64,000 bases of DNA from the NCBI RefSeq assembly GCF_000299395.1, contig NC_018656.1:558001-622000 (forward strand). Direction: 5' to 3'. Origin of the DNA: Candidatus Nitrosopumilus sediminis (GTDB lineage Archaea; Thermoproteota; Nitrososphaeria; Nitrososphaerales; Nitrosopumilaceae). Of this stretch, positions 1 through 64,000 are shown piece by piece (positions within the stretch are counted from its first letter, which is position 1; the number at the start of each line of letters is the position of its first letter). The position numbers were made by a program, and so were the translations under genes. The notes below the pieces were generated by a model. It ran no database searches. It was not told where the DNA came from and worked only from the letters and a program-made list of their open reading frames with translations.

Positions 1-2
1 CA

Positions 3-146
3 AAAGAGAGTCAGTTTATCATGGTGTCTCTAAAAGATTCTGTAATACAAAAGGCGAAACTGATCTATGGTGTATTTCCAAAGAATGGGGTCTCAAATGT
101 TGTTACATACAAAGATAAACGTCTACCTTCAATGAAAACTTCCTAG
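3..146 (+). CDS. smc: SMC chromosome-segregation ATPase, C-terminal end (partial)
   Basis: A frame open from the window edge ends with TAG at 144-146 and encodes 47 residues. The piece QFIMVSLKDSVIQKAKLIYG followed by a GVS..V segment matches the last beta-strands of SMC ATPase heads, where QFIVVSL and GV...G.S.V close the head domain. The Walker and signature motifs would lie outside the window. Its stop overlaps the stop of the convergent ABC ATPase gene (143) by 4 bp, so the two transcripts must overlap. Identification rests on a short tail only; another SMC/Rad50-like ATPase is possible. Confidence 0.7.
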   Translation, partial: KESQFIMVSLKDSVIQKAKLIYGVFPKNGVSNVVTYKDKRLPSMKTS

Positions 147-1108
147 TCTAATTTTACAAAACATGCAAAATAATGATCTTCGTTTGTCATTTTCAGATCT
201 GGCTCTTCAACACATTTCTCGATAGCATAAGGACATCTGTCTCTAAATTTACATCCATGTTCAGTGTCAATACTTGCAGGTTCATTTATCCTGATTTTTC
301 TTTCTCTGTGTAAGTTTTCTGGGTCTGGCTGTGAAATTGCATCAATCAATGCCTGAGTATATGGATGCCTTGGTTTGGTTAGAACTTGGTCTATTGGCCC
401 AATTTCCACAATTTTGCCCTTATACAATATCCCTATCCTTTGACCAAAATATCTTGCAGTAGCCAAATCATGTGTGATGTAAATAAATGAAATGTTGTAT
501 TTTTTTTGTAATTCCTGCATCAACTCAAGCATTTCTGCTCTAATTGAAACATCTAGCATCGAAACTGGTTCATCTGCAAGAATTACTTTGGGTTTTAGTG
601 CAAGTGCTCGTGCTAATACCACTCTCTGTCTTTGTCCTCCTGACAACATGTGTGGATATCTTTTAACAATATCTTCAGCAGGTTCAAGTTTTACTTCGTG
701 CAAAACATCGATAACTCGTTTATCTCTATCTTCTTTGCTTCCTATTTTGTGTATTTCAAGTGGTTCTGATACAATCTGGCCTATTTTCATTCTTGGGTTT
801 ATGGAGTCGTATGGATCCTGATGAATCATCTGACAATTCATTCTAATTTTTTCCAAATTTTCTTTTTGATCATCAATTTCTTGTCCATCAAAAAATATTT
901 TTCCAGAATCTAACTCAATTGATTTTAAGATTAATTTTGCAATAGTAGATTTTCCAGATCCTGATTCTCCAGCTAAAACAAAAACTTCTCCTTGTCTTAC
1001 GGAAAATGAAACATCATCCGTTGCTTTAACTGTGATGGACTTTGCTCCGAACATTCCTTTTTTAGTGAAATATTTTTTCAAATGCTCTACTTTTAGTATT
1101 TCATTCAT
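143..1108 (-). CDS. Oligopeptide/dipeptide ABC transporter ATP-binding protein (OppF/DppF type)
   Basis: A 321-aa ATPase that would energise peptide or nickel-type uptake at the inner face of the membrane. Walker A GESGSGKST is at residues 47-55, the signature LSGGQRQR near 155-162 and Walker B VILADEP near 175-181. The C-terminus has the Opp/Dpp-family extension with Cys residues (CKFRDRCPYAIEKC and a later C) known from OppD/DppD proteins. Length is normal. No permease or binding protein is adjacent; Dpp-type permeases lie at 56844-59272 in the same window, 56 kb away, and could be partners (inference). ATG start. Confidence 0.9.
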   Translation of the reverse strand: MNEILKVEHLKKYFTKKGMFGAKSITVKATDDVSFSVRQGEVFVLAGESGSGKSTIAKLILKSIELDSGKIFFDGQEIDDQKENLEKIRMNCQMIHQDPYDSINPRMKIGQIVSEPLEIHKIGSKEDRDKRVIDVLHEVKLEPAEDIVKRYPHMLSGGQRQRVVLARALALKPKVILADEPVSMLDVSIRAEMLELMQELQKKYNISFIYITHDLATARYFGQRIGILYKGKIVEIGPIDQVLTKPRHPYTQALIDAISQPDPENLHRERKIRINEPASIDTEHGCKFRDRCPYAIEKCVEEPDLKMTNEDHYFACFVKLD

Positions 1109-1203
1109 TGAATATTGTTAAATTAAGAGGTATATCAAGAAATATCTTTTATGCGTAAAATTTGGGATAAAGCATTTATGTTAAATGAAAATGAAATTAA
1201 TAC

Positions 1204-2226
1204 TTGAACAAAACCCTTCAAAAAAATCTAGATTACAAAAAATTTGTTGTTGATTCTAAACTTCAATACTTTAAACCACATGCAGGTAAAATTGAAAAAA
1301 CATTTGCTGAAGAGATCTCTTTTAGCCTAAATAGAAAATCAAAATTCATCTCCCCGAAATTTTTTTATGATAAAAAAGGCTCTGATTTGTTTGAGACTAT
1401 ATGCACTCTTCCCGAGTACTATCCTACGCGAACTGAAATCCAAATCCTAAAGAACCTGCAGAATGATTTGCCTTCATTTATAGATGAATCTTTTAGACTA
1501 GTTGAACTTGGTAGCGGTGCGTCTGTTAAGACTAGGCTTATTCTTGATGTTTTTACAAAACTACAGTCTAACACTGAATATTTTCCCATAGATATTTCTG
1601 AAATTTTGACCGAAAGCTCTGAACAATTACTTCAAGATTACAACAGTCTTCACATTACAGGTATAATTGATACTTATGAAGGTGGGTTGGAATTTCTCAA
1701 AAATTATGATGACAAAAAAAATCTAATTCTATTTTTAGGTTCTAGCTTTGGAAATTTTTCTCCTGTTAACGGAAAAAACTTTTTGGAAAAAATAAACTCT
1801 ACGATGAAATCTGGTGATCTATTTTTAATTGGATTAGATTTGGTAAAAGACTCAAAAATTTTAGAATCTGCCTATAATGATTCACAAGGAATTACTGCCA
1901 AATTCAATCTTAATGTGCTCTCTCGAATCAATGATGAACTTGATGCTGATTTTGATTTGAATAATTTTTCACACCATTCCATATACAATAAAGAAGATCA
2001 AAGAATTGAGATGTATTTGAAATCTCTTGTAAATCAGTCTGTAATAATTTCAAAATCTAACTTGTCATTAAATCTGGAAAAAAATGAATTGATTCACACC
2101 GAATACTCTCACAAATACACTCTGGACCAAATTAAAATTCTTCTTGAAAGTGTCGGATTTAAGATTGAACATGTTTGGTTAGATGACCAAACTCATTTTT
2201 CTCTAACTCTTGTATCAAAAAACTAA
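1204..2226 (+). CDS. egtD: EgtD-like histidine N-alpha-methyltransferase
   Basis: Predicted to trimethylate histidine to hercynine with S-adenosylmethionine, the first step of ergothioneine synthesis. The N-terminal family motif with YDKKGSDLFE and LPEYYPTRTE lies at residues 55-78 and the SAM-binding loop ELGSGASVKT at 101-110. At 340 aa it is close to the usual ~320. The start is TTG: an in-frame TAA lies at 1198-1200 just upstream and there is no early ATG. It converges on egtB and the two stop codons overlap (2223-2226). egtA, egtC and egtE are not seen nearby. Confidence 0.88.
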   Translation: MNKTLQKNLDYKKFVVDSKLQYFKPHAGKIEKTFAEEISFSLNRKSKFISPKFFYDKKGSDLFETICTLPEYYPTRTEIQILKNLQNDLPSFIDESFRLVELGSGASVKTRLILDVFTKLQSNTEYFPIDISEILTESSEQLLQDYNSLHITGIIDTYEGGLEFLKNYDDKKNLILFLGSSFGNFSPVNGKNFLEKINSTMKSGDLFLIGLDLVKDSKILESAYNDSQGITAKFNLNVLSRINDELDADFDLNNFSHHSIYNKEDQRIEMYLKSLVNQSVIISKSNLSLNLEKNELIHTEYSHKYTLDQIKILLESVGFKIEHVWLDDQTHFSLTLVSKN

Positions 2227-3533
2227 ATATCTTCAGCACATCTAAACCCTGAAAACAACCAACGTTCATCTAGTCTGAAGAAATTCCTATAACTTCCTCG
2301 GATTGACATTTTTGGTGTTCCAAATGATCCTCCTCTCAAAACTTTTTGATTTGTAAACCATTTGTCATTATATTCATCAAAACCTGATTTGAATCCTGGA
2401 TATCCTGTAAACTCTGATGAAGTCCACTCCCACACATCTCCAATCATTTGTTGACATCCTGAATGGCTTACTCCTTCAGGGTATGCTCCGATTTCTGAAC
2501 AATTCCAATTATATGATTCTAATAAATTGCATTTCTCTGTCGTTGGACTTTCATTTCCCCACGGGAATGCTGTTTTTTCTTGTTTTTCTTCATTCCAACA
2601 TGCGGCCTTTTCCCATTCTGCTTCTGTTGGAAGCCTTTTACCTGCCCATTTACAATATGCATCTGCTTCATAGAAACTAACATGACACACAGGTTCATTT
2701 GGATTGATTTCTCTAATTCCTAGAAAATCTCTGACATGCCACACGCCATTGATCTTTTCCCAATACATGGGGGCAATCCATTTGTTTGCTTTGACCTTTT
2801 CCCATCCATCTGATAACCAGTACTTGTATATCTCATATCCTCCATCTTCGATAAATTCTAAATATTGTTGATTTGTTATTGGGAAAATATCTATTTTGTA
2901 ATCATTGAGGAAAACTTTGTGTTCTGGTAGTTCAATATCATAACAAAATTCTTTTCCATTATTTCCCATTGTGTATATTCCTCCTTTGATCTGAACTGAT
3001 TTTTTTTCTATGTTGATTGGTTTTGGACACTGATTTTTCTTTACAGGCCTATACTGCTCTGCAAGCAAATGCTGTAAATCATAAACTAAGAGTTCTTGAT
3101 GCTGACATTCATGATGAAATCCCATAACTAACAATTTGGTGGCATCTTCACTCAATATTTGAGATTTGATAAATTTCTCTACTCTCTGATTGATTGTGTT
3201 AAAATATTGAAAAATTTGGTCTGTTGTTGGTCTTGACACTACTCCGCGTAATCCTTTATCATGCGGCACTCCAAATTGCTGATAATAGGAATTTAGATAT
3301 TCTGAAAATTCTTTAGAATAAAATTCATAATTTTTATCTATTTTACTCATTATTGCTTCATAAATCCAACTTACATGACCAATGTGCCATTTTGGGGGAC
3401 TCATAAAAAATGCTGTCTGAACAACAAAATCATCTTTTTCTAAAGTCTTTACAAGTTCTAATGTCCTACTTCGAGTTTCTTTAAATTGTTCCAGCAATGA
3501 ATTATCTGAATCTAATTCTGGATTTGAAGTCAT
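2223..3533 (-). CDS. egtB: EgtB-like hercynine sulfoxide synthase (DinB-like + FGE-sulfatase domain)
   Basis: Non-heme iron enzyme predicted to couple hercynine with a thiol (cysteine or gamma-glutamylcysteine) using O2. The N-terminal DinB-like half has WHIGH (49-53) and H141-ECQ-H145-Q-E147, the H-x3-H-x-E pair that with one upstream His forms the iron site in characterised EgtB. The C-terminal half (about 175-436) is an FGE-sulfatase domain with typical pieces such as LPTEAEWE, GDVWEWTSS, VLRGGSF and FSGFRCA. 436 aa is the normal length. It faces egtD with overlapping stops, which supports a shared pathway. Thiol donor specificity cannot be read from sequence. Confidence 0.88.
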   Translation of the reverse strand: MTSNPELDSDNSLLEQFKETRSRTLELVKTLEKDDFVVQTAFFMSPPKWHIGHVSWIYEAIMSKIDKNYEFYSKEFSEYLNSYYQQFGVPHDKGLRGVVSRPTTDQIFQYFNTINQRVEKFIKSQILSEDATKLLVMGFHHECQHQELLVYDLQHLLAEQYRPVKKNQCPKPINIEKKSVQIKGGIYTMGNNGKEFCYDIELPEHKVFLNDYKIDIFPITNQQYLEFIEDGGYEIYKYWLSDGWEKVKANKWIAPMYWEKINGVWHVRDFLGIREINPNEPVCHVSFYEADAYCKWAGKRLPTEAEWEKAACWNEEKQEKTAFPWGNESPTTEKCNLLESYNWNCSEIGAYPEGVSHSGCQQMIGDVWEWTSSEFTGYPGFKSGFDEYNDKWFTNQKVLRGGSFGTPKMSIRGSYRNFFRLDERWLFSGFRCAEDI

Positions 3534-3581
3534 AATTAAAAAATTCTTTTTTCTATTATTATGTTTGTTGGATGTGGTTCT

Positions 3582-5024
3582 CTAATATCCCCTTGCAAAA
3601 ATTGGTATTGACTCACTTTGTTGTTGACAATAAATGCATTTTTTGTTATTATTTTCACTATCAAATGGAATGACCCTGATTTCAGCCCCTGTCTCTTCTT
3701 TAATTTTTTCTTCACATTCTAATTTACCACACCATGGTGAATTGAAGAATCCGCCTCTTTCAATTTTTGATTTAAAATCCGAATAATTGGACATTTCTAA
3801 AGTATTCTTTTTTGCTTCTTCTTTGGCTTTTTTTAGCATCTCTACTTGAATTTCATCTAATATTGTGGGTATTTTCTCAATTTCTGTAAAACTCAAATTA
3901 ATTTTTTCAAGATTGTATCTTTTTGCAACTACTATGCTATTTTTTTCAATATCTTTGGGACCTATCTCTATTCTTAGTGGGACTCCTTTCATTTCCCAAT
4001 CATTGAATTTGTAACCTGGCGATAACCCTTCTCGTTCATCTACATGTACTCTAAGATCTTTTGATTCTAATTCTTTTTTGATTTCTTCCACTTTTGGAAG
4101 AACTATGCCTTCTCCTTCATCATTTCTGTATATTGGTACAATGACTACTTGTATTGGAGCTACCTTTGGTGGTAACACTAATCCCGTATCATCTCCGTGA
4201 ACCATTATCATTGCCCCAATTAATCTCCAAGACACTCCCCATGATGTTTGCCATGCAAAATGTTCTACATTGTTTTTATCTGCAAATTTTACTTCAAATG
4301 GTATTGAAAAATTTTGGCCAAGAAAATGAGATGTACCCATTTGCAATGCTTTTCCGTCTGGCATAATTGATTCCATAGTTGTTGTATACACTGCGCCGAC
4401 AAACTTTTCTTTTTCACTTTTTTTTCCTGTCGTTACAGGAATTGCTAATTCTTCTTCAACCGTATCTTTGTAAATATCTAAAATCTTCATCACTTCTTTT
4501 TCTGCCTCTTCTTTTGTAGAATGCACTGTATGACCTTCTTGCCACAAAAATTCTGATGTTCTAAGGAATGGTTTTGTTGCTTTAATTTCTGCTCTCAGGG
4601 CTGTATTCCAAAAATTAATTTTTAATGGTAAGTCTCTCCAGCTTTGAATCCATTTTGAATATAGTGTATAAGCCAGTGTTTCAGATGTAGGTCTTAACGC
4701 AAGTCTATCCCCGACTACGTTGGTTCCTGAATGAGTAACCCAAAATACTTCTGGATTAAATCCTGCAAAATGTTTCTGCTCTTTTCCTAAAAGTGACTCT
4801 GGAATTAATATTGGCAAAAATCCGTTTCTAATACCATTTCTTGAAAATTTTTTATCAAATGTGCTTCTAAGTGACTCCCAAATGGAGTATCCATCTGGTC
4901 TGAGAACAATTAATCCTTTCACTGGAGCATAATCTGCAAGTTTAGCTTTGAGAACTACTTGTGTGTACCACTCACTAAAATCGCCTTTTTTTGAAACTGT
5001 GATGCCTACGTCTTCTTTAACCAA
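3582..5024 (-). CDS. proS: Prolyl-tRNA synthetase, archaeal/eukaryotic type
   Basis: Class II synthetase charging tRNA-Pro. The 480-aa protein has the compact archaeal/eukaryal layout without the bacterial editing insertion. The proline/ATP site segments RPTSETLAYTLYSKW and FLRTSEFLWQEGH are present. The C-terminal domain carries four Cys (CGKLEC ... CIYC) as in zinc-binding archaeal ProRS and ends in ...FARGY, the Tyr terminus typical of this form. ATG start. It lies upstream of egtB on the same strand but the pathway is unrelated. Confidence 0.96.
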   Translation of the reverse strand: MVKEDVGITVSKKGDFSEWYTQVVLKAKLADYAPVKGLIVLRPDGYSIWESLRSTFDKKFSRNGIRNGFLPILIPESLLGKEQKHFAGFNPEVFWVTHSGTNVVGDRLALRPTSETLAYTLYSKWIQSWRDLPLKINFWNTALRAEIKATKPFLRTSEFLWQEGHTVHSTKEEAEKEVMKILDIYKDTVEEELAIPVTTGKKSEKEKFVGAVYTTTMESIMPDGKALQMGTSHFLGQNFSIPFEVKFADKNNVEHFAWQTSWGVSWRLIGAMIMVHGDDTGLVLPPKVAPIQVVIVPIYRNDEGEGIVLPKVEEIKKELESKDLRVHVDEREGLSPGYKFNDWEMKGVPLRIEIGPKDIEKNSIVVAKRYNLEKINLSFTEIEKIPTILDEIQVEMLKKAKEEAKKNTLEMSNYSDFKSKIERGGFFNSPWCGKLECEEKIKEETGAEIRVIPFDSENNNKKCIYCQQQSESIPIFARGY

Positions 5025-5079
5025 ACTAGAATTGATTGAATTAATTTAACTAATGAGCCTTTCGTGATAACCTGAACTA

Positions 5080-5367
5080 TTACAGTTTGTCGCCTTTACA
5101 AAGTACTTTTCCCATTACTCTGCTCTGGAAATTTGGACATACAAAACACTGTATGAAATGAATGTCTTCTTTAAGAACTGGACAATCGACAAATTCTTGT
5201 TTCATTTTTTTGAGCATTTTTGGACTAACTCCTTTTAGTTTTAGTTTCCCTTTCTCGTCCATCATTCCTGACGATTTTAGTTCTTCTTTGACTGGATCTG
5301 GGAGTTTTTGTCTGCCCTCTCTTTCTTGAATTACTACTTCGAACTTATGTTCTAATTCGTCAGCCAT
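5080..5367 (-). CDS. Conserved small protein with C-terminal CxxC (unknown)
   Basis: About 95 aa, basic and charged in the first two thirds, ending with CFVCPNF and one more Cys, plus a Cys upstream (DCPVL). This is compatible with a metal-binding knuckle. I do not recognise a named family. I chose ATG at 5367, giving MADELEHKF; a GTG at 5376 adds three residues, and TAATAAA on the minus strand about 25 nt upstream fits either as TATA box. It is divergent from the phosphatase gene at 5471. Confidence 0.75.
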   Translation of the reverse strand: MADELEHKFEVVIQEREGRQKLPDPVKEELKSSGMMDEKGKLKLKGVSPKMLKKMKQEFVDCPVLKEDIHFIQCFVCPNFQSRVMGKVLCKGDKL

Positions 5368-5416
5368 ATCTAACACACTACCTTCGGTGATTTATTACTA
5401 GCGTTTTTTAGATCTA

Positions 5417-5443
5417 AAACCGGTTTAAACTTTAATATAATTA
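5417..5443 (+). promoter_or_regulatory. Palindrome plus TATA-like box before the HAD phosphatase
   Basis: AAACCGGTTT at 5417-5426 is a perfect 10-bp palindrome. It is followed by TTTAATATAATTA (5431-5443), an archaeal TATA-like stretch about 30 nt before the TTG start at 5471. It may be an operator or BRE-proximal element in the divergent intergenic space; function is inferred from position only. Confidence 0.35.
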
Positions 5444-5470
5444 GCGATTTTTTTCCAAATCAGAAATCTA

Positions 5471-6121
5471 TTGTTAGTAATTTTTGATGTTGAAGGTGTT
5501 TTGTATGATGAAGAATATCTCCCTATTCTTGCAGAAAAACTCAACAAACAAGATGAAATTTGGGAAATAACAAAACAAGGAATTCAAGGAAAAATTAACT
5601 GGGAGGAAGGATTGCGAACTAGAGTTGCTGCCCTTAAAGGGTTAGATGAAAAAATTTGCCAACAAGTCTCAGATGAATTGCCTATAATGACTGGTGCAAA
5701 AGAAGCATGTAAGGCATTAAAAGCTGCAGGATGGAAATTGATGGCTGTATCTGGTGGTTTTACTTTAATGATGCATAGATTGAAAAAAGAATTGGATCTT
5801 GACTATGTTTTCTCTAATGAATTGATATTCAAAGATGGAAAATTAGATGGTGTTAAAATTAATGTTGATTCTGATAAATCAAAATCTGCACGCATAAAAA
5901 TTGAAGAATGGGGTGAGAAAAAAGAAGATATTGTTTGTGTTGTAGATGGTGCAAATGACGTTAAATTGTTTGATATTTGTGGTCTGGGAATTGCATATCG
6001 TGCTCAGGATATTGTAAAAGATTTGGCAACTACTACTTTGGAAGAAAAAGATCTTTCTAAAATTATAGATATTATTAACAAACACTACAAACTTGAATTA
6101 GAAGCTACAACACCTGCATAA
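5471..6121 (+). CDS. HAD-IB phosphatase, SerB/ThrH-like
   Basis: HAD hydrolase of the phosphoserine-phosphatase branch. Motif I is FDVEGVLYDEE (nucleophile D6), motif II is VSGGF (S94 region) and motif IV is VDGANDVKLF. The second acid of motif I is Glu instead of the usual Asp; the same DxEGVL is known in ThrH phosphoserine/homoserine phosphotransferases, so this is a subfamily mark and not necessarily inactivation. 216 aa is a normal length. Likely role: serine synthesis or a related phosphate ester; substrate uncertain. Start TTG. Confidence 0.82.
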   Translation: MLVIFDVEGVLYDEEYLPILAEKLNKQDEIWEITKQGIQGKINWEEGLRTRVAALKGLDEKICQQVSDELPIMTGAKEACKALKAAGWKLMAVSGGFTLMMHRLKKELDLDYVFSNELIFKDGKLDGVKINVDSDKSKSARIKIEEWGEKKEDIVCVVDGANDVKLFDICGLGIAYRAQDIVKDLATTTLEEKDLSKIIDIINKHYKLELEATTPA

Positions 6122-6149
6122 ACAATTTTTTAGTCCACTGCTTCAGATA

Positions 6150-6881
6150 TTGTACTTGCAAATAATTCCAATACATGTTGAAAAAGAGATCACTCCTTCC
6201 GATGATCTTTCTGACATTGTCCTAAAATCTGAGAAGTTAATTGATGGTGACATTCTAGTTATTGCACAAAAAATCGTCTCTAAACAAGAAGGACGATTAG
6301 TAGATCTATCTACTGTAACACCTTCCTTGTTGGCAGAAGGTATTAGCTCACAATATCAAAAGAATCCCAAAATTACTGAATTGATTTTATCTGAATCAAA
6401 AAGAATTATCAGAATGAGTAATGGGATCTTGATAGTTGAAACTCATCATGGTTTCATTTGTGCAAATGCAGGAATTGATGAAAGTAATATTGAAGAAGGT
6501 TATGCTACTTTGTTGCCCCTTGACTCTGATGTCTCTGCGCAAAAAATCAGAAAGAAAATTTTAGAACACTCTGGCAAAAATGTTGCAGTAATAATTTCTG
6601 ACACTTTTGGTAGACCATTTAGGATGGGTCAAACGAATCATGCAATTGGCATATCTGGTTTAAACCCAATTTTAGATTATGAGGGAACTAATGATTCTTT
6701 TAATAAAATTTTACGCGTTACTGCAATTGCAATTGCAGATGAACTTGCATCTACATCTGAGTTGGTAATGGGAAAATCACTAAAATGCCCATTTGCAATA
6801 ATTCGTGGATATTCATTTGAATCTGGTGAACATGGGGTGGATGAATTAATTCGGCCTGAACATGAGGATCTTTTTAGATGA
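6150..6881 (+). CDS. cofE: Coenzyme F420-0:L-glutamate ligase
   Basis: Adds gamma-linked glutamate to F420-0 with GTP. The 243-aa protein matches CofE throughout: a start with IIPI, GDILVIAQKIVSKQEGR, the Asn-Ala-Gly-Ile-Asp segment ICANAGIDESN, and VIISDTFGRPFRMGQTNHAIG with the metal and nucleotide ligands, plus the EGTNDSFN region and DELA. The start is TTG at 6150, with another TTG two codons later. F420 cofactor synthesis is normal for ammonia-oxidising archaea. Confidence 0.95.
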   Translation: MYLQIIPIHVEKEITPSDDLSDIVLKSEKLIDGDILVIAQKIVSKQEGRLVDLSTVTPSLLAEGISSQYQKNPKITELILSESKRIIRMSNGILIVETHHGFICANAGIDESNIEEGYATLLPLDSDVSAQKIRKKILEHSGKNVAVIISDTFGRPFRMGQTNHAIGISGLNPILDYEGTNDSFNKILRVTAIAIADELASTSELVMGKSLKCPFAIIRGYSFESGEHGVDELIRPEHEDLFR

Positions 6882-6953
6882 TGTTTCTTGTAATTTTATT
6901 CTGAATTAAAATAGGACAAGCTACTATGCAGAGTTTAGACTTTGTAGAGTGCC

Positions 6954-6984
6954 CCTAGAGAGATGACAATGTTATCTCTCTAGG
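6954..6984. repeat. Long perfect hairpin between cofE and argS
   Basis: CCTAGAGAGAT (6954-6964) pairs with ATCTCTCTAGG (6974-6984), an 11-bp perfect stem. The inner GAC/GTT can extend it to about 14 bp (one G-T pair) around an AAT loop. It sits 3 bp from the argS stop codon in a convergent intergenic region. There is no T run on either side, so a classical intrinsic terminator is not evident. It could stabilise or end both transcripts, or be a protein-binding palindrome. Confidence 0.6.
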
Positions 6985-6987
6985 ACA

Positions 6988-8874
6988 TTACATTTTAACA
7001 GGTGCTTTGATTCCTAAAAGATCTAATGCTTTTTCTAAAACAATTTTGAAAGAATTTACTAGGCATAATCGAGAATTCTCTAGTTCAACATCACCCAAAT
7101 CTAAAACCTTTGATTTTTCATAAAATGAATTAAACGCAACTGCCAAATCATGGCAATAGCGGGCAATGACTTTGGGTGAGAGGTTATTTGTTGCATCTCT
7201 AACTTGTAAATTAAAAAGTCCAATGTTTTTGATCAAATCTAATTCAGATTTCTCTTTCAGTAAAGAAAAATTTACATCAATGCTTGGGGAACGATCAGAT
7301 TTTTCCAATATTCTAGACGCTCTTGCATGTGTATATTGAATATAGGGAGCAGTGTCACCTTCCAAGCTAAGAGATTTTGTTAAATCAAAAGTAATGATTT
7401 TATCCAAATCCTGTTTTATCATTTCATATCTTAAAGTTCCAACAGATACAGAGTCGGCTATCGAATCAATTTCAGAATCACTCATTTCAGGATGTCTTTT
7501 TTTAGTTTCATCTTTTGTTTTCTCTTTTAGAATATCATATACAGAATCAGCATTTACATACAATCCTTTACGTCCAGACATTTGAGCTTGTTTTCCATCA
7601 GTATCCAAACCAAGTGTTTTTGCAGTTTCTGAGCTTAGAGTTACCGATTCATAACCCAGGTGATTGTATGCATCTGGGACAGATTTGAATTTCCCCATCA
7701 AAGAAGTAATGATCTTTTGCAATCTAGCTTGTCTAGAATCAATAACAGTTACAACCTTTTCACCAGTAAAATTTTTTGAAATAGGGTTCGCATGATTCAA
7801 GGTGGTTTGCCATAAAATACGAGAATTTGGCTGTTCAGGGACATATTTTTCATAATTGAAGGGATCTTCAAGTAACCCTAGCTTCCAAGCAGCATATGGG
7901 ATATCTTTGGCAATGTATGTTGCAGTTCCATTACTACGAACAATTACCTTATCTTCTTCCTTATCTTCGCCTCTAATAACCCAACAACCATTATTTTTTC
8001 CCTCATTTTCAAACTCAACAAGTTTCATTTCTTTTAGTTTTTCAAAGATTTTAGTCCACAAACCAGAACGAATGATTTGAGATTCAAAATTTAAGCAATC
8101 ATAGGTTACTCCAAGATTCCAACAAGTTTCAAGTTGTCCTGCTAATACTCTTCTAGTAATTTTATCTGCAAATTTTGCGATTTCAGAATTTCCATCTTCA
8201 AGTTCTTTTAGAATATTTTTCCTAATCTCTTCAAGACTAGGATCAGCATCATATTTCTCAGTAGTCTTAACATAAACATCATCACCACAATAATGATCAA
8301 ACTTCTTACCATTTGGCGGTTCTTGATCATATCCCAAGTGTTTGAATCCAACTATAATGTCAGCGACTTGTAGCCCAGAATCATCAATGTAGTTTAACAC
8401 ATTTACTTTGTAATTCGCTTTTTGTAAAATTCTAGAAATAGTATCCCCTATGATGATATTTCTAATGTGTCCAATGTGAAGCGCTTTGTTTGGATTTACA
8501 CTGGTATGTTCTACCACTATTGTCGAACCATTACCAATGTCGACATCACCACATGTATCAAGATAAGATTCAGACAAAATCAATTGGCTTAGTTTGTCCC
8601 AGTTTGCATAGAAATTAAGATATCCTGATGGATGTGCTTCTGATTTTAAAACCAAAGTATTTGTACAATTTGAATATTTTTCAGATAGCATTTCAGCAAT
8701 CTCTTTAGGACTTTTTTTGAGTTGTTTTGCAAGCAAATAAGAAATGTTAGAGCTAACATCACCAAATCCAGGTTTTGCCGGTTCAACAGAGAATTTTACA
8801 TCAGTGATAGATAGATCAGATAATATTTTGTTTAGATTATTTTCAATTTCATCAAGTATTGATTTGAAAGTCAT
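6988..8874 (-). CDS. argS: Arginyl-tRNA synthetase
   Basis: Class I synthetase of 628 aa. The N-terminal Add-1 domain is followed by the HIGH motif in NPNKALHIGHIRNIIIGDT. The KMSK position is replaced by MSGRKG, as is usual in many archaeal ArgRS. A C-terminal DALR anticodon-binding domain (YIQYTHARASRILEK onward) is complete. ATG start. The phosphoglycolate phosphatase gene upstream ends 2 bp before, so the two are likely co-transcribed. Confidence 0.97.
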   Translation of the reverse strand: MTFKSILDEIENNLNKILSDLSITDVKFSVEPAKPGFGDVSSNISYLLAKQLKKSPKEIAEMLSEKYSNCTNTLVLKSEAHPSGYLNFYANWDKLSQLILSESYLDTCGDVDIGNGSTIVVEHTSVNPNKALHIGHIRNIIIGDTISRILQKANYKVNVLNYIDDSGLQVADIIVGFKHLGYDQEPPNGKKFDHYCGDDVYVKTTEKYDADPSLEEIRKNILKELEDGNSEIAKFADKITRRVLAGQLETCWNLGVTYDCLNFESQIIRSGLWTKIFEKLKEMKLVEFENEGKNNGCWVIRGEDKEEDKVIVRSNGTATYIAKDIPYAAWKLGLLEDPFNYEKYVPEQPNSRILWQTTLNHANPISKNFTGEKVVTVIDSRQARLQKIITSLMGKFKSVPDAYNHLGYESVTLSSETAKTLGLDTDGKQAQMSGRKGLYVNADSVYDILKEKTKDETKKRHPEMSDSEIDSIADSVSVGTLRYEMIKQDLDKIITFDLTKSLSLEGDTAPYIQYTHARASRILEKSDRSPSIDVNFSLLKEKSELDLIKNIGLFNLQVRDATNNLSPKVIARYCHDLAVAFNSFYEKSKVLDLGDVELENSRLCLVNSFKIVLEKALDLLGIKAPVKM

Positions 8875-8876
8875 TA

Positions 8877-9572
8877 TTACATCTCAGATAATCTAGGTGC
8901 TAATTTATCTAATGCTTCAAGAACACCATCACCTGCACCAGATGAGACTACCATACTTGCTTCAGATTTTACCTGATCGGATGCATTTCCCAATGCGATG
9001 CTAGTTTTTGCCACATTGAATAAAGGAATATCAGTTGCACTGTCGCCGATGGCAATCACATCTTCAGGCAAAATAGATAATTTTTCCATGATTTTTCTAA
9101 AGCCAGTTCCCTTGTTAATACCAGGTGAATTGATATGGTATGCATATTGACTATCAGATAATTCAACTGGAATATTTTTTTCAGAAAGTAGTTTTCGAGC
9201 AAGATCTAAATCAAAAGTTCTCTCTAAAACAACCTCAGTCATCCTAGGAAAAACTCGCTTTTCTTTTACACCATCAATATTGTTTTTAATTATATCAAAA
9301 GCGCTTTTGCATTCATCAATATTGCCCAACAAGATATGATCATCAGAATCTAATGTAATGCACCCACCATTTTCACCAACAGCAATTTTGGTGGTTCCAC
9401 CAAAAACAGATAGTAGGAATCCTTCAACAGAGGACCGCCCTGTGACATAGATGACATTATGTCCCATGACGGTTAAACGTCGTAATGCATCAAGGGCATC
9501 CAAATGTATTCTACCACCACCATTTTCAGTGATAGTTCCATCAATATCGACTGCAAATGTTCTCTTTTTCAT
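8877..9572 (-). CDS. Phosphoglycolate phosphatase, archaeal HAD type
   Basis: HAD IIB hydrolase of 231 aa. Motif I is VDIDGTITENGG, motif II VTGRSS, and motif IV GDSATDIPLFNVA with the two Mg-binding Asp. These resemble the archaeal TA0175 phosphoglycolate phosphatase family. It probably removes 2-phosphoglycolate or a related sugar phosphate. It is upstream of argS with a 2-bp gap and may lead that operon. Another phosphosugar substrate (SPP-like) is possible. Confidence 0.87.
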   Translation of the reverse strand: MKKRTFAVDIDGTITENGGGRIHLDALDALRRLTVMGHNVIYVTGRSSVEGFLLSVFGGTTKIAVGENGGCITLDSDDHILLGNIDECKSAFDIIKNNIDGVKEKRVFPRMTEVVLERTFDLDLARKLLSEKNIPVELSDSQYAYHINSPGINKGTGFRKIMEKLSILPEDVIAIGDSATDIPLFNVAKTSIALGNASDQVKSEASMVVSSGAGDGVLEALDKLAPRLSEM

Positions 9573-9661
9573 AAAAATTGTTTTGGGAACCGAATAATAT
9601 TTGCTACTAACTGAAGTAATACGGTTTTATTTGAAAAGAATGTAGATAGAATTGAATAGTA

Positions 9662-10771
9662 TTGGGAATTCCTGAAAAAATTAAAGCCATTCAAGATGAG
9701 ATGGCAAAAACTCAGATCAATAAAGCGACTGAGCACCACATTGGATTACTAAAGGCAAAGATTGCAAAATTGAAAAGAGAGCAAGAATCAGAAGTTGCAA
9801 AAAAATCAGGAATGAAGCAAGATGGCTTTGATGTAAGACGTAGTGGGGATGCAACTGTTGTATTCATTGGATTGCCAAGTGTTGGAAAATCGACTTTGTT
9901 AAACAAAATGACAGGAGCAAAATCCACAGTAGGAGCTTTTCAATTCACAACGTTAACTGTAGTTCCAGGCATGATGGAATACAGGGGTGCAAAAATCCAA
10001 GTATTAGATCTGCCAGGAATTATCAAAGGAGCATCTACAGGTAAGGGCTTAGGAAAGAGGATCTTGTCAGTTGCCAGAACTGCAGACTTGGTCTTACTGA
10101 TATTAGATGTCTTTCAACCATATCACGAAGATGTTTTAACAAACGAATTGGGAAATATTGGAATTCGATTAAACCAATTACCACCAAACATCACAATTGA
10201 AAAAGCATCAATGGGAGGAATTGCAATTGCACAGCAAGTAAAGTTAACAAAAATTACTGAAAAACACCTCAAAGACATCCTACATCTGTATGGATTAGTT
10301 AGTGCAAGAGTGGTAATTAGGGAAGATATCACATCAGAACAGTTGGCTGATCATATTGCAGGAAACATAAGTTATTCTAAAGCACTTACGGTATTAAACA
10401 AAATAGATTTGGTAGATGAAGCATTTCTAAAAGATTTGAAGAAGAAAATTAAATCAGACGTAATAGAAGTATCAGCAAATTCAGATACAAATATTGAATT
10501 ACTCAAAGAGAAGATTTACGAGAAATTAAAATTCATCAGAATTTACATGAGACCAAAAGGAGGAGAAACAGATTTCAAAGAACCATTTATTGCAAGAGAA
10601 GGAGACACGGTGGAAGACATCTGTAATAAAATGCATCGAAGATTAAGAAGAGAATTCAGATACGGTTTGGTTTGGGGAAAAAGTGTAAAGTTTGGTGGAC
10701 AAAGAGTAGGTTTGAATCATGTTTTACTTGATGAAGATGTACTTACGATCATCAAAAGACGCGGTGTTTAG
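9662..10771 (+). CDS. DRG-family GTP-binding protein (Obg-related, TGS domain)
   Basis: A 369-aa translation-associated GTPase orthologous to eukaryal DRG. It has an N-terminal helical/basic segment, G1 GLPSVGKST (70-78), G3 DLPGIIKGAS, G4 NKID and a C-terminal TGS domain (about 290-369) ending IIKRRG. Like DRG it probably acts at ribosomes. Start TTG. Confidence 0.94.
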   Translation: MGIPEKIKAIQDEMAKTQINKATEHHIGLLKAKIAKLKREQESEVAKKSGMKQDGFDVRRSGDATVVFIGLPSVGKSTLLNKMTGAKSTVGAFQFTTLTVVPGMMEYRGAKIQVLDLPGIIKGASTGKGLGKRILSVARTADLVLLILDVFQPYHEDVLTNELGNIGIRLNQLPPNITIEKASMGGIAIAQQVKLTKITEKHLKDILHLYGLVSARVVIREDITSEQLADHIAGNISYSKALTVLNKIDLVDEAFLKDLKKKIKSDVIEVSANSDTNIELLKEKIYEKLKFIRIYMRPKGGETDFKEPFIAREGDTVEDICNKMHRRLRREFRYGLVWGKSVKFGGQRVGLNHVLLDEDVLTIIKRRGV

Positions 10772-11051
10772 TCAAAAGAAAACAAGAATTTAAAAAAAAT
10801 AGATTTTAAGAAACATAAGAAAAATAAAATTAATGTATTGACGCGTAAAATACAACATAATTGATCTATTTTTTGGAAAAGATCTGATGAAGAGGCTAAA
10901 AATAGAATTAAAAAGAATGTATGAAAAGAGAGAATAAAAAATACGATCAAAAATAAAAAAAATCTAAAAAAACTACTTGATAAATAGTAATCAATTTGTG
11001 TAAATTTCTTTAGTTTAACCACTGAAAAACAATGAAAATGCGGAATTTGTA

Positions 11052-11393
11052 ATGGTTACAAAAAGAAAAGCTGCTAGCAAAGCTAAGCGTACAGTTAAGA
11101 AAGCAGTAAAAAGAACTGCAACTAAAGCTAAGCGTACAGCAAAGAAAGCAGCTCCAAAGAGAAAGGCAGCTAGCAAAGCTAAGCGTACAGTTAAGAAAGC
11201 AGTAAAAAGAACTGCAACTAAAGCTAAGCGTACAGCAAAGAAAGCAGTAAAAAGAACTGCAACTAAAGCTAAGCGTACAGCAAAGAAAGCAGCTCCAAAG
11301 AGAAAGGCAGCAGCAAAAAAAGCAGCTCCAAAGAGAAAGGCAGCAGCAAAACGCAAAGCCGCTCCAAAGAGAAAGGCAGCAAAAAGACGATAA
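11052..11393 (+). CDS. Lys/Ala-rich histone-H1-like DNA-binding protein
   Basis: 113 aa made almost only of K, A, R, T and P in repeated pieces such as KAKRTVKKAVKRTATKAKR and KKAAPKRKAA. It resembles histone H1 tails and bacterial AlgP/Hc1-like proteins and is strongly basic with no hydrophobic core. It likely binds DNA or RNA through charge. The ATG at 11052 is the first in frame after an AT-rich gap. Antisense frames here are shadows. Repeat number is expected to vary between strains because the gene consists of direct repeats. Confidence 0.85.
   Translation: MVTKRKAASKAKRTVKKAVKRTATKAKRTAKKAAPKRKAASKAKRTVKKAVKRTATKAKRTAKKAVKRTATKAKRTAKKAAPKRKAAAKKAAPKRKAAAKRKAAPKRKAAKRR
11073..11247 (+). 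repeat. 79-bp direct repeat, 96-bp period, inside the KA-rich gene
   Basis: 11073-11151 and 11169-11247 are identical over 79 bp at a 96-bp (32-codon) offset; a shorter third copy follows. The nucleotide identity, not just the protein similarity, indicates recent duplication or homogenisation by slippage or recombination. Confidence 0.9.
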
Positions 11394-11409
11394 TCTCGTC
11401 AATAAATTA

Positions 11410-11446
11410 ACAATCGTCACAAAGACGACGAATTGTTTTCATTTTT
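11410..11446 (+). terminator. Possible terminator after the KA-rich gene
   Basis: ACAATCGTC pairs with GACG and ATTGT (imperfect stem with an ACAAA loop, 11410-11436), followed by the T-rich TTTCATTTTT (11437-11446). It is 17 bp after the stop codon. Position and T tract suggest transcription termination. Confidence 0.4.
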
Positions 11447-11594
11447 CTAAATCTAAACAGTGAAAACTATGAATTTTGTATTTTAATAAAATGAAATAAC
11501 CAAAAGGATTTTGAAAATCAATAATTTAAAAATAAAATATCAACTAATAGAAAAAAGAAATTTTCAAAAATTATTTAATGAAATTAAAAAGTAA

Positions 11595-13259
<1,665 letters not shown>

Positions 13260-13351
13260 TTAGATCGCTTAAACCTAATCTAAATCGGGGTTCAGTAACA
13301 CTAGGCTCAATTAAGCTTGGTATTTATCTAGATAAAATGAATAATTGAGCT

Positions 13352-14473
13352 GTGAAGAAACCATTTGGTAGAAAAACAAAAAAAGTCAAAGAGACAAAAA
13401 GTGACGAGATAATTCCCCAAGAACGAAGTTTAGTGGATATTGACTATAATCGTAAAAAATTATTTAAAAAAGGCGTCAATTTGATGGCAGATGAAAAGCT
13501 GGAAGAGGCCATCGAGATTTTTGAGCAAGCATTAAGAATTGATCCAGACAATGTTGAAACTTTAATGAAATTAGGATATGCAAGATTTCATCTAGATGAA
13601 CATGCAGAAGCGCTAAAAGTATATGACAAAATTTTAGAAATTGATGTCACAAATCCAGAAGCTTGGAATCTAAAAGGATTGGTTCATTATGAGCAAAAAA
13701 ATTATTCCAAAGCATTAGATGCAGCTCAAAAAGCAATTGAGACAGATCCCACATATGGAATGGCATGGTACAATCAAGCGTGTTACTTATCACTACTAAA
13801 TCAAGTTCCAGAAGCATTGGAAGCATTGAAACGTTCTATTGAAATAGATGTTAAAAATGCCAGAAAGTCAATTAGAGATAAAGATTTCATGAATGTGAGA
13901 GTTGAAGAAGGTTTCAAGAGAATTGAAGAGGTCGTAGTTTTAGAATCAATTAGACAAGGATACCACACATTAGGAGCTATTGTTTGGACAACATTTCTAG
14001 ATAAAATTGATGCTGAAACAGCTTTGAGAAAATTATTAGAGAAAGGATTAATCGTACAAAATGAAAAACGTGACGGTCTAAGTAAAATTCCAATATATGA
14101 TCTTGCAGACAATATTGCAGAGAAACTTGGAAAAGAAAAGAAAGGATTGTTTGGAATTACCAAAAAAACATTACCAAAACCAGTTAAGAATTTGAAAGAA
14201 CTCAGTCAAGCAATTCAATCAGTTAAAGAAGCAATTGAAGAAGAGGATATTGATAAAACAATTGAAATTTTCGATGTCTTCATAGACCCAAAGAAATCAG
14301 GCGAACAAATGATAGAGAATTTCTTTGACGAACACAGAGAAATAAGATTATGGAAAATCAGATTAAAAGATAGAGGGGTAGATTATCTAATTGACAATAA
14401 AGAGAAAATGATTGTTTTGTTTGACAATATTGAAGGAACTGTGACAAAAAAACTCAGAAATGAGATTTCTTAA
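13352..14473 (+). CDS. TPR-repeat protein with unknown C-terminal domain
   Basis: 373 aa. A basic N-terminus (KKPFGRKTKKVK) precedes about four TPR units from residue 36 to 170 (for example LEEAIEIFEQALRIDPDNVE). A helical C-domain follows, with a winged-helix-like stretch (TLGAIVWTTFLDKIDAETAL ... LIVQNEKRDG) and an acidic tail. It is probably a protein-interaction scaffold; no catalytic motif. GTG start at 13352. It converges directly on the sulfurtransferase gene (stop 14473 against 14474). Confidence 0.85.
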   Translation: MKKPFGRKTKKVKETKSDEIIPQERSLVDIDYNRKKLFKKGVNLMADEKLEEAIEIFEQALRIDPDNVETLMKLGYARFHLDEHAEALKVYDKILEIDVTNPEAWNLKGLVHYEQKNYSKALDAAQKAIETDPTYGMAWYNQACYLSLLNQVPEALEALKRSIEIDVKNARKSIRDKDFMNVRVEEGFKRIEEVVVLESIRQGYHTLGAIVWTTFLDKIDAETALRKLLEKGLIVQNEKRDGLSKIPIYDLADNIAEKLGKEKKGLFGITKKTLPKPVKNLKELSQAIQSVKEAIEEEDIDKTIEIFDVFIDPKKSGEQMIENFFDEHREIRLWKIRLKDRGVDYLIDNKEKMIVLFDNIEGTVTKKLRNEIS

Positions 14474-15280
14474 TTATTCAGCAGAAAGATCCCAGTAACT
14501 AGCATCTTCTTGTTTTTCAGTAGGTTTTTCAAGTTTTTTCCATTCTTTAAAAGAACGAACGTATAATTTTGCATTAGATAATCCTGCGGATTTTAATGCA
14601 TAGTATGCTAACCCAGAAAGAGTTCCAACACTACCACAATAGGTAATGATTTCAGCATTGCCAGTAATGCCACGATTTTCTAGTAATCTCTTCATATCTT
14701 CTTTTGAGCGTAAAATTTTATCATTTGAAGCCAAAGTACGATAGGGCAAGCTGATAGCTCCAGGAATGTGTTGTTCAAGGTAATTTAGCCTCTCCCTATT
14801 ATCGATTAGAATTACATCATCTCTAGTTTGTGCAGTTTCCAAATAGTCAGATGTTGCCAAGATATTTGGCTGAAGGTTCATAGAATGCTCCTTCGTTTGA
14901 ATTTCAGGAACAAAAGAATCATTTTCTAAACCGAGAGATTTCCAATGACTGTAAGTGGTTTCAAGTAATGTTACATCATTATGTCCTAGATATTCCAGAG
15001 TCCAAGCAACTCTTGAAGCCAAAGCACCAAAAGTATCATCATAAACAACCACAGATGTTTCATCATCAATTCCCAATGAGTTTACAAGTTTCAAAACTCT
15101 CTCGGGACTATCATCAGATAATAGATTGGCGAGAGGTAAGTTTACGGCAGTTGGTATATGGTCCTGTTTGTAATCACCTTCTCTTCGGACATCAATGACT
15201 CTAACACTTTTGTCTCTAATTTCTGAACGCAAAGAGTCTACATCAGTTGTAATATTGCCAGAACCGGTCAAGCAGCACAT
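14474..15280 (-). CDS. Thiosulfate/3-mercaptopyruvate sulfurtransferase (double rhodanese)
   Basis: 268 aa with two rhodanese domains (about 12-120 and 145-255). The C-terminal domain has the active Cys in ITYCGSVGTLSG; the N-terminal domain keeps the fold (VIDVRREGDY, HIPTAVNLPLANL) but no catalytic Cys at the loop, as in SseA-type enzymes. It transfers sulfane sulfur to acceptors. It overlaps the upstream siroheme reductase gene by 13 bp, so the two are very probably translated from one mRNA, linking sulfide production and sulfur trafficking. Confidence 0.92.
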   Translation of the reverse strand: MCCLTGSGNITTDVDSLRSEIRDKSVRVIDVRREGDYKQDHIPTAVNLPLANLLSDDSPERVLKLVNSLGIDDETSVVVYDDTFGALASRVAWTLEYLGHNDVTLLETTYSHWKSLGLENDSFVPEIQTKEHSMNLQPNILATSDYLETAQTRDDVILIDNRERLNYLEQHIPGAISLPYRTLASNDKILRSKEDMKRLLENRGITGNAEIITYCGSVGTLSGLAYYALKSAGLSNAKLYVRSFKEWKKLEKPTEKQEDASYWDLSAE

Positions 15281-17079
15281 TCACCCTTTCCAGTTTTTGT
15301 GTGATAACTAGTATCACTTCCATAATCCAGATAAAAATCAGGATCATCTTCAATCGTTGGAGGAATGGTCAACGGTTCCAATATTTTTTTAATATCAGCA
15401 ATTGATTTTATTTTAGAATCTTCATTACCGTTTACAACTCTGTGAACCCAAGATTTCAAAGTGTCATCAGATTTTTTATTTTCTTTAAAAATTTCAATTA
15501 TTTTAAGAATTACGGGAATTACTCTTTTTGCAGGAACTCTAAGTACTGTTTGCCCCAACATAGTATCACCATCAGAGCGCCCTCCTATAGACATCTGATA
15601 GTTAGCATACATATTTTTTCCAACACGTCCACCACCTCCAAAGAATCCAATAGTTGCAATTCCATGTTGTCCACATGAATTAGGACATCCACTTATCTTA
15701 ATTGAAGAATCGCTAAGATCATCATCTTCATCAAATTTTAACTCAAGGAATTTTCGTTGGATTTCTTTTGCTAGCCTATGAGAATTGGTTAATGCCAGAT
15801 TACAGGAAGTGGTTCCAGAACAGCCAATAGGAGCAGTCATGGTTAATGCACCTGATTTTGCCAATCCAGCCTCAATCAGTTTAGAATACAAACGAGGTAA
15901 ATCATCCTCATGCACATATCTTAGAGCAATGTTTTGATTAAAGCCAGATCGAGCCTTGCCTTCTGAGGAGAAATTGCGAATGATGTCAGCCAATGCATAG
16001 AGTTGACTAGCAGTAATATCACCTGCCTCAAGAGTAAGAAATACAGAGCGGTAATCTGATTGAGATTGCTTCACTGTATTTGTTTTGAGCCATCGAGCAT
16101 ATCCATCAGGGGTTGTATCATTTCCACTTTCATCAGAAATTCGAATTGGTCGTTTAATTTCATTTGGACTATGATCAACATCTAGCTGAGTAATTACTGA
16201 TTGAGTGGCGCGAACAACAGCTCTTTCCATTAAAACAAGGTTTTGGAATTTCTCCCAGCCCATATCATTTACAAGATAGCGCATTCTATTTCTTGCAAGA
16301 TTTTTTCTATCTCCCAACCTATCAAAAATTCTCAGTACAGCAATTGAAGTATAAAGCAAATCTTCTTCAGGAGTAAAATCTTCTAGTTGATGACCAACAT
16401 AAGATTTGTTTCCTAAACCACCGCCAAGAAAAATTTTGAATCCTTTTTGAAGAGAACCATCTATTTCTCGAATTTGTGGAATTAATCCAACATCCACAAT
16501 TCTAACCATTCCATGTTTTTCACAACAAGTAAAATTGAATTTGAATTTTCTAGGGAGATTTTGTGCCATAGGATTTCTCAAAAAGAATCTTGCAGTTGCT
16601 AGTGCATATGGTGTTGAGTCAAATTCCTCATCAGGGCAAACACCAGATAATGGACTACACATTACATTTCTAACAGAATTTCCACATGCCTCTCTTGAAG
16701 TCAATCCAACTTCTGCAAGACCCCTAAATATTTCAGATACATCTTCAAGGATTACCCAATGAAGTTGAATGTTTTCTCTTGTGGAAAAGTGTGCACTACC
16801 TATAGAATATTGCTCACTTAATTGCGAGATTTTTTCAATTTGTTCAGGATAAACTTCTCCAGCAGGAAGTTTGATTCTAACCATTGCATAATCACTAGTC
16901 ATTCTAGTTCCATATGCACCATGTTGAAGTCTAAATCGTCTAAAACTATCTTCATCATATTTTCCCTGACGGAACAATTTCACAGTTTTAGCAAAATTGT
17001 CTGCCTCCTCAATTCTAGCCCAATTAATTTTAGGCTTTACAGAATCAGGAGGAGATTGTTTAAGATCAGATATGGTCAA
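15268..17079 (-). CDS. Siroheme/4Fe-4S sulfite or nitrite reductase (ferredoxin type)
   Basis: 603 aa with duplicated ferredoxin-like and siroheme domains. The cluster/siroheme cysteines are C420-x5-C426 (CSGTTSC) and C465-x3-C469 (CPNSC). Six-electron reduction of sulfite to sulfide (or nitrite to ammonia). An ammonia oxidiser that also carries the cysteine synthase and TusA genes seen here would need assimilatory sulfite reduction, and the rhodanese overlap supports sulfur use. Sequence alone does not exclude nitrite. Confidence 0.92.
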   Translation of the reverse strand: MTISDLKQSPPDSVKPKINWARIEEADNFAKTVKLFRQGKYDEDSFRRFRLQHGAYGTRMTSDYAMVRIKLPAGEVYPEQIEKISQLSEQYSIGSAHFSTRENIQLHWVILEDVSEIFRGLAEVGLTSREACGNSVRNVMCSPLSGVCPDEEFDSTPYALATARFFLRNPMAQNLPRKFKFNFTCCEKHGMVRIVDVGLIPQIREIDGSLQKGFKIFLGGGLGNKSYVGHQLEDFTPEEDLLYTSIAVLRIFDRLGDRKNLARNRMRYLVNDMGWEKFQNLVLMERAVVRATQSVITQLDVDHSPNEIKRPIRISDESGNDTTPDGYARWLKTNTVKQSQSDYRSVFLTLEAGDITASQLYALADIIRNFSSEGKARSGFNQNIALRYVHEDDLPRLYSKLIEAGLAKSGALTMTAPIGCSGTTSCNLALTNSHRLAKEIQRKFLELKFDEDDDLSDSSIKISGCPNSCGQHGIATIGFFGGGGRVGKNMYANYQMSIGGRSDGDTMLGQTVLRVPAKRVIPVILKIIEIFKENKKSDDTLKSWVHRVVNGNEDSKIKSIADIKKILEPLTIPPTIEDDPDFYLDYGSDTSYHTKTGKGECAA

Positions 17080-17249
17080 TACAAAGAAAATTCTTTTAGT
17101 TTGGATATAAATTTTTGATATTTGGAGTTTTTAGGAGAAATGTTTTCCTTCAAGTACAAAATCTTCCTATTTTATTCAGAAAAGAATCATTAGTAATACC
17201 TAATTTTTTTAGAAAAAATGTGGCAAAGTATTAATTGTTCACAAAATCC

Positions 17250-18077
17250 ATGATTTTCATGCAAGAAGCAACTGTTGCTGAACAATCAGATAAAATTTTT
17301 ACAGATGTACGTGAAGTTGAAATTACACGTGCAATCGCAAATGAATTTCACGAAGTATTAATTGACAGAGCTGAGTCAGACGTAATTATTATCGGTGCAG
17401 GTCCTGCAGGATTAACAGCAAGTAGGGAATTATCCAACATGGGTTACAAAGTTCTAGTTATTGAACAAAACAACTACCTCGGAGGGGGTTATTGGTTAGG
17501 AGGATATATGATGAATCCAGTTACAGTTAGAGAACCAGCTCAAAAAATTTGGGATGAATTAGGGGTTCCATACAAAAAAGTTCAAGAAGGATTGTATTTG
17601 ACACCAGGCCCACATGCAGTTTCAAAATTAATTGCTGCAGCATGTGATGCGGGAGTAAAATTCCTTCAACTTACAAAGTTTGACGATTTAGTTTTAAAGA
17701 ACGGAAGAGTTGCAGGCATTGTTGTTAACTGGATGCCAGTCTCAGCATTGCCACGAAACATTACATGTGTTGATCCAGTTGCATTTGAAGCAAAAGTAAT
17801 CATTGATGCATCAGGTCACGATTCGGTTGCAGTAAAAAGACTCGTAGATAGAGGCCTAGCCAAATGGAAAGGAATGGAGCCAATGTATGTAAATGACGGA
17901 GAAGAACATGTTGTTCACAAGACAGGCGAAGTTTATCCAGGATTAATTGCAGCAGGCATGTCAGTAACAGAAACACATGGACTTGCTAGAATGGGTCCGA
18001 CATTTGGTTCTATGTTATACTCTGGAAAAAGAGCAGCTGAAATCGCAGCAGCAAAAATTAAAGAATTAGAAAGATAG
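17250..18077 (+). CDS. thi4: Thi4-family thiamine thiazole synthase
   Basis: FAD/NAD-binding thiazole synthase: GAGPAGLTASREL dinucleotide motif, GGGYWLGGYMMNP and the C-terminal TETHGLARMGPTFGSML typical of Thi4. Makes the ADP-thiazole precursor of thiamine. The residue before DP in TCVDPVAFEAK (C178 counted from a TTG at 17235) occupies the place of the sulfur-donating Cys of the yeast enzyme; sulfide-dependent archaeal Thi4 has His there. ATG 17250 is chosen; TTG 17235 and ATG 17259 are alternatives. Sometimes misnamed ribose-1,5-bisphosphate isomerase. Confidence 0.93.
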   Translation: MIFMQEATVAEQSDKIFTDVREVEITRAIANEFHEVLIDRAESDVIIIGAGPAGLTASRELSNMGYKVLVIEQNNYLGGGYWLGGYMMNPVTVREPAQKIWDELGVPYKKVQEGLYLTPGPHAVSKLIAAACDAGVKFLQLTKFDDLVLKNGRVAGIVVNWMPVSALPRNITCVDPVAFEAKVIIDASGHDSVAVKRLVDRGLAKWKGMEPMYVNDGEEHVVHKTGEVYPGLIAAGMSVTETHGLARMGPTFGSMLYSGKRAAEIAAAKIKELER

Positions 18078-18113
18078 ATCATCAAAAAAATCTCACGATA
18101 TTAATCGCATGAA

Positions 18114-18698
18114 TTAATTCATCACAGATTTTATCAAATCAATAATATCCTCTAATAAAACATCATCTGGACGCATAAAGAAAGTTCCAAGAGTTGCAAT
18201 AACAATTAAAGAAACAGCACCTATCATTCTAATCACAAGATCTTTTTTATTGTGTTTTTTCTGTTCTTTTGACAACCCCTCAAGAATTGTTTTTGAGATT
18301 TTTTTTGTTAAATCCTCCCTATCACCAAAATATTCGTTTGATTTACGCGAATTGATAATTATATTACTTACAAATGGAAAATTCTTTGCATTACATTCTT
18401 CACAATCAATATTGTTTTTGGTAATTTTAAATAAAATCCCAATGAAAAATACAGAGAAAACTGCAACAATACTAAGAAATGGAATCAAATCTCCTTGAAC
18501 AAACAGATAACCATAAACTAAAACAAAAAAACCCAACGGGGGCAAAATGAAAATAAAATTTTGTTTTGCTCGAGAGGTTTTAAAACTCCTTTTCTTATGA
18601 GTGTGTAATTTTAATGACCCACAATTAGAACAATGTCTTAATGGACAGACTTGAGTAACATCACTATATTCTGTTTTGCATAACGGACATCTTATCAT
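18114..18698 (-). CDS. Zinc-ribbon membrane protein (unknown)
   Basis: Starts MIRCPLCKTEYSD with CPLC, CPLRHC and CSNC, a zinc-ribbon pair of knuckles. Two adjacent hydrophobic segments follow (FIFILPPLGFFVLVYGYLF and PFLSIVAVFSVFFIGILF), then another CEEC and a C-terminal hydrophobic segment. It is probably a membrane-anchored zinc protein with a cytoplasmic ribbon. The frame is open upstream to 18791 (ATG at 18749), but AATAAATAAAC about 25-30 nt before 18698 fits a TATA box for a leaderless message starting at the CPLC ATG. Confidence 0.7.
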   Translation of the reverse strand: MIRCPLCKTEYSDVTQVCPLRHCSNCGSLKLHTHKKRSFKTSRAKQNFIFILPPLGFFVLVYGYLFVQGDLIPFLSIVAVFSVFFIGILFKITKNNIDCEECNAKNFPFVSNIIINSRKSNEYFGDREDLTKKISKTILEGLSKEQKKHNKKDLVIRMIGAVSLIVIATLGTFFMRPDDVLLEDIIDLIKSVMN

Positions 18699-18911
18699 CT
18701 CTATAGGGACATATTGTTTATTTATTGATAAAAATGTAAACTTACTCATGATTGGAGTAGAGAATGTTGAACGAGTGGATAAAACAGGCAAGAGTATTAA
18801 AAATCGAATAAAATTTATCTAATATTTTACCAAATTTTACGCTTAAAAACCATATAATAATTTAGAAAATTATTCGTTAGAAAGATAAGCAATTAGAACT
18901 AACATCATTTA

Positions 18912-19670
18912 GTGAAAATATCTAAAATCGTTCTATATGATGAGCCTACAGTTCCAGAAATACAATTAGAGAAAATAAGGGAATTCATCTCAAATGCATT
19001 AAACATAGAAGTAGAGGTGAAAGGAAACTTTTTTGAATCAATAGATCACGACATGTGCAAAAAAATTGCAACCACAAGAATTTTTGATTTAAAAAATCCA
19101 TTTAAAGTGCATACGCCGTCAACAGAGGAGATTCAAATCGAGACCCAAAACAAAGACATGTCTAACAGAAAAGAAATGACATTGTATGATGGATTTGAAC
19201 TACAAAACATTATCTCAAAACATATTCCATCTATTGAAAACACATTGCACATAATTCTTACAAACAAACTTACAGCAACTTTTGATCAAAATGATTTCAG
19301 ATATCATGCAAGATCTCTAATTAGTTCAAATCCAACAATAATTTCAACAGCAGGAATTATAGAAGCCCCAGCTAAACCAAAACAATACTATCTAGATTTA
19401 ATGACAAATTTTTCTGAAAACAGAGTTGAAGAAGTAATGAAAAAGTACAAGGGGGAATTTTTAGAATATCATGATCCAAGACTGTATGAAATTCTAGAAG
19501 GATATGTTTTACAGGCCATTCTATACTATAAAACAGGGGAGGCATTTTGCGATAAAAAAGAATGTAGATTATTTAATGCACATTGGCAAAAGGATTTGTT
19601 TTATTCTCAAATTGAAAATAAAAAAATATGTAAACATCATCAAGAAATTATAAACGACTTTAACAATTAA
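18912..19670 (+). CDS. Conserved archaeal protein, putative metallopeptidase-like family
   Basis: 252 aa, GTG start, soluble. The C-terminal AFCDKKECRLFNAHWQKDL plus a later CKHHQE gives several Cys/His that could bind metal. It resembles archaeal DUF6775-type proteins that database text calls putative metallopeptidases, but I see no clear HExxH. Treat function as unknown. It converges on the malate dehydrogenase gene with a 1-bp gap. Confidence 0.7.
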   Translation: MKISKIVLYDEPTVPEIQLEKIREFISNALNIEVEVKGNFFESIDHDMCKKIATTRIFDLKNPFKVHTPSTEEIQIETQNKDMSNRKEMTLYDGFELQNIISKHIPSIENTLHIILTNKLTATFDQNDFRYHARSLISSNPTIISTAGIIEAPAKPKQYYLDLMTNFSENRVEEVMKKYKGEFLEYHDPRLYEILEGYVLQAILYYKTGEAFCDKKECRLFNAHWQKDLFYSQIENKKICKHHQEIINDFNN

Positions 19671-19671
19671 C

Positions 19672-20574
19672 TCATACAGAGTTTATCTGATCACGTATTC
19701 TTTGAGAAGATTTTTTCAGTAAGACGATTTCAGAATTATCAAGATTTACAGTAAGGATTTTAGAAATACCAGAATGATTGATCAGTACAGGCACACCCAT
19801 AGCAACATCAACTTCTCCGTATTCACCTTCTAAAACCACAGAAACAGGAACAGAAACCTCTTGATCATTAACTATTGAATTAATTACATCAAAAGTATTT
19901 TTAGCGATTCCAAATTGAGATCTACTCTTGTAATGTCTTAGATTTTTCCAATAATTTCTAACACTTGTAGTAATGGCAGATTTTTCTTTCTCATCAATTA
20001 AAGACAAAAGAGGTTTACCATCCACTTTAGTCCTAGAGAAGATAGGAACCATTGAATCACCATGTTCGCCTAACACCAATGCATCACCGATTGAAGACTG
20101 AGGTACAGAAAACTTTTCAGAGACCAGATAGCGAAATCTGTTAGTATCTAGACTGGACGCAATTCCAAACACTTTGAATCTTGAAAAATTAATTTCTTTT
20201 TGAAAGAAATAAGTCAATATGTCAAGAGGGTTTGAAACCACTAAAACAATAGCATCTGGACAATATTGTCGGACTTTTTGTGCAATTTCTTTGATCATGT
20301 CTATTTGGGGCTTCATGTTTTCAGTTCTGTCTTTCAAATACACACCCATACTAGCAGTTATGACAACAATAGCAGATCCAGTTATTTTTGAATAATCGGA
20401 TGTTCCATGAATAGAAAAATGGGAAGTGTTTGGAATAGCATTAGAAACATCCAAAGATTCACCAATTGCTTTATCCTCAGTACGATTTACAAGTAGGACA
20501 TCATCTAATGCATGGGAAACACAAAGAAATGCAATTGAAGTGCCAACTCGGCCACTACCAATTATTGAAATCAA
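19672..20574 (-). CDS. mdh: Malate dehydrogenase (LDH/MDH family)
   Basis: 300 aa. Rossmann motif GSGRVGTSIAFLC at the N-terminus, substrate Arg pair in KDRTENMKPQ, NPLDILTYF, and the catalytic His in GEHGDSMVPIFS. The end of beta-2 reads LLVNRTEDK, where NAD-preferring enzymes have Asp; Asn followed by Arg suggests NADP(H) use (inference). Converts malate and oxaloacetate in the cytoplasm. A UspA gene lies 16 bp upstream and may be co-transcribed. Confidence 0.92.
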   Translation of the reverse strand: MISIIGSGRVGTSIAFLCVSHALDDVLLVNRTEDKAIGESLDVSNAIPNTSHFSIHGTSDYSKITGSAIVVITASMGVYLKDRTENMKPQIDMIKEIAQKVRQYCPDAIVLVVSNPLDILTYFFQKEINFSRFKVFGIASSLDTNRFRYLVSEKFSVPQSSIGDALVLGEHGDSMVPIFSRTKVDGKPLLSLIDEKEKSAITTSVRNYWKNLRHYKSRSQFGIAKNTFDVINSIVNDQEVSVPVSVVLEGEYGEVDVAMGVPVLINHSGISKILTVNLDNSEIVLLKKSSQRIRDQINSV

Positions 20575-20590
20575 TCAAATCACATTCTAT

Positions 20591-21028
20591 TTATTTAACA
20601 ATTAGAACGGGACATCTAGTTTTTTGAGAAACACCATTTGCAACACTACCTAAAAGTAATTTATCAAAACCAGTTCGGCCATGAGAACCAATTACTATCA
20701 GATCATGTTTTCTAGATTTTGCATAATTAACTATATCATTAACAACGGATTTGGATGTAATAATCTGTGTTTTAATTGAAATATTATTTTTTTCTGCTAA
20801 AGATTCTAATTTTTCAATGTATTTTTTTGAAACTTTTTTTTGCTTTTTAATTAATTCAGCATCGGCTCTTGCATCATAGTATTTGTGATGCCATGCATCG
20901 CCTTCAAGACAGGTAAGTAAGGTAATGTCAGAATCACGACATTTAGCAATGTCCAATGCAACTTTGAAAGCCCTAGTTGACTGAGTTGAAAGATCAAATG
21001 GCACAAGAATATTTTTGAACAATTTCAA
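20591..21028 (-). CDS. Universal stress protein (UspA family)
   Basis: 145 aa. It starts with ILVPFDLS and ends GSHGRTGFDKLLLGSVANGV, the G-x2-G-x9-GS ATP-binding loop of UspA proteins. It is one of three Usp genes within 2.6 kb. It overlaps the HPF-like gene upstream by 4 bp (21025-21028), so its translation is coupled to a probable ribosome-hibernation factor. Confidence 0.93.
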   Translation of the reverse strand: MKLFKNILVPFDLSTQSTRAFKVALDIAKCRDSDITLLTCLEGDAWHHKYYDARADAELIKKQKKVSKKYIEKLESLAEKNNISIKTQIITSKSVVNDIVNYAKSRKHDLIVIGSHGRTGFDKLLLGSVANGVSQKTRCPVLIVK

Positions 21029-21366
21029 TACTCCTTTTTACGAATACTATCTCTTTGTCTTTTATCATCATGTTTTGGCAACTCACGCTCTAATTTTCTA
21101 GATAGATCATCAGCAATTTTCAAAATATCCCATCCAGATTCTGTATAAATAAGTCTATCACCAGAGGTTTTTACAGTAGCCGTAACTTCATAATGAGTTC
21201 TAGAACCTTCAGTGTTTTGGGATTCTACTGCAATTTTTGCTTCAATAATATGAGGTAATACTTGTTGAACTTTCTCTAAAGCACTACCAAATTTTGAGGA
21301 TAATACTTCATTAGCAGGTTCATCTTTTGCTAGACCAATTACAAATAAAGGTACTTTTTCTGCCAT
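21025..21366 (-). CDS. HPF/S30AE-like protein (candidate ribosome hibernation factor)
   Basis: About 113 aa from ATG 21366 (MAEKVPLF; the frame is open to 21414). The pattern beta-alpha-beta with SRTHYEVTATVKTSGDRLIY and DILKIADDLSRKLERELPKH is that of HPF/YfiA/S30AE domains, which bind the small ribosomal subunit during starvation. Similarity is judged by eye and is moderate. The 4-bp overlap with a UspA gene supports a dormancy or stress role. Confidence 0.6.
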   Translation of the reverse strand: MAEKVPLFVIGLAKDEPANEVLSSKFGSALEKVQQVLPHIIEAKIAVESQNTEGSRTHYEVTATVKTSGDRLIYTESGWDILKIADDLSRKLERELPKHDDKRQRDSIRKKEY

Positions 21367-21466
21367 AATCAATCTAAACAAACTAGAACTAAATAGCTTT
21401 CTAATAATTATCAAATTTGATTTTCAGCGACGGTTTCATTGAAAGATATTTATCAAATTATTAGAT

Positions 21467-22330
21467 ATGATGTTCATGGATGTAAGAGATTTAAAATTAT
21501 CAGAATTAATTTCAAAACCAATCACAGTAAGTCCCAACACAACACTCATGAAGGCAAGGGAATCAATATTGAAACACAAAGTCAAAAGAGTCATAGTTAC
21601 AGACAAGAATTATCCAATCGGGGTAATTACTGAAAAAGACCTAGCAAAAAAAATTTATGATTTAGGAGATAAGCCAATAAAATCCGTTAAAGCAAAAGAG
21701 TTCAAACCAAAAAAAATGTTTACATTAACTAAAGAAAATACAGTTAAAGAATGCGCACAATTGATGAAAAAGCACAGAATCAGCCTAGTAATAATTCTAA
21801 ACAAAGATAAAAAACTTGAAGGAATAGTGACAGAAACAAATCTGGTTACTGCATTTCTTACAAAAGGTTCAGACTTAATCAAAATTTCAAAAATAATGGA
21901 GCCTGATGTGATAACTGCAGCTCCAAGTGATCCAATATTACATGTAGAAAGCTTGTTGTTAAAATACGGAATTTCTAGAATCATTATCAAAAGAAATCAA
22001 AAACCAGTAGGCGTTATCACATTCAGAGATTTTGTCCCTGCAAAAATTCCACAATGGATTGCAGAATCAGCAGATCCTAAAGAAGTTCAAGAATACAAGT
22101 TCAAAAAAGGGTTAGAAGAGATGCATTCAAATCAAATGAGTTATCTTTTCCCATTTCATGCAACAGACATTATGGCAACAAACCCAATTACTGTAGAGGC
22201 AGATGAAGATGTCAAAAATGCAGTTACAAAAATGATCAAATATAATATCAGCGGTCTTCCGGTTGTAAAAAATGGAAGGTTGGTTGGAATAATTACAAAA
22301 TCAGACATAGTAAGTACATTAGCAAACTAA
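21467..22330 (+). CDS. Four-CBS-domain protein
   Basis: 287 aa built of four CBS motifs in two Bateman pairs: about 8-65, 80-135, 145-200 and 227-285, with repeats such as KRVIVTDKNYPIGVITEKDL and GLPVVKNGRLVGIITKSDI. It probably binds adenine nucleotides and senses energy state; no effector domain is fused. It sits between UspA genes. Start ATG 21467, with a further in-frame ATG at 21476. Confidence 0.92.
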   Translation: MMFMDVRDLKLSELISKPITVSPNTTLMKARESILKHKVKRVIVTDKNYPIGVITEKDLAKKIYDLGDKPIKSVKAKEFKPKKMFTLTKENTVKECAQLMKKHRISLVIILNKDKKLEGIVTETNLVTAFLTKGSDLIKISKIMEPDVITAAPSDPILHVESLLLKYGISRIIIKRNQKPVGVITFRDFVPAKIPQWIAESADPKEVQEYKFKKGLEEMHSNQMSYLFPFHATDIMATNPITVEADEDVKNAVTKMIKYNISGLPVVKNGRLVGIITKSDIVSTLAN

Positions 22331-22332
22331 TT

Positions 22333-22761
22333 TCATTTCACAATCATTACTGAACATGGAGAAGATTGAGAGAGTTTATTTGAAACGCTTCCTAGTAAGA
22401 ATCTAGTTACAGCACCAAGTCCTTTATTTCCAACAATTATAAGATCACATTTTTCCTTTTTAGCAACTTTTTCAATTTCACTTACAATGTTTCCTTCTTT
22501 TAAAATAATTTTTGCAGTTATTCCTTTTTTGGAAAGCATGACCTTGGAGTTATTCAAAATTTTTGTTCCAAATTTTTGAAGCATTCCCAAGTATTCTTTA
22601 CGATCTAGTAAATTAACAGGGATAGATTTTTCGACAACATATATCAAAATAAGTTCAGAGTCAAATATTTTGACAAATTCACATGCACGTTTTAATGCTT
22701 TTTCAGAATATACAGATCCATCTAGAGGTACAAGGATTTTCTTGTAATTATTTGATGTCAT
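22333..22761 (-). CDS. Universal stress protein (UspA family)
   Basis: 142 aa with ILVPLDGSVYSEKAL at the start and GNKGLGAVTRFLLGSVSNKL, the nucleotide-binding loop, at the end. Overlaps the next Usp gene by 4 bp (22758-22761), giving a two-Usp operon convergent with the four-CBS gene. Confidence 0.93.
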   Translation of the reverse strand: MTSNNYKKILVPLDGSVYSEKALKRACEFVKIFDSELILIYVVEKSIPVNLLDRKEYLGMLQKFGTKILNNSKVMLSKKGITAKIILKEGNIVSEIEKVAKKEKCDLIIVGNKGLGAVTRFLLGSVSNKLSQSSPCSVMIVK

Positions 22762-23189
22762 TTTACTACCAATACAGGTTTTTTAGATTTGTGCAAAACA
22801 TAGTTAGAAACACTACCTAAGAAAATTTCTTTTGCAGCACTTCTTCCACGGGCACCAATAACAACTAAATCAATTCCATTTTTTGAATTGTTTGCAAAAC
22901 GTGCAATATCATATCCAGGATCTCCTGCAATTGCTTTTCCAGTTAACATAATTCCTTTTTTTGCTGCACGCAATTTTGCATCAGCAAGTAGTTTTTTTAC
23001 TTCCTTCATAGAATTAAAATCTAAGAATCCAAGAGGATGAATTGCATATATTCCAGGCACCGTTTTTATGGCTAAAGCAGTGATGGTCCCTTGAGATTGC
23101 CTTGCGAGGTGGATAGCCATATCCAATCCACGAAGGGAATTTTTAGAACCATCTAGAGGCACAAGGATTTTCTTTGTTTTGACTGCCAT
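22758..23189 (-). CDS. Universal stress protein (UspA family)
   Basis: 143 aa; ILVPLDGSKNSLRGL at the start and GARGRSAAKEIFLGSVSNYV near the C-terminus. First gene of the two-Usp operon. It faces away from the two-CBS gene at 23301, so the 111-bp gap holds divergent promoters; ATATTAATAAAATATC just before the ATG is a TATA-like stretch on this side. Confidence 0.93.
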   Translation of the reverse strand: MAVKTKKILVPLDGSKNSLRGLDMAIHLARQSQGTITALAIKTVPGIYAIHPLGFLDFNSMKEVKKLLADAKLRAAKKGIMLTGKAIAGDPGYDIARFANNSKNGIDLVVIGARGRSAAKEIFLGSVSNYVLHKSKKPVLVVK

Positions 23190-23300
23190 ATATTAATAAA
23201 ATATCATTTCTGGTTTAAAGACTTATGTGATTATCTTTATTGATTTTCAATATTGGTAATTTAGAATTTATATCATATAATTGAAAAAAATAATTAGAAT

Positions 23301-23738
23301 ATGAATAGTACATTTGTTAGCGATGTAATGAATAAGGATGTGTTAACTCTAGACAAATCAACGTCATTACAAGAAGCGGCAGAACATATGAAAAAATTAG
23401 GAGTAGGGTGTGTAATTGTTACAGAAAATGACAAGCCAATTGGGATTATTACTGAAAGAGATTTTGTGACAAAAATTGCTGCAGAAGGAAGACCATTATT
23501 TACAGAAATAAAAGAAGTGATATCATCGCCATTAATCACAATTGATTCAGATGAAACGATCTGGGAAGCATCCGAATTGATGAAAGAGAAGTTAATTCAC
23601 AAGCTTCCAGTCAAAGAAAATGATGAGATCGTAGGGATTATTACAACATCAGATATTGTAAGAATATCAAGTGTGGGTTCAGATTCAGAAATGAGAAGAA
23701 TTTGTGATCAAATTCTTTTACGAATGAAAGACGAGTAG
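23301..23738 (+). CDS. Two-CBS-domain protein
   Basis: 145 aa forming a single Bateman module: VSDVMNKDVLTLDKSTSL ... GIITERDFV and a second repeat ending GIITTSDIVRIS. Likely adenylate sensor, divergent from the Usp pair and upstream of thioredoxin reductase (49-bp gap). Confidence 0.92.
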   Translation: MNSTFVSDVMNKDVLTLDKSTSLQEAAEHMKKLGVGCVIVTENDKPIGIITERDFVTKIAAEGRPLFTEIKEVISSPLITIDSDETIWEASELMKEKLIHKLPVKENDEIVGIITTSDIVRISSVGSDSEMRRICDQILLRMKDE

Positions 23739-23786
23739 TTAAAAGAGATATTCACTTAAATTATTGAAATTAAGACAGTTAACATT

Positions 23787-24785
23787 ATGATGGCAGGTGA
23801 TGCAGGTGCAGCAGTTCTTGAAACAAAAGACGAAGGACCTAAAATACCAGACAAAAATAAAACAAAGTTTGATGTAATTATTATCGGAGCAGGTCCTTCT
23901 GGATACACTGCAGGAATTTATTGTTCAAGAGCAGGTTATGATACGTTAATTTTATCAGGAATTTTACCAGGAGGACAATTAGTAAATACTACTGAAGTTG
24001 AAAACTATCCAGGATTTGAAAACGGCATTATGGGTCCTGACTTGATGATAGAGATGAGAAAACAATCTCAAAGGATGGGAACTACAATCATAGATGATGT
24101 TGCAGTGGATGTAGATTTTAGACATAAACCATTCAAAGTTTTAACAGCATCAGAAGAATATGAAGGACGAGCAGTAATTATCGCAACTGGAGCAAATCCA
24201 AGAAAATTAGGGTTAGAAGGAGAAGAAACATTTGCTGGTAAAGGGGTTTCATATTGTGCTACATGTGATGGGCCATTCTTTAGAAATCAAGATATAATTG
24301 TTGTAGGTGGAGGGGATTCAGCTATTGAAGAAGCAACGTTCCTTACAAAATTTGCAACAAAGGTACATCTAGTTCATAGAAGAGGAGAATTGCGTGCAAG
24401 TAAAATTATGCAGGAGAGAGCACTTAACAATGAAAAAATAAAATTTCATTGGGATTCAGCAGTGACTGAAATTAAAGGAGACCAAAAAATGCAGCAAGCA
24501 GTTTTAAAAAATCTAAAAACAAATGAAGAGTCTACATTAGATGCAGGAGGACTGTTTGTCGCAATTGGACACGAGCCAAATACACAATTATTCAAAGGTC
24601 AAATTGATTTAGATGAGGATGATTATGTGGTATTAAAAAATAAAACACATACCAATATCGAAGGAATTTTTGCAGCAGGGGATGTGCACGATAGAAATTA
24701 CAGACAAGCAATTACAGCGGCAGCTTTTGGATGCATGGCAGCAATTGACTTGGATAAATATCTCACAGAGAGTGCAGATAAATAA
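23787..24785 (+). CDS. trxB: Thioredoxin reductase
   Basis: 332 aa flavoprotein. FAD motif GAGPSGYTAGIYC (34-46), redox pair C157-A-T-C160, NADPH motif GGGDSAIEEATFL and C-terminal FAD motif GIFAAGDVHDRNYRQ. Reduces thioredoxin with NADPH. The first ~27 residues are a poorly conserved extension (two adjacent ATG). Followed after 2 bp by a small CxxC gene. Confidence 0.95.
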   Translation: MMAGDAGAAVLETKDEGPKIPDKNKTKFDVIIIGAGPSGYTAGIYCSRAGYDTLILSGILPGGQLVNTTEVENYPGFENGIMGPDLMIEMRKQSQRMGTTIIDDVAVDVDFRHKPFKVLTASEEYEGRAVIIATGANPRKLGLEGEETFAGKGVSYCATCDGPFFRNQDIIVVGGGDSAIEEATFLTKFATKVHLVHRRGELRASKIMQERALNNEKIKFHWDSAVTEIKGDQKMQQAVLKNLKTNEESTLDAGGLFVAIGHEPNTQLFKGQIDLDEDDYVVLKNKTHTNIEGIFAAGDVHDRNYRQAITAAAFGCMAAIDLDKYLTESADK

Positions 24786-24787
24786 TA

Positions 24788-25030
24788 ATGAAGAATGCCC
24801 AATGCAAAAAATGTCTCAATAAATTTTACGAGAAAGAAATCTACACTATTCAACAATTCCAATATAGAAAACAACCAACATACCAATGGTCAGTAAAATA
24901 TTTTGAAAAACTAGGAATTACTGAATGGGATTCATTTTGTGAAGACTGTATACTATTTTACTTAAAGGAATCAGAAAAAGAATGGAAAAATACAGGATCT
25001 AAACTCTTTATTGGTAAGAATGAAAGATGA
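24788..25030 (+). CDS. Small zinc-ribbon-like protein (unknown)
   Basis: 80 aa with CKKC near the N-terminus and CEDC near residue 54, a spacing compatible with a single zinc ribbon, and several Tyr/Trp between. It begins 2 bp after trxB and is followed by another small gene after 6 bp, so all three are probably one transcript. Function unknown. Confidence 0.75.
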   Translation: MKNAQCKKCLNKFYEKEIYTIQQFQYRKQPTYQWSVKYFEKLGITEWDSFCEDCILFYLKESEKEWKNTGSKLFIGKNER

Positions 25031-25036
25031 AGAACA

Positions 25037-25510
25037 ATGAGTGAAGAACCAGAAAATCTTAAAAAAACTGCAAAAGAGCATAGTGACAAACTAGCAAAAT
25101 TAGGAATGGATTTAGGAGAAAATCAGTTTAGTTATAGGATTGAAGAAAAAGTAACTAAAGAGTACTGGCAACAAAGAATGAAAGATTTTAAAAAATATAA
25201 TGAAAAAGGTTTAGAATATTATAATCAAGTTCATGCAATGATGAATCTAGTAAACAAAGAAGAGGCGCAAATGTTCCTTTTACGTATAAGTAAATTCAGG
25301 CAACTAAGTAAAGAATTGTTGGAAACAATGGAGACAATTAAAGAAAATCCTTCAATAATTGATTCTAAAGATAAACAGCAAAGTTCATGGAGTCGGGAAA
25401 TTAAAAATAAAATCACAGAACAGAGTAACAAATGTTTACGACATGAAATGGATATGAATTCTTCATTTAGAGAATTTTATGATAAATATTTGAAAAAAAT
25501 TCTTGAATAA
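25037..25510 (+). CDS. Helical hypothetical protein
   Basis: 157 aa, highly charged and almost entirely alpha-helical in composition, with no Cys motif except one near the C-terminus, no TM segment and no recognisable family. Third gene of the trxB-led set; its stop is 2 bp from the convergent cysteine synthase stop. Confidence 0.75.
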   Translation: MSEEPENLKKTAKEHSDKLAKLGMDLGENQFSYRIEEKVTKEYWQQRMKDFKKYNEKGLEYYNQVHAMMNLVNKEEAQMFLLRISKFRQLSKELLETMETIKENPSIIDSKDKQQSSWSREIKNKITEQSNKCLRHEMDMNSSFREFYDKYLKKILE

Positions 25511-25511
25511 T

Positions 25512-26504
25512 TCAGTAGGCTAATTCTGACATGTATTTTGCATCCTTAAGAGAATTATCAAATTCTTCCTCAGTCATTACATTTTGAGTAGCATAAACAC
25601 TTTTGAATTTTCTTCCATCATCAGCAAATATTCCTACAACACATGCATCCCCTTCTATAGGATATTTTTTCATGCATGCATATACTGCTGCAGATGAAGG
25701 ACTGATCAAGAGTTTATCTTTTGCATACACATCTTTTACAACTGAAAATGCTTCATCATTGTCAACAGACACCCAATCATCTACAACATTTTCTCGTTTC
25801 AAGAATAAATCAGGCTTTGCGGATTCTTCAAAATTTCTCCAACCCTGAATCAAATGATTTTGTTGTGGTTGACATCCAATAATCTTTACATTAGGATTTT
25901 TTTCTTTGAGGAAAGCACCAATTCCAGTAATAGTACCTCCAGTACCAACACCAGTAAAGAAGTGAGTTACTTTGCCTTCAGTTTGTTTCCAAATTTCAGG
26001 TCCAGTTCCAACATAGTGTCCTTTGAAATTAGCTTCATTGGCATATTGGTTTGGGGAATAATAGGTATCAGGTCTAGAGGAAGCAATCGAAGTGGCAAGA
26101 GCAATACTCTGATCTGTGCCAGCACCTACTTTAGGGCACAGATCATCGCTGGTTTCAAAAACTTTAGCTCCTAATTTTCTAATGATATCTTTAGTTTCAT
26201 TACTTGCTTTTTCTGGAATAACAATTTCAACTTTGTATCCAAGTACATTTGCAATTCCTGTCAATGCAATTCCAGTGTTACCTGAAGTTGGCTCAATGAT
26301 AATGCTTTTTCCTTTTTTTAAAATTCCTTTTTCTTCACCATCTTTAATCATCCAGTAAGCAGCTCTGTCTTTTACAGAACCAAACGGATTATGACCTTCT
26401 AATTTAGCAAAATATTCTACATTATCGTGAGAAAGTGAATCTAAATGAACCAAAGGAGTATTGCCAACACGATTCAACACATCTGTATCAGTGACAGTAG
26501 TCAT
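25512..26504 (-). CDS. cysK: Cysteine synthase family PLP enzyme
   Basis: 330 aa fold-type II PLP enzyme. The PLP Lys lies in GSVKDRAAYWM; PTSGNTGIAL binds substrate carboxylate; TGVGTGGTITGIG binds phosphate. Makes cysteine from sulfide and O-acetylserine or, in some archaea, O-phosphoserine; substrate not decidable by eye. A TusA gene lies 8 bp upstream, and sulfite reductase is 8 kb away on the same strand. Confidence 0.93.
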   Translation of the reverse strand: MTTVTDTDVLNRVGNTPLVHLDSLSHDNVEYFAKLEGHNPFGSVKDRAAYWMIKDGEEKGILKKGKSIIIEPTSGNTGIALTGIANVLGYKVEIVIPEKASNETKDIIRKLGAKVFETSDDLCPKVGAGTDQSIALATSIASSRPDTYYSPNQYANEANFKGHYVGTGPEIWKQTEGKVTHFFTGVGTGGTITGIGAFLKEKNPNVKIIGCQPQQNHLIQGWRNFEESAKPDLFLKRENVVDDWVSVDNDEAFSVVKDVYAKDKLLISPSSAAVYACMKKYPIEGDACVVGIFADDGRKFKSVYATQNVMTEEEFDNSLKDAKYMSELAY

Positions 26505-26512
26505 GATTTAGT

Positions 26513-26749
26513 TTATTTCACCTTTTTAATTTTGAACGTAATGGTATCGCCATCTTTTGACATATCCATTAACTCATGTCCATTTCGGGTAACCCATCTA
26601 GAAATATCATCTTCTGCAGCTGGATCATCAGCAGATACAGTAATGATATCACCTACTTGCATTCTTTCAATTTCAATTTTTGTTCTAAACACAGGTTCAG
26701 GACAAAACAATCCAGTTGCATCTAATTTTTTTTCAGTAGATTCTGACAT
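26513..26749 (-). CDS. TusA-family sulfur carrier protein
   Basis: 78 aa with the family mark GLFCPEPV; the conserved Cys (C16) carries sulfane sulfur in TusA proteins. The C-terminal beta strands end in ITFKIKKV. Probably donates sulfur for tRNA thiolation, molybdopterin or Fe-S work. In operon with cysteine synthase (8-bp gap). Confidence 0.93.
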   Translation of the reverse strand: MSESTEKKLDATGLFCPEPVFRTKIEIERMQVGDIITVSADDPAAEDDISRWVTRNGHELMDMSKDGDTITFKIKKVK

Positions 26750-26975
26750 TAGTAACTAATTTTTAAAGACCGATTTGTCATATTAAAATCTATTTTAACA
26801 AGTGAAAATGTAGCTATAACAATTAGCTTTTCCTATCATCATTGTTAGAATAATTTTAAAAATAAAACTTTATTCTATGCCTGAAATTTAACCCCAAATC
26901 TAATTTTTATCTGGATATAGTAAGATCTACTATCTAATGATGATGGTCAGAACCTCAATTGGATTTAGATATATC

Positions 26976-27065
26976 CTTTAGGAGTTTAGAGAACTAAACT
27001 AATTTTCAGACTCTCGAGGCGACTAGTCAAGTTATTTCAATGACCAAATTGAGTTTATCCTAAAG
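26976..27065 (+). ncRNA. Candidate structured RNA or leader
   Basis: CTTTAGGA (26976-26983) pairs perfectly with TCCTAAAG (27058-27065), closing a 90-nt region. Inside it GTTTAG-AGAA-CTAAAC is a perfect hairpin directly after the first arm, and AATTT...AAATT can close a second inner domain. It lies upstream of the microprotein operon at 27130 and could be its leader or an independent small RNA. Strand is assumed from the downstream genes. It matches no RNA family I recognise. Confidence 0.35.
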
Positions 27066-27096
27066 CAAATCAACCACATCTTGTCTTAATAAGCAG
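27064..27096 (+). promoter_or_regulatory. 33-bp repeated upstream element, copy 1
   Basis: It begins AGCAAATCAACCACATC and ends TTAATAAGCAG; it matches copy 2 at 27967-27999 in 30 of 33 positions. Both copies precede microprotein operons on the same strand. The TTAATAAG end could be the TATA box; here it is 33 bp before the ATG. Confidence 0.6.
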
Positions 27097-27129
27097 GAAA
27101 CCGCATATTATAGCGGATAAAAACATTAC

Positions 27130-27426
27130 ATGTCACTTGAGATCAATGAATTAACTGGAATTTTAAATGAAGTTAGAAATGAACTTGCCAATCTGATATT
27201 GTTGGCTAACAGTAAAAATGAAAAAATTGACATAAAAAAACTCTCTCAAAAGGCTCATGAATTGGATAGAATAATTGCTGTTTCCAGGATTTCTGGTAAA
27301 GACAAACTAATGTTACAAAAATTTTCTGCAACTCTAGTACAAGATAATACAACTGTCAAAAACCTGAGATATGAAAAACAAGACCTTGAAAGGATATTTT
27401 CCAACCTGGAGGACTTGATTCAATGA
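27130..27426 (+). CDS. Helical small protein heading a microprotein operon
   Basis: 98 aa, no Cys, long amphipathic helices (LNEVRNELANLILLANSK, SQKAHELDRIIAVSR), probably a coiled-coil dimer. No recognised family. Its TGA overlaps the ATG of the Cys-rich peptide gene (ATGA at 27423-27426), indicating translational coupling. The 33-bp element lies 33 bp upstream. Confidence 0.75.
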   Translation: MSLEINELTGILNEVRNELANLILLANSKNEKIDIKKLSQKAHELDRIIAVSRISGKDKLMLQKFSATLVQDNTTVKNLRYEKQDLERIFSNLEDLIQ

Positions 27427-27527
27427 ATACAATACAATCGTACGGTCAAAAAATTTGTTCAGACTGTAAGAGAATGCATTGTCAAAATGGATGTAATTGT
27501 GATTGTCATTGGGATAAAAACAGGTAA
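27423..27527 (+). CDS. 34-aa Cys-rich microprotein (C-x-C-D-C-H type)
   Basis: Begins in the ATGA overlap with the preceding gene. It encodes seven residues of Cys/His metal type in the order CSDC, HC, GCNCDCH, ending WDKNR. The C-x-C-D-C-H tail recurs in the peptide at 62739 and in modified form at 47639. Probably binds one or two zinc ions. Too short for most gene callers; the coupled start and the shared tail argue that it is real. Confidence 0.65.
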   Translation: MNTIQSYGQKICSDCKRMHCQNGCNCDCHWDKNR

Positions 27528-27532
27528 ATTTA

Positions 27533-27712
27533 TTGTTAAATCATTTAGTAACTCAAGACACTTGTTCGCATAATGCCAAAGTCAAGATGTCAGGATACAA
27601 GGACATATACGAATGTACACGATGCCACAAATTCATTACAATCAGCATGCCCAAAGAGATTGATCATGGTGCTCCACAATATTTAGAAAATAGCTGGGAA
27701 GATGATGATTAA
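27533..27712 (+). CDS. Small zinc-ribbon protein (C-x2-H ... C-x2-C)
   Basis: 59 aa from TTG at 27533, 5 bp after the previous stop; an internal ATG at 27587 is the alternative start. CSHN is followed 16 residues later by CTRC (YECTRCHKFI), a zinc-ribbon spacing. Acidic C-terminal tail SWEDDD. Third gene of the operon at 27130; function unknown. Confidence 0.55.
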   Translation: MLNHLVTQDTCSHNAKVKMSGYKDIYECTRCHKFITISMPKEIDHGAPQYLENSWEDDD

Positions 27713-27772
27713 ATTAATTATCAACTCAAATGTATTGGATAGCAAGATCCATATTTTCAGATAACTTAAATT

Positions 27773-27901
27773 CTATTTTTGTTCCTCTCGAATGTCTTTT
27801 TTTAATTTATCGAGAGTTTCCACATATTCTTTTTTAGATAAATTTTCAGGTTTTGTTTTGTTGTTTTTGTTAATTTGAGGATGTTTTGTGTGTTTTTTCA
27901 T
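27773..27901 (-). CDS. 42-aa basic small protein
   Basis: ATG to TAG frame: MKKHTKHPQINKNN followed by a Lys/Glu-rich helix containing KKEYVETLDKLKKDI. No Cys. It lies between the two + strand microprotein operons on the opposite strand, and it might be a nucleic-acid-binding peptide. Support is reading frame and helical periodicity only. Confidence 0.45.
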   Translation of the reverse strand: MKKHTKHPQINKNNKTKPENLSKKEYVETLDKLKKDIREEQK

Positions 27902-27966
27902 AATAATGTACTTTATGGATGGGTCACTTTAGTAGTTAAGGAGCAGTATAGTTGTGTCTATTCGAT

Positions 27967-27999
27967 AGCAAATCAACTACATCTCGTTTTAATAAGCAG
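27967..27999 (+). promoter_or_regulatory. 33-bp repeated upstream element, copy 2
   Basis: 30 of 33 bases agree with copy 1 (27064-27096). TTTTAATAAG lies about 25 nt before the ATG at 28017, the right spacing for a TATA box of a leaderless archaeal message; the conserved upstream part AGCAAATCAAC could be the factor-binding site. Confidence 0.6.
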
Positions 28000-28016
28000 A
28001 TTCAACCTATGTAATC

Positions 28017-28124
28017 ATGTTAAAAAGACTATTTTCAAAAATTAAAGGAATACAAGATAAGACATCAAAAGAAGTTAATTCATTCAAAAAATCCAAAGAT
28101 GAATTAAAGGATTCAACAAAATGA
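28017..28124 (+). CDS. 35-aa basic helical microprotein (cassette A, gene 1)
   Basis: MLKRLFSKIKGIQDKTSKE onward, Lys-rich amphipathic helix. It is a paralogue of the peptide at 47839-47952 (MFKKILSKLKRGSDKTK): the M-x-K-K/R-L/I-x-S-K-x-K start and a V-N-x-F-K segment agree. Stop overlaps the next ATG (ATGA, 28121-28124). The same partner order in both loci is strong support for a real gene. Confidence 0.65.
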   Translation: MLKRLFSKIKGIQDKTSKEVNSFKKSKDELKDSTK

Positions 28125-28249
28125 GATATAATTGCAGAGAATGCAGTTACAAATGGGATGGAAATTCAGATACTTTTTCTAATGTATTGATACATGAAAA
28201 AACTCATTTGAAAATCAACAAAATTGTTTCAACGGAAGTGACAGCATAA
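28121..28249 (+). CDS. 42-aa single C2H2 zinc-finger microprotein (cassette A, gene 2)
   Basis: MRYNCRECSYKWDG then SDTF and VLIHEKTH, a C-x2-C-x16-H-x3-H finger about four residues longer than the classic C2H2. A near-identical finger is encoded at 47735-47842 (CRECS, WDG, SDTF and VLIHEKTH shared). Probably binds DNA or RNA through one finger, or a protein partner. Coupled on both sides: ATGA with gene 1 and a 1-bp overlap with gene 3. Confidence 0.75.
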   Translation: MRYNCRECSYKWDGNSDTFSNVLIHEKTHLKINKIVSTEVTA

Positions 28250-28371
28250 TGATGGCACTAAATGATTTGAAAGCATGTGAAAATTGTGGCAACATATTCT
28301 CAAAAAAGATATTGTCTAAAATTGTAAATCGATGCCCTGCATGTAATGTATGGAAGAAAGTTGTTGTATAA
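28249..28371 (+). CDS. 40-aa zinc-ribbon microprotein (cassette A, gene 3)
   Basis: MMALNDLKACENCGNIFSKK with a second knuckle CPAC 18 residues after the first, giving a four-Cys zinc ribbon and a hydrophobic end KKVVV. Starts in TAATG with the stop of the C2H2 gene. Function unknown; it takes the place that a Cys-rich peptide occupies in the paralogous cassette. Confidence 0.65.
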   Translation: MMALNDLKACENCGNIFSKKILSKIVNRCPACNVWKKVVV

Positions 28372-28373
28372 TC

Positions 28374-28502
28374 ATGTGGAATGAGAGGAGGCGAAAAGAA
28401 ATTTCAAATTTAAAACAACTCAGTATGCCTAGACATAAAAAAACATACTATGCATTCGCAGGAGGATTATTGGTAATTGCAATAGTAATGACATTGTGGT
28501 AA
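28374..28502 (+). CDS. 42-aa single-pass membrane microprotein
   Basis: ATG 2 bp after gene 3. A charged N-terminus MWNERRRKEIS is followed by RHKKTYYAFAGGLLVIAIVM, one TM helix with positive residues on the N side. An internal ATG at residue 18 could start a 25-aa form. Last gene of the cassette; perhaps tethers the zinc peptides to the membrane (inference). Confidence 0.55.
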   Translation: MWNERRRKEISNLKQLSMPRHKKTYYAFAGGLLVIAIVMTLW

Positions 28503-28688
28503 AACAATAATTTCTTTTTTATCTCTTCAGAATTAAATCAAAATAAAACCTGAAAATCTTAATCGAAAAAAGAATTGGATGGTTTATGTGTAGAGGAATA
28601 CCATGTTAATTAGGATGTCATATGATTGAATTGACTTTATTTTACGAGTCATAAAGTTATTTATTGAAATCAATGATTTTTCTTTATT

Positions 28689-29006
28689 CTATACAAGAAT
28701 TCTTTGTGTTAAAACGGTATAAACACCAACGATTGAAAATCCAAATGTGATTCCTGACAGGAATATGTAGACATAGTGTACTCTCTTACTTACTTTTTCA
28801 TCTAATTGAGGAATTGCTATCATAGGAATTACTGCTACCAAAAGAGAATAATACAATAATCGTACATAAGGAGTTGTAAAAGATATGGTGTAGACAAGAT
28901 ATTCTTCAGGATCTTTTGGAAGTTCTTCTAAAGCAAAAATCTCAGATATTGAAATTATGAATGAAATACTTAGGCCTATGAGGAATAGTTTAAGCGATGT
29001 TCGCAT
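28689..29006 (-). CDS. Small membrane protein (unknown)
   Basis: 105 aa with an N-terminal hydrophobic segment (LFLIGLSISFIISISEIFA), a middle segment (LLYYSLLVAVIPMIAIP) and a C-terminal one (IFLSGITFGFSIVGVYTVL): three TM helices. No family recognised. ATG start. Confidence 0.65.
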   Translation of the reverse strand: MRTSLKLFLIGLSISFIISISEIFALEELPKDPEEYLVYTISFTTPYVRLLYYSLLVAVIPMIAIPQLDEKVSKRVHYVYIFLSGITFGFSIVGVYTVLTQRILV

Positions 29007-29243
29007 TCTTTTCAGAGATTTTAGAGTTGAATATAAAGCAAATCAGTTTGAAATCAAAGTCATGTTAGAACCGAGAACAATATCTGCAGAAGCATATTGT
29101 TTTATGCAATAATTAATAGGAAAAATAACGACAGATAATCCAAATTCTTCAAATAAATCCAATAGTTTAAACAATATGCATCAAGAGCATACAATCAACA
29201 GATAGCCTCAAATCAACGTTGTCCAAAAATATTCTTGTTCAAA

Positions 29244-30662
29244 ATGAAGTTTAATCTTAGAAAAGCAGGTATGGGTTTAGGGCCTGCATTATTTTTTCTA
29301 ATTCTATTTATGCCAACACCCGAAGGAATGTCATATACTGCAAAAGCTGTTTTGGCAATTTCGGTATGGATGATTACTTGGTGGATCACAGAAGCCATTC
29401 CAATTTATGCAACTGCACTGCTACCAATGGGATTAATTCCAACATTAGGAATATTGCCTGTTAAACAAATTGCAGCTGAATATATGCATCCAATAATTGT
29501 TTTGTTACTTGGAATGTTCATGATAGCATTAGCTATTGAAAAATCAGGATTGCATAAAAAAATTGCATTTGAATTAATATCAGTATTTGGGTATTCCCCA
29601 AAGAGAATTGTATGGGGGTTTATGATTACAACTGCATTACTATCTACAGTGGTCATGAGTACCACTGTTGTTTTGATATTACTTCCAATTGCAGGAGTAG
29701 TCCTAGCAGCATTATCTAAAACAAATTTCATTACAACAAAATTCAGAGTTATTTTCATGTTGTCTGTGGCATATTCATCATCAATTGGCAGCGTGGCAAC
29801 ATTGATTGGTGCACCACCAAACTTGCTTTATGCAGCAACAGTAATGGAGATGTTTTCACATAAAGTGACGTTTGTGGAATGGTCTTTGCTCGGAGTACCA
29901 CTTTCAATCTCAATGTTAATTCTTTGTGGGTTATACATGACCAGGCAAATTGGAAAAAGTAATTTTGAGACAACAGATGAAATCAAAAAAACACTACTTT
30001 TAGAAAAATCTCAAATAGGAAAAATTACGATGGAGCAAAAAACAGTTTTAGCAGTATTGTTAGGAGTGATGACTTTGATGTTCACTATGCCTTTATGGCA
30101 GCCTGAGAGTTCTTTTATTACAAATTCGGTGATTGCCATTCTGGGCGGAATCTCACTCTTTGTGCTACCAAAAACACGTTCTGAAAGTTTGATGAATTGG
30201 GCAGGAATTGAAAGATTGCCATATGGATTATTGTTTTTACTTGGTGGAGGATTTGCATTATCCTTGGCATTTGTAGACTCTGGATTAGCGAATTGGATTG
30301 CCCATTCTCTTTCATTTGTGGGAGATTATCCGTTTGAGTTGGTGATTTTGGTGTTAGTCGCAATGATCATGTTTTTGACAAATGTCAAATCAAATACTGC
30401 TACAGCTGCAATTTTCATTCCAATAGTTGGAACAATGGCTGTGTTAAATGGATGGACGCCATTGCCTATTTTGTTTGCAATAACTGTTGCAACATCATTT
30501 GCGTTTCTATTACCTATGGGAACACCTCCAAATGCACTCATCTATGAAAAAGCACAGATTCCAATTAAAGCGATGGTAAAACATGGAATGGTTCTCAACA
30601 TGATGGCAATAGGTTTAATTTCGGTATTTACAATTCTTGTTTCAACAAAAATTCTAAACTGA
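29244..30662 (+). CDS. SLC13/DASS-type anion symporter
   Basis: 472 aa from ATG 29244 (a TTG three codons earlier is possible). About 11-12 hydrophobic segments in two inverted halves. The clamshell motifs are visible: SVAYSSSIGSVATLIGAPPN in the first half and LTNVKSNTATAAIFIPI with LPMGTPPNALIY in the second, the SNT signatures of the divalent anion:Na+ symporters. Substrate may be a dicarboxylate, sulfate or phosphate. It stands alone between microprotein genes. Confidence 0.92.
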   Translation: MKFNLRKAGMGLGPALFFLILFMPTPEGMSYTAKAVLAISVWMITWWITEAIPIYATALLPMGLIPTLGILPVKQIAAEYMHPIIVLLLGMFMIALAIEKSGLHKKIAFELISVFGYSPKRIVWGFMITTALLSTVVMSTTVVLILLPIAGVVLAALSKTNFITTKFRVIFMLSVAYSSSIGSVATLIGAPPNLLYAATVMEMFSHKVTFVEWSLLGVPLSISMLILCGLYMTRQIGKSNFETTDEIKKTLLLEKSQIGKITMEQKTVLAVLLGVMTLMFTMPLWQPESSFITNSVIAILGGISLFVLPKTRSESLMNWAGIERLPYGLLFLLGGGFALSLAFVDSGLANWIAHSLSFVGDYPFELVILVLVAMIMFLTNVKSNTATAAIFIPIVGTMAVLNGWTPLPILFAITVATSFAFLLPMGTPPNALIYEKAQIPIKAMVKHGMVLNMMAIGLISVFTILVSTKILN

Positions 30663-30917
30663 ACTCATGTTATGTATTAGTGGCCAATTTATTTAAGCCA
30701 CACTTCATCTAGATACAAAATCTATTTGAGTTTATTACTGTGAATTGAAAGTAATTAAGTCATAAATGTTCCTAACCTGATTATGGGCACAAATCAGAGG
30801 CAAATTATCACCATTTCGCAGTTAAATCTTGGTCGTTTTAGTCAATCAAGATGCAACAATGCTAATATAAAATGAATTATTTTTACACATGTTTAATACA
30901 AATAACAACCATACAGT

Positions 30918-31298
30918 GTGATGTCTAAATTAATATTTGAGAAAACACCTAATTGGGAATCTGCAAGCAAATTAATTCTAAGTTTTCCAGGAATTCGATT
31001 TATTGGAGTTATAAGCAATTTAGGTAATCTTGTTGTAGGGGATTACAAAAAAGGGATAGTACCAATTGCAAAAATGGATGAATATAAGATCTGTATGGAG
31101 CATGCATTGGAACTATTCATGAAAAAGGATCTTGATGACTCATTGGGACCCCTGGATTACATAGTGTCAAAAAGAAAAAAGTTAAAGATAATCACAATTC
31201 CGACAAATGCTAACATTGTATTGATATCTGCCGAATCTACTATGGCCATAGAACCTATCATTGATGAAATAATTCGATCTTTGAAGGATATGCCGTAA
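30918..31298 (+). CDS. Conserved thaumarchaeal small protein (DUF6659-like, roadblock-like)
   Basis: 126 aa, alpha/beta, no Cys motif. Central pieces PGIRFIGVISNLGNLVVGDY and NANIVLISAESTM resemble the sheet of roadblock/LC7-like folds. I associate it with a thaumarchaeal family of unknown function; this is recognition by eye. It is followed after 20 bp by the P-II-like gene, so they may be co-transcribed. Confidence 0.65.
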   Translation: MMSKLIFEKTPNWESASKLILSFPGIRFIGVISNLGNLVVGDYKKGIVPIAKMDEYKICMEHALELFMKKDLDDSLGPLDYIVSKRKKLKIITIPTNANIVLISAESTMAIEPIIDEIIRSLKDMP

Positions 31299-31318
31299 AA
31301 GGATTAGTCTAAAAAATT

Positions 31319-31642
31319 GTGTATAAAATTAAAGCAATAGTGAGAAATTCAACTTTATCTGATGTCGAAAAATCTCTGATGGATATTTCAACTTTTTCAG
31401 CATATCAAGTTCAGATTACAGAAATACATCATTCACATAAAGGCTTGAAATCTGATACAAGTGATTACATTCCTAAATCAAAAATTGAACTTTTGTGTGC
31501 TGATAAAGATAAAGAGGAAATTATTAGCACTATACAAAAAACTGCAAACACGGGCCAAAAAGATGATGGTGTAGTGGTTAGTTATAAAATTGATAAATTT
31601 GGAAAAATTTGTGATATTGGAGTTGACCTTATTACATACTAA
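31319..31642 (+). CDS. Divergent P-II family regulator
   Basis: 107 aa, GTG start. The GlnB/GlnK order is visible: KIKAIVR start, IPKSKIELLCADKDKEEII (second beta-alpha), and B-loop TGQKDDGVVVSYKIDK. The T-loop between residues 37 and 50 is shortened (HHSHKGLKSDTSDY) and lacks the canonical RGxEY Tyr-containing tip, so partner control must differ from AmtB/GlnK. No amtB lies next to it. Confidence 0.8.
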   Translation: MYKIKAIVRNSTLSDVEKSLMDISTFSAYQVQITEIHHSHKGLKSDTSDYIPKSKIELLCADKDKEEIISTIQKTANTGQKDDGVVVSYKIDKFGKICDIGVDLITY

Positions 31643-31798
31643 GATGTTGTTTCAATTTTAAGCATGATTGTAATTAGTGCCAAAAGCAAAATAATGTTCA
31701 AATCATTCACTACAAGTTAAAGAAAAAAGACTAGTGTTTGAATTGAAAATAATCTTTGCTTTGATTCCTATTGTAGTGTTGTAGGTAGAAAGTTTTAG

Positions 31799-31933
31799 TT
31801 AATATTCTTTAGTAAAATCGTCTTTCTTCAGATCATCTTTTTTATTTTCGGCCAATACACAGGGATGCTTGTTGAAATTTGCCATATCAGTAAAAATTTC
31901 ACGACATTTCATACATTCAGTTGTTCCAGACAT
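31799..31933 (-). CDS. 44-aa zinc-finger microprotein (C-x2-C ... H-x2-C)
   Basis: MSGTTECMKCREIFTDMANF then NKHPC and a Lys/Asp-rich tail ending KEY. The CMKC ... HPC ligands form a CCHC/treble-clef-like finger. Frame ATG to TAA is uninterrupted. Function unknown. Confidence 0.6.
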   Translation of the reverse strand: MSGTTECMKCREIFTDMANFNKHPCVLAENKKDDLKKDDFTKEY

Positions 31934-31978
31934 ACAATATTAAAGTCCCATTAGTATTTTAATTAAATTTACAATTAA

Positions 31979-32389
31979 CTATCCAGCATTAACCATCTGA
32001 AGAACAGCGTTGTTCTTTAGAACATCTTGTGGAAATTGAACGTATACAGTTACTTTCTTATCAAAATCAATGATGACATTGTTAAACAATGTCTTGTATA
32101 GGTTGACTTTTCGGCCGCTTGAAGCGATTACATATCCTGCCTTTATCAAAAACCCCTCTTCTATCAGAATATTGATTTTTCTATATCCTGATGTATGTGG
32201 GATATCTAGTTTTTCCAATATTTCCTGAATTGTATGTCTAACCCCCATTGATGCGTGTAGGATCTTTGATGTGTCATCATCGCTAAATGCTTTTAGAATA
32301 GATTTGCAGGTTGTCTGTTCAAATACGGTAAATCTTTTTTCAACCACATCATTCTCTGATTTGGTTTTTGGATTTAGATAATTTAACAT
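31979..32389 (-). CDS. Winged-helix transcriptional regulator
   Basis: 136 aa. After a 30-aa lead, SKILHASMGVRHTIQEILEK LDIPHTSGYRKINILIEEG shows a helix-turn-helix followed by a wing (FLIKAGYVIASSGRKVNLYK), ArsR/GntR-like. The C-terminal beta region (IDFDKKVTVYVQF) may be a dimer or sensor part. No ligand motif. Probably a DNA-binding regulator of nearby or distant genes. Confidence 0.8.
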   Translation of the reverse strand: MLNYLNPKTKSENDVVEKRFTVFEQTTCKSILKAFSDDDTSKILHASMGVRHTIQEILEKLDIPHTSGYRKINILIEEGFLIKAGYVIASSGRKVNLYKTLFNNVIIDFDKKVTVYVQFPQDVLKNNAVLQMVNAG

Positions 32390-32411
32390 AGTTTAAAAGA
32401 AAAAGAAGAGA

Positions 32412-32480
32412 TTATCTTAAGCTACCAGACATCAATACTGCTAATACTGGAAGTATTAGAATTTGTTTTGTTCTTGTCAT
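32412..32480 (-). CDS. 22-aa hydrophobic peptide (possible)
   Basis: ATG-TAA frame reading MTRTKQILILPVLAVLMSGS and two more residues: basic start, one short hydrophobic helix. It lies just upstream of the winged-helix gene on the same strand (22-bp gap). No support beyond frame and amphipathic composition. Confidence 0.35.
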   Translation of the reverse strand: MTRTKQILILPVLAVLMSGSLR

Positions 32481-32701
32481 TGTTTGTATTGCTAAAAATA
32501 ATGTGTTAAGTCACGCTGACATAGTAATGTGTTTGATGTACATGTACGGCAACATAGAATACGCATTGGTAAGTATTTTGAAATAATTAAATAATTTTAG
32601 AAATCCTTTTAAAATTCAATTGTTGTAAAGTGTTATTTATTTTCTAAACAGACACCATTTAATCTGAGGAATACATGTGATCGGAATGGGCATGGGAAAA
32701 T

Positions 32702-33298
32702 ATGACATCTGTTATTGTAATTGATGATAATGAAGACATTGTTTATTCAATGTCAGAACTTTTAGAAATGTATGGGGTAGATGTTGTTGGAAAAGCACAT
32801 GATGGGTTAGAAGGATCTGAATTATTTGATCAATTGCGTCCTGATGCTGTTTTGCTGGATTTGATGATGCCCGAATATGATGGGATATATGCATTAAGAA
32901 AAATTAGAGAAATTGATCCTAACAGTGTAGTCCTAATTGTAACTGGAGGTTCACATGACTTGATGAGTGAGGAACTAGATTCATTAGTGCCTACAAAAAT
33001 TTTGTTTAAACCTTTTGATGTAAATGATTTAGTTGAGATAATACTGGAAGAGACAAATAATACAATGCCATTTAGAGTTGAATATTTATTTAATGATGAC
33101 TCTAAATCATATGCTTGTCTTCTTACACTTGAACAATACAAAAATTTTAAAAATTTACCTGCAATTGCAGAATGTAAAATAACCAAAAATAACGAAAAAA
33201 ATACGAAATTGCATAAAGAAGAAATGCAAAAAGCATTAGATTTAGCTGCTCAAAATGATGTCAGTCATATCCAAAAACTATCTCAGATCGTTGAATAA
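32702..33298 (+). CDS. Response regulator with receiver domain and unknown C-terminal domain
   Basis: 198 aa. Receiver domain 1-120 with acidic pair D8-D9, phospho-acceptor D53 (LLDLMMPEYDG), T81 and K103 (FKPF). The C-terminal 78 aa (MPFRVEYLFNDDSKSYACLL onward) has no recognisable output fold. No histidine kinase is in the window; the PAS protein at 48467 lacks a kinase domain. Confidence 0.9.
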   Translation: MTSVIVIDDNEDIVYSMSELLEMYGVDVVGKAHDGLEGSELFDQLRPDAVLLDLMMPEYDGIYALRKIREIDPNSVVLIVTGGSHDLMSEELDSLVPTKILFKPFDVNDLVEIILEETNNTMPFRVEYLFNDDSKSYACLLTLEQYKNFKNLPAIAECKITKNNEKNTKLHKEEMQKALDLAAQNDVSHIQKLSQIVE

Positions 33299-33302
33299 CT
33301 GA

Positions 33303-33680
33303 TTATTTTTTAGGTCTTCTTCTAGGATTCTTTTCATAAAATTTCTCAACATTTTCCTTCCACTCTTTAGTTTCTGCGAGTCGTGAGCGATTATGGGGTT
33401 TTTTTCCGTTGTTTGATAGTATTGTACTGTTATCCTCATAGAATCTGTCTGTTTCATTGATCAAGATGTCTAGAAATTCTGAAGCTCCTTTAACTTCATC
33501 CCCTTTGGGTTCACGATGAGTTAGTATGGATTTTGCAAGTGTCTCTATCTTTGCTATTTTTATTCTATATTCACTAAGAATTCTGTGCTCAAAAGAAATC
33601 ATTTCGTTTTGATTGCATTTTACTAGTGTATGTTCATTTCGGTGTGTTGTTTTTACTTGAAATATTGGCTTTTCAACCAT
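33303..33680 (-). CDS. Conserved helical protein (unknown)
   Basis: About 125 aa from ATG 33680 (MVEKPIFQVK; TTG at 33695 possible). Helical middle (EHRILSEYRIKIAKIETLAK) and a basic tail ending NPRRRPKK. It overlaps the end of the upstream gene by 8 bp or more, so the two are translationally coupled. No family recognised. Confidence 0.7.
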   Translation of the reverse strand: MVEKPIFQVKTTHRNEHTLVKCNQNEMISFEHRILSEYRIKIAKIETLAKSILTHREPKGDEVKGASEFLDILINETDRFYEDNSTILSNNGKKPHNRSRLAETKEWKENVEKFYEKNPRRRPKK

Positions 33681-34185
33681 ACATTGATTTGTCAATCGTA
33701 GTATCTGTTGTATTATTCTGTGCTAAAAGTCCGCTAAAATTTGAACGGAGAATTTTTTGAACATGCCCTGAAACTCTTGCCACGTTATCCCATGTGTTAT
33801 GAAATGACACTCTGTCCAAAACCTCTTCATCTATATGAGAAAATATAGCTAAACCTACAATGTTTTCGCCATCTTTAATCCATTGATGGCCTACATTACA
33901 TATAGTACAAATTTCACTAATTTCCATTATTGCTTTTGAAAATGATGGATTTTTCATTACCAATAACTTTGAATCTTGAGGTGGAAATCGCATATTTACA
34001 TTAACATGAATTCTGTCTGATCTGTTTGCATTTTTACTAACTATCACATTTGTCCCCACATGAAACTGCCAGTCTATAATCTTGCTTTTTTCTCGAATTT
34101 TTTCAGTTTGATCTTCATAATTGATGTTTGTAACTTTGATGAAATTCTCAACTAGGGTTTTCATTTCTTCTGATGACTTTGCCAT
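33673..34185 (-). CDS. DUF2299-like archaeal protein
   Basis: 170 aa, alpha-beta with WQFHVGTNVIVSKNANRSDR and a LAIFSHIDEEVLDRVSFHN segment. The pattern resembles the archaeal DUF2299/YbjN-type chaperone-like fold; assignment by eye. CTIC is the only Cys pair. Operon with the helical protein downstream. Confidence 0.65.
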   Translation of the reverse strand: MAKSSEEMKTLVENFIKVTNINYEDQTEKIREKSKIIDWQFHVGTNVIVSKNANRSDRIHVNVNMRFPPQDSKLLVMKNPSFSKAIMEISEICTICNVGHQWIKDGENIVGLAIFSHIDEEVLDRVSFHNTWDNVARVSGHVQKILRSNFSGLLAQNNTTDTTIDKSMYG

Positions 34186-34234
34186 GGCTATGATTATTTC
34201 TTGTTCAATATATGCATGTTAGAGAAAAAAGGAG

Positions 34235-34372
34235 TTAATGGCTGTGTCCACAACCACAGGAATCATGACCTTCATGTCCTTGAGATTCGGTTCCTGCACA
34301 TTTGGAACATTTGTCTGAACCCGTTGGGGAAAAGAAACCAATTCCGCATGATACGCATTTTTGATTTGACAT
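34235..34372 (-). CDS. 45-aa Cys/His-rich metal-binding microprotein
   Basis: MSNQKCVSCGIGFFSP, then CSKC, then HEGHDSCGCGHSH at the C-terminus. Two CxxC knuckles make a zinc ribbon; the His/Cys tail could bind a second metal, as in metal-buffering peptides. An overlapping longer frame on this strand lacks such order and is a shadow. ATG-TAA, 45 codons. Confidence 0.65.
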   Translation of the reverse strand: MSNQKCVSCGIGFFSPTGSDKCSKCAGTESQGHEGHDSCGCGHSH

Positions 34373-34441
34373 GATGTTTCTAAAAAATTGCTGTATTTAA
34401 TGAATACGTATTGTTTGTACATAAATAATATGGATTTATTG

Positions 34442-34762
34442 CTACTCTTTTTTCTGAAATACTCTGTATTCACCAATGACGGAGTTACATTTGTGACAAG
34501 TGTATTGACCCCTCTCTATCAAGATCAACCCATCTGCAACTGCCTCGTTTGGCTGCTCCTCAATCTGTATTTGAGTAGGCCCATCAAACTCAGAATCACA
34601 TTGTTTACAAAAATGTTTTGACATTTTTGCTGTATCCAGTTTTTCAAGTGATGACAAAAAATGCTTATCTATATTTGGAACAAGTTTTGATTTGATCACT
34701 TGTTCGTCTGTTAGATCTGCATTGATCCATCCCCCTGAACCTGCTAGTTGAATTTCTGTCAA
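34442..34762 (-). CDS. Zinc-ribbon protein (unknown)
   Basis: 106 aa, TTG start. N-terminal half IQLAGSGGWINADLTDEQV and C-terminal half with CKQC ... CHKC about 38 residues apart, a two-knuckle zinc ribbon ending EYRVFQKKE. It might be a nucleic-acid or protein adaptor. No named family recognised. Confidence 0.72.
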   Translation of the reverse strand: MTEIQLAGSGGWINADLTDEQVIKSKLVPNIDKHFLSSLEKLDTAKMSKHFCKQCDSEFDGPTQIQIEEQPNEAVADGLILIERGQYTCHKCNSVIGEYRVFQKKE

Positions 34763-35182
34763 TCTGATTTATTGTTTTGATTGGTATTAAAATACTGTTT
34801 GTACCATCACGGAAAAAAAGTCAGTCTCCTTTACTGTGGAGACTCTGAAATGCATTAACTAGTTTATGTGAGCATTGGGCTCTTCCAGCTAACACCGCGA
34901 GATGTCTCTGACTCAATGAATCTGTTAGGATGATGTTTTTGTTAAAAAACCAGAATCAAAAATAATTACTTTTAGGTTAAATTTCTAAACGTACGATCAA
35001 TATCACTCGTATCTGAGTGAGAAATAGCTTCATAATTCGGCAATATTCATCAAATTTGAGGAAATCAGATAGAACCCGTTGTAATAATCATCAGCATAAG
35101 ATTGCCATTTACACAGTAATTAAGACTTTGAATTTCTTTCCCGCCTCGTCTGTTTGGTCTTAAATGATATTTTGAGTTGTTT
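34763..35182. other. 420-bp gap with several hairpins, no ORF
   Basis: No convincing reading frame. It contains perfect hairpins at 34823-34844 and 35003-35020 and GAGC/GCTC near 34870. The 34823 hairpin is followed on the minus strand by seven T. The gap could be a long 3' UTR of the gene at 35183-35611 or hold a minus-strand small RNA. Confidence 0.5.
34811..34844 (-). terminator. Intrinsic-like terminator on the minus strand
   Basis: AGTCTCC (34823-34829) pairs with GGAGACT (34838-34844) around an 8-nt loop. Read on the minus strand, the stem is followed two bases later by TTTTTTT (A run at 34813-34819). Stem plus T tract is the shape of an intrinsic terminator for transcripts coming from the right. 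Confidence 0.55.
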
Positions 35183-35611
35183 TTAATTCCCTTTTTCATT
35201 TGAACGATTATAGAGTATTCTTGCTTCTTGCCAAGAGTACCATACAAAGTTCCACACTAAATCATCTATTTCGTTTCGTTGTTTTTCTGTGATTTGACTA
35301 TTGCGTAAATTGTAGATTATCTTTCCTCTCATAGTACCTAATCTGACTCCAAGCATAACGCATTCTCTGTTGTTTTTAGGTAATGTCTTGCCTCTAAAAT
35401 TTTCAGGTGCAGAATCAAATGCCTCAAAATGTCCTGGTTTCCATTGGAACTTTGATTTATCAAAGACTTCAAGGATGAGTGCTATGGTGTCATAATCTAA
35501 TTTTTTCTTGTCTAATTTTTCTTTAATTAATTCTTCTGAAACTTTTTTTATTTCTTTATCGAGTTTTTTCTCTAATTCTTTGAAAGATTTTGATTTAGAA
35601 TTTTCACTCAT
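35183..35611 (-). CDS. Conserved helical protein (unknown)
   Basis: 142 aa, Lys/Glu-rich N-terminal coiled segment (FKELEKKLDKEIKKVSEELI) and a Trp-rich C-terminal part (DDLVWNFVWYSWQEARILYN). No Cys motif, no TM. Start ATG 35611. A 22-bp sequence repeated at 35808 lies 15 bp upstream. Confidence 0.7.
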   Translation of the reverse strand: MSENSKSKSFKELEKKLDKEIKKVSEELIKEKLDKKKLDYDTIALILEVFDKSKFQWKPGHFEAFDSAPENFRGKTLPKNNRECVMLGVRLGTMRGKIIYNLRNSQITEKQRNEIDDLVWNFVWYSWQEARILYNRSNEKGN

Positions 35612-35626
35612 TGATATGTTGCATGA

Positions 35627-35648
35627 AATTGTAAACTTAAGCGTATTG
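35627..35648 (-). promoter_or_regulatory. 22-bp repeated promoter element, copy 1
   Basis: Perfect match to 35808-35829. On the minus strand it reads CAATACGCTTAAGTTTACAA plus TT and lies 16-37 bp before the ATG of the 142-aa gene, covering the TATA position of a leaderless message (TTAAGTTTA). Identity beyond the TATA core suggests a shared regulator or recent duplication. Confidence 0.6.
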
Positions 35649-35661
35649 GTATATTTTTGAA

Positions 35662-35790
35662 TTACTCTTTTTGATTTTTCTCTTTGTTGTCTTTATCGTT
35701 AAATACAAGATCAGAGTCTCCTTCCTCTTTTTTCCATTTTTCATATTCTTTTTTCTGTCTAATCATTTTTTCACGATATTCTTCTTCCAT
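35662..35790 (-). CDS. 42-aa charged small protein
   Basis: MEEEYREKMIRQKKEYEKWK then an acidic linker and Lys-rich end. One strong amphipathic helix; no Cys. It has the same 22-bp element upstream as the 142-aa gene, which supports expression. Function unknown. Confidence 0.6.
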   Translation of the reverse strand: MEEEYREKMIRQKKEYEKWKKEEGDSDLVFNDKDNKEKNQKE

Positions 35791-35807
35791 TTTGAATTGT
35801 ATACTAT

Positions 35808-35829
35808 AATTGTAAACTTAAGCGTATTG
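35808..35829 (-). promoter_or_regulatory. 22-bp repeated promoter element, copy 2
   Basis: Same 22 bases as 35627-35648, here 18-39 bp before the ATG of the 42-aa gene. The pair places two consecutive small genes under one type of promoter. Confidence 0.6.
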
Positions 35830-35837
35830 ATAATTAT

Positions 35838-36026
35838 CTAATAATTAATGAATGTCTTTGAGTTTGATGTGGTAATCATCTCTGCCATTTCAATTGTCAT
35901 GTTCTCTTTTATTGAAATCTCTCTCATTTCATTTTGATGTTCTTCTTTCAGATGTTTTAAGAATTCATCTTCTTCTATGTTATTGCGCTTGTAATTACAA
36001 GATGGTATTATACAGTTAAAATTCAA
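35838..36026 (-). CDS. 62-aa C2H2-type zinc-finger protein
   Basis: TTG start (in-frame stop just upstream). NCIIPSCNYKRNN then FLKHLKEEH gives C-x4-C-x14-H-x4-H, a C2H2/BED-like finger, followed by a helical tail (IKENMTIEMAEMI). Not related in detail to the paired C2H2 microproteins. Probably nucleic-acid binding. Confidence 0.7.
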   Translation of the reverse strand: MNFNCIIPSCNYKRNNIEEDEFLKHLKEEHQNEMREISIKENMTIEMAEMITTSNSKTFINY

Positions 36027-36067
36027 CGATGCACCCTATTATCCTGTCTGTTTTTAAAAATTATCGA

Positions 36068-36175
36068 TTATCTCATGGTAACATAAGAAGCATACAAAAT
36101 TGATGAAACTATGACTGAAATGCCTACAATTAGGGCCAGTTCTTTTCTTGAGAATACGTTTGTTCTAAAACTCAT
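36068..36175 (-). CDS. 35-aa single-pass membrane peptide
   Basis: MSFRTNVFSRKELALIVGIS then VIVSSILYASYVTM, a basic N-terminus and one TM helix. ATG-TAA frame in an otherwise empty gap; a competing + strand frame has no such organisation. Function unknown. Confidence 0.5.
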   Translation of the reverse strand: MSFRTNVFSRKELALIVGISVIVSSILYASYVTMR

Positions 36176-36304
36176 GACCTTTTTAAAAAATCATGAACTT
36201 AATAATTTACATCAAAAAAACGGTATTCAAATCTGTTATTTTATTAATCGTAAAAGATTTAGAAAAACCAGTAGATTCTTATCTAAAATTTTTAGGCAAA
36301 ATAT

Positions 36305-37243
36305 ATGGCCAAAATTAAACAAAATTCTCCGGTATTATTCTTCTATAATAATTCAAAAAAATGGTTAACGAAAATTTCAAAAAATGAATCATTTCACACA
36401 CACATTGGAATTCTAAAACATTCTGATGCAATTGGCAAAGAGTATGGCTCTAAATTAATCACAAACAAGGACAAGTATGTCTATCTTCTTGAACCTACAA
36501 TGTATGATTATGTGATGAGAATTCAACATGGAACTCAGATTGTTTATCCAAAAGATATTGGGTATATTATTGCAAGAGCCGGAATAGGTGACGGACAAAA
36601 AATCTTGGAGATTGGAACTGGCAGTGGCTCTTTGACTTCTTTTGTTGCAAGTGTTGTAAAACCTCGTGGACATGTGTACACATTCGATGTTGATGAAAAT
36701 TTCATGAAAATTGCTGAAAAAAATATCAAAAAAGCAGGAGTTTCAAAATATGTCACTCAACATAACATGGATTTGAAGACTGCCAAAAAAATGCCTTTAG
36801 AAAATATGGATGTTGCATTAATTGATTTAGGTGACCCTTGGGTTGTAATTCCTCAAGTTAGACAGATGCTTAAAGGAAGCGGTAGCGTATTTGCAATTTG
36901 TCCAACTATGAATCAATTGGAAAAATTAACTATGGCTTTAGTTGAAAATGAATTCACTGACATTGAATCAACTGAACATATAATTCGAAATATTGAAGCT
37001 AGGGAAGGAAAAACAAGACATTCTTTCCAAGGTATTGGTCATACCACATACCTTTGTTTTGCAAGAAAGGCTTTTTTTGGTAGATCTAGAGCATCTACAA
37101 AAAAGTCAAAACCTGCCGAAGCTAAAAAATCAACTTCAAAACCTGTGAAGAAATCAACAAAAACAATCAAAACCAAAAAATCAACTTCAAAACCTGTGAA
37201 GAAATCTACTCCAAAAACAAGTAAAAAGTCTCTTGAAAAATAA
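36305..37243 (+). CDS. trmI: tRNA (adenine-N1)-methyltransferase, TrmI type, with basic tail
   Basis: 312 aa. N-terminal beta domain with HSDAIGKEYGSKL, SAM motif ILEIGTGSGSLTSF (100-113) and MDVALIDLGDPW acidic/catalytic region: TrmI/TRMT61, which makes m1A58 (and m1A57 in archaea) in tRNA. Residues about 262-312 are an added Lys/Ser/Thr/Pro tail with KKSTSKPVKKST repeated twice, probably RNA or nucleoid binding. ATG start. Confidence 0.93.
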   Translation: MAKIKQNSPVLFFYNNSKKWLTKISKNESFHTHIGILKHSDAIGKEYGSKLITNKDKYVYLLEPTMYDYVMRIQHGTQIVYPKDIGYIIARAGIGDGQKILEIGTGSGSLTSFVASVVKPRGHVYTFDVDENFMKIAEKNIKKAGVSKYVTQHNMDLKTAKKMPLENMDVALIDLGDPWVVIPQVRQMLKGSGSVFAICPTMNQLEKLTMALVENEFTDIESTEHIIRNIEAREGKTRHSFQGIGHTTYLCFARKAFFGRSRASTKKSKPAEAKKSTSKPVKKSTKTIKTKKSTSKPVKKSTPKTSKKSLEK

Positions 37244-37299
37244 TCCTGGTAATTTAATACAAAACAAGATTTATTCGACCATTTCTTAGAGAGTATTGC

Positions 37300-38163
37300 A
37301 TGGTAAGAAAAAGTCTGACTACATCTATTGTGAAAAAATTCATTCCTGCTAGAAAAGCCAAATCTAGGAAAGGTGATAATGGAATTGTTCTAGTTGTTGG
37401 TGGGAGCTACATTTACCATGGTGCACCTATTTTGTCTTCTATTGCTGCATTGAAATGTGGAACTGATCTTGTGTATACTTCGGTTCCTAAAATTAACGTC
37501 ACACCCACCAGAGCAATCTCTCCTAATCTAATCGTAATTCCATTAGTTGATCAAAAATTAACTCTTGGGGCAGTAAACAAGCTAATTGGGGCATTGCCAC
37601 GTAATTTGCATTCAGCTACAATTGGAATGGGTCTTGCAATTCAAGAAAAAAATGCTTTGTTACATTTTGTAAAATCCTTACTGAATAGGGATGTTAGATT
37701 GTCTTTGGATGCAAGTGCACTAATTCCTGAGGTGTTGCCATTGCTTGCAAACAAAAATGTCGTAGTGACTCCTCATGCTGGGGAGTTCAAGCGATTATTT
37801 GGAGAACCTCCATCAAACTCTAAAAATGAACGAATCAAACTTGTAGAGAAAAAGGCAAAAGAATTTGGAATTACTGTATTACTAAAAGGTGCAACAGATG
37901 TGATTTCAAATGGTTCAATCACATATCTTAATGAGAAAAAAACTCCAGCAATGACTGTCGGTGGAACAGGTGATGTCTTATCTGGATTGGTTGCTGGATT
38001 ATTATCAGTAAATCGAAATTCTTTGGAATCTGCAGCTGCTGCCACCTTCATTAATGGATTAGCCGGTAAATCTGCCCAAAAGAAATTAGGTTTGCATATG
38101 ACTTCGATGGATCTTTTGGATGAAATTCCAAGTGTGATGAAGCCTTTTGATAGAATTGTGTGA
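37300..38163 (+). CDS. nnrD: ADP-dependent (S)-NAD(P)H-hydrate dehydratase
   Basis: 287 aa ribokinase-fold repair enzyme that restores NAD(P)H from its hydrate. GDNGIVLVVGGSYIYHGAPI at the N-terminus, VVTPHAGEFKRLFG, and the nucleotide-binding GGTGDVLSGLVAGLL near the C-terminus are typical. The epimerase half (NnrE) is not fused here. The downstream M20 peptidase frame is open from a GTG overlapping this stop. Confidence 0.93.
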   Translation: MVRKSLTTSIVKKFIPARKAKSRKGDNGIVLVVGGSYIYHGAPILSSIAALKCGTDLVYTSVPKINVTPTRAISPNLIVIPLVDQKLTLGAVNKLIGALPRNLHSATIGMGLAIQEKNALLHFVKSLLNRDVRLSLDASALIPEVLPLLANKNVVVTPHAGEFKRLFGEPPSNSKNERIKLVEKKAKEFGITVLLKGATDVISNGSITYLNEKKTPAMTVGGTGDVLSGLVAGLLSVNRNSLESAAAATFINGLAGKSAQKKLGLHMTSMDLLDEIPSVMKPFDRIV

Positions 38164-38168
38164 CTAGG

Positions 38169-39521
38169 ATGATTGCTACAAAATATGTAGATTCTCACAT
38201 GGAACATCTTGTTTCAGATTTACAGACATTGATTCGTCAACCTAGTGTGTCTGCAAAAAATGAAGGAATAGAAGAATGTGCAAAATTGGTGCAAAAATTA
38301 TTAAAAAAATCTGGAATTAAATCCGAAATCTTGAGGTTGAAGAAAGGTATTGCGCCAATTGTATATGGGGAAATAAAATCAAAACAAAATCCTGAAAAAA
38401 CATTGATGTTCTACAATCACTATGATGTTCAACCAGCTGAACCGTTTGACTTATGGGATGACCCTCCATTTAGTGGTGTCAGAAAAGGCAATAAAATTTT
38501 TGGGCGAGGTGCAACTGACGATAAAGGCGAACTAATCACTAGGATCAAAGCAGTTGAAGCATATCTTAAAACAACAGGTGATGTCCCATGCAACATTAAA
38601 TTTGTAATTGAGGGTGAAGAAGAAACTGGCAGTGCGCATATTGAAGATTATTTGAAAAAATACCGCAAGAAATTTTCTTGCGATGGTGTTATCTGGGAAT
38701 TTGGATATGTTGATGCAAAAAATAGACCTATCATTGGTCTTGGAATGAAAGGATTGCTCTTTGTAGAATTATCCATACAAGAATCCATTAGAGATGCACA
38801 TTCAAGTTTGGCTGTGTTGATAAAAAATCCTGCATGGAGATTAATTGAGGCTGTACACACACTTCGAAATTCTGATGGTAAAATTCTCATTAAAGATTGG
38901 TACAAAGAGGTCTCACCATTATCCAAAAATGATTTAAAAATTATTCAAAATGAGCCTTTTGATGAAAATGTGTTCAAAAAAGAATTTGGAATAAAATCTT
39001 TTGTGGGAAATAAGAAGGGCTTGGAAGCAAAAAAGGCCATGGTTGGTGATGCTACTTGTAATATTGCAGGGTTTGTCTCCGGTTATACTGGAGATGGTGC
39101 AAAAACTGTTCTTCCTGGTAATGCTCTAATAAAAATAGATTTTAGATTGATTCCTAAAATGGACCCTAAAAAACAAGTATTACGATTAAAAAAACATCTC
39201 AAATCAAAAGGATTCTCAGATATATCTGTCAAGGTGTTTCATGGAGAAGCTGCTGCTAGAACTGATTCTTCACATCCATTTGTTTCTCAAGTAAAAGATG
39301 CCGCTGACAAATCTTTTGGTAACTCTATACTGAATGTCTCAAATGCAGGAACAGGTCCAATGCATCCTTTTGTTGAAATTCTAAAAGCACCTTGTATTTC
39401 TATAGGAAGCACATACATGTTTTCAAGAATTCATTCTCCAAATGAGTTTGCTAGAGTTGATTTACTCAAGAAAACTACAAAATGCATGTGCATGATCATG
39501 AATAATTTTGGAAAAACTTAA
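38169..39521 (+). CDS. M20-family metallopeptidase (dipeptidase-like)
   Basis: About 450 aa from ATG 38169 (GTG 38160 overlaps the nnrD stop). Zinc ligands in FYNHYDVQPAEP, GRGATDDKGE and EGEEETGS, with a dimerisation domain in the middle and the final His in SRIHSPNEF. Likely cleaves dipeptides or N-acyl amino acids in the cytoplasm. Stop overlaps the convergent DoxX stop by 4 bp. Confidence 0.93.
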   Translation: MIATKYVDSHMEHLVSDLQTLIRQPSVSAKNEGIEECAKLVQKLLKKSGIKSEILRLKKGIAPIVYGEIKSKQNPEKTLMFYNHYDVQPAEPFDLWDDPPFSGVRKGNKIFGRGATDDKGELITRIKAVEAYLKTTGDVPCNIKFVIEGEEETGSAHIEDYLKKYRKKFSCDGVIWEFGYVDAKNRPIIGLGMKGLLFVELSIQESIRDAHSSLAVLIKNPAWRLIEAVHTLRNSDGKILIKDWYKEVSPLSKNDLKIIQNEPFDENVFKKEFGIKSFVGNKKGLEAKKAMVGDATCNIAGFVSGYTGDGAKTVLPGNALIKIDFRLIPKMDPKKQVLRLKKHLKSKGFSDISVKVFHGEAAARTDSSHPFVSQVKDAADKSFGNSILNVSNAGTGPMHPFVEILKAPCISIGSTYMFSRIHSPNEFARVDLLKKTTKCMCMIMNNFGKT

Positions 39522-39934
39522 TGAAGACATCTTGGTATTTTTTTGAGTGCTTGAGCAAGTGAGATTCTACCAGGACCTGTAATCATAATTAGTAATACTG
39601 ATGCAAGCAAAATCAAATCCAATTCCACTCCTCCCTTACCAGTAATGCTTGATGCTCCTTTTACCATAAAAATTGCACCTAACATAATTACTGAAATCAA
39701 TGATGCAGATAATCTACTTAACACTCCGATAATTATGAAAATGCCTGGAATTAATTCTGCCAATGCAATAGGAATTTGCATTTCTGCTGGTAATCCCATG
39801 TTTGGCAGATTTTCAGCAAATCCTGGATTAAATTTTGAAATTCCATGCAGAATAAAGATCACACCTATGGCTGATCTTAATCCCATGAAGACAATATCGT
39901 TTAGAAATTTTTCTCTAATTTCTGCAGAAGTCAA
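39518..39934 (-). CDS. DoxX-family membrane protein
   Basis: 138 aa with four hydrophobic segments, and the DoxX start (GLRSAIGVIFILHGISKF) plus PIALAELIPGIFIIIGVLSR. Small four-helix membrane protein of the DoxX/quinol-oxidase-subunit-like superfamily; actual substrate unknown. Confidence 0.88.
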   Translation of the reverse strand: MTSAEIREKFLNDIVFMGLRSAIGVIFILHGISKFNPGFAENLPNMGLPAEMQIPIALAELIPGIFIIIGVLSRLSASLISVIMLGAIFMVKGASSITGKGGVELDLILLASVLLIMITGPGRISLAQALKKIPRCLH

Positions 39935-40029
39935 TGTGTTTTTCCTTGATTTTCAGTATAATTATTTTGCCCATAAATTACTCGTCAAATGTAGAAAGCC
40001 CTTTATTATGCGGCAAAATTATTTGAAAC

Positions 40030-40626
40030 ATGTCAATGTATATGCCGGGGGCAACTGCTGTTGGAATTACTTTTGATGGTGGCGTAGTTTTTGCTAGTGA
40101 AAAAAGGATCGCATTTGGAAACTTTCTTGTTAGTAAATCTACAAAGAAAACATTCCCAATTACTAACAAAGTAGGTGCAACTTGCGCTGGTCTTGTGGCC
40201 GACATGCAAATCTTGACCTTACAAATTGCTGCTCTTGCTAAAATTAGAAAAATGGAGCTCAAAAGAGATGTTCCTCCAAACACTGTTGCTAAAATGATGT
40301 CAAATATGATGTATGAGAGAAGATACTTTCCATTATTGACCCAAGTAATTGTTGGCGGTGTTGTTGATAAACCAATTATGTATACCCTTGATCCTTTGGG
40401 CTCAGTACTTCCTGATGAATACGCTGCAGTTGGAACTGGAGCAGAAATGGCATTAGGTGTCTTGGATCCGCAATTCAAACCAAACATGACTAAAGATGAG
40501 GCCGTTGATTTGGCAAAACGTGCAGTACGTGCAGCTGCTCTTAGAGACTCTGCAAGTGGTGATGGACTTGATATACTTGTAATTACTAAAGATGGTACAG
40601 AAGAATATTCTGAAAATATCAAATAA
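40030..40626 (+). CDS. psmB: Proteasome beta subunit lacking the catalytic Thr1
   Basis: 198 aa, short propeptide MSMYMPG. The processing-site region reads GATAVGITFDGGVVFASEKR. Aligning G(-1) and the V4-G5 of active subunits (GTTTVG), position 1 is Ala and position 17 Glu rather than Asp, while SKSTKK keeps Lys33. It therefore looks like a non-catalytic structural beta subunit; an active beta should be elsewhere in the genome. PAC2 chaperone-family gene is at 62876. Confidence 0.9.
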   Translation: MSMYMPGATAVGITFDGGVVFASEKRIAFGNFLVSKSTKKTFPITNKVGATCAGLVADMQILTLQIAALAKIRKMELKRDVPPNTVAKMMSNMMYERRYFPLLTQVIVGGVVDKPIMYTLDPLGSVLPDEYAAVGTGAEMALGVLDPQFKPNMTKDEAVDLAKRAVRAAALRDSASGDGLDILVITKDGTEEYSENIK

Positions 40627-40644
40627 TTAAATTTTTCAAAGTAT

Positions 40645-41121
40645 TTAATCGTAAATTGTTTTCCCTGTTTCCCAGAATCTATCTGAGATATAGTGTATGT
40701 TTTTAATTACTTCTCCTTTTTCCATCTTTTCTAATTCTGAACTTGCCACCAATGATTTTCCGACTGCCAGAAATTTATGTTGAGATTCCTCTACTATGCA
40801 AACTAGTTTATCTTTTTCAAATTCTGTGAATTTTTTAATACCTGGCCTCATCACATTTGCTCCTTTACACATGAATTTTACTGCTCCCATATCTACAGTT
40901 ACTGTTGGGAATTTTTCTAAAGTTTCAGTCTCTGACAAAAATGGAAGATAGTCGTCATCTACTTTCAAAATTTTAATTCCACTACCTGTGATAATTTGTG
41001 CATCGTCTAAAATTTGATGAACTTTGACATTTTTGATTTTGGGAAATTCTATGCCCCATCTCTCTGAAACTGTTTTTAAAAGTACAGACGTTTCACTTTT
41101 TGAAATTAAGTTAGATTTCAA
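40645..41121 (-). CDS. PUA-domain RNA-binding protein (MCT-1/Tma20-like)
   Basis: 158 aa. N-terminal DUF1947-type segment (residues 1-70) and C-terminal PUA domain with FPTVTVDMGAVKFMCKGANV MRPGI and FLAVGKSLVASSE. Homologous in layout to archaeal relatives of MCT-1/DENR-system proteins acting in translation initiation or ribosome recycling. 4-bp overlap with homoserine dehydrogenase upstream. Confidence 0.88.
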   Translation of the reverse strand: MKSNLISKSETSVLLKTVSERWGIEFPKIKNVKVHQILDDAQIITGSGIKILKVDDDYLPFLSETETLEKFPTVTVDMGAVKFMCKGANVMRPGIKKFTEFEKDKLVCIVEESQHKFLAVGKSLVASSELEKMEKGEVIKNIHYISDRFWETGKTIYD

Positions 41122-42128
41122 TCTCTAGCAATCTCTTGTCTGATGTCTAACAAATCTCTGAGAATTGAACTAGCTGTTTCCATGCCTCCTGCACCTTTTC
41201 CAATAATTGTCTGAGTTCCTGAATGTTCTGAAGTAAATGCAATTGCGTTTAATGTTCCATTAACACATAGGGGGTCATCATTTGATACTTCTTTTGGCCC
41301 TACAACAAGATCTTTGTTGCATGAGGCAATTAATTTTATCGAGCAATTATTTTTGGCAGCTCTTTTGATGTCTTCTGAAGTGATTTTACGGATTCCTGTA
41401 CAATTTATATCTGGAAGTGTCACCTTCATTCCCATAATCCAATTTGCCAAAATAACTAATTTTGCTGCTGCATCTAATCCGTCTAAATCTAAAGATTCGT
41501 CTGCTTCGACATATCCCTTATCTTTTGCATCTTTTAGAGCATCTTCATAAGATATTCCTGTTCCCATATTTGTTAAAATGTAGTTTGTAGTTCCGTTAAG
41601 AATTCCTGCAAATGATGTTATTCTCTCTCCGCTTAGACTGTTTTTAGCATAATCTAGAATTGGGGTGCCGCCCCCTACCGTGCCACTGAATTTGAACATA
41701 ACTTGATTGTATGTTGCAAGTTCAAGCAATGACGGAAATGCCAAAGCTAATGGGCCTTTGTTAACTGAAATCACATGCATCCCTTTCTTCATTGCAGTAG
41801 TAATGTGTGTCATTCCAGGTTCAGCATCTTTGTAGTTACTTGCTGTTGTCTCAATGAGAACATCTGCATCAACGTTTTTCAACATCTCAATGCCGGACAT
41901 TGTATTTTTAGTATCTGCATAATTTTTTACAGTTCCAAATTTTTTCTTTACTTCAATTAGTTTGTTGAAATCTAATCCTGATTGATCTACAGCACTTCCT
42001 TTACTATCAAATACTCCTATGACTCGGGGCTTTAGTCCATATTTTGCGTAAAGATCTTCAGATCTAGACTCAAATAATTTTACTAAGCTTTGACCTACAA
42101 CACCAAAACCACACAGTATAATTCTCAA
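41118..42128 (-). CDS. hom: Homoserine dehydrogenase
   Basis: 336 aa. NAD(P) motif ILCGFGVVGQSLVKL at the N-terminus, VISVNKGPLA and the substrate segment GGGTPILDY, GILNGTTNYIL and EADESLDLDGLDAAAKLVIL (catalytic Asp/Lys). Reduces aspartate semialdehyde to homoserine for threonine/methionine. No ACT domain. Coupled by ATGA-type overlap to the PUA gene. Confidence 0.95.
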   Translation of the reverse strand: MRIILCGFGVVGQSLVKLFESRSEDLYAKYGLKPRVIGVFDSKGSAVDQSGLDFNKLIEVKKKFGTVKNYADTKNTMSGIEMLKNVDADVLIETTASNYKDAEPGMTHITTAMKKGMHVISVNKGPLALAFPSLLELATYNQVMFKFSGTVGGGTPILDYAKNSLSGERITSFAGILNGTTNYILTNMGTGISYEDALKDAKDKGYVEADESLDLDGLDAAAKLVILANWIMGMKVTLPDINCTGIRKITSEDIKRAAKNNCSIKLIASCNKDLVVGPKEVSNDDPLCVNGTLNAIAFTSEHSGTQTIIGKGAGGMETASSILRDLLDIRQEIARD

Positions 42129-42258
42129 ATTCTCTCGTTCCTTTTTGTTCTGTTATTGCATCTCATTTTATTTCTCTTGATTTTCTTATCATTAACTGTG
42201 TTTTATTAATAATTTTTGAATATTATTTTACCTATACGCTCTCTTTGATTATTTGCGA

Positions 42259-42666
42259 CTATTCAACATTTTCGTCATTTTCATGTTGTAATGAAATAGA
42301 ATTGATACAATATCTTTGATTTGTAGGCTTTGGACCGTCATCAAATACATGGCCTAAATGCGCTCCACATTTGTTACAATTAACCTCTGTACGAACCATC
42401 CCATATGTTGAATCTGAAATGTATTCTATTTTTTCTTCAGAAATTGGTTTCCAAAAACTTGGCCATCCTGAACCTGAATCAAATTTTGCATCTGATGAAA
42501 AAAGTTCTTCACCACAGCAAACACATTTGAAAATTCCTTCTAATTTCGAATCATTGTATTTTCCAGAAAAAGGCGGTTCTGTTCCATGATTAATGCAAAT
42601 TTCATATTGATTTGGGGTTAGCTGTTTTTTCCATTCTTCTTGACTTTTCTCAATTTTTTCTGTCAT
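42259..42666 (-). CDS. msrB: Peptide-methionine (R)-S-oxide reductase
   Basis: 135 aa. Zinc-binding CVCC...CNKC pairs, GSGWPSFWKPI and HVFDDGPKPTNQRYCINSIS, where RYC carries the catalytic Cys. Repairs oxidised methionine using thioredoxin; trxB is in the same window. Confidence 0.96.
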   Translation of the reverse strand: MTEKIEKSQEEWKKQLTPNQYEICINHGTEPPFSGKYNDSKLEGIFKCVCCGEELFSSDAKFDSGSGWPSFWKPISEEKIEYISDSTYGMVRTEVNCNKCGAHLGHVFDDGPKPTNQRYCINSISLQHENDENVE

Positions 42667-42701
42667 GATACTTTTTACTGTTTCAAATATTAGAATATTT
42701 T

Positions 42702-44342
42702 CTATTTCTTTAATTTTTTTCTCTTTTCTTCGGTTCTTTTTTCAGATTCAAATCTTTCCAAATCATATTCTTTCATATCTACATATTTCATAATTTTACT
42801 TAGATTTGGATGAACTTTGTTTATTTGTTTGAACATCTGTTGCGCAACTCTTCTATAGTCTACATGTCCTTGTGGAACTGTCCTTAGTTCTATTAGATGA
42901 CATGCTTCTCTAAGATTAAATTTCATAAAATATGGGTAATTATATCCAAAGTTTACTACATACTGCCCCTGCTCTGGATACTTTGTCCTAATTTTATCAA
43001 ATGCTTCTTTTGTTTTGTTCATACAATCTTTGAAATCTTTTTCAATTCCTAAGATTTTGATTTCATTGGGCATGTTATATCCATGATCTGTTGTAAGTAA
43101 CTGTCTCTGTAGAGTCAATGCTCTATGTCTGTGGAAATCTCTGAACATTCCATAGTTATTACATAAATCAAATGTATAGTAGATGTTTTCAAAAGCCCTT
43201 GATGGTCTATGACGTCTGTTTGTTCGAATTTTTGTAAATTCATCAATAATTTTAATTTTCTTTTCGTTAGACATTTTTTTGACTTGTTGCAAAATATTTT
43301 GATACGATGTGCTAGGTGATTGTTCATACATTATACTGGTGATTATTTTGTCGATGGATTTTTTTTCTGGTTCATAGTCCACAAGCTTTGTAATCATTCC
43401 TTTTTTTGGATTTGATTTTATTTCTTTTTTCGTAATTGATTTTGATTTATTTTTAATATCTTTAAGGTATTTTTGAAATGCTTTACCATATTTGTCGTCT
43501 GCCCGTCTAACAAATGATTTGATGGTCGTATCAAGCTCTTTCTTAATTTTTGAGGCTAAATCTTGCTCTTCTTTTAGTTCAGATGAGCCTAACACCGTCA
43601 AAAGATATTCGAATGCTCTCCCATTCCCCGTGATGCCAACATTTGTCAAAGTTGATGCAGGCAATAATCCTCTTAGAATATCTAACGCTTTAGCTTTGGT
43701 TGATCCTCGGTAAATCATGTTTGCAGATTTTATATCTGACTCATTTTTCAATTTAGAAAATATTTTTTCTTTCCCATCTGTTGAATCTTTAAAACTGTAT
43801 TTTTCTATGGGATATTTTTCTCTGACATAGTTTACCATTGATTCAATATTTTTTGAATATATCTCAAATGAAAAATTACAGCTATCTTCATACATATCTG
43901 CAAAACGTGATTTCATAATTTCTGGATCTCTGTAAAATCTGTATTTTCCTTTTTCTTTTTTATTCCATGCGACATATCTAGATGATTTTTCCAAATATGA
44001 TAATCCTATTCGTCTATCTTCGATTTTTTTTACTGCGATGTTTGACAATCCCTCAATTGCTATTTGCGCTTCGCCTAATTCTGCAACAGAATCATCACCA
44101 TATTCTAAAAGTACTCTATTGTAAAATTCCTCTCCTCTATTTTTGTTTTTTAAAAATTCATCAAGAAATATTCGTCTCATGCTTTTGTCCGTTCGACTGT
44201 ATCTTGACATTAATGCACCACGATCAACTTGTCTTGGAGTGATTATTGCAAACACATTACCTTCCGTATTTGAAAAGTGATCTGATAGAATTTTTCTTTC
44301 TTTAATTGAGAATTCTGACAATAACGATATGTTGATTCCCAA
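42702..44342 (-). CDS. Tandem ThyX-like protein
   Basis: 546 aa with two ThyX-like halves. Half 1: [25 protein letters not shown] and [20 protein letters not shown]. Half 2: [27 protein letters not shown] and [10 protein letters not shown] plus [11 protein letters not shown]. Flavin-dependent thymidylate synthase is ~220 aa, so this is a duplicated form. The RHR signature in half 2 is followed by seven residues and Leu rather than the catalytic-loop Ser, so dTMP synthesis is not assured. The C-terminal Lys/Glu tail is charged. Confidence 0.78.
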
Positions 44343-44353
44343 TTATTAATAGT

Positions 44354-44647
44354 CTATTTCTTCTTTCCAATTTGAATTAGATCGGGGCCCTTGTCTCTGT
44401 TTTTATCTTGACCTTTTGCTTGCCATCTGAGTAAAACTTGCTTGAATGCTTCAGCATCTTCTTCATTTTCTGTGTACAACAAAGTTGTAACCCAATATCC
44501 TTTTTTAGCAGTTTTCCCTCCGATAGAATTCATCCAAAAATCACTTGGCAAGGTCTCCATTGCTTTGTTGTTTGGATCCTTTGTGACTTCAATCCATCTA
44601 CTTGCGACAAAGTTCAAAATTTGCTCTAATTCTTCTTTTTGAATCAT
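44354..44647 (-). CDS. Conserved small protein (unknown)
   Basis: 97 aa; helical start EELEQILNFVASRWIEVTKD, then SIGGKTAKKGYWVTTLLYTE and a basic C-terminus IQIGKKK. No Cys, no TM. 11 bp upstream of the tandem ThyX gene and likely in the same transcript. Family unknown to me. Confidence 0.72.
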   Translation of the reverse strand: MIQKEELEQILNFVASRWIEVTKDPNNKAMETLPSDFWMNSIGGKTAKKGYWVTTLLYTENEEDAEAFKQVLLRWQAKGQDKNRDKGPDLIQIGKKK

Positions 44648-44747
44648 GTGCCTGTTATTTTGTCTCTAGATTTTAAAATTACTAAATATCCTTGGATTTT
44701 GTGTAGGTGAATTTAATCTTACTAAAACTAAAAACATTTCTTACACT

Positions 44748-45662
44748 TTGTCGGTTATACAAATCCCTAAACTATCACATATGACAAACGACGATATCGA
44801 AATTATCGGTAAAAATGTCAAAGACATGTACGGAACATTCATGGGTAAAGTCGTAGGAACAATAACTGATATTGACGGAAGTATTCAATCCGTTGGCATT
44901 GACTGCGGTTCACAAGGATTACAGCAAATCCAATATGAACAATTAGTAGTTCAAGGCGAAGTTGTTATTTTCATTCCAAAATGGAGACTCGACTCACAAA
45001 GACTCATTCGTGAAAAACAATTAACTCTACGTCGATTGAAAGCATTGATTGACATTGTTTCAGAAAATGATGACATGAAAGCAGATGCAGAAATCATTCA
45101 TGAAAAATACAAGTCAAAACTTGTATCATTAGATGAAACAGAACATGAAATCAAAGCAATACTTGAGGCAAGATTGACTGAGTTAAATGAACAAATGAAG
45201 TCAGCTAAAATGTTATCGTTTGATGCAAAAGTACAATTCAAGAGCAACGAAATCTCTGATGCAACATTTGAGACAGTGAAATCATGCACAACTGAGGTAA
45301 TTGAGCATGTAACTCACGAAACAGCAGAAATCGCAAATGTAAAGAGTAGAATTGCAGATCTTGAATTGGAAGTGCAAGAGATAACAGCCCCTCCAACACC
45401 AGACATCCAAGAATCAGCCGTTTCATATCTGGAGACATCTGAACAAGAACAACAAATTGTTCAGACTATACTTCCAGAAGTACCAGTCGAATCAACAACA
45501 ATACCTTCAGAACCAATTGAGGCACCTAGTACCCCTATACCAGAACCTCCAACTGAATCTGAGGCAAAATTTGCATTTCCAGAACCACCCCAACAGGTGA
45601 CAGCAGATACTTCAAAAGACGACAATGATAACGATTGGCTTGCTAGAATGGAAGCACAATAA
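44748..45662 (+). CDS. cdvA: CdvA-like cell-division protein
   Basis: 304 aa. N-terminal PRC-barrel-like domain (about 18-85: DMYGTFMGKVVGTITDIDG), coiled-coil 90-215, Pro/Glu-rich linker, and a short C-terminal motif (DDNDNDWLARMEAQ) in the place where CdvA binds the winged helix of CdvB. CdvA is the membrane-recruiting part of the archaeal ESCRT-type division system. TTG start. cdvB and cdvC are not adjacent, the usual situation in thaumarchaea. Confidence 0.9.
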   Translation: MSVIQIPKLSHMTNDDIEIIGKNVKDMYGTFMGKVVGTITDIDGSIQSVGIDCGSQGLQQIQYEQLVVQGEVVIFIPKWRLDSQRLIREKQLTLRRLKALIDIVSENDDMKADAEIIHEKYKSKLVSLDETEHEIKAILEARLTELNEQMKSAKMLSFDAKVQFKSNEISDATFETVKSCTTEVIEHVTHETAEIANVKSRIADLELEVQEITAPPTPDIQESAVSYLETSEQEQQIVQTILPEVPVESTTIPSEPIEAPSTPIPEPPTESEAKFAFPEPPQQVTADTSKDDNDNDWLARMEAQ

Positions 45663-45717
45663 TTTTTTTAAATAATTTTTTTAACACTTAGAAAGATCTA
45701 AGTTCATACATTTTTTG

Positions 45718-47637
45718 ATGTCTGAGACATATAGAATTGGACTTGGAAATAATAATAACAGTTTAAGGGAAAAGGCAAATTCTGATTTTGTATCTTTTTG
45801 GGATGAACAAGCAAAACATTTGTCATGGTTTTCTCCTTGGGACAAAACCCTTGATTGGAGCCCTCCCTTTGCCAAATGGTTCGTTGGAGGCACAATTAAT
45901 GCCTCATATAATGCCCTAGATATACATCAGAGTGAAAAATCTACAAAATCTGCTATCTTATGGGAGGGTGAAAATGGAGAATCACGAAATGTCACATATG
46001 GTGAAATGTTCACACTGGTTCAGAAATTTGCAAATGTCCTAAAATCTCTAGGTGTTCAAAAAGATGACAGGGTAACTATCTATCTTCCAATGGTTCCAGA
46101 ACTCATAGTTTCAATGCTTGCATGTGCACGAATTGGCGCAATACATACTGTAATTTTTTCTGGATTTAGTGCAACCTCAATTAAAGATAGGGTGTCTGAT
46201 TCAAAATCTAAAATTATCATTACTGCAGATGGAGGGTATAGAAGAGGAAAAATTGTAAAACTCAAAGATGTAATTGATGATGCAATAAAGGATATTGATT
46301 TTGTTGAACATGTAGTGGTACTTGAAAGAACTAAAAATAAAATCACAATGAATCCTAAAGATAATCTTTGGAATGATTTAATGAATAACATTTCAGAACT
46401 GTGCTCTGCTGAAGCATTACCGAGTGATCATCCTCTTTACATTTTGTATACTTCAGGTACTACTGGAAAACCAAAAGGCGTGTTACATGGTACTGGTGGA
46501 TACTTGACTCATTTGCATTCAACTTTCAAATGGGCTTTTGACATAAAAGATTCTGATGTCTTTTTTTGCACAGCCGACATCGGTTGGGTTACTGGACATA
46601 GTTATGTTGCATATGCTCCATTTCTTCATGGTGCAACACAAGTAATGTATGAAGGTGCACCCGATTTTCCTGATGCGTCAAGAATGTGGGATATTTTACA
46701 AAAATACAAAGTAACAATTTTTTACACAACTCCTACTGCATTGAGGATGTTTATGAAATTTGGAGATGAAATCCCAAACTCATTTGATCTTTCAAATTTA
46801 AGATTACTTGGTTCTGTAGGTGAGCCAATAAATCCTGAAGTTTGGAAATGGTATTTTAAAACAATTGGAAAAGAAAAATGTCCTATCATTGATACTTGGT
46901 GGCAGACTGAAACTGGAGGTATGCTAATATCGCCTCTTCCGGGATTGGAATCTATTCCTCTAAAGCCTGGATCTGGAACCCTCCCAATTCCAGGCGTAGA
47001 TATCTCGGTAGTTGATGAAATTGGAAAAGATGTTCCTGTAAATACAAAGGGGTATCTTGTAATCAAAAATCCTTGGCCTGGAATGCTTTTGACATTATGG
47101 AATGATGATGAAAAATACAAAACAGTATACTGGTCAAAATATGAAAATTGTTATTATCCTGGAGACTATGCTCGAAAAGATGAAGATGGGTATCTTTGGT
47201 TACTGGGTAGAGCAGATGATGTTCTAAAAGTTGCAGGTCATCGAATTGGAACTGCGGAACTTGAGAGTTGTATTGTCTCACACCCTAGTGTGGCAGAATC
47301 TGCAGTATGTGGAATTCCAGATGAAGTTAAAGGTGAAGTAATTATTGCATTTGTCGTTTTAAAACAAGGTGTAGAGCAGAATTCCAAAATACTGGAAAAA
47401 GAAATTATTGATAAAATTAGAAATAATATTGGATCCATAGCAACTCCGAAACAAATCTATTTTGTTTCAAAACTCCCAAAAACCCGCAGTGGAAAAATAA
47501 TGCGTAGACTACTAAAAGCAATTGGAAACAATGAAAAAATTGGTGATGTGAGTACTTTAGAAGATGGGGCTGCCGTTACTGAAGTTCAACAAGTTTTTGA
47601 TGAACTTAAAACTTCTATTAAAAATAATTTAGAATGA
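45718..47637 (+). CDS. acs: Acetyl-CoA synthetase (AMP-forming)
   Basis: 639 aa from ATG 45718. Adenylate motif YTSGTTGKPKGVLHG, DTWWQTETGGMLISP, GRADDVLKVAGHRIGTAELE hinge and KLPKTRSGKIMRR with the acetylation-regulated Lys. Activates acetate, or possibly another short acid such as propionate. ACS-type enzymes are common in thaumarchaea with the 3HP/4HB carbon cycle; substrate is not fixed by sequence. Confidence 0.94.
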   Translation: MSETYRIGLGNNNNSLREKANSDFVSFWDEQAKHLSWFSPWDKTLDWSPPFAKWFVGGTINASYNALDIHQSEKSTKSAILWEGENGESRNVTYGEMFTLVQKFANVLKSLGVQKDDRVTIYLPMVPELIVSMLACARIGAIHTVIFSGFSATSIKDRVSDSKSKIIITADGGYRRGKIVKLKDVIDDAIKDIDFVEHVVVLERTKNKITMNPKDNLWNDLMNNISELCSAEALPSDHPLYILYTSGTTGKPKGVLHGTGGYLTHLHSTFKWAFDIKDSDVFFCTADIGWVTGHSYVAYAPFLHGATQVMYEGAPDFPDASRMWDILQKYKVTIFYTTPTALRMFMKFGDEIPNSFDLSNLRLLGSVGEPINPEVWKWYFKTIGKEKCPIIDTWWQTETGGMLISPLPGLESIPLKPGSGTLPIPGVDISVVDEIGKDVPVNTKGYLVIKNPWPGMLLTLWNDDEKYKTVYWSKYENCYYPGDYARKDEDGYLWLLGRADDVLKVAGHRIGTAELESCIVSHPSVAESAVCGIPDEVKGEVIIAFVVLKQGVEQNSKILEKEIIDKIRNNIGSIATPKQIYFVSKLPKTRSGKIMRRLLKAIGNNEKIGDVSTLEDGAAVTEVQQVFDELKTSIKNNLE

Positions 47638-47638
47638 T

Positions 47639-47734
47639 TTATTTTTTGCAAAAATCACAACTACATTTGAACATGCCTGCTTTTTCCATGCATTGATCAT
47701 GGTGTTGATTATAACATTTATTGCAAATTACCAT
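47639..47734 (-). CDS. 31-aa Cys-rich microprotein (cassette B, gene 3)
   Basis: MVICNKCYNQHHDQCMEKAG then KCSCDFC and KK. Pattern C-x2-C-x7-C-x8-C-x-C-D-x-C; the C-x-C-D tail resembles the peptides at 27423 and 62739. ATG directly follows the TAA of the C2H2 gene. Ends 1 bp from the convergent acs stop. Confidence 0.65.
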   Translation of the reverse strand: MVICNKCYNQHHDQCMEKAGMFKCSCDFCKK

Positions 47735-47842
47735 TTAATCAACACTATTATTTTTATGAGTTTTTTCATGAATTAACACTTTATCAAATGTATCTGAATA
47801 CCCATCCCAGTGGAAACTACATTCTCTGCACTTGTATTTCAT
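47735..47842 (-). CDS. 35-aa single C2H2 zinc-finger microprotein (cassette B, gene 2)
   Basis: MKYKCRECSFHWDGYSDTF then KVLIHEKTH; same C-x2-C-x16-H-x3-H finger as 28121-28249 with about 20 of the first 30 residues identical. Coupled to gene 1 by a 4-bp overlap and to gene 3 with no gap. The conservation between two unlinked loci shows that the frame is under selection. Confidence 0.75.
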   Translation of the reverse strand: MKYKCRECSFHWDGYSDTFDKVLIHEKTHKNNSVD

Positions 47843-47952
47843 TTGGATTTTTCCTCGTTTATTTTTTCAGTTTCTTTGAATGCATTAACATCTTCATTTA
47901 CTTTGGTTTTATCTGAACCTCTTTTCAATTTTGATAGAATCTTTTTGAACAT
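47839..47952 (-). CDS. 37-aa basic helical microprotein (cassette B, gene 1)
   Basis: MFKKILSKLKRGSDKTKVNE onward, counterpart of the 28017 peptide. The frame continues to 48024, but the paralogue starts at the position of ATG 47952, which I use. Lys/Glu-rich helix with hydrophobic M-F-x-x-I-L face, possibly membrane- or nucleic-acid-interacting. Confidence 0.65.
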   Translation of the reverse strand: MFKKILSKLKRGSDKTKVNEDVNAFKETEKINEEKSK

Positions 47953-48083
47953 ACTTTGAGTAGTTGACCTCTTGTATATACTGACGTAATTTTTTGATTT
48001 TGTGCCTAATTCCCTATATATCATTTCACGATTCTATAACTATTAGGCATAAATAGATATTATTGTTAATTTCTATATAGGAC

Positions 48084-48260
48084 ATGCCGGGATATTTAGG
48101 AAACAAATCTGACAACATCGTACATCATTTAGCAGAAATGACACCTGATTGTAAAATTGTTGAAATCAAAAAATTAGAAAGAATTTACTTTACTCCAGAC
48201 AATTTGGATGAAGCAAAAAAAGAAAAATTCACAAGTTGCAAATATTGCATAAAATCTTAA
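48084..48260 (+). CDS. 58-aa small protein with C-terminal CxxC
   Basis: ATG to TAA; MPGYLGNKSDNIVHHLAEMT, a Cys in TPDCKIVEIKK, and CKYC near the end, so three or four metal-type ligands with the His pair. TATA-like CATAAATAGATATT lies about 30-40 nt upstream. Divergent from cassette B. Function unknown. Confidence 0.6.
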   Translation: MPGYLGNKSDNIVHHLAEMTPDCKIVEIKKLERIYFTPDNLDEAKKEKFTSCKYCIKS

Positions 48261-48466
48261 CCTGTAATATAATCAATAATTAATAATATTTTTTTAGTTC
48301 TGATTGTGTTTACAAATCATAACATTTTTCATGAATATAATGTTCTTTAAAAATTTGTTTTTGCAGGATATAATTTATTGAAAATTTCTCATCCTTGTCT
48401 TTGATACTTTTAGTGTATGATGATTTGAAATTACTTAATTAACAATATTTTCAATAATTCTTTAAA

Positions 48467-48997
48467 CTATTTTCTTAACTCGTCAAAATCAATCGTGGAT
48501 AACATTTCAAACATCTCTTTCAATCCGTCATATTCTGATTTTGAATTTTCATCCATCTGATCGTACTCTTTTTCTTTAATCTCTTCTAGTTTATCATTTG
48601 AATCTTTAAAGAATTTTTTATATTCATTTATTTTTTCATCTGTCATTTGTTTCAAATCAAAAATTACTGTGTTGCTTCCAAGCACATTTTTATTTTCATC
48701 ATACAAACTTGTTGCTTGTAATAATCCAGAAAAAGTTTCTCCGTTTTGTTTTTTAAAAGTGATTTTCCTGTCTCTTACTTTTCCTGTATCGAACCAAATT
48801 TTTAGTGAATCATTCATATCTTTCCAAGACTCTTTTGGTACGTGTTCAAAAATTGACTTTCCTATGATCTCTGATTTGGTATATCCTAGATTTATCGCAT
48901 AAGTTGAATTACAATCTAAAATCACGCCTATGGAATTGATTCTTCTCCACATAACTGGGGCGTCTTTGAGTGTTTTCCTAGCTTCGGTTTGAGACAT
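48467..48997 (-). CDS. Single PAS-domain protein
   Basis: 176 aa. PAS core residues about 12-120 (DAPVMWRRINSIGVILDCNS, IGKSIFEHVPKES, GSNTVIFDL) and a charged helical C-terminus. No kinase, HTH or cyclase domain. Probably a small sensor acting through protein partners. Confidence 0.88.
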   Translation of the reverse strand: MSQTEARKTLKDAPVMWRRINSIGVILDCNSTYAINLGYTKSEIIGKSIFEHVPKESWKDMNDSLKIWFDTGKVRDRKITFKKQNGETFSGLLQATSLYDENKNVLGSNTVIFDLKQMTDEKINEYKKFFKDSNDKLEEIKEKEYDQMDENSKSEYDGLKEMFEMLSTIDFDELRK

Positions 48998-49035
48998 TTT
49001 TTAAAATTGGATTGACTAGTTATTAAATTGAAATC

Positions 49036-50058
49036 TTAGAACCATTGATCGAGATTTTGACTCTTCTTCTCTAGAGCTTTTTTTAATCGATTTAAAGTTG
49101 ATTGAATCCTGTCTTCAGAAAAACTCCTCTCTTTTACTAGGTAATTTGTTACTCCTTCATAGTCTACTTCATTAAACACAATTTCATCCACTTCTGCTAC
49201 TTCTGGATTTAAGAATATATTTCGGATTTGTTTGAAATCAATCTCTTGTAATTGCTCTTGAATTTGTGGAATGTCTTCCAATCTTGAATACTGTTTGATT
49301 AACTTCATTGCTGTTTTTGGACCAATTCTTTCAAAACCATTTGGATTAAAATCAGTCCCAATCAAAATTCCAACATCGATTAATTCTTCTCGTGTCAATC
49401 CAATTTCATCTAATGTCTTTTGGGTTTCAATAATTTCTGGAAGTATGTCGATGTATGTATTTCTATTTGGAATCTTTCGTCTTCCACTTGTTGTAAAATT
49501 TCTTACTAGTCTCTTTGCTCCGCATAAAATTGAATCATAGTCTTGACTTGCAGAAGCATATGCTTGTCCTGTATTTGTTAAATGAGCTGCAGTTGCCTCT
49601 CCTTCTGATGGGGCTTCAATATATGGAATTCCTAAATATGTTAGAAACTGTTTTGATTCTTTTACCATTCCATCTTTCATGCTGGTTGTTTGTTGCGCAA
49701 ATTTTCGTGCATCCTCCATATTTCCTGCTGCTACTGCTTTTTCGTATTTCACTGTCGCATCCTTTTTGATTTGTTTTCTGCGCTCAATTTCTGCTGTCTT
49801 CAGAGATGGTGGCCTTCCATCAAAAACATAGACTGGCTTTATCCCTAGAGATAAAAAATTTACATTTCTGTAAAGTAAACCGCTAAGATGACTGGTGATT
49901 CTCCCTTCTGAATCTGATAATTGTAATCCGTCTGGTCCTCTGATGCTTGCTAAAAACTGGTAAATTGCATTGTATGCATCAATCGCAATTACCCTGTTTG
50001 AAAATGCCTCAAGTGTAGTTTTCTCTCTGATTACCAAATCTTTTAGGTTAAGCCCCAT
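49036..50058 (-). CDS. fen: Flap endonuclease FEN1
   Basis: 340 aa structure-specific nuclease of Okazaki fragment maturation. N-region [12 protein letters not shown] with [24 protein letters not shown]-region [13 protein letters not shown] and [10 protein letters not shown] with the acidic metal ligands, and a helix-hairpin-helix near [17 protein letters not shown]. The C-terminus SQNLDQWF is a PCNA-binding (PIP-like) tail. Full length. Confidence 0.97.
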
Positions 50059-50146
50059 AGAATTTCTTGCAATTTTCAGGTATTTTGTGTTTATCCTTCT
50101 GAAATGATCGATGTTTTAGACGCATTTTTTTGAAATCGATTTTAAT

Positions 50147-50437
50147 ATGGAAATTAACAGTATGAAACTAATGTCTTCTGTGAATTTTCCCTTGCATTTA
50201 CAGGATAAAATTTTTGAAATTAGGTATGATTCTGATAATTCTATTTTGAAAATAACATCATACTTTCCTTTTTCTGAATCCGAAAAACAAGAAATTCATT
50301 CAATTTTAGATGATCCTGTTTTTGATGGATTCCATTCAATTTTTTCAGATTTTGTAGATGAAGATGAATGGAATAGAACCAAAGATCAAATAAAAAAGAG
50401 ATTCAGAGATGAATTGGTTGATATTGATAAAATTTGA
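50147..50437 (+). CDS. Conserved small acidic protein (unknown)
   Basis: 96 aa; FPLHLQDKIFEIRYDSDNSI beta region, then acidic helices and a Lys/Arg stretch KDQIKKRFRDEL. No motif recognised. TTTTAATATGG at the start leaves the ATG nearly leaderless. Directly upstream of tRNA-Ser. Confidence 0.7.
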   Translation: MEINSMKLMSSVNFPLHLQDKIFEIRYDSDNSILKITSYFPFSESEKQEIHSILDDPVFDGFHSIFSDFVDEDEWNRTKDQIKKRFRDELVDIDKI

Positions 50438-50480
50438 TTCTAGCAATTCGCTTTATTATGGAGAATATATCAGAATAGTT

Positions 50481-50562
50481 GCCGAGATAGCCAAGTAGTA
50501 CGGCGGCCGTCTCGAAAACGGCTACGCGCAAGCGTGCGGGGGTTCGAATCCCTCTCTCGGCG
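50481..50562 (+). tRNA. tRNA-Ser (anticodon CGA)
   Basis: Acceptor GCCGAGA pairs with TCTCGGC, discriminator G at 50562, CCA not encoded. D-arm GCC...GGC region, anticodon stem GCCGT/ACGGC with loop CTCGAAA (anticodon CGA, reading UCG), long class II variable arm TACGCGCAAGCGTGC, and T-arm with GTTCGAATC. About 82 nt, no intron seen. Confidence 0.96.
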
Positions 50563-50637
50563 TTCTTAACATAGCAAAATCACATTTTGAATCATTAATT
50601 TATCTTAAAATTGCTTGAGACCTCTATAAACTGAAGA

Positions 50638-51012
50638 TTATTTCAAACGTCTGTAAATCTCTTTGAATTCCATTCCAAGATTATATGAGATGTTAAGTAA
50701 ATGAGCAAGCTGATTCATAGACGTCTTATCATGACCCAATTGTTTTAACAATGTCAAAGCTTTTTGGGGTGAAGTTCCAGATGGTGGTTTTTGACCCGAC
50801 CATGTCTTAAAAGAATCTCCTACATCCAAACTGAAATTCAAAATAAATTCTTTCCAGTGGGGCATTGCACTAAGAGCTTTTTCACTTAGAAGAACTTGAG
50901 ATAATTCACGAAATTCATTTTTTCGGTCTAGATACAGCATATCCAAAGCTTGATGAATTTTCTCTGGCTTGTATTCCTCAGTGTTTAGCATATACATCCC
51001 TTCAAGGCTCAT
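50638..51012 (-). CDS. Conserved helical protein (unknown)
   Basis: 124 aa, all-alpha look (KIHQALDMLYLDRKNEFREL, KTSMNQLAHLLNISYNLGM). No Cys motif or TM segment; family not recognised. ATG start at 51012. Confidence 0.7.
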   Translation of the reverse strand: MSLEGMYMLNTEEYKPEKIHQALDMLYLDRKNEFRELSQVLLSEKALSAMPHWKEFILNFSLDVGDSFKTWSGQKPPSGTSPQKALTLLKQLGHDKTSMNQLAHLLNISYNLGMEFKEIYRRLK

Positions 51013-51132
51013 GGTTTCAATTTCATTAATGGATAATTAAACTAATCCAAAATTTTCATATTTCTCTCCAGTTTCATCCCTTAAATGGCGTATGTTCTCT
51101 TGGAGTTGGCACTAGTCAGAAAATGATTTTGA

Positions 51133-51146
51133 TATTATATATAAAT
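51133..51146 (+). promoter_or_regulatory. TATA box for the 35-aa zinc peptide
   Basis: TATTATATATAAAT centred about 25 nt before the ATG at 51164, the standard position for a leaderless archaeal transcript. One of the clearest TATA boxes in the window. Confidence 0.55.
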
Positions 51147-51163
51147 AAAATTTTTCAAAATCA

Positions 51164-51271
51164 ATGAAGAAGATTTGCATACATTGCAAAAAAGAATTTA
51201 ATAATCGATCTACTGATTTTTGTTCTAAAGAATGCTTTATTGAATACATGATCATTGGTGGCAATAATTAA
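51164..51271 (+). CDS. 35-aa four-Cys zinc microprotein
   Basis: MKKICIHCKKEFNNRSTDFC then SKEC: C-x2-C-x11-C-x3-C with DFCSKEC, like the FCS/treble-clef starts of many zinc ribbons. A strong TATA box at the right distance supports expression. Function unknown. Confidence 0.7.
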   Translation: MKKICIHCKKEFNNRSTDFCSKECFIEYMIIGGNN

Positions 51272-51465
51272 TACATTCCAAAATATTTTAAAAACAGACA
51301 TTTTTCATCTATTTTTATTCCAATTTACTGATCTCTCTCACTCGTGCTATTGAAACTGTATTGTTCATCCCACTTTCTGTACCTTTCGATTCCTGATAGT
51401 CTGTTTTTCACAACTTTGTTTTTTTGCCCTATGAATAGTTCAAAATGTTTAAACTGACTTGAATC

Positions 51466-51663
51466 ATGAAAATGACCATGACTCAAGAAACCGAATCTAA
51501 GATAAAAGATTCTGAAATTTCTACTGCAGAATTAATTTCTCATTTTAGAGAAAAATGTAAAATTTGTGGCCATCATAGAATTATGCATAATGAATTTGGT
51601 GCATGTGAAGGCGTAATGAACAAACCATGCACCTCTGGGTGTGATGAATTTGAAGCAGAATAG
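51466..51663 (+). CDS. 65-aa Cys/His-rich protein (unknown)
   Basis: C-terminal half CKICGHHRIMHNEF, then C, C and C in ACEG, PCTSGC: five to six Cys with HH, likely one or two zinc ions. N-terminal helix ISTAELISHFREK. Start ATG 51466, with a further ATG at residue 4. Confidence 0.75.
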   Translation: MKMTMTQETESKIKDSEISTAELISHFREKCKICGHHRIMHNEFGACEGVMNKPCTSGCDEFEAE

Positions 51664-51726
51664 ATGATCTAATCGTGTTTTGAATTTTTTACAATTCTTT
51701 AATATTATATTTTTTCTAACATTATT

Positions 51727-52374
51727 ATGGTCTCAGACGGTGTTGAAGAGAAAATTTACCCTTTAGGATATGAACCAGAAATATCTCCTGATGAGACTGA
51801 TCCTAATGTCAGAAATAACCTACTTGATTTTATCTTAAAATCTGGACCTACTGAAGTTGTAGATACTGATTTGTTTGCTGTAATGGCAAAGAGGCGCTCA
51901 ACAAGAAAATTCTTAGACAAACCAGTTGAAACTACAAAAATTGATAAAATAATTGCTGCTGCTGATACTGCTCCAACTGCTGGTAATTTTCAGGGTTTTG
52001 AGATCTTTTATGTGAAAAGCCCTGAAAAGAAAAAGAAATTAGTTGAAGCCTGTAACAAACAGCCTTATGTTGATGCTCCTGTTGTTTTGGTTTTCTGTAA
52101 AAATCCCTCAAGAGTAAAACTTGATTTCTCTGAATATATTTTGAAAAAATTTGCAATACAGGATGCTACTTTGGCTGCTGGATATTCTCAATTGGCAGCT
52201 CAAGCTCTTGGATTAAGTTCCATTTGGATTGGTATGTTTGATGAACAAAAGGTGATGGATATACTTGAAACTGATCTAGTTCCTTCATCTGTGCTTTGCA
52301 TAGGTTATCCAAAACAAACTAAATTCCCAAAACCTCGTCGAAATCTCAAGGATTTGGTACATGTTACTTGGTAA
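51727..52374 (+). CDS. Nitroreductase-family flavoprotein
   Basis: 215 aa. FMN-binding RRSTRKFLDKPVE near residue 57, TAPTAGNFQGFEIFYV, and DATLAAGYSQLAAQALGLSS (family dimer motif) with IGYPKQTKFPKPRR at the end. NAD(P)H-dependent FMN oxidoreductase; substrate unknown. A 50-aa N-terminal extension precedes the domain. Confidence 0.92.
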   Translation: MVSDGVEEKIYPLGYEPEISPDETDPNVRNNLLDFILKSGPTEVVDTDLFAVMAKRRSTRKFLDKPVETTKIDKIIAAADTAPTAGNFQGFEIFYVKSPEKKKKLVEACNKQPYVDAPVVLVFCKNPSRVKLDFSEYILKKFAIQDATLAAGYSQLAAQALGLSSIWIGMFDEQKVMDILETDLVPSSVLCIGYPKQTKFPKPRRNLKDLVHVTW

Positions 52375-52423
52375 GATCCGCAAAATTCTCCATCTTTAAA
52401 TAATCATAGTTTATTGTCTAGAC

Positions 52424-52657
52424 ATGACTGATGCATATGTTATGCTTAATTGTGAGCTTGGTGCAGAAGCTGAAATAATTGATCAATTAAAAGAGATTGA
52501 ACAAGTTGTGGATGTGTTTGAAACAATTGGAACTCACGATATGATGGTAAAACTACAAGCAGAAAATTTTGAAAAGATTCGTGAGATTATCTCGTGGAAT
52601 ATCCAAAAACTAAAAAAAGTCCGTTCTACTGCAACCTTGATAAAAAAAGATAATTAA
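52424..52657 (+). CDS. Stand-alone Lrp/AsnC ligand-binding (RAM) domain
   Basis: 77 aa beta-alpha-beta-beta-alpha-beta fold: AYVMLNCELGAEAEIIDQLK, DVFETIGTHDMMVKL, RSTATLIKK. Only the effector-binding half of Lrp proteins, no HTH. May bind amino acids or regulate Lrp by hetero-oligomerisation. Confidence 0.9.
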   Translation: MTDAYVMLNCELGAEAEIIDQLKEIEQVVDVFETIGTHDMMVKLQAENFEKIREIISWNIQKLKKVRSTATLIKKDN

Positions 52658-52679
52658 GATCAAGTTATAATACAATCAA

Positions 52680-52856
52680 ATGGTTGATGAAAAGAACGAA
52701 ATTGAGAAATTAATTGATAATATGATTACTAGTGGTGATGACCTGGTAAATAACCTCAAAACAGTTTTGCCTAATTCTCTGTCTGAATCCATGGTGATGT
52801 TTCATGAATCAAATGTGGCAAATCTCAAGAAAATCAAAGAATTTTTGAATAAATAG
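52680..52856 (+). CDS. 58-aa helical small protein
   Basis: MVDEKNEIEKLIDNMITSGD then a second helix ending KKIKEFLNK. No Cys. It follows the RAM-domain gene by 22 bp on the same strand and may share its transcript. Function unknown. Confidence 0.55.
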   Translation: MVDEKNEIEKLIDNMITSGDDLVNNLKTVLPNSLSESMVMFHESNVANLKKIKEFLNK

Positions 52857-52922
52857 GTCTAGTATCATTAATTCCTATGATTACTACTATATCTTTTTTA
52901 ATTATTATTTGAAATTCATTTC

Positions 52923-53303
52923 ATGGGTAGGTCTAGGACAATTACAATGACTGTAAAAAAGAAAACAGGTGATGCATTTGATGCAATTTTGAACATGCCT
53001 TCTAAAATGATGCCTGATGCAAAAATCAATGATGCTGGTTGGTGGTCATTTACAGGTCCTCATGGAAAATCTAAACTGAAATTTAATGAAAATAAATCCT
53101 TGGGCATTCTAGATCACCAATTCATTGATGAGGAGTCTTCATGGAATGTCCCAATGAGAGTTGTATCTAATGGTGATGTTTCTGAAATTATCGTTACTTT
53201 GAATAAGCCTGATGAAATAACTGATGAACAATTTGATCAAAGGATGGATGAAATCAATGAGATGTTCAGTTCCATGAAGAATATTATAGAATCCGAATCT
53301 TGA
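52923..53303 (+). CDS. SRPBCC-like protein
   Basis: 126 aa. TITMTVKKKTGDAFDAILNM, WWSFTGPHGKSKLKFNEN and the final long helix (DQRMDEINEMFSSMKNII) give the START/SRPBCC helix-grip order. Ligand unknown. Resembles in layout the SRPBCC protein at 53862. Confidence 0.78.
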   Translation: MGRSRTITMTVKKKTGDAFDAILNMPSKMMPDAKINDAGWWSFTGPHGKSKLKFNENKSLGILDHQFIDEESSWNVPMRVVSNGDVSEIIVTLNKPDEITDEQFDQRMDEINEMFSSMKNIIESES

Positions 53304-53386
53304 TGTTTTAGAAATTTATGCCTGATTCAAGTACAAATCATTCTTCAAGGTTAAATGCAAATTTGGTTATATAATACTGAGAAAAA

Positions 53387-53467
53387 ATGCCATATGAAGA
53401 AGTGTATTTTCAAAGAATGGAAGAAGATAGTCCTGAAGAATACAAAAAATTAAAATCTAAAAAATAG
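53387..53467 (+). CDS. 26-aa charged peptide (possible)
   Basis: ATG-TAG frame MPYEEVYFQRMEEDSPEEYK plus a Lys-rich end. It lies alone in a short gap, 2 bp from the convergent membrane-protein stop. Composition resembles the 42-aa peptide at 35662. Support is weak. Confidence 0.4.
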   Translation: MPYEEVYFQRMEEDSPEEYKKLKSKK

Positions 53468-53469
53468 AC

Positions 53470-53808
53470 CTAGTCTTTATCAGAATCCTCTGAATTTTGA
53501 TTGTTTCCTGGACCTACCATATCTTCTGGTTTGACTCTATTATCCCAGTCTCCTCTTGCACCTTTAATCAGAGATGCTATTCCTGCTCCAATAATTCCAA
53601 TTACAGCTCCAAAAAATACGGCCTGATCAAATATCTTAAATGAGCAATTAATTTCTACTGGTGGCGAATCATCTGAATATTCATAACATGTGCCAAACTG
53701 ATTTGATTCAAGAGTGGCGGCTTGATAATTTTGACCGAACCCTCCTAGAATTATGAATCCTGCAAAAACCAATCCAATCCCGATTATGATAAATCTCATA
53801 TCGCTCAT
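53470..53808 (-). CDS. Two-TM membrane protein (unknown)
   Basis: 112 aa: N-terminal TM (FIIIGIGLVFAGFIILGGF), an exterior loop with two Cys (GTCYEY ... INCSFK) that could form a disulfide, a second TM (AVFFGAVIGIIGAGIASLI) and an Asp/Asn-rich cytoplasmic tail. No family recognised. Confidence 0.72.
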   Translation of the reverse strand: MSDMRFIIIGIGLVFAGFIILGGFGQNYQAATLESNQFGTCYEYSDDSPPVEINCSFKIFDQAVFFGAVIGIIGAGIASLIKGARGDWDNRVKPEDMVGPGNNQNSEDSDKD

Positions 53809-53861
53809 AATTTTTTTTCTAATTTATCGTATTTACACTTTGATTTGAATAACATCTAGTG

Positions 53862-54317
53862 TTATTTTTCAAGAGATGTTTTGAGATTTTCAAGAGATGC
53901 CTCGTAAAATGCTCCCAAAAACACTACAAAATCTAAGAATTGTTTTTCAGACATTTTCTTACTGTTAAGATATGATTGCCATGTCAATTCAACAAGATTT
54001 TTAGATTTTGGCTTTATTGAAATCGTTGCAACATATGCTCTTAATGGCAATCCTTCTGTTGCGATATATGTAAAATATTCTCCTTTTTTCCAGGCTACTA
54101 CATGCTCTTCAATTCTATTTCCGTCTGCAAATGTGATCAATCTAACTGCTCCCACATCTTTTTTCTTTTTAGATAGATAGACTGTTTTTTTTACATCGAC
54201 TACCCATGTTGGCAATCCTGTGATATTGCTTATTTTTCTCCATACTTTGTCTTTTGATGCTTTAATTTTGATTGTTTTTTTGACTGTTCCTGTATGGAAT
54301 GTTTTTTTTGCCATGCC
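53862..54317 (-). CDS. SRPBCC-family protein
   Basis: 151 aa from ATG 54317 (MAKKTFHTG; frame open to 54392). IKIKASKDKVWRKISNITGL PTWVV start, GAVRLITFADGNRIEEHVVAW and final helix FVVFLGAFYEASLENLKTSL are typical of polyketide-cyclase/START-like proteins. AAATTTAA about 25 nt upstream fits a TATA box for the shorter form. Divergent from the coiled-coil gene. Confidence 0.82.
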   Translation of the reverse strand, partial: GMAKKTFHTGTVKKTIKIKASKDKVWRKISNITGLPTWVVDVKKTVYLSKKKKDVGAVRLITFADGNRIEEHVVAWKKGEYFTYIATEGLPLRAYVATISIKPKSKNLVELTWQSYLNSKKMSEKQFLDFVVFLGAFYEASLENLKTSLEK

Positions 54318-54392
54318 ATCCTCTAAAATATACTGAATTTTAAATTTTAGTTGTACAACCATTTTTAATCCCCCGAGGAAAAAGATAGCCAA

Positions 54393-55673
54393 ATGGTCTT
54401 TGGATGGGGTAAAAAGAAAGAAGAAGAAAAACCTGCTGAGGAAATCCCTAAAAATAAAGAAATTTTACTCACAGATGTCCCGAAAGTCATTTCTGATCTT
54501 AGTGGGTTGAGAAAATCTCAAACTTTGACTGAAATAAATAATTTGAGAAATAATACAGAACCACTAATCAAAGATTTGATGAAAATTGGAAATGTTCTTG
54601 AAAAAGATAATCTCAACATTGATGATATAGATAAACATCTTGCCATTATTGTGGTACGAGGTAAAAAACAAGTTATTGATGTAATCAAAAAAGGTGTTGT
54701 TTCATTACCAAAAATTTCGTCTTTTGATGATGCCGAAAAATTAGATTCAGTTCTCGGTCTAATTCTTAAAAAAGTTGGTGATGTCTTAGGGAGGCAAACA
54801 AGGGTCATACACATCTTTGCAAAAAAATACGCCTTGCAATTAAAGGAAAATCTTGAAGTGATGAATGCAAATCATTCTGAAATTAGCAAGCTGTTAAAAA
54901 ATTATGAATCTACAAAATCTCTTTCTGACGAGATAAATGATTCTATAAAACAAATAAAGAATTTGACAGATTTACGTAATGAAAAATCTCTAAAACTTGC
55001 AGATATAAACAAAAACATTGTTTCGACTCAAGAAAAAATAGATGATATTCAAAACTCTATTGCTAAGGTAAAATCTTCTGAAAACTACAAAAAATATCTC
55101 GATTTAAAAAATACCTTGGATAAATTCACTTCCCGAAAATCAAAAATCAAAGATCAAATTAACACTCAATTTACCAAAATCTCCCGACCTTTGAGCCGAT
55201 ATGAATATGCCTCATCACTAGATAAGGATCAAAAGAATATTTTATCTAATTTGCTGGCAGAACCTTTTGATGTACTTTCATCTGATAATAAAGACTCTAT
55301 TATCACAATACTTGAAAATGTTAGAAAAGGAATTTCATCTGGTTCTATATCTGTAAAAGATGTTGATAAAACATCTGCTCAAATAACTGAGATAGAAGAG
55401 TCCTTGGATGACTTTGTAAACCAAATTTCAGAATATTACAACAAATACAAAGAAATGAAAAATGAAGTGAGTTCTCTTTTGCCTGAGCAATTAGGCTCTT
55501 TGGAAGATGATCTTGAAAAAAATACTTTACTGTTTAATGACTCTAAACTAAAATCTGAAACTTTTCAAGGTGAAATAGATGAAATAAATTCTAAAATTCC
55601 TGAACTTATCTCTGAAATCGAACAAAACCTGCGACAATTTTCTAATACTAGATACACTATTTTGACATCTTAA
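54393..55673 (+). CDS. Long coiled-coil protein (unknown)
   Basis: 426 aa. N-terminal FGWGKKKEEEKPAEE, helical domain to about 165, then heptad-rich coiled coils (165-280 and 330-420) rich in K, E, D, S, N. No ATPase motif. It might be a structural or scaffold protein; the gene pairs with a JAMM protease 31 bp downstream. Confidence 0.78.
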   Translation: MVFGWGKKKEEEKPAEEIPKNKEILLTDVPKVISDLSGLRKSQTLTEINNLRNNTEPLIKDLMKIGNVLEKDNLNIDDIDKHLAIIVVRGKKQVIDVIKKGVVSLPKISSFDDAEKLDSVLGLILKKVGDVLGRQTRVIHIFAKKYALQLKENLEVMNANHSEISKLLKNYESTKSLSDEINDSIKQIKNLTDLRNEKSLKLADINKNIVSTQEKIDDIQNSIAKVKSSENYKKYLDLKNTLDKFTSRKSKIKDQINTQFTKISRPLSRYEYASSLDKDQKNILSNLLAEPFDVLSSDNKDSIITILENVRKGISSGSISVKDVDKTSAQITEIEESLDDFVNQISEYYNKYKEMKNEVSSLLPEQLGSLEDDLEKNTLLFNDSKLKSETFQGEIDEINSKIPELISEIEQNLRQFSNTRYTILTS

Positions 55674-55704
55674 AATTAAATTACTTCCAAACTAGAGTTC
55701 TGGT

Positions 55705-56103
55705 GTGTTATTCAAAAAGAAAAAGTTTGAACGTAAAATAATTTTGAAAAAAGAAGTTCATGACAGTATTTTGTCATTTTGTCAAATGAAACATCCTAAT
55801 GAAGGAATTTTGATTTTGAAAGGAAAATCAAAAAATGGTGAGATAAAAATCGATGGACTTGTAATTCCTCCTTTTAGTGAAACTGGTCCTACTTTTGCCG
55901 GATTTCCACATTCCTTTTTGCCTTTTGATATGAGTTATGTTGGAATTGTTCACTCTCACCCAAGCGGCTCTGCAGAACCATCTGTAACTGATTTGCATAA
56001 TTTCTTTGGGTTAGTATCAATGATCGTAAAGTCTCCCTACGATGATGATTCTATTTTTGCATGGGATAGTAATGGCAATTCCATTCCTCTCTCAATTGAA
56101 TAA
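55705..56103 (+). CDS. JAMM/MPN+ metalloprotease
   Basis: 132 aa, GTG start. Complete catalytic set: Glu in HPNEGILIL and HSHPSGSAEPSVTD, i.e. H-x-H-x7-S-x2-D, the zinc-binding JAMM motif of Rpn11/AMSH and archaeal HvJAMM1. Likely removes ubiquitin-like modifiers (SAMP/Urm1-type) from proteins or processes them. Located next to the coiled-coil gene. Confidence 0.9.
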   Translation: MLFKKKKFERKIILKKEVHDSILSFCQMKHPNEGILILKGKSKNGEIKIDGLVIPPFSETGPTFAGFPHSFLPFDMSYVGIVHSHPSGSAEPSVTDLHNFFGLVSMIVKSPYDDDSIFAWDSNGNSIPLSIE

Positions 56104-56153
56104 TTTTGAAAAACACTGCTGGTAATACAGAAGAAAACTGAAGAAACTTTATA

Positions 56154-56167
56154 ACCGTTTTAACGGT
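56154..56167 (+). promoter_or_regulatory. Palindromic operator candidate after a TATA box
   Basis: ACCGTTTTAACGGT, arms ACCGTT/AACGGT around TT, immediately after CTTTATAA (56147-56154) and 13 bp before the TTG start at 56180. A symmetric site overlapping the initiation region is a classic place for an archaeal repressor. Confidence 0.5.
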
Positions 56168-56179
56168 ACTTTTAATGAA

Positions 56180-56521
56180 TTGAATCCTCAACTCAAAAGA
56201 TACTATATTTTCCTAGGTGCTTCTTTGGTTTTTAGCATCGGATTGCAAATAGGGCTTTCAGCTCTTGGGGTTCCATGGTTTATCAGTATAGGATTGGTAA
56301 TGGCAATTTTCATTATGTTGCCAATGATTATTAGAAGACGACAAATGGGTCGTATGGGAAGTTATAGGGGTGATTCTGGATCTGGAGGAGGCGGATTCTT
56401 TGGAATGGGATCTCAAGGTGGTTCTGGTGGTGTCCGATATGTTTGCCTTGTATGTAACAACAAACACAAAGGCGGAACTTGTCCAAGATGTGGTTCCAAA
56501 ATGCAAAGAGCTGATTTTTAG
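56180..56521 (+). CDS. Membrane protein with Gly linker and C-terminal zinc ribbon
   Basis: 113 aa, TTG start. Two TM helices (IFLGASLVFSIGLQIGLSAL and FISIGLVMAIFIMLPMII), a basic RRR stop, a Gly/Ser/Arg linker, and CLVCNNKHKGGTCPRCGSKM, a four-Cys ribbon. Cytoplasmic ribbon tethered to the membrane; role unknown. A palindrome in its promoter suggests regulation. Confidence 0.8.
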   Translation: MNPQLKRYYIFLGASLVFSIGLQIGLSALGVPWFISIGLVMAIFIMLPMIIRRRQMGRMGSYRGDSGSGGGGFFGMGSQGGSGGVRYVCLVCNNKHKGGTCPRCGSKMQRADF

Positions 56522-56531
56522 CTAAAGAGAT

Positions 56532-56843
56532 ATGTCGTTAGATGAACTTCGTAAAAAGGTAATCTTTCATAATTCTGTTGATGTGTGGATTGCAGCTTGT
56601 TCTGAAAAAAATACTAGTTGGGCAAATCCTGAAGATTACAAAAAATTCATAGCGTATCTTTTAAAAAATAATCTCAATCTAAAGGCGTTTAATCTATGTG
56701 CTCATGAAGCCGGTGCAACTGAAGATGAGAAAGTAAAATTTACAGAAATCTTGGCAGAAACTAAAGATGATCCAAATTCTCTCACATATACCATCAAACT
56801 CAATGATGCTGCCATAGATATCATTCGCAATTATTCTAATTGA
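56532..56843 (+). CDS. Conserved helical small protein (unknown)
   Basis: 103 aa; helices SLDELRKKVIFHNSVDVWIA and KKFIAYLLKNNLNLKAFNL, no metal motif. It starts 10 bp after the membrane ribbon gene and is likely co-transcribed. Stop abuts the DppC stop. Confidence 0.72.
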   Translation: MSLDELRKKVIFHNSVDVWIAACSEKNTSWANPEDYKKFIAYLLKNNLNLKAFNLCAHEAGATEDEKVKFTEILAETKDDPNSLTYTIKLNDAAIDIIRNYSN

Positions 56844-58211
56844 TTATCTTTTTAGTTTAGGATTAACTATTGCATCAAGAGCATTGCCTATAAACACAAA
56901 GGCCAACCCTGTAATTGCAATCATTACTCCTGGAGGCATAATCCACCACCACATTCCTCTGGCTGCTGCCCCAAATGTATTTGCATCATGCAAGATTTGT
57001 CCCCATGTTGGAAATGTAGGATCCCCCAACCCTAAAAAACTTAGACCTGCTTCGGTGGTGATTGCTGCTGGAACCGAAATTGCAATACTTGCAAATGCAT
57101 ATGGTAATAATTGAGGTACAATATGTTTTAAAATGATTTTAGAATCTTTTTGACCCATCATATTTGCTGCATCGACATAGCCTCGAGTTTTAATTTGAAG
57201 TGACATGCTTCTTGATACCTTTGCTATACCTACCCATCCAAAAATCATCAAAAATCCTACCATCACAAATATGCTATTGCTGATTGTTACTGAAAGAATT
57301 ATGAGAAATGGTAGTGCTGGCAATGCATAGATGACATCGTTGAATCTCATCATTACCTCATCTGTCTTTTTGCCTTTGTATCCTGCATATACCCCATAAA
57401 GTAATCCTGCAACTACCGATGCAATGGATACCACTAGACCTATGAATAATGCTAAAGGCGTTCCCCAAAGTAACCCTATTGCTAAATCTCTCCTTAGTTC
57501 ATCAGTTCCCATAATTCCAAATGCCTTTCCGCCCACAATCAATTTTGATTCGTAAATTTGATTTTCAGAGTTTACTCCATACAGATCTACAGAAAATATG
57601 TAATTTCCTTTTAATGGCTCATTTACGTGAGTTTTTGAAAACACAATGTCTTCTGCAGACAGTCTTTCAAATTTGAATTCAAAATTTTCTGATTGCAATG
57701 AGAGATTTTTCTTTATTGCATGATCTGTCGAAAAAATTCTTTCACTGTGTGTAGTCTTTTCGTTTGAATAAGGCAGTGATGTTGTCAGTAAATCAATTTT
57801 GATCCCATCTGGTCGAATTACTGACATTTGTAATAGTGGGGATCCTGAATATTCTGATGAAAACTCATAGATGAAATCATTTGGAAAGCCATCATAATCA
57901 AAATTTAATCCAAACTGATGTGATGTCAATTCGATTCCTGTATTTGTTATTTTTTCAATGTTTGGCTCTTTCAAAATTTTATGTTCTGGAATTTTTTCAG
58001 TCAAAAATATGTTAACCCAAATCGGAATTGCTACTTTTGGATTTGAAATCCAGTTGCTGGGGTTATTCCACTCTTGGAATGTTTCTACAGGAATTGCAAT
58101 TATTGCCACAATTGAAGTTGACACCAATATCAAAAGGATCGCAATTCCCGCAATTCCCATCTTGCTTTTGAGAAATTCTTGCTTGATCTCTTGAGGTGTA
58201 ATGTTGCTCAA
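56844..58211 (-). CDS. Dpp/Opp-type ABC permease (DppC)
   Basis: 455 aa. TM1 (AGIAILLILVSTSIVAIIAI), then about 180 residues outside the membrane, then GTDELRRDLAIGLLWGTPLA and five TM helices with the EAA loop YVDAANMMGQKDSKIILKHIVPQ. The large insertion after TM1 is longer than in bacterial DppC and may bind substrate or the solute-binding protein. 4-bp overlap with the DppB-type gene. Confidence 0.93.
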   Translation of the reverse strand: MSNITPQEIKQEFLKSKMGIAGIAILLILVSTSIVAIIAIPVETFQEWNNPSNWISNPKVAIPIWVNIFLTEKIPEHKILKEPNIEKITNTGIELTSHQFGLNFDYDGFPNDFIYEFSSEYSGSPLLQMSVIRPDGIKIDLLTTSLPYSNEKTTHSERIFSTDHAIKKNLSLQSENFEFKFERLSAEDIVFSKTHVNEPLKGNYIFSVDLYGVNSENQIYESKLIVGGKAFGIMGTDELRRDLAIGLLWGTPLALFIGLVVSIASVVAGLLYGVYAGYKGKKTDEVMMRFNDVIYALPALPFLIILSVTISNSIFVMVGFLMIFGWVGIAKVSRSMSLQIKTRGYVDAANMMGQKDSKIILKHIVPQLLPYAFASIAISVPAAITTEAGLSFLGLGDPTFPTWGQILHDANTFGAAARGMWWWIMPPGVMIAITGLAFVFIGNALDAIVNPKLKR

Positions 58212-59272
58212 TTCCCTGTCCTCACTCTAGGATCAAAATATCCATAAAGCAAATCTGCAATGAATATGCTGATTAGAAAAAATACTGTTAGCAGATATGT
58301 TGCACCGATAATTACTGGAAGATCCATCACTGTAATTGCTTCAAAATATAATCTTCCCATTCCTGGCCAATCAAAAACAGCTTCTGTAATTATTGCCCCT
58401 CCTAATGATCCTGACAAACTTAATGCTAATATTGTCACAATTGGCGGTGCTGCATTTTTCAATGCATGAGTGTAAATTATCTTCTTTTGTTTAATTCCGA
58501 TTGTTTTTTTTGCCATGATAAAATCCTCTTGCATTATTCCCACCATGAAATTTCTTACAAGATATGCCCATGAACCAAACCCAATCATTACAATTGTGAT
58601 TAATGGTAGTGCCATATGGTATAGCAAGGATCCAATATATGCTGGATCCGATGATGGGATATCTGGTGTTGCTCTGGCAGGAAATACTTGCCATGTAAAC
58701 GCAAATAGAAATATCATTAACATTCCTATCCACCATACAGGAAAACTGGAACTAATGATTGCAAAACTTGATGTAATTCTATCTATTCCAGAACCTACTT
58801 TGCTACTAGAAAAAGCTCCGAGAAATATTCCAATGATTGAAATGATGATTGTAGCTGTTGTGAATAGCAATACTGTTCTTGGAAGTTTTTCAAACAGTAT
58901 GTCTTTAACATCTGAAGACCCTTCATCACTGGTCAAAAATGTTGCATGGCCAAAATCTAATAACATGATCTTATACATTGTCACTCCTATTCTTTGAGGC
59001 GAATACCACGGTTCATCTAATCCTAAAATCTGAATTCTTTGATCAATCTGAGTTTGAATGAATCCCTCAAATTCCTCTACTGATGAAAAACTTTCTGCAA
59101 TGGATGGGTTGTCTGTTATCTCTGATCTTACCTGAAATACAATTCCTTGTTTTAGAATCGCATCCATATTTGAGCCTACAAGTGCTATTGTAATCAATAG
59201 AGTTATCATCAAAACTCCAAACATAGTCGCCATTCTAGTGGCTACATATCTTTTCATGCCCAACAATCTCAA
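58208..59272 (-). CDS. Dpp/Opp-type ABC permease (DppB)
   Basis: 354 aa. MKRYVATRMATMFGVLMITL start, TM segments, FPVWWIGMLMIFLFAFTWQV and EAA loop MAKKTIGIKQKKIIYTHALK NA, ending DLLYGYFDPRVRTG. Forms the channel with the DppC-type protein. No substrate-binding protein or ATPase adjoins; an ATPase of this type is at 143-1108. Confidence 0.94.
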   Translation of the reverse strand: MRLLGMKRYVATRMATMFGVLMITLLITIALVGSNMDAILKQGIVFQVRSEITDNPSIAESFSSVEEFEGFIQTQIDQRIQILGLDEPWYSPQRIGVTMYKIMLLDFGHATFLTSDEGSSDVKDILFEKLPRTVLLFTTATIIISIIGIFLGAFSSSKVGSGIDRITSSFAIISSSFPVWWIGMLMIFLFAFTWQVFPARATPDIPSSDPAYIGSLLYHMALPLITIVMIGFGSWAYLVRNFMVGIMQEDFIMAKKTIGIKQKKIIYTHALKNAAPPIVTILALSLSGSLGGAIITEAVFDWPGMGRLYFEAITVMDLPVIIGATYLLTVFFLISIFIADLLYGYFDPRVRTGN

Positions 59273-59350
59273 GGAGGATAATTAGTTTATAACAATAGAT
59301 GTTTTTCCCACAGTTTATTACTGCATGGCGATATCGAGATTTAGAAAGAC

Positions 59351-59692
59351 ATGTCCTTTGATAGAGAAAGAGAAATGCACACCACAACATGTGGTGACTG
59401 TGGAAATGAATGTCAAGTACCATTCAAGCCAAAAGAAGACAGACCTGTTTATTGCAGAGAATGTTTCCAAAATCATAAACCAGCTCCTAGACAAGGTGGT
59501 GGTAGATTTGGTGGAAGATCCGGCGGCTTTGGTGGCGATAGAGGCTCTAGATTTGGTAGAAGAGACGACAGACCACGTGAAATGCATGATGCAAAATGTG
59601 GTGACTGTGGAAATGATTGCCAAGTGCCATTCCAGCCAAAAGAAGACAGACCTGTTTATTGCAGAGACTGCTTCCAAAACCACAAAAATTAG
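59351..59692 (+). CDS. Double CxxC-x17-CxxC zinc protein with RGG linker
   Basis: 113 aa. Two nearly identical modules (about 14-43 and 81-111): CGDC, C-QVPF, RPVYC and C-F-NH, each C-x2-C-x17-C-x2-C. They are joined by a Gly/Arg linker (GGGRFGGRSGGFGGDRGSRF), an RGG-like RNA-binding tract. Probably an RNA-associated zinc protein. The second copy is a recent internal duplication (nucleotide identity visible in the CCAAAAGAAGACAGACC stretch). Confidence 0.85.
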   Translation: MSFDREREMHTTTCGDCGNECQVPFKPKEDRPVYCRECFQNHKPAPRQGGGRFGGRSGGFGGDRGSRFGRRDDRPREMHDAKCGDCGNDCQVPFQPKEDRPVYCRDCFQNHKN

Positions 59693-59767
59693 AACAACCG
59701 TTTTGAGTAATTTTCAAAACTCTTTTATTTTATAAAACAAAGATTTAGAATCTCTCATTGTGGCCAA

Positions 59768-59968
59768 ATGTTGTTGAGTGACATTCCATCAAGAGATAAA
59801 ATAAAACTTGGCCTATCTGTCAATATTGTACAAAAACATGATCAAAGAACAGGAACTTTGACTGAAGGTAAAGTCAAACGAATTCTAACTTCAAGCAATT
59901 CCCATCCTCACGGAATCAAAGTTGAATTGCTTTCTGGTAAGATAGGGCGAGTCCAAAATATCATTTAA
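59768..59968 (+). CDS. YwbE/DUF2196-family protein
   Basis: 66 aa: LGLSVNIVQKHDQRTGTLTE GKVKRIL and HPHGIKVELLSGKIGRVQ, a small KOW-like beta barrel family found in archaea and bacteria. Likely RNA- or ribosome-associated; function undetermined. Confidence 0.88.
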   Translation: MLLSDIPSRDKIKLGLSVNIVQKHDQRTGTLTEGKVKRILTSSNSHPHGIKVELLSGKIGRVQNII

Positions 59969-59973
59969 AATCA

Positions 59974-60029
59974 GACGAGAGTGAAACGAATTCTAGGCTT
60001 TACTAAGGCAGAAAAGCAAGTCTCTCGTC
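59974..60029 (+). repeat. Inverted repeat with small ORF, possible small RNA
   Basis: GACGAGAG (59974-59981) pairs with CTCTCGTC (60022-60029), and inside GCTTT/AAAGC pair, giving a two-stem 56-nt structure 5 bp after the YwbE gene stop. A 25-codon frame (GTG 59981 to TAA 60058: KRILGFTKAEKQVSRPYPIR and so on) runs through it. Either a transcript end structure, a small RNA, or a peptide gene. Confidence 0.4.
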
Positions 60030-60116
60030 CATATCCTATACGCGATCAAATAATATAAACATTTTATGAAGTTATGAAAAATAACAGATAAAACTTTGAT
60101 ATTTTCTTGATTTTAT

Positions 60117-60359
60117 GTGAGTGCTAATACTATTCGAAAAGCTAAGAAACTAGTTGAAAGCGGCGGTGTAGTAAAAATCGAAGATGATTTGTTTCAAATC
60201 AAGTCTTCATCTGATCCTGAAAAATCCTATTTTGTAACATCTGATACCTGTGAATGTCCTGGATTCAAAAATTTCTATAAATTTCATCATGGAAAAGGGC
60301 TAAAGGCAAATTGCTCCCATTTAGAAGCAATTCGAATATTTAAAAATGAAAATTCTTAA
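60117..60359 (+). CDS. SWIM zinc-finger protein
   Basis: 80 aa, GTG start. CECPGFKNFYKFHHGKGLKA NCSH is the C-x-C-x(n)-C-x-H SWIM signature. Stand-alone SWIM proteins bind DNA or recombination proteins in archaea (for example with RadA paralogues); role here is inferred. Confidence 0.88.
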   Translation: MSANTIRKAKKLVESGGVVKIEDDLFQIKSSSDPEKSYFVTSDTCECPGFKNFYKFHHGKGLKANCSHLEAIRIFKNENS

Positions 60360-60363
60360 CAAT

Positions 60364-60699
60364 TTATTTTAAATTTTTAACATTCACTTTTCCAACAAAT
60401 GCCTTGTTTTTTGTTATAATTATTGGACGTAAAATTAATCCTGGATACTTCACCATCAATTTGACTAATTGTTCATCTGTTTTTTTCTTATTCTCTAAAT
60501 CTAGTTCTTTGTACATTTTGTCTCTTTTTCTGAGTAATTCTGATGGTTTTTTACCTGTCATTTTTACAATCTTTTTGAGTTCTGTTTCTGATAATGGGTC
60601 TTTGAAAAAATCTCTTTTTTCAATATCTGTATTCATTCGTTCAATTTTTGAGATTGTCTTTTTACATGTAATGCATGTAGATTTATGAAATATTTTCAT
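60364..60699 (-). CDS. ArsC/Spx-family thioredoxin-fold protein
   Basis: 111 aa. FHKSTCITCKKTISKIE at the N-terminus (active Cys), KRDFFKDPLSETELKKIV and LILRPIIITKNKAFVG near the end are the ArsC/YffB/Spx family pattern. Could be an arsenate-reductase-like or redox regulator. The CxxC, not the single Cys of ArsC, resembles Spx. Confidence 0.88.
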   Translation of the reverse strand: MKIFHKSTCITCKKTISKIERMNTDIEKRDFFKDPLSETELKKIVKMTGKKPSELLRKRDKMYKELDLENKKKTDEQLVKLMVKYPGLILRPIIITKNKAFVGKVNVKNLK

Positions 60700-60748
60700 T
60701 CTGAATTGTTTCTACTGTTGAGATTAAAAATTGTTTAGACAAATGCTG

Positions 60749-60916
60749 TTATGCACAGCAAATGGTTTTCTTGAAATCTTCCGTGTTTCTCTCAAATCTG
60801 CATTCTTTGCATGTCTGCCAACTTCTTTTTTTGAGGATTGATAATGATGACTCGTATGATACCGAATACATTTTCCCACCACATGATGGACAAGATAATG
60901 GGATGTCTATTTTCAT
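60749..60916 (-). CDS. 55-aa zinc-ribbon protein
   Basis: MKIDIPLSCPSCGGKMYSVS, a second knuckle CKEC about 24 residues later, and a CC near the end. ATG-TAA frame, 49 bp upstream of the ArsC-like gene on the same strand. Two CxxC knuckles predict one zinc ribbon. Function unknown. Confidence 0.65.
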   Translation of the reverse strand: MKIDIPLSCPSCGGKMYSVSYESSLSILKKRSWQTCKECRFERNTEDFKKTICCA

Positions 60917-60970
60917 TATTTCTTAATATTTGATTTTGAGTATAAGACACACGTAGAACTTATCAATTAT

Positions 60971-61864
60971 TCATTCTTCTTGATTTTCTTCTGTTGTTTC
61001 TTCTAAATATTGCTGATTAAATTGTTCAATAGTTTCTTTTGGCATTGAAAGCATCTTTAGATATGCCTGCATGGATTCCTCATATGTGCTGCCATTTACT
61101 AACATCTCTTGTTTGAGCTTATTTGCCTCTATGAAATTATTCTTCGTAAAGTTCAATTGCTGTACGATCAGATCCTGAATTTCTGGATTCACACTCTTAA
61201 TGTAATCATCATACTGATATCCTTCATATGTTCCTGCTCTTGGATTGTATTCTTCAACAGCTTGTTCTCTTAGTACATCAGCGATTCTTCTTTGCTGTTC
61301 GATGAAAATCTGCTCTTCCCTTAATTCTTCAATGCCTCTTTGTTCTTCGATTAATTCATCTAATAATCCATGATAGTATTTGAATAAGGTCTGACCTATT
61401 GGGTTTTTCTCAAAATCTGTTTCATTTGCACTGAGGTATTTTATGGCTTCATCTGTGGATAATTTTTCTTGTAAAATTGAAACTGGTGAAACATCTCCCT
61501 TTACTTGGAATTCTGTACTTGTCAATCCTGTCATTCCATACCATGATGCGATAACATTAACGGTATATGTTCCTGGGATTCTTTGAAAATTTTCAAACTC
61601 TCCTCTGAAATGTCCATCTGGTGTCGTGAATGTCTTTGTAGTGTCTGAACCTGTTCTGATTAGAACTTCCACGCCTCTAGTTGGCTCATATGCATGGTTT
61701 ACTACTCTGCCTGTTACTACGACCGTATCTCCTTGATACACGACTACATTTTCGACGTTTGCTTCTACTACAAATTCCCAAAGTTCTGCCTGAGATGTTG
61801 GAATAAATGAAAATATCATTAAAAATGCAAATAATCCTATGAATGTATCCTTGGTTCTATACAC
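60971..61864 (-). CDS. Secreted protein with Ig/CNA-like domain
   Basis: 297 aa, GTG start. Signal peptide (TFIGLFAFLMIFSFIPTSQA, cleavage after AQA-like SQA), a beta domain about 27-120 (VVVYQGDTVVVTGRVVNHAY, HFRGEFENFQRIPGTYTVNV) like carboxypeptidase-regulatory or Ig folds, then a Glu/Gln-rich helical region (REEQIFIEQQRRIADVLREQ). Probably cell-surface or pseudoperiplasmic. Confidence 0.82.
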   Translation of the reverse strand: MYRTKDTFIGLFAFLMIFSFIPTSQAELWEFVVEANVENVVVYQGDTVVVTGRVVNHAYEPTRGVEVLIRTGSDTTKTFTTPDGHFRGEFENFQRIPGTYTVNVIASWYGMTGLTSTEFQVKGDVSPVSILQEKLSTDEAIKYLSANETDFEKNPIGQTLFKYYHGLLDELIEEQRGIEELREEQIFIEQQRRIADVLREQAVEEYNPRAGTYEGYQYDDYIKSVNPEIQDLIVQQLNFTKNNFIEANKLKQEMLVNGSTYEESMQAYLKMLSMPKETIEQFNQQYLEETTEENQEE

Positions 61865-62025
61865 ATAGGATGATTTTGATTTTTGCAGTTAAGGCAAAGT
61901 ATGAATAAAAATTCGCTATTTTTCAATTTTTATTGAGTAGTTTTTGTCTCTTAGAGCCATTGGTATTTGTCAATTTTACAATCCCATCTAACTCTTAAAC
62001 CCCAAAAATTATCTTATCTTAAATC

Positions 62026-62685
62026 ATGGATTTGGAAAAATTCAGAAATGATGTTTTTGAGATGACTGAAAAACTCTCAAAAAATCTCAATGAAAATGAT
62101 GTCTCTAAACTGAATTATGTTAGGCAACAATTAATTGGAATGTACAAAAAAAATCTGGTTAAAATCAATCACTCGATTTTGGAATTAATCTGTGCTAGTA
62201 CTTTAATTTCAAGAGGATATGCTGTTGAAGTTGAAAAAGAAGTCACAGATATTCTTGTCTGTGATATTTTTGCAAAGAAAGGTGACGGTAATACTATAAT
62301 TGAAATTGAAACTGGTTTTACTCCTCCAGAACATGCAATGGATACTATAGATTATTTTTCTGCCAGAATAATGAGTAAGATTGCAAGATATAGTCAACAC
62401 TGTTCAAAATTCTCATTGGCAACACCTGTCGTTGGAATTTTACCCATTTCCAAAATTTTCTTGTTGCCTCCAAATGCAAGAAAGAAAGAGAATGTACAAA
62501 AAATCAAGGATTTATGTGATCGATACTATAAAAATCCTCCAATAAAATACGATGATATCTTAAATGCTCATCTCCATTCGATTTTTTTGATTAACATTGA
62601 CAAAGGATTTGCCAAAGAACTTGATCCTCAGGGGTATGTTGACTTGACTAATAGCCTTCTTGACAGAAGTGAAGTAAATTACTGA
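62026..62685 (+). CDS. Conserved protein, possible PD-(D/E)xK nuclease fold
   Basis: 219 aa. ISRGYAVEVEKEVTDILVCD then IIEIETGF resembles E...D...E-x-E of restriction-endonuclease-like folds, where the last E/K residues vary. A helical N-region and C-region flank it. The fold suggestion is by eye. Often such archaeal proteins are unannotated. Confidence 0.6.
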   Translation: MDLEKFRNDVFEMTEKLSKNLNENDVSKLNYVRQQLIGMYKKNLVKINHSILELICASTLISRGYAVEVEKEVTDILVCDIFAKKGDGNTIIEIETGFTPPEHAMDTIDYFSARIMSKIARYSQHCSKFSLATPVVGILPISKIFLLPPNARKKENVQKIKDLCDRYYKNPPIKYDDILNAHLHSIFLINIDKGFAKELDPQGYVDLTNSLLDRSEVNY

Positions 62686-62738
62686 GATCTATTGACAGAG
62701 AAAAAATTCAAATTCACCTATTGTTTAACAAAACTAAG

Positions 62739-62873
62739 ATGATTTGTGCTGCATGTGAGACAAGGAAGCATTTTGAATGCATTGACTGTATGAATAATCA
62801 CAAGACTCATCTTTGTAGTTGTGATTGCCATGATGAGAATACAGAGCCTCATAAAGTTGGTACAGCCCACTAA
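62739..62873 (+). CDS. 44-aa Cys-rich microprotein (C-x-C-D-C-H type)
   Basis: MICAACETRKHFECIDCMNN then HKTHLCSCDCHDE and a polar tail. Ligands C-x2-C-x7-C-x2-C-x8-C-x-C-D-C-H: eight or more metal ligands, two zinc sites possible. Relative of the peptides at 27423 and 47639. Stop lies 2 bp before the convergent PAC2 stop. Confidence 0.7.
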   Translation: MICAACETRKHFECIDCMNNHKTHLCSCDCHDENTEPHKVGTAH

Positions 62874-62875
62874 AT

Positions 62876-63556
62876 TTAATTTTTAAATTTTCTTTCTATC
62901 TCTTGAGCCATCATTTCTAATTGGCTAGTATCTCCCAATTTTCTATATGTTAATTTTTCAAGAGTTTTGATTATGCTAATAGCTGATCTGTATTGTGGTA
63001 TTTCCGGCTCGTTGAGCTCTCCATACATGCCGATCCCCTGAATATCATTTATTTTTGCAAACCCTAGAATTAATCCATTAAATCCTGTAATGATTGATTT
63101 TTGAGGAGTTGTTTCAACCTCTAACCCCTCCATCTGTTTTGTTAGTTCTTTTGATGTTGTTGTGATGTATGTTTTAGGCTTGTTGTCAAAAATCCGATTT
63201 GTGTGAAATCCTCCAAATGTATAGATGAATTTTGCTGAATATTTTTTTGCAGTATCAATTACATCTTGACACAGAGCGTTTAACTCGCTATTACTTTGTG
63301 GTTGGCCTTTGCCTCCTCCAAATACTATCAAGTCATCAGTGTATTTGTATTCCCATTTTTCATCTGGAAGATCAATATATCCTCCCCTATCTACGATATA
63401 TGTTGGAAATTGTGTTTTTGCTGTTCTGAATGTTTTTGTTCCGAGAGACTCATTGATGAAATTTACTACTATGCTTCCAACATTTCCCATATCTTGCATT
63501 GCTGCAATTATGATTGGTTTTTCTATGTTTGGCTGTTCATTCTGAATGAATTCCAC
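62876..63556 (-). CDS. PAC2-family proteasome assembly chaperone
   Basis: 226 aa. PIIIAAMQDMGNVGSIVVNF, DLIVFGGGKGQPQSNSELNA, YTFGGFHTNRIF and GFNGLILGFA match archaeal PbaB/PAC2 ATP-grasp-like family proteins that assist 20S assembly or act as paralogous homotetramers. ATG start. Confidence 0.9.
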   Translation of the reverse strand: MEFIQNEQPNIEKPIIIAAMQDMGNVGSIVVNFINESLGTKTFRTAKTQFPTYIVDRGGYIDLPDEKWEYKYTDDLIVFGGGKGQPQSNSELNALCQDVIDTAKKYSAKFIYTFGGFHTNRIFDNKPKTYITTTSKELTKQMEGLEVETTPQKSIITGFNGLILGFAKINDIQGIGMYGELNEPEIPQYRSAISIIKTLEKLTYRKLGDTSQLEMMAQEIERKFKN

Positions 63557-63930
63557 ACATTATCAAAAATCTGATGAATTTTAAACGTATGTTGTTAACA
63601 ATGGATTTTTTGTATGCATGAATTTCAATATTGCTGTATTTTTTTCATTTCAAAAATGATCTATTTTCTGACTTTTAGATATCCATTAACAAAAAATTTC
63701 TCATAGATTTGGAAATTCGCCGTGTGGAAATAATTATAATTTAAAATGAAAATGTGATTTGATCTCTTTTTTGTTATTCTGTTTCTATTGAACTAATTCT
63801 ATCTCTGAAAATCCCTTTAAAATTATAGATTTCATTCAATTTTGAGCCTAGGAGTTATCCCAAATATTTCTCCCTAAAGTAGAAACTGGTATCATATTTT
63901 AACTCTTGTAGATTTTTGATTTCTTTTTTA
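63557..63930. other. 374-bp gap, nothing recognised
   Basis: AT-rich sequence between the PAC2 start and a rightward gene start. I see no ORF with regular composition, no tRNA and no strong hairpin; it presumably holds divergent promoters. Confidence 0.5.
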
Positions 63931-64000
63931 ATGATCGAGAAAAATATGAAGATTCATAAGGCAAAAAAACTTTCTGTCGACAAATTATGGAAACATCCAT
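63931..64000 (+). CDS. Start of a truncated gene (unknown)
   Basis: ATG at 63931 (or 63946) opens a frame to the window edge: MIEKNMKIHKAKKLSVDKLW and three more residues. Basic N-terminus; too short to identify. Confidence 0.4.
   Translation, partial: MIEKNMKIHKAKKLSVDKLWKHP

Follow-up and report, generated by a model that had tools for sequence, protein, structure and literature searches.

C2H2-like finger microprotein cassettes with an exchangeable third gene in the Nitrosopumilaceae

Introduction

Do three adjoining minus-strand ORFs of Candidatus Nitrosopumilus sediminis, each encoding fewer than 45 amino acids, form a functional unit, and if so, what might that unit do? The ORFs lie in a 64,000-nucleotide stretch of the genome, analyzed here as a whole and called the window, which holds a second set of small genes in the same order; the two sets are named cassette B and cassette A, respectively. 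An initial annotation of the window read them as a functional unit of helical peptide, C2H2 finger, and Cys-rich peptide, with an exchangeable third component, and named a restriction of such cassettes to the Nitrososphaerota as a result that would support a lineage-specific system. Nitrosopumilus is a widespread marine ammonia oxidizer and among the most abundant archaea of the sea, and its inventory of small proteins is largely unexplored.

Small zinc-binding proteins have been studied in other archaea and their viruses. Among the zinc-finger micro-proteins of Haloferax volcanii, 12 of 16 deletions gave condition-specific phenotypes, according to the available portion of the report (PMC6562870), and the archaeal C2H2 finger AFV1p06 binds both zinc and DNA, with no Thaumarchaeota homologue recorded in the 2013 study (PMC3541406). 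Literature searches returned no description of the cassette reported here.

Results and Discussion

Three cassettes in one genome

The three minus-strand genes of cassette B were recovered where the initial annotation had placed them, and the same order was found in cassette A (Table 1); the pattern proved larger than reported, as a search of the genome (1,690,905 bases, one contig) revealed a third cassette (C1:1231685-1232042) in the order helix peptide, finger, zinc ribbon. Genes 1 and 2 are paralogous between cassettes A and B, as had been proposed: the two fingers share 73% identity over 30 amino acids (E 6e-13, whole-genome search) and the two gene 1 peptides are identical at 12 of 28 positions (E 1e-5 for the pair). 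The third genes, noted earlier as different, are unrelated (E 0.53). In cassette B, genes 1 and 2 share 4 nt (ATGA), and gene 3 starts at the base right after the gene 2 stop. Host genes surround the cassettes of the window, for example an acetyl-CoA-synthetase-like gene adjoining cassette B.

Table 1. Cassette genes, promoter, and divergent partners in the window
Feature	Coordinates	Strand	Description	Basis
Cassette B	47639-47952	-	Three ORFs	
Cassette B gene 1	47839..47952	-	37 aa; MFKKILSKLKRGSDKTKVNEDVNAFKETEKINEEKSK	ORF, family search, dN/dS
Cassette B gene 2	47735..47842	-	35-aa C2H2-like zinc finger, C5-x2-C8-x16-H25-x3-H29	
Cassette B gene 3 (type a)	47639..47734	-	31-aa Cys/His peptide, CNKCYN-x-HHDQCM-...-CxCxxC	
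Cassette B promoter	47975..47990	-	Type I cassette promoter; ATTACGTCAGTATATA	
Divergent partner of cassette B	48084..48260	+	58-aa 'VHHL' protein; predicted Ada-like zinc fold	
Cassette A gene 1	28017..28124	+	MLKR subtype	ORF, family search
Cassette A gene 2	28121..28249	+	C2H2-like finger	ORF, genome search
Cassette A gene 3 (type c)	28249..28371	+	Zinc-ribbon-like, ACENCGN...CPACNVWKK	
Divergent partner of cassette A	27773..27901	-	42-aa 'KTKPENL' peptide	

Genes 1–3 are covered by no family in Pfam, NCBIfam, PHROG, or PADLOC. Among orthologues at the cassette B locus, dN/dS was 0.30–0.47 for gene 1, 0.20–0.34 for the finger, and 0.10–0.29 for the type a gene 3 (the HHDQC gene), approximate values pooled from overlapping pairs of short genes whose ranges depend on the divergence cut and which are below 1 throughout. 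Purifying selection acts on all three cassette genes, and this codon-level constraint refutes the reading of the cassettes as functionless chance ORFs or repeat remnants, which might be suggested by the small size of the ORFs and their absence from family libraries; given dN/dS <0.5 in three genes, invariant zinc ligands, 141 family members, and a conserved promoter, that reading retains practically no probability.

The finger and the gene 1 peptide

The finger conforms to the pattern Y-x-C-x2-C-x3-W-x9-V-x2-H-x3-H; across 23 members, the ligands C5, C8, and H25 are invariant and H29 is kept in at least 90%, and the non-ligand residues Y3, W12, G14, D17, F19, and E26 are conserved as well. An AlphaFold2 model (mean pLDDT 83) predicts a beta-beta-alpha fold (E2-4 E11-13 H20-32), for which the best VIA-align match was a finger of ZNF473 (Z 2.3, 29 aligned, rmsd 2.0); matches in the PDB and BFVD structure libraries were weak, as expected for 35 residues. 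Both the model and the hydrophobic and ligand pattern (Y-x-C-x2-C-x3-W ... V-x2-H-x3-H) resemble classical zf-C2H2 domains, and the finger is C2H2-like, but not of classical spacing: 16 residues, rather than about 12, separate the second Cys from the first His, with four extra before the helix, and the cassette finger is single, weakly charged, and below the Pfam C2H2 cut-off (best model 13.3 bits vs. 27; 0 of 23 members at E 0.01). The low net charge (about +1.7) and the conserved acidic residues do not favor direct reading of DNA by the finger. Like AFV1p06, it is a small archaeal/viral C2H2-like finger, although it differs in the 16-residue loop between its zinc half-sites and in being an operon member, and the AFV1p06 structure (2LVH) was not among its PDB profile matches at E 10.

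The gene 1 peptide has a cationic amphipathic N-terminal helix (first 11 residues) and a conserved DVNAFKE tail, and is without a conserved metal site. In 82 sequences, the mean hydrophobic moment was 0.539 vs. 0.357 (sd 0.019) after shuffling, and it was maximal at the helix angle of 100 degrees. For gene 3, a PDB search returned rubredoxin-like ribbons as relatives of type b and no relative of type a.

In the available portions of the reports on the Haloferax micro-proteins (PMC6562870, PMC10716476, PMC11241148), these share with the cassette proteins a length of <70 amino acids, zinc binding, many paralogues, and, mostly, the lack of an assigned target. They are defined there by two C(P)XCG motifs, whereas here only type c of gene 3 (CENCG...CPACN) comes close to that definition and neither gene 2 nor type a of gene 3 fits it; those portions describe no cassette in which a helix peptide and a C2H2 finger are joined by an exchangeable third gene.

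Constant genes and an exchangeable third gene

Approximately 141 finger genes were gathered from the Nitrosopumilaceae. The upstream neighbor at 141 distinct finger places was gene 1 at 86, another finger at 15, and an Alba gene (confirmed by Pfam, E 4e-11) at 7, and at L129 a KTKPENL peptide takes the place of gene 1 immediately ahead of the finger; the helical peptide, annotated as the first gene, can be replaced by Alba or KTKPENL. Zinc modules follow most fingers, which is not the picture of likeness confined to the finger and neighbors differing at random that the initial annotation had named as evidence against a unit. With gene 1 ahead of most fingers, dN/dS well below 1 in three genes, and a third cassette in the same genome, the view of the cassette as a functional unit is upheld. 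Gene order is fixed, with stops and starts overlapping or abutting: in 72 of the 86, the finger starts 0 or 1 base from the gene 1 stop or overlaps it as ATGA (offset 0, -1, or +4), and gene 3 most commonly starts one base inside the finger stop codon (offset -1, 46 cases).

The third components fall into mutually unrelated classes, namely HHDQC peptides (45), RCKVCN ribbons (20), CENCGN ribbons (16), and others in smaller numbers, counts that are minima, as some evident Cys/His ORFs escape the automatic classification. Exchange can be followed at the cassette B locus, which is orthologous in 16 species and lies opposite the same divergent 58-aa gene in them: 13 carry the HHDQC peptide, and three (L013, L059, and L027) carry an unrelated RCKVCN...WECxxCGN ribbon, bearing out the exchangeable third component that had been proposed. 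On a tree of genes 1 and 2 (82 rows, 71 columns, with many open forks, such short ORFs giving weak trees), the three main third-gene types require 6 changes, compared with a minimum of 2 and with 24.6 for shuffled labels, indicating long co-inheritance with the cassette, yet repeated exchange. The constant part is thus promoter, gene 1, and gene 2, and the exchangeable part is gene 3, which is strongly conserved within a lineage and not fast-evolving. Natural fusions of finger and ribbon into one ORF occur in L095 and L208/L073.

Tiny overlapping genes, a cationic amphipathic gene 1 peptide, and 0–8 copies per genome, some of them broken, are also features of a toxin–antitoxin or addiction unit, in which the gene 1 peptide would damage membranes, the zinc peptides would neutralize it, and the patchy copies would reflect selfish spread and decay. 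We regard this as improbable, because the obligate pairing of such genes was not found: solitary copies of gene 1 follow the same promoter (G080 and G067, of which G067 is without any finger match; orphan copies L186 and L179), and fingers without gene 1 occur behind Alba or KTKPENL. Moreover, unrelated genes replace one another in the third position, the cassette B locus has been stably kept in 16 species, and no cassette matched PADLOC. Because each gene is found without the other, a complex of gene 1 peptide and finger would not be obligate.

Nearly all the exchangeable components are rich in Cys/His, and organisms of the Nitrosopumilus type depend heavily on copper, so the peptides could instead handle metals, buffering or sensing zinc or copper in a metallothionein-like manner on several Cys/His scaffolds. 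Here too the probability appears low, if not quite as low as for an addiction unit: the ligands are arranged as in folded domains with a single site (C2H2, ribbon, and the Ada-like fold described below) rather than as in high-capacity clusters, and metal handling leaves unexplained the conserved non-ligand residues of the finger, the dN/dS constraint on gene 1, and the Alba and RadA neighbors.

Cassette promoters

Type I promoters of 61 cassettes have AAATTACGCCGGTATATATCA in common, with GTATATA starting 29–31 nt before the gene 1 ATG. Archaeal TATA boxes have a known spacing relative to the transcription start, and with an element at this distance the cassette mRNA is probably leaderless. 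A second promoter type belongs to cassettes with an MLK-type gene 1, mostly those with a CENCGN ribbon, and many of these have AACTACTCAGCTACG upstream. When 95 and 121 genomes were scanned for both motifs, matches fell mostly at cassettes, and the exceptions include chance coding matches and the two orphan gene 1 copies; the promoter thus travels with gene 1. One match, inside bioB (G000:C1:737072), was set aside as a coding-sequence coincidence. From the upstream sequences we infer co-regulation of the cassettes. The inverted repeat GGCRTAA...TTACGCC, the upstream arm of which keeps a constant position in 27 of the 61 promoters and which occurs at chance level in the window, is a lead for a possible operator.

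The divergent VHHL protein

The VHHL gene opposite cassette B belongs to a family that has a member no more than 1 kb from 28 of the 141 fingers and, in a sister genus, takes the position of gene 3; all 12 of the Nitrosopumilaceae genomes with VHHL also carry the finger (Fisher p 0.005, uncorrected for relatedness). Three of 11 members touch the Pfam Ada_Zn_binding model (best E 9.5e-4), and the member in the window has no Pfam match. The predicted model (pLDDT 80) had four Ada N-domain entries as its top VIA-align matches, the best with Z 5.5, 51 aligned, and rmsd 2.1–2.3, and an Ada-like fold is thus suggested with middling strength. The likeness to the Ada N-domain (PF02805; 1u8b, 1zgw) consists in the predicted fold and the C-x2-C at the C-terminal end. 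Unlike Ada, VHHL is a stand-alone protein of 58 amino acids; it has only three conserved Cys (C23, C52, and C55), alongside invariant H14/H15, and not the four-cysteine zinc site of Ada with its methyl-acceptor Cys. By visual alignment, a histidine occupies the methyl-acceptor position, making a role in repair unlikely. The cassette proteins and their partner were compared feature by feature with the Haloferax micro-proteins, classical C2H2 fingers, and Ada, and membership in none of these classes is claimed.

Distribution and viral relatives

A finger profile built from a 23-row alignment matched at E 0.01 in 64 of 95 genomes of the genus, with strong matches in 1–8 copies. Across 300 sampled genomes of the phylum, matches <1e-5 were confined to four genera of the Nitrosopumilaceae, and the rest of the sample gave no convincing match; matches at E 0.003–0.01 outside the family were short or inside long ORFs and were treated as chance. 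A scan of 84,980 prokaryote species, which detects close relatives only, recovered 25 loci, all from Nitrosopumilus, Nitrosopumilaceae/Nitrosopumilales, or unplaced Thaumarchaeota/Nitrososphaerota. In these partial genome samples, searched with families seeded from the genus Nitrosopumilus, a lineage restriction was therefore found, although at a narrower extent than the Nitrososphaerota, namely a single family. The finger is absent from some high-quality genomes and a number of copies have stops or truncations, indicating frequent gain and loss; cassettes have been duplicated and lost within the Nitrosopumilaceae.

Members of the finger family also occur in viral contigs. When IMG/VR was scanned with a pattern, 16 contigs were returned, of which 15 encode a real finger relative; in the other (L249) the DNA pattern matched by chance and no finger is present. 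The gene order RadA, finger, HNH-like protein occurs in nine contigs, with MCM present in the two that were inspected in full, and five contigs encode the finger and a second Cys motif (ACSFCGC-like) as a fusion, one of these fused fingers being 62% identical to the cassette B finger over 29 residues. The nearest phage records to the RadA of the viral contigs are from haloarchaeal viruses (∼24% identity). In one contig (L238:570-4410), MCM, RadA, finger, HNH-like protein, and a further small protein stand in a row.

Such relatives, in several viral genome types, and the patchy, variable copy number are consistent with a virus-derived or antiviral module, in which a finger captured from archaeal viruses would help or block replication and the third gene would track an arms race. 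Although this deserves somewhat more weight than metal handling, we consider it unlikely: nothing beyond chance was found for the finger in 50,697 phage records, PADLOC held no match, the window cassettes lie among host genes, and the within-lineage conservation of gene 3 is not that of a fast-evolving gene. If true, a viral link would open a host–virus interface in organisms that do not lend themselves easily to manipulation.

A proposed role for the cassette

We put at roughly even chances that the cassette genes are co-regulated and translationally coupled as an operon whose zinc-binding microproteins act as one small complex. The peptides of genes 1–3 would bind one another after coupled synthesis, an association supported by the finger-ribbon fusions and by the viral fusion of the finger with a second Cys motif; the gene 2 finger would serve as adaptor, and the cationic amphipathic helix of gene 1 may tether the complex to a membrane or hydrophobic surface. 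Gene 3 would pick the target, probably a nucleic acid or an enzyme acting on one, given that Alba can replace gene 1, that the VHHL partner has a predicted Ada-like fold, and that viral fingers stand directly behind RadA. A swap of gene 3 would then point a constant chassis at another target, and this would account for the many paralogous cassettes in each genome. The broader proposal of a lineage-specific modular system, with many cassettes per genome in which swapped zinc modules re-target the constant chassis and a finger shared with archaeal viruses, is held somewhat more tentatively, a little short of even.

The finger appears to represent a C2H2-like family other than that of AFV1p06, in up to 8 copies per genome and mostly within an operon that has a promoter of its own. 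Pairing a constant adaptor with various exchangeable partners, the architecture amounts to a natural experiment, in which the fusions point to the peptides that meet.

Other small genes around the cassettes

The KTKPENL peptide is divergent from cassette A and from three other cassettes. Just 5′ of cassette A are two small Cys-rich ORFs, at 27423-27527 (+; CSDCKRMHCQNGCNCDCHW) and 27533-27712 (+; CSHNAKVKMSGYKDIYECTRCHKF), the second of which resembles a module found after the finger in other genomes. Directly 3′ of the third cassette are a TFB-like gene (L003:146-1075, -) and a small Cys-rich ORF (L003:1085-1252, -). Compound cassettes with two fingers occur in L035, L091, L094, L100, L106, L108, and L117, most of them with an HHDQC-type gene between the fingers.
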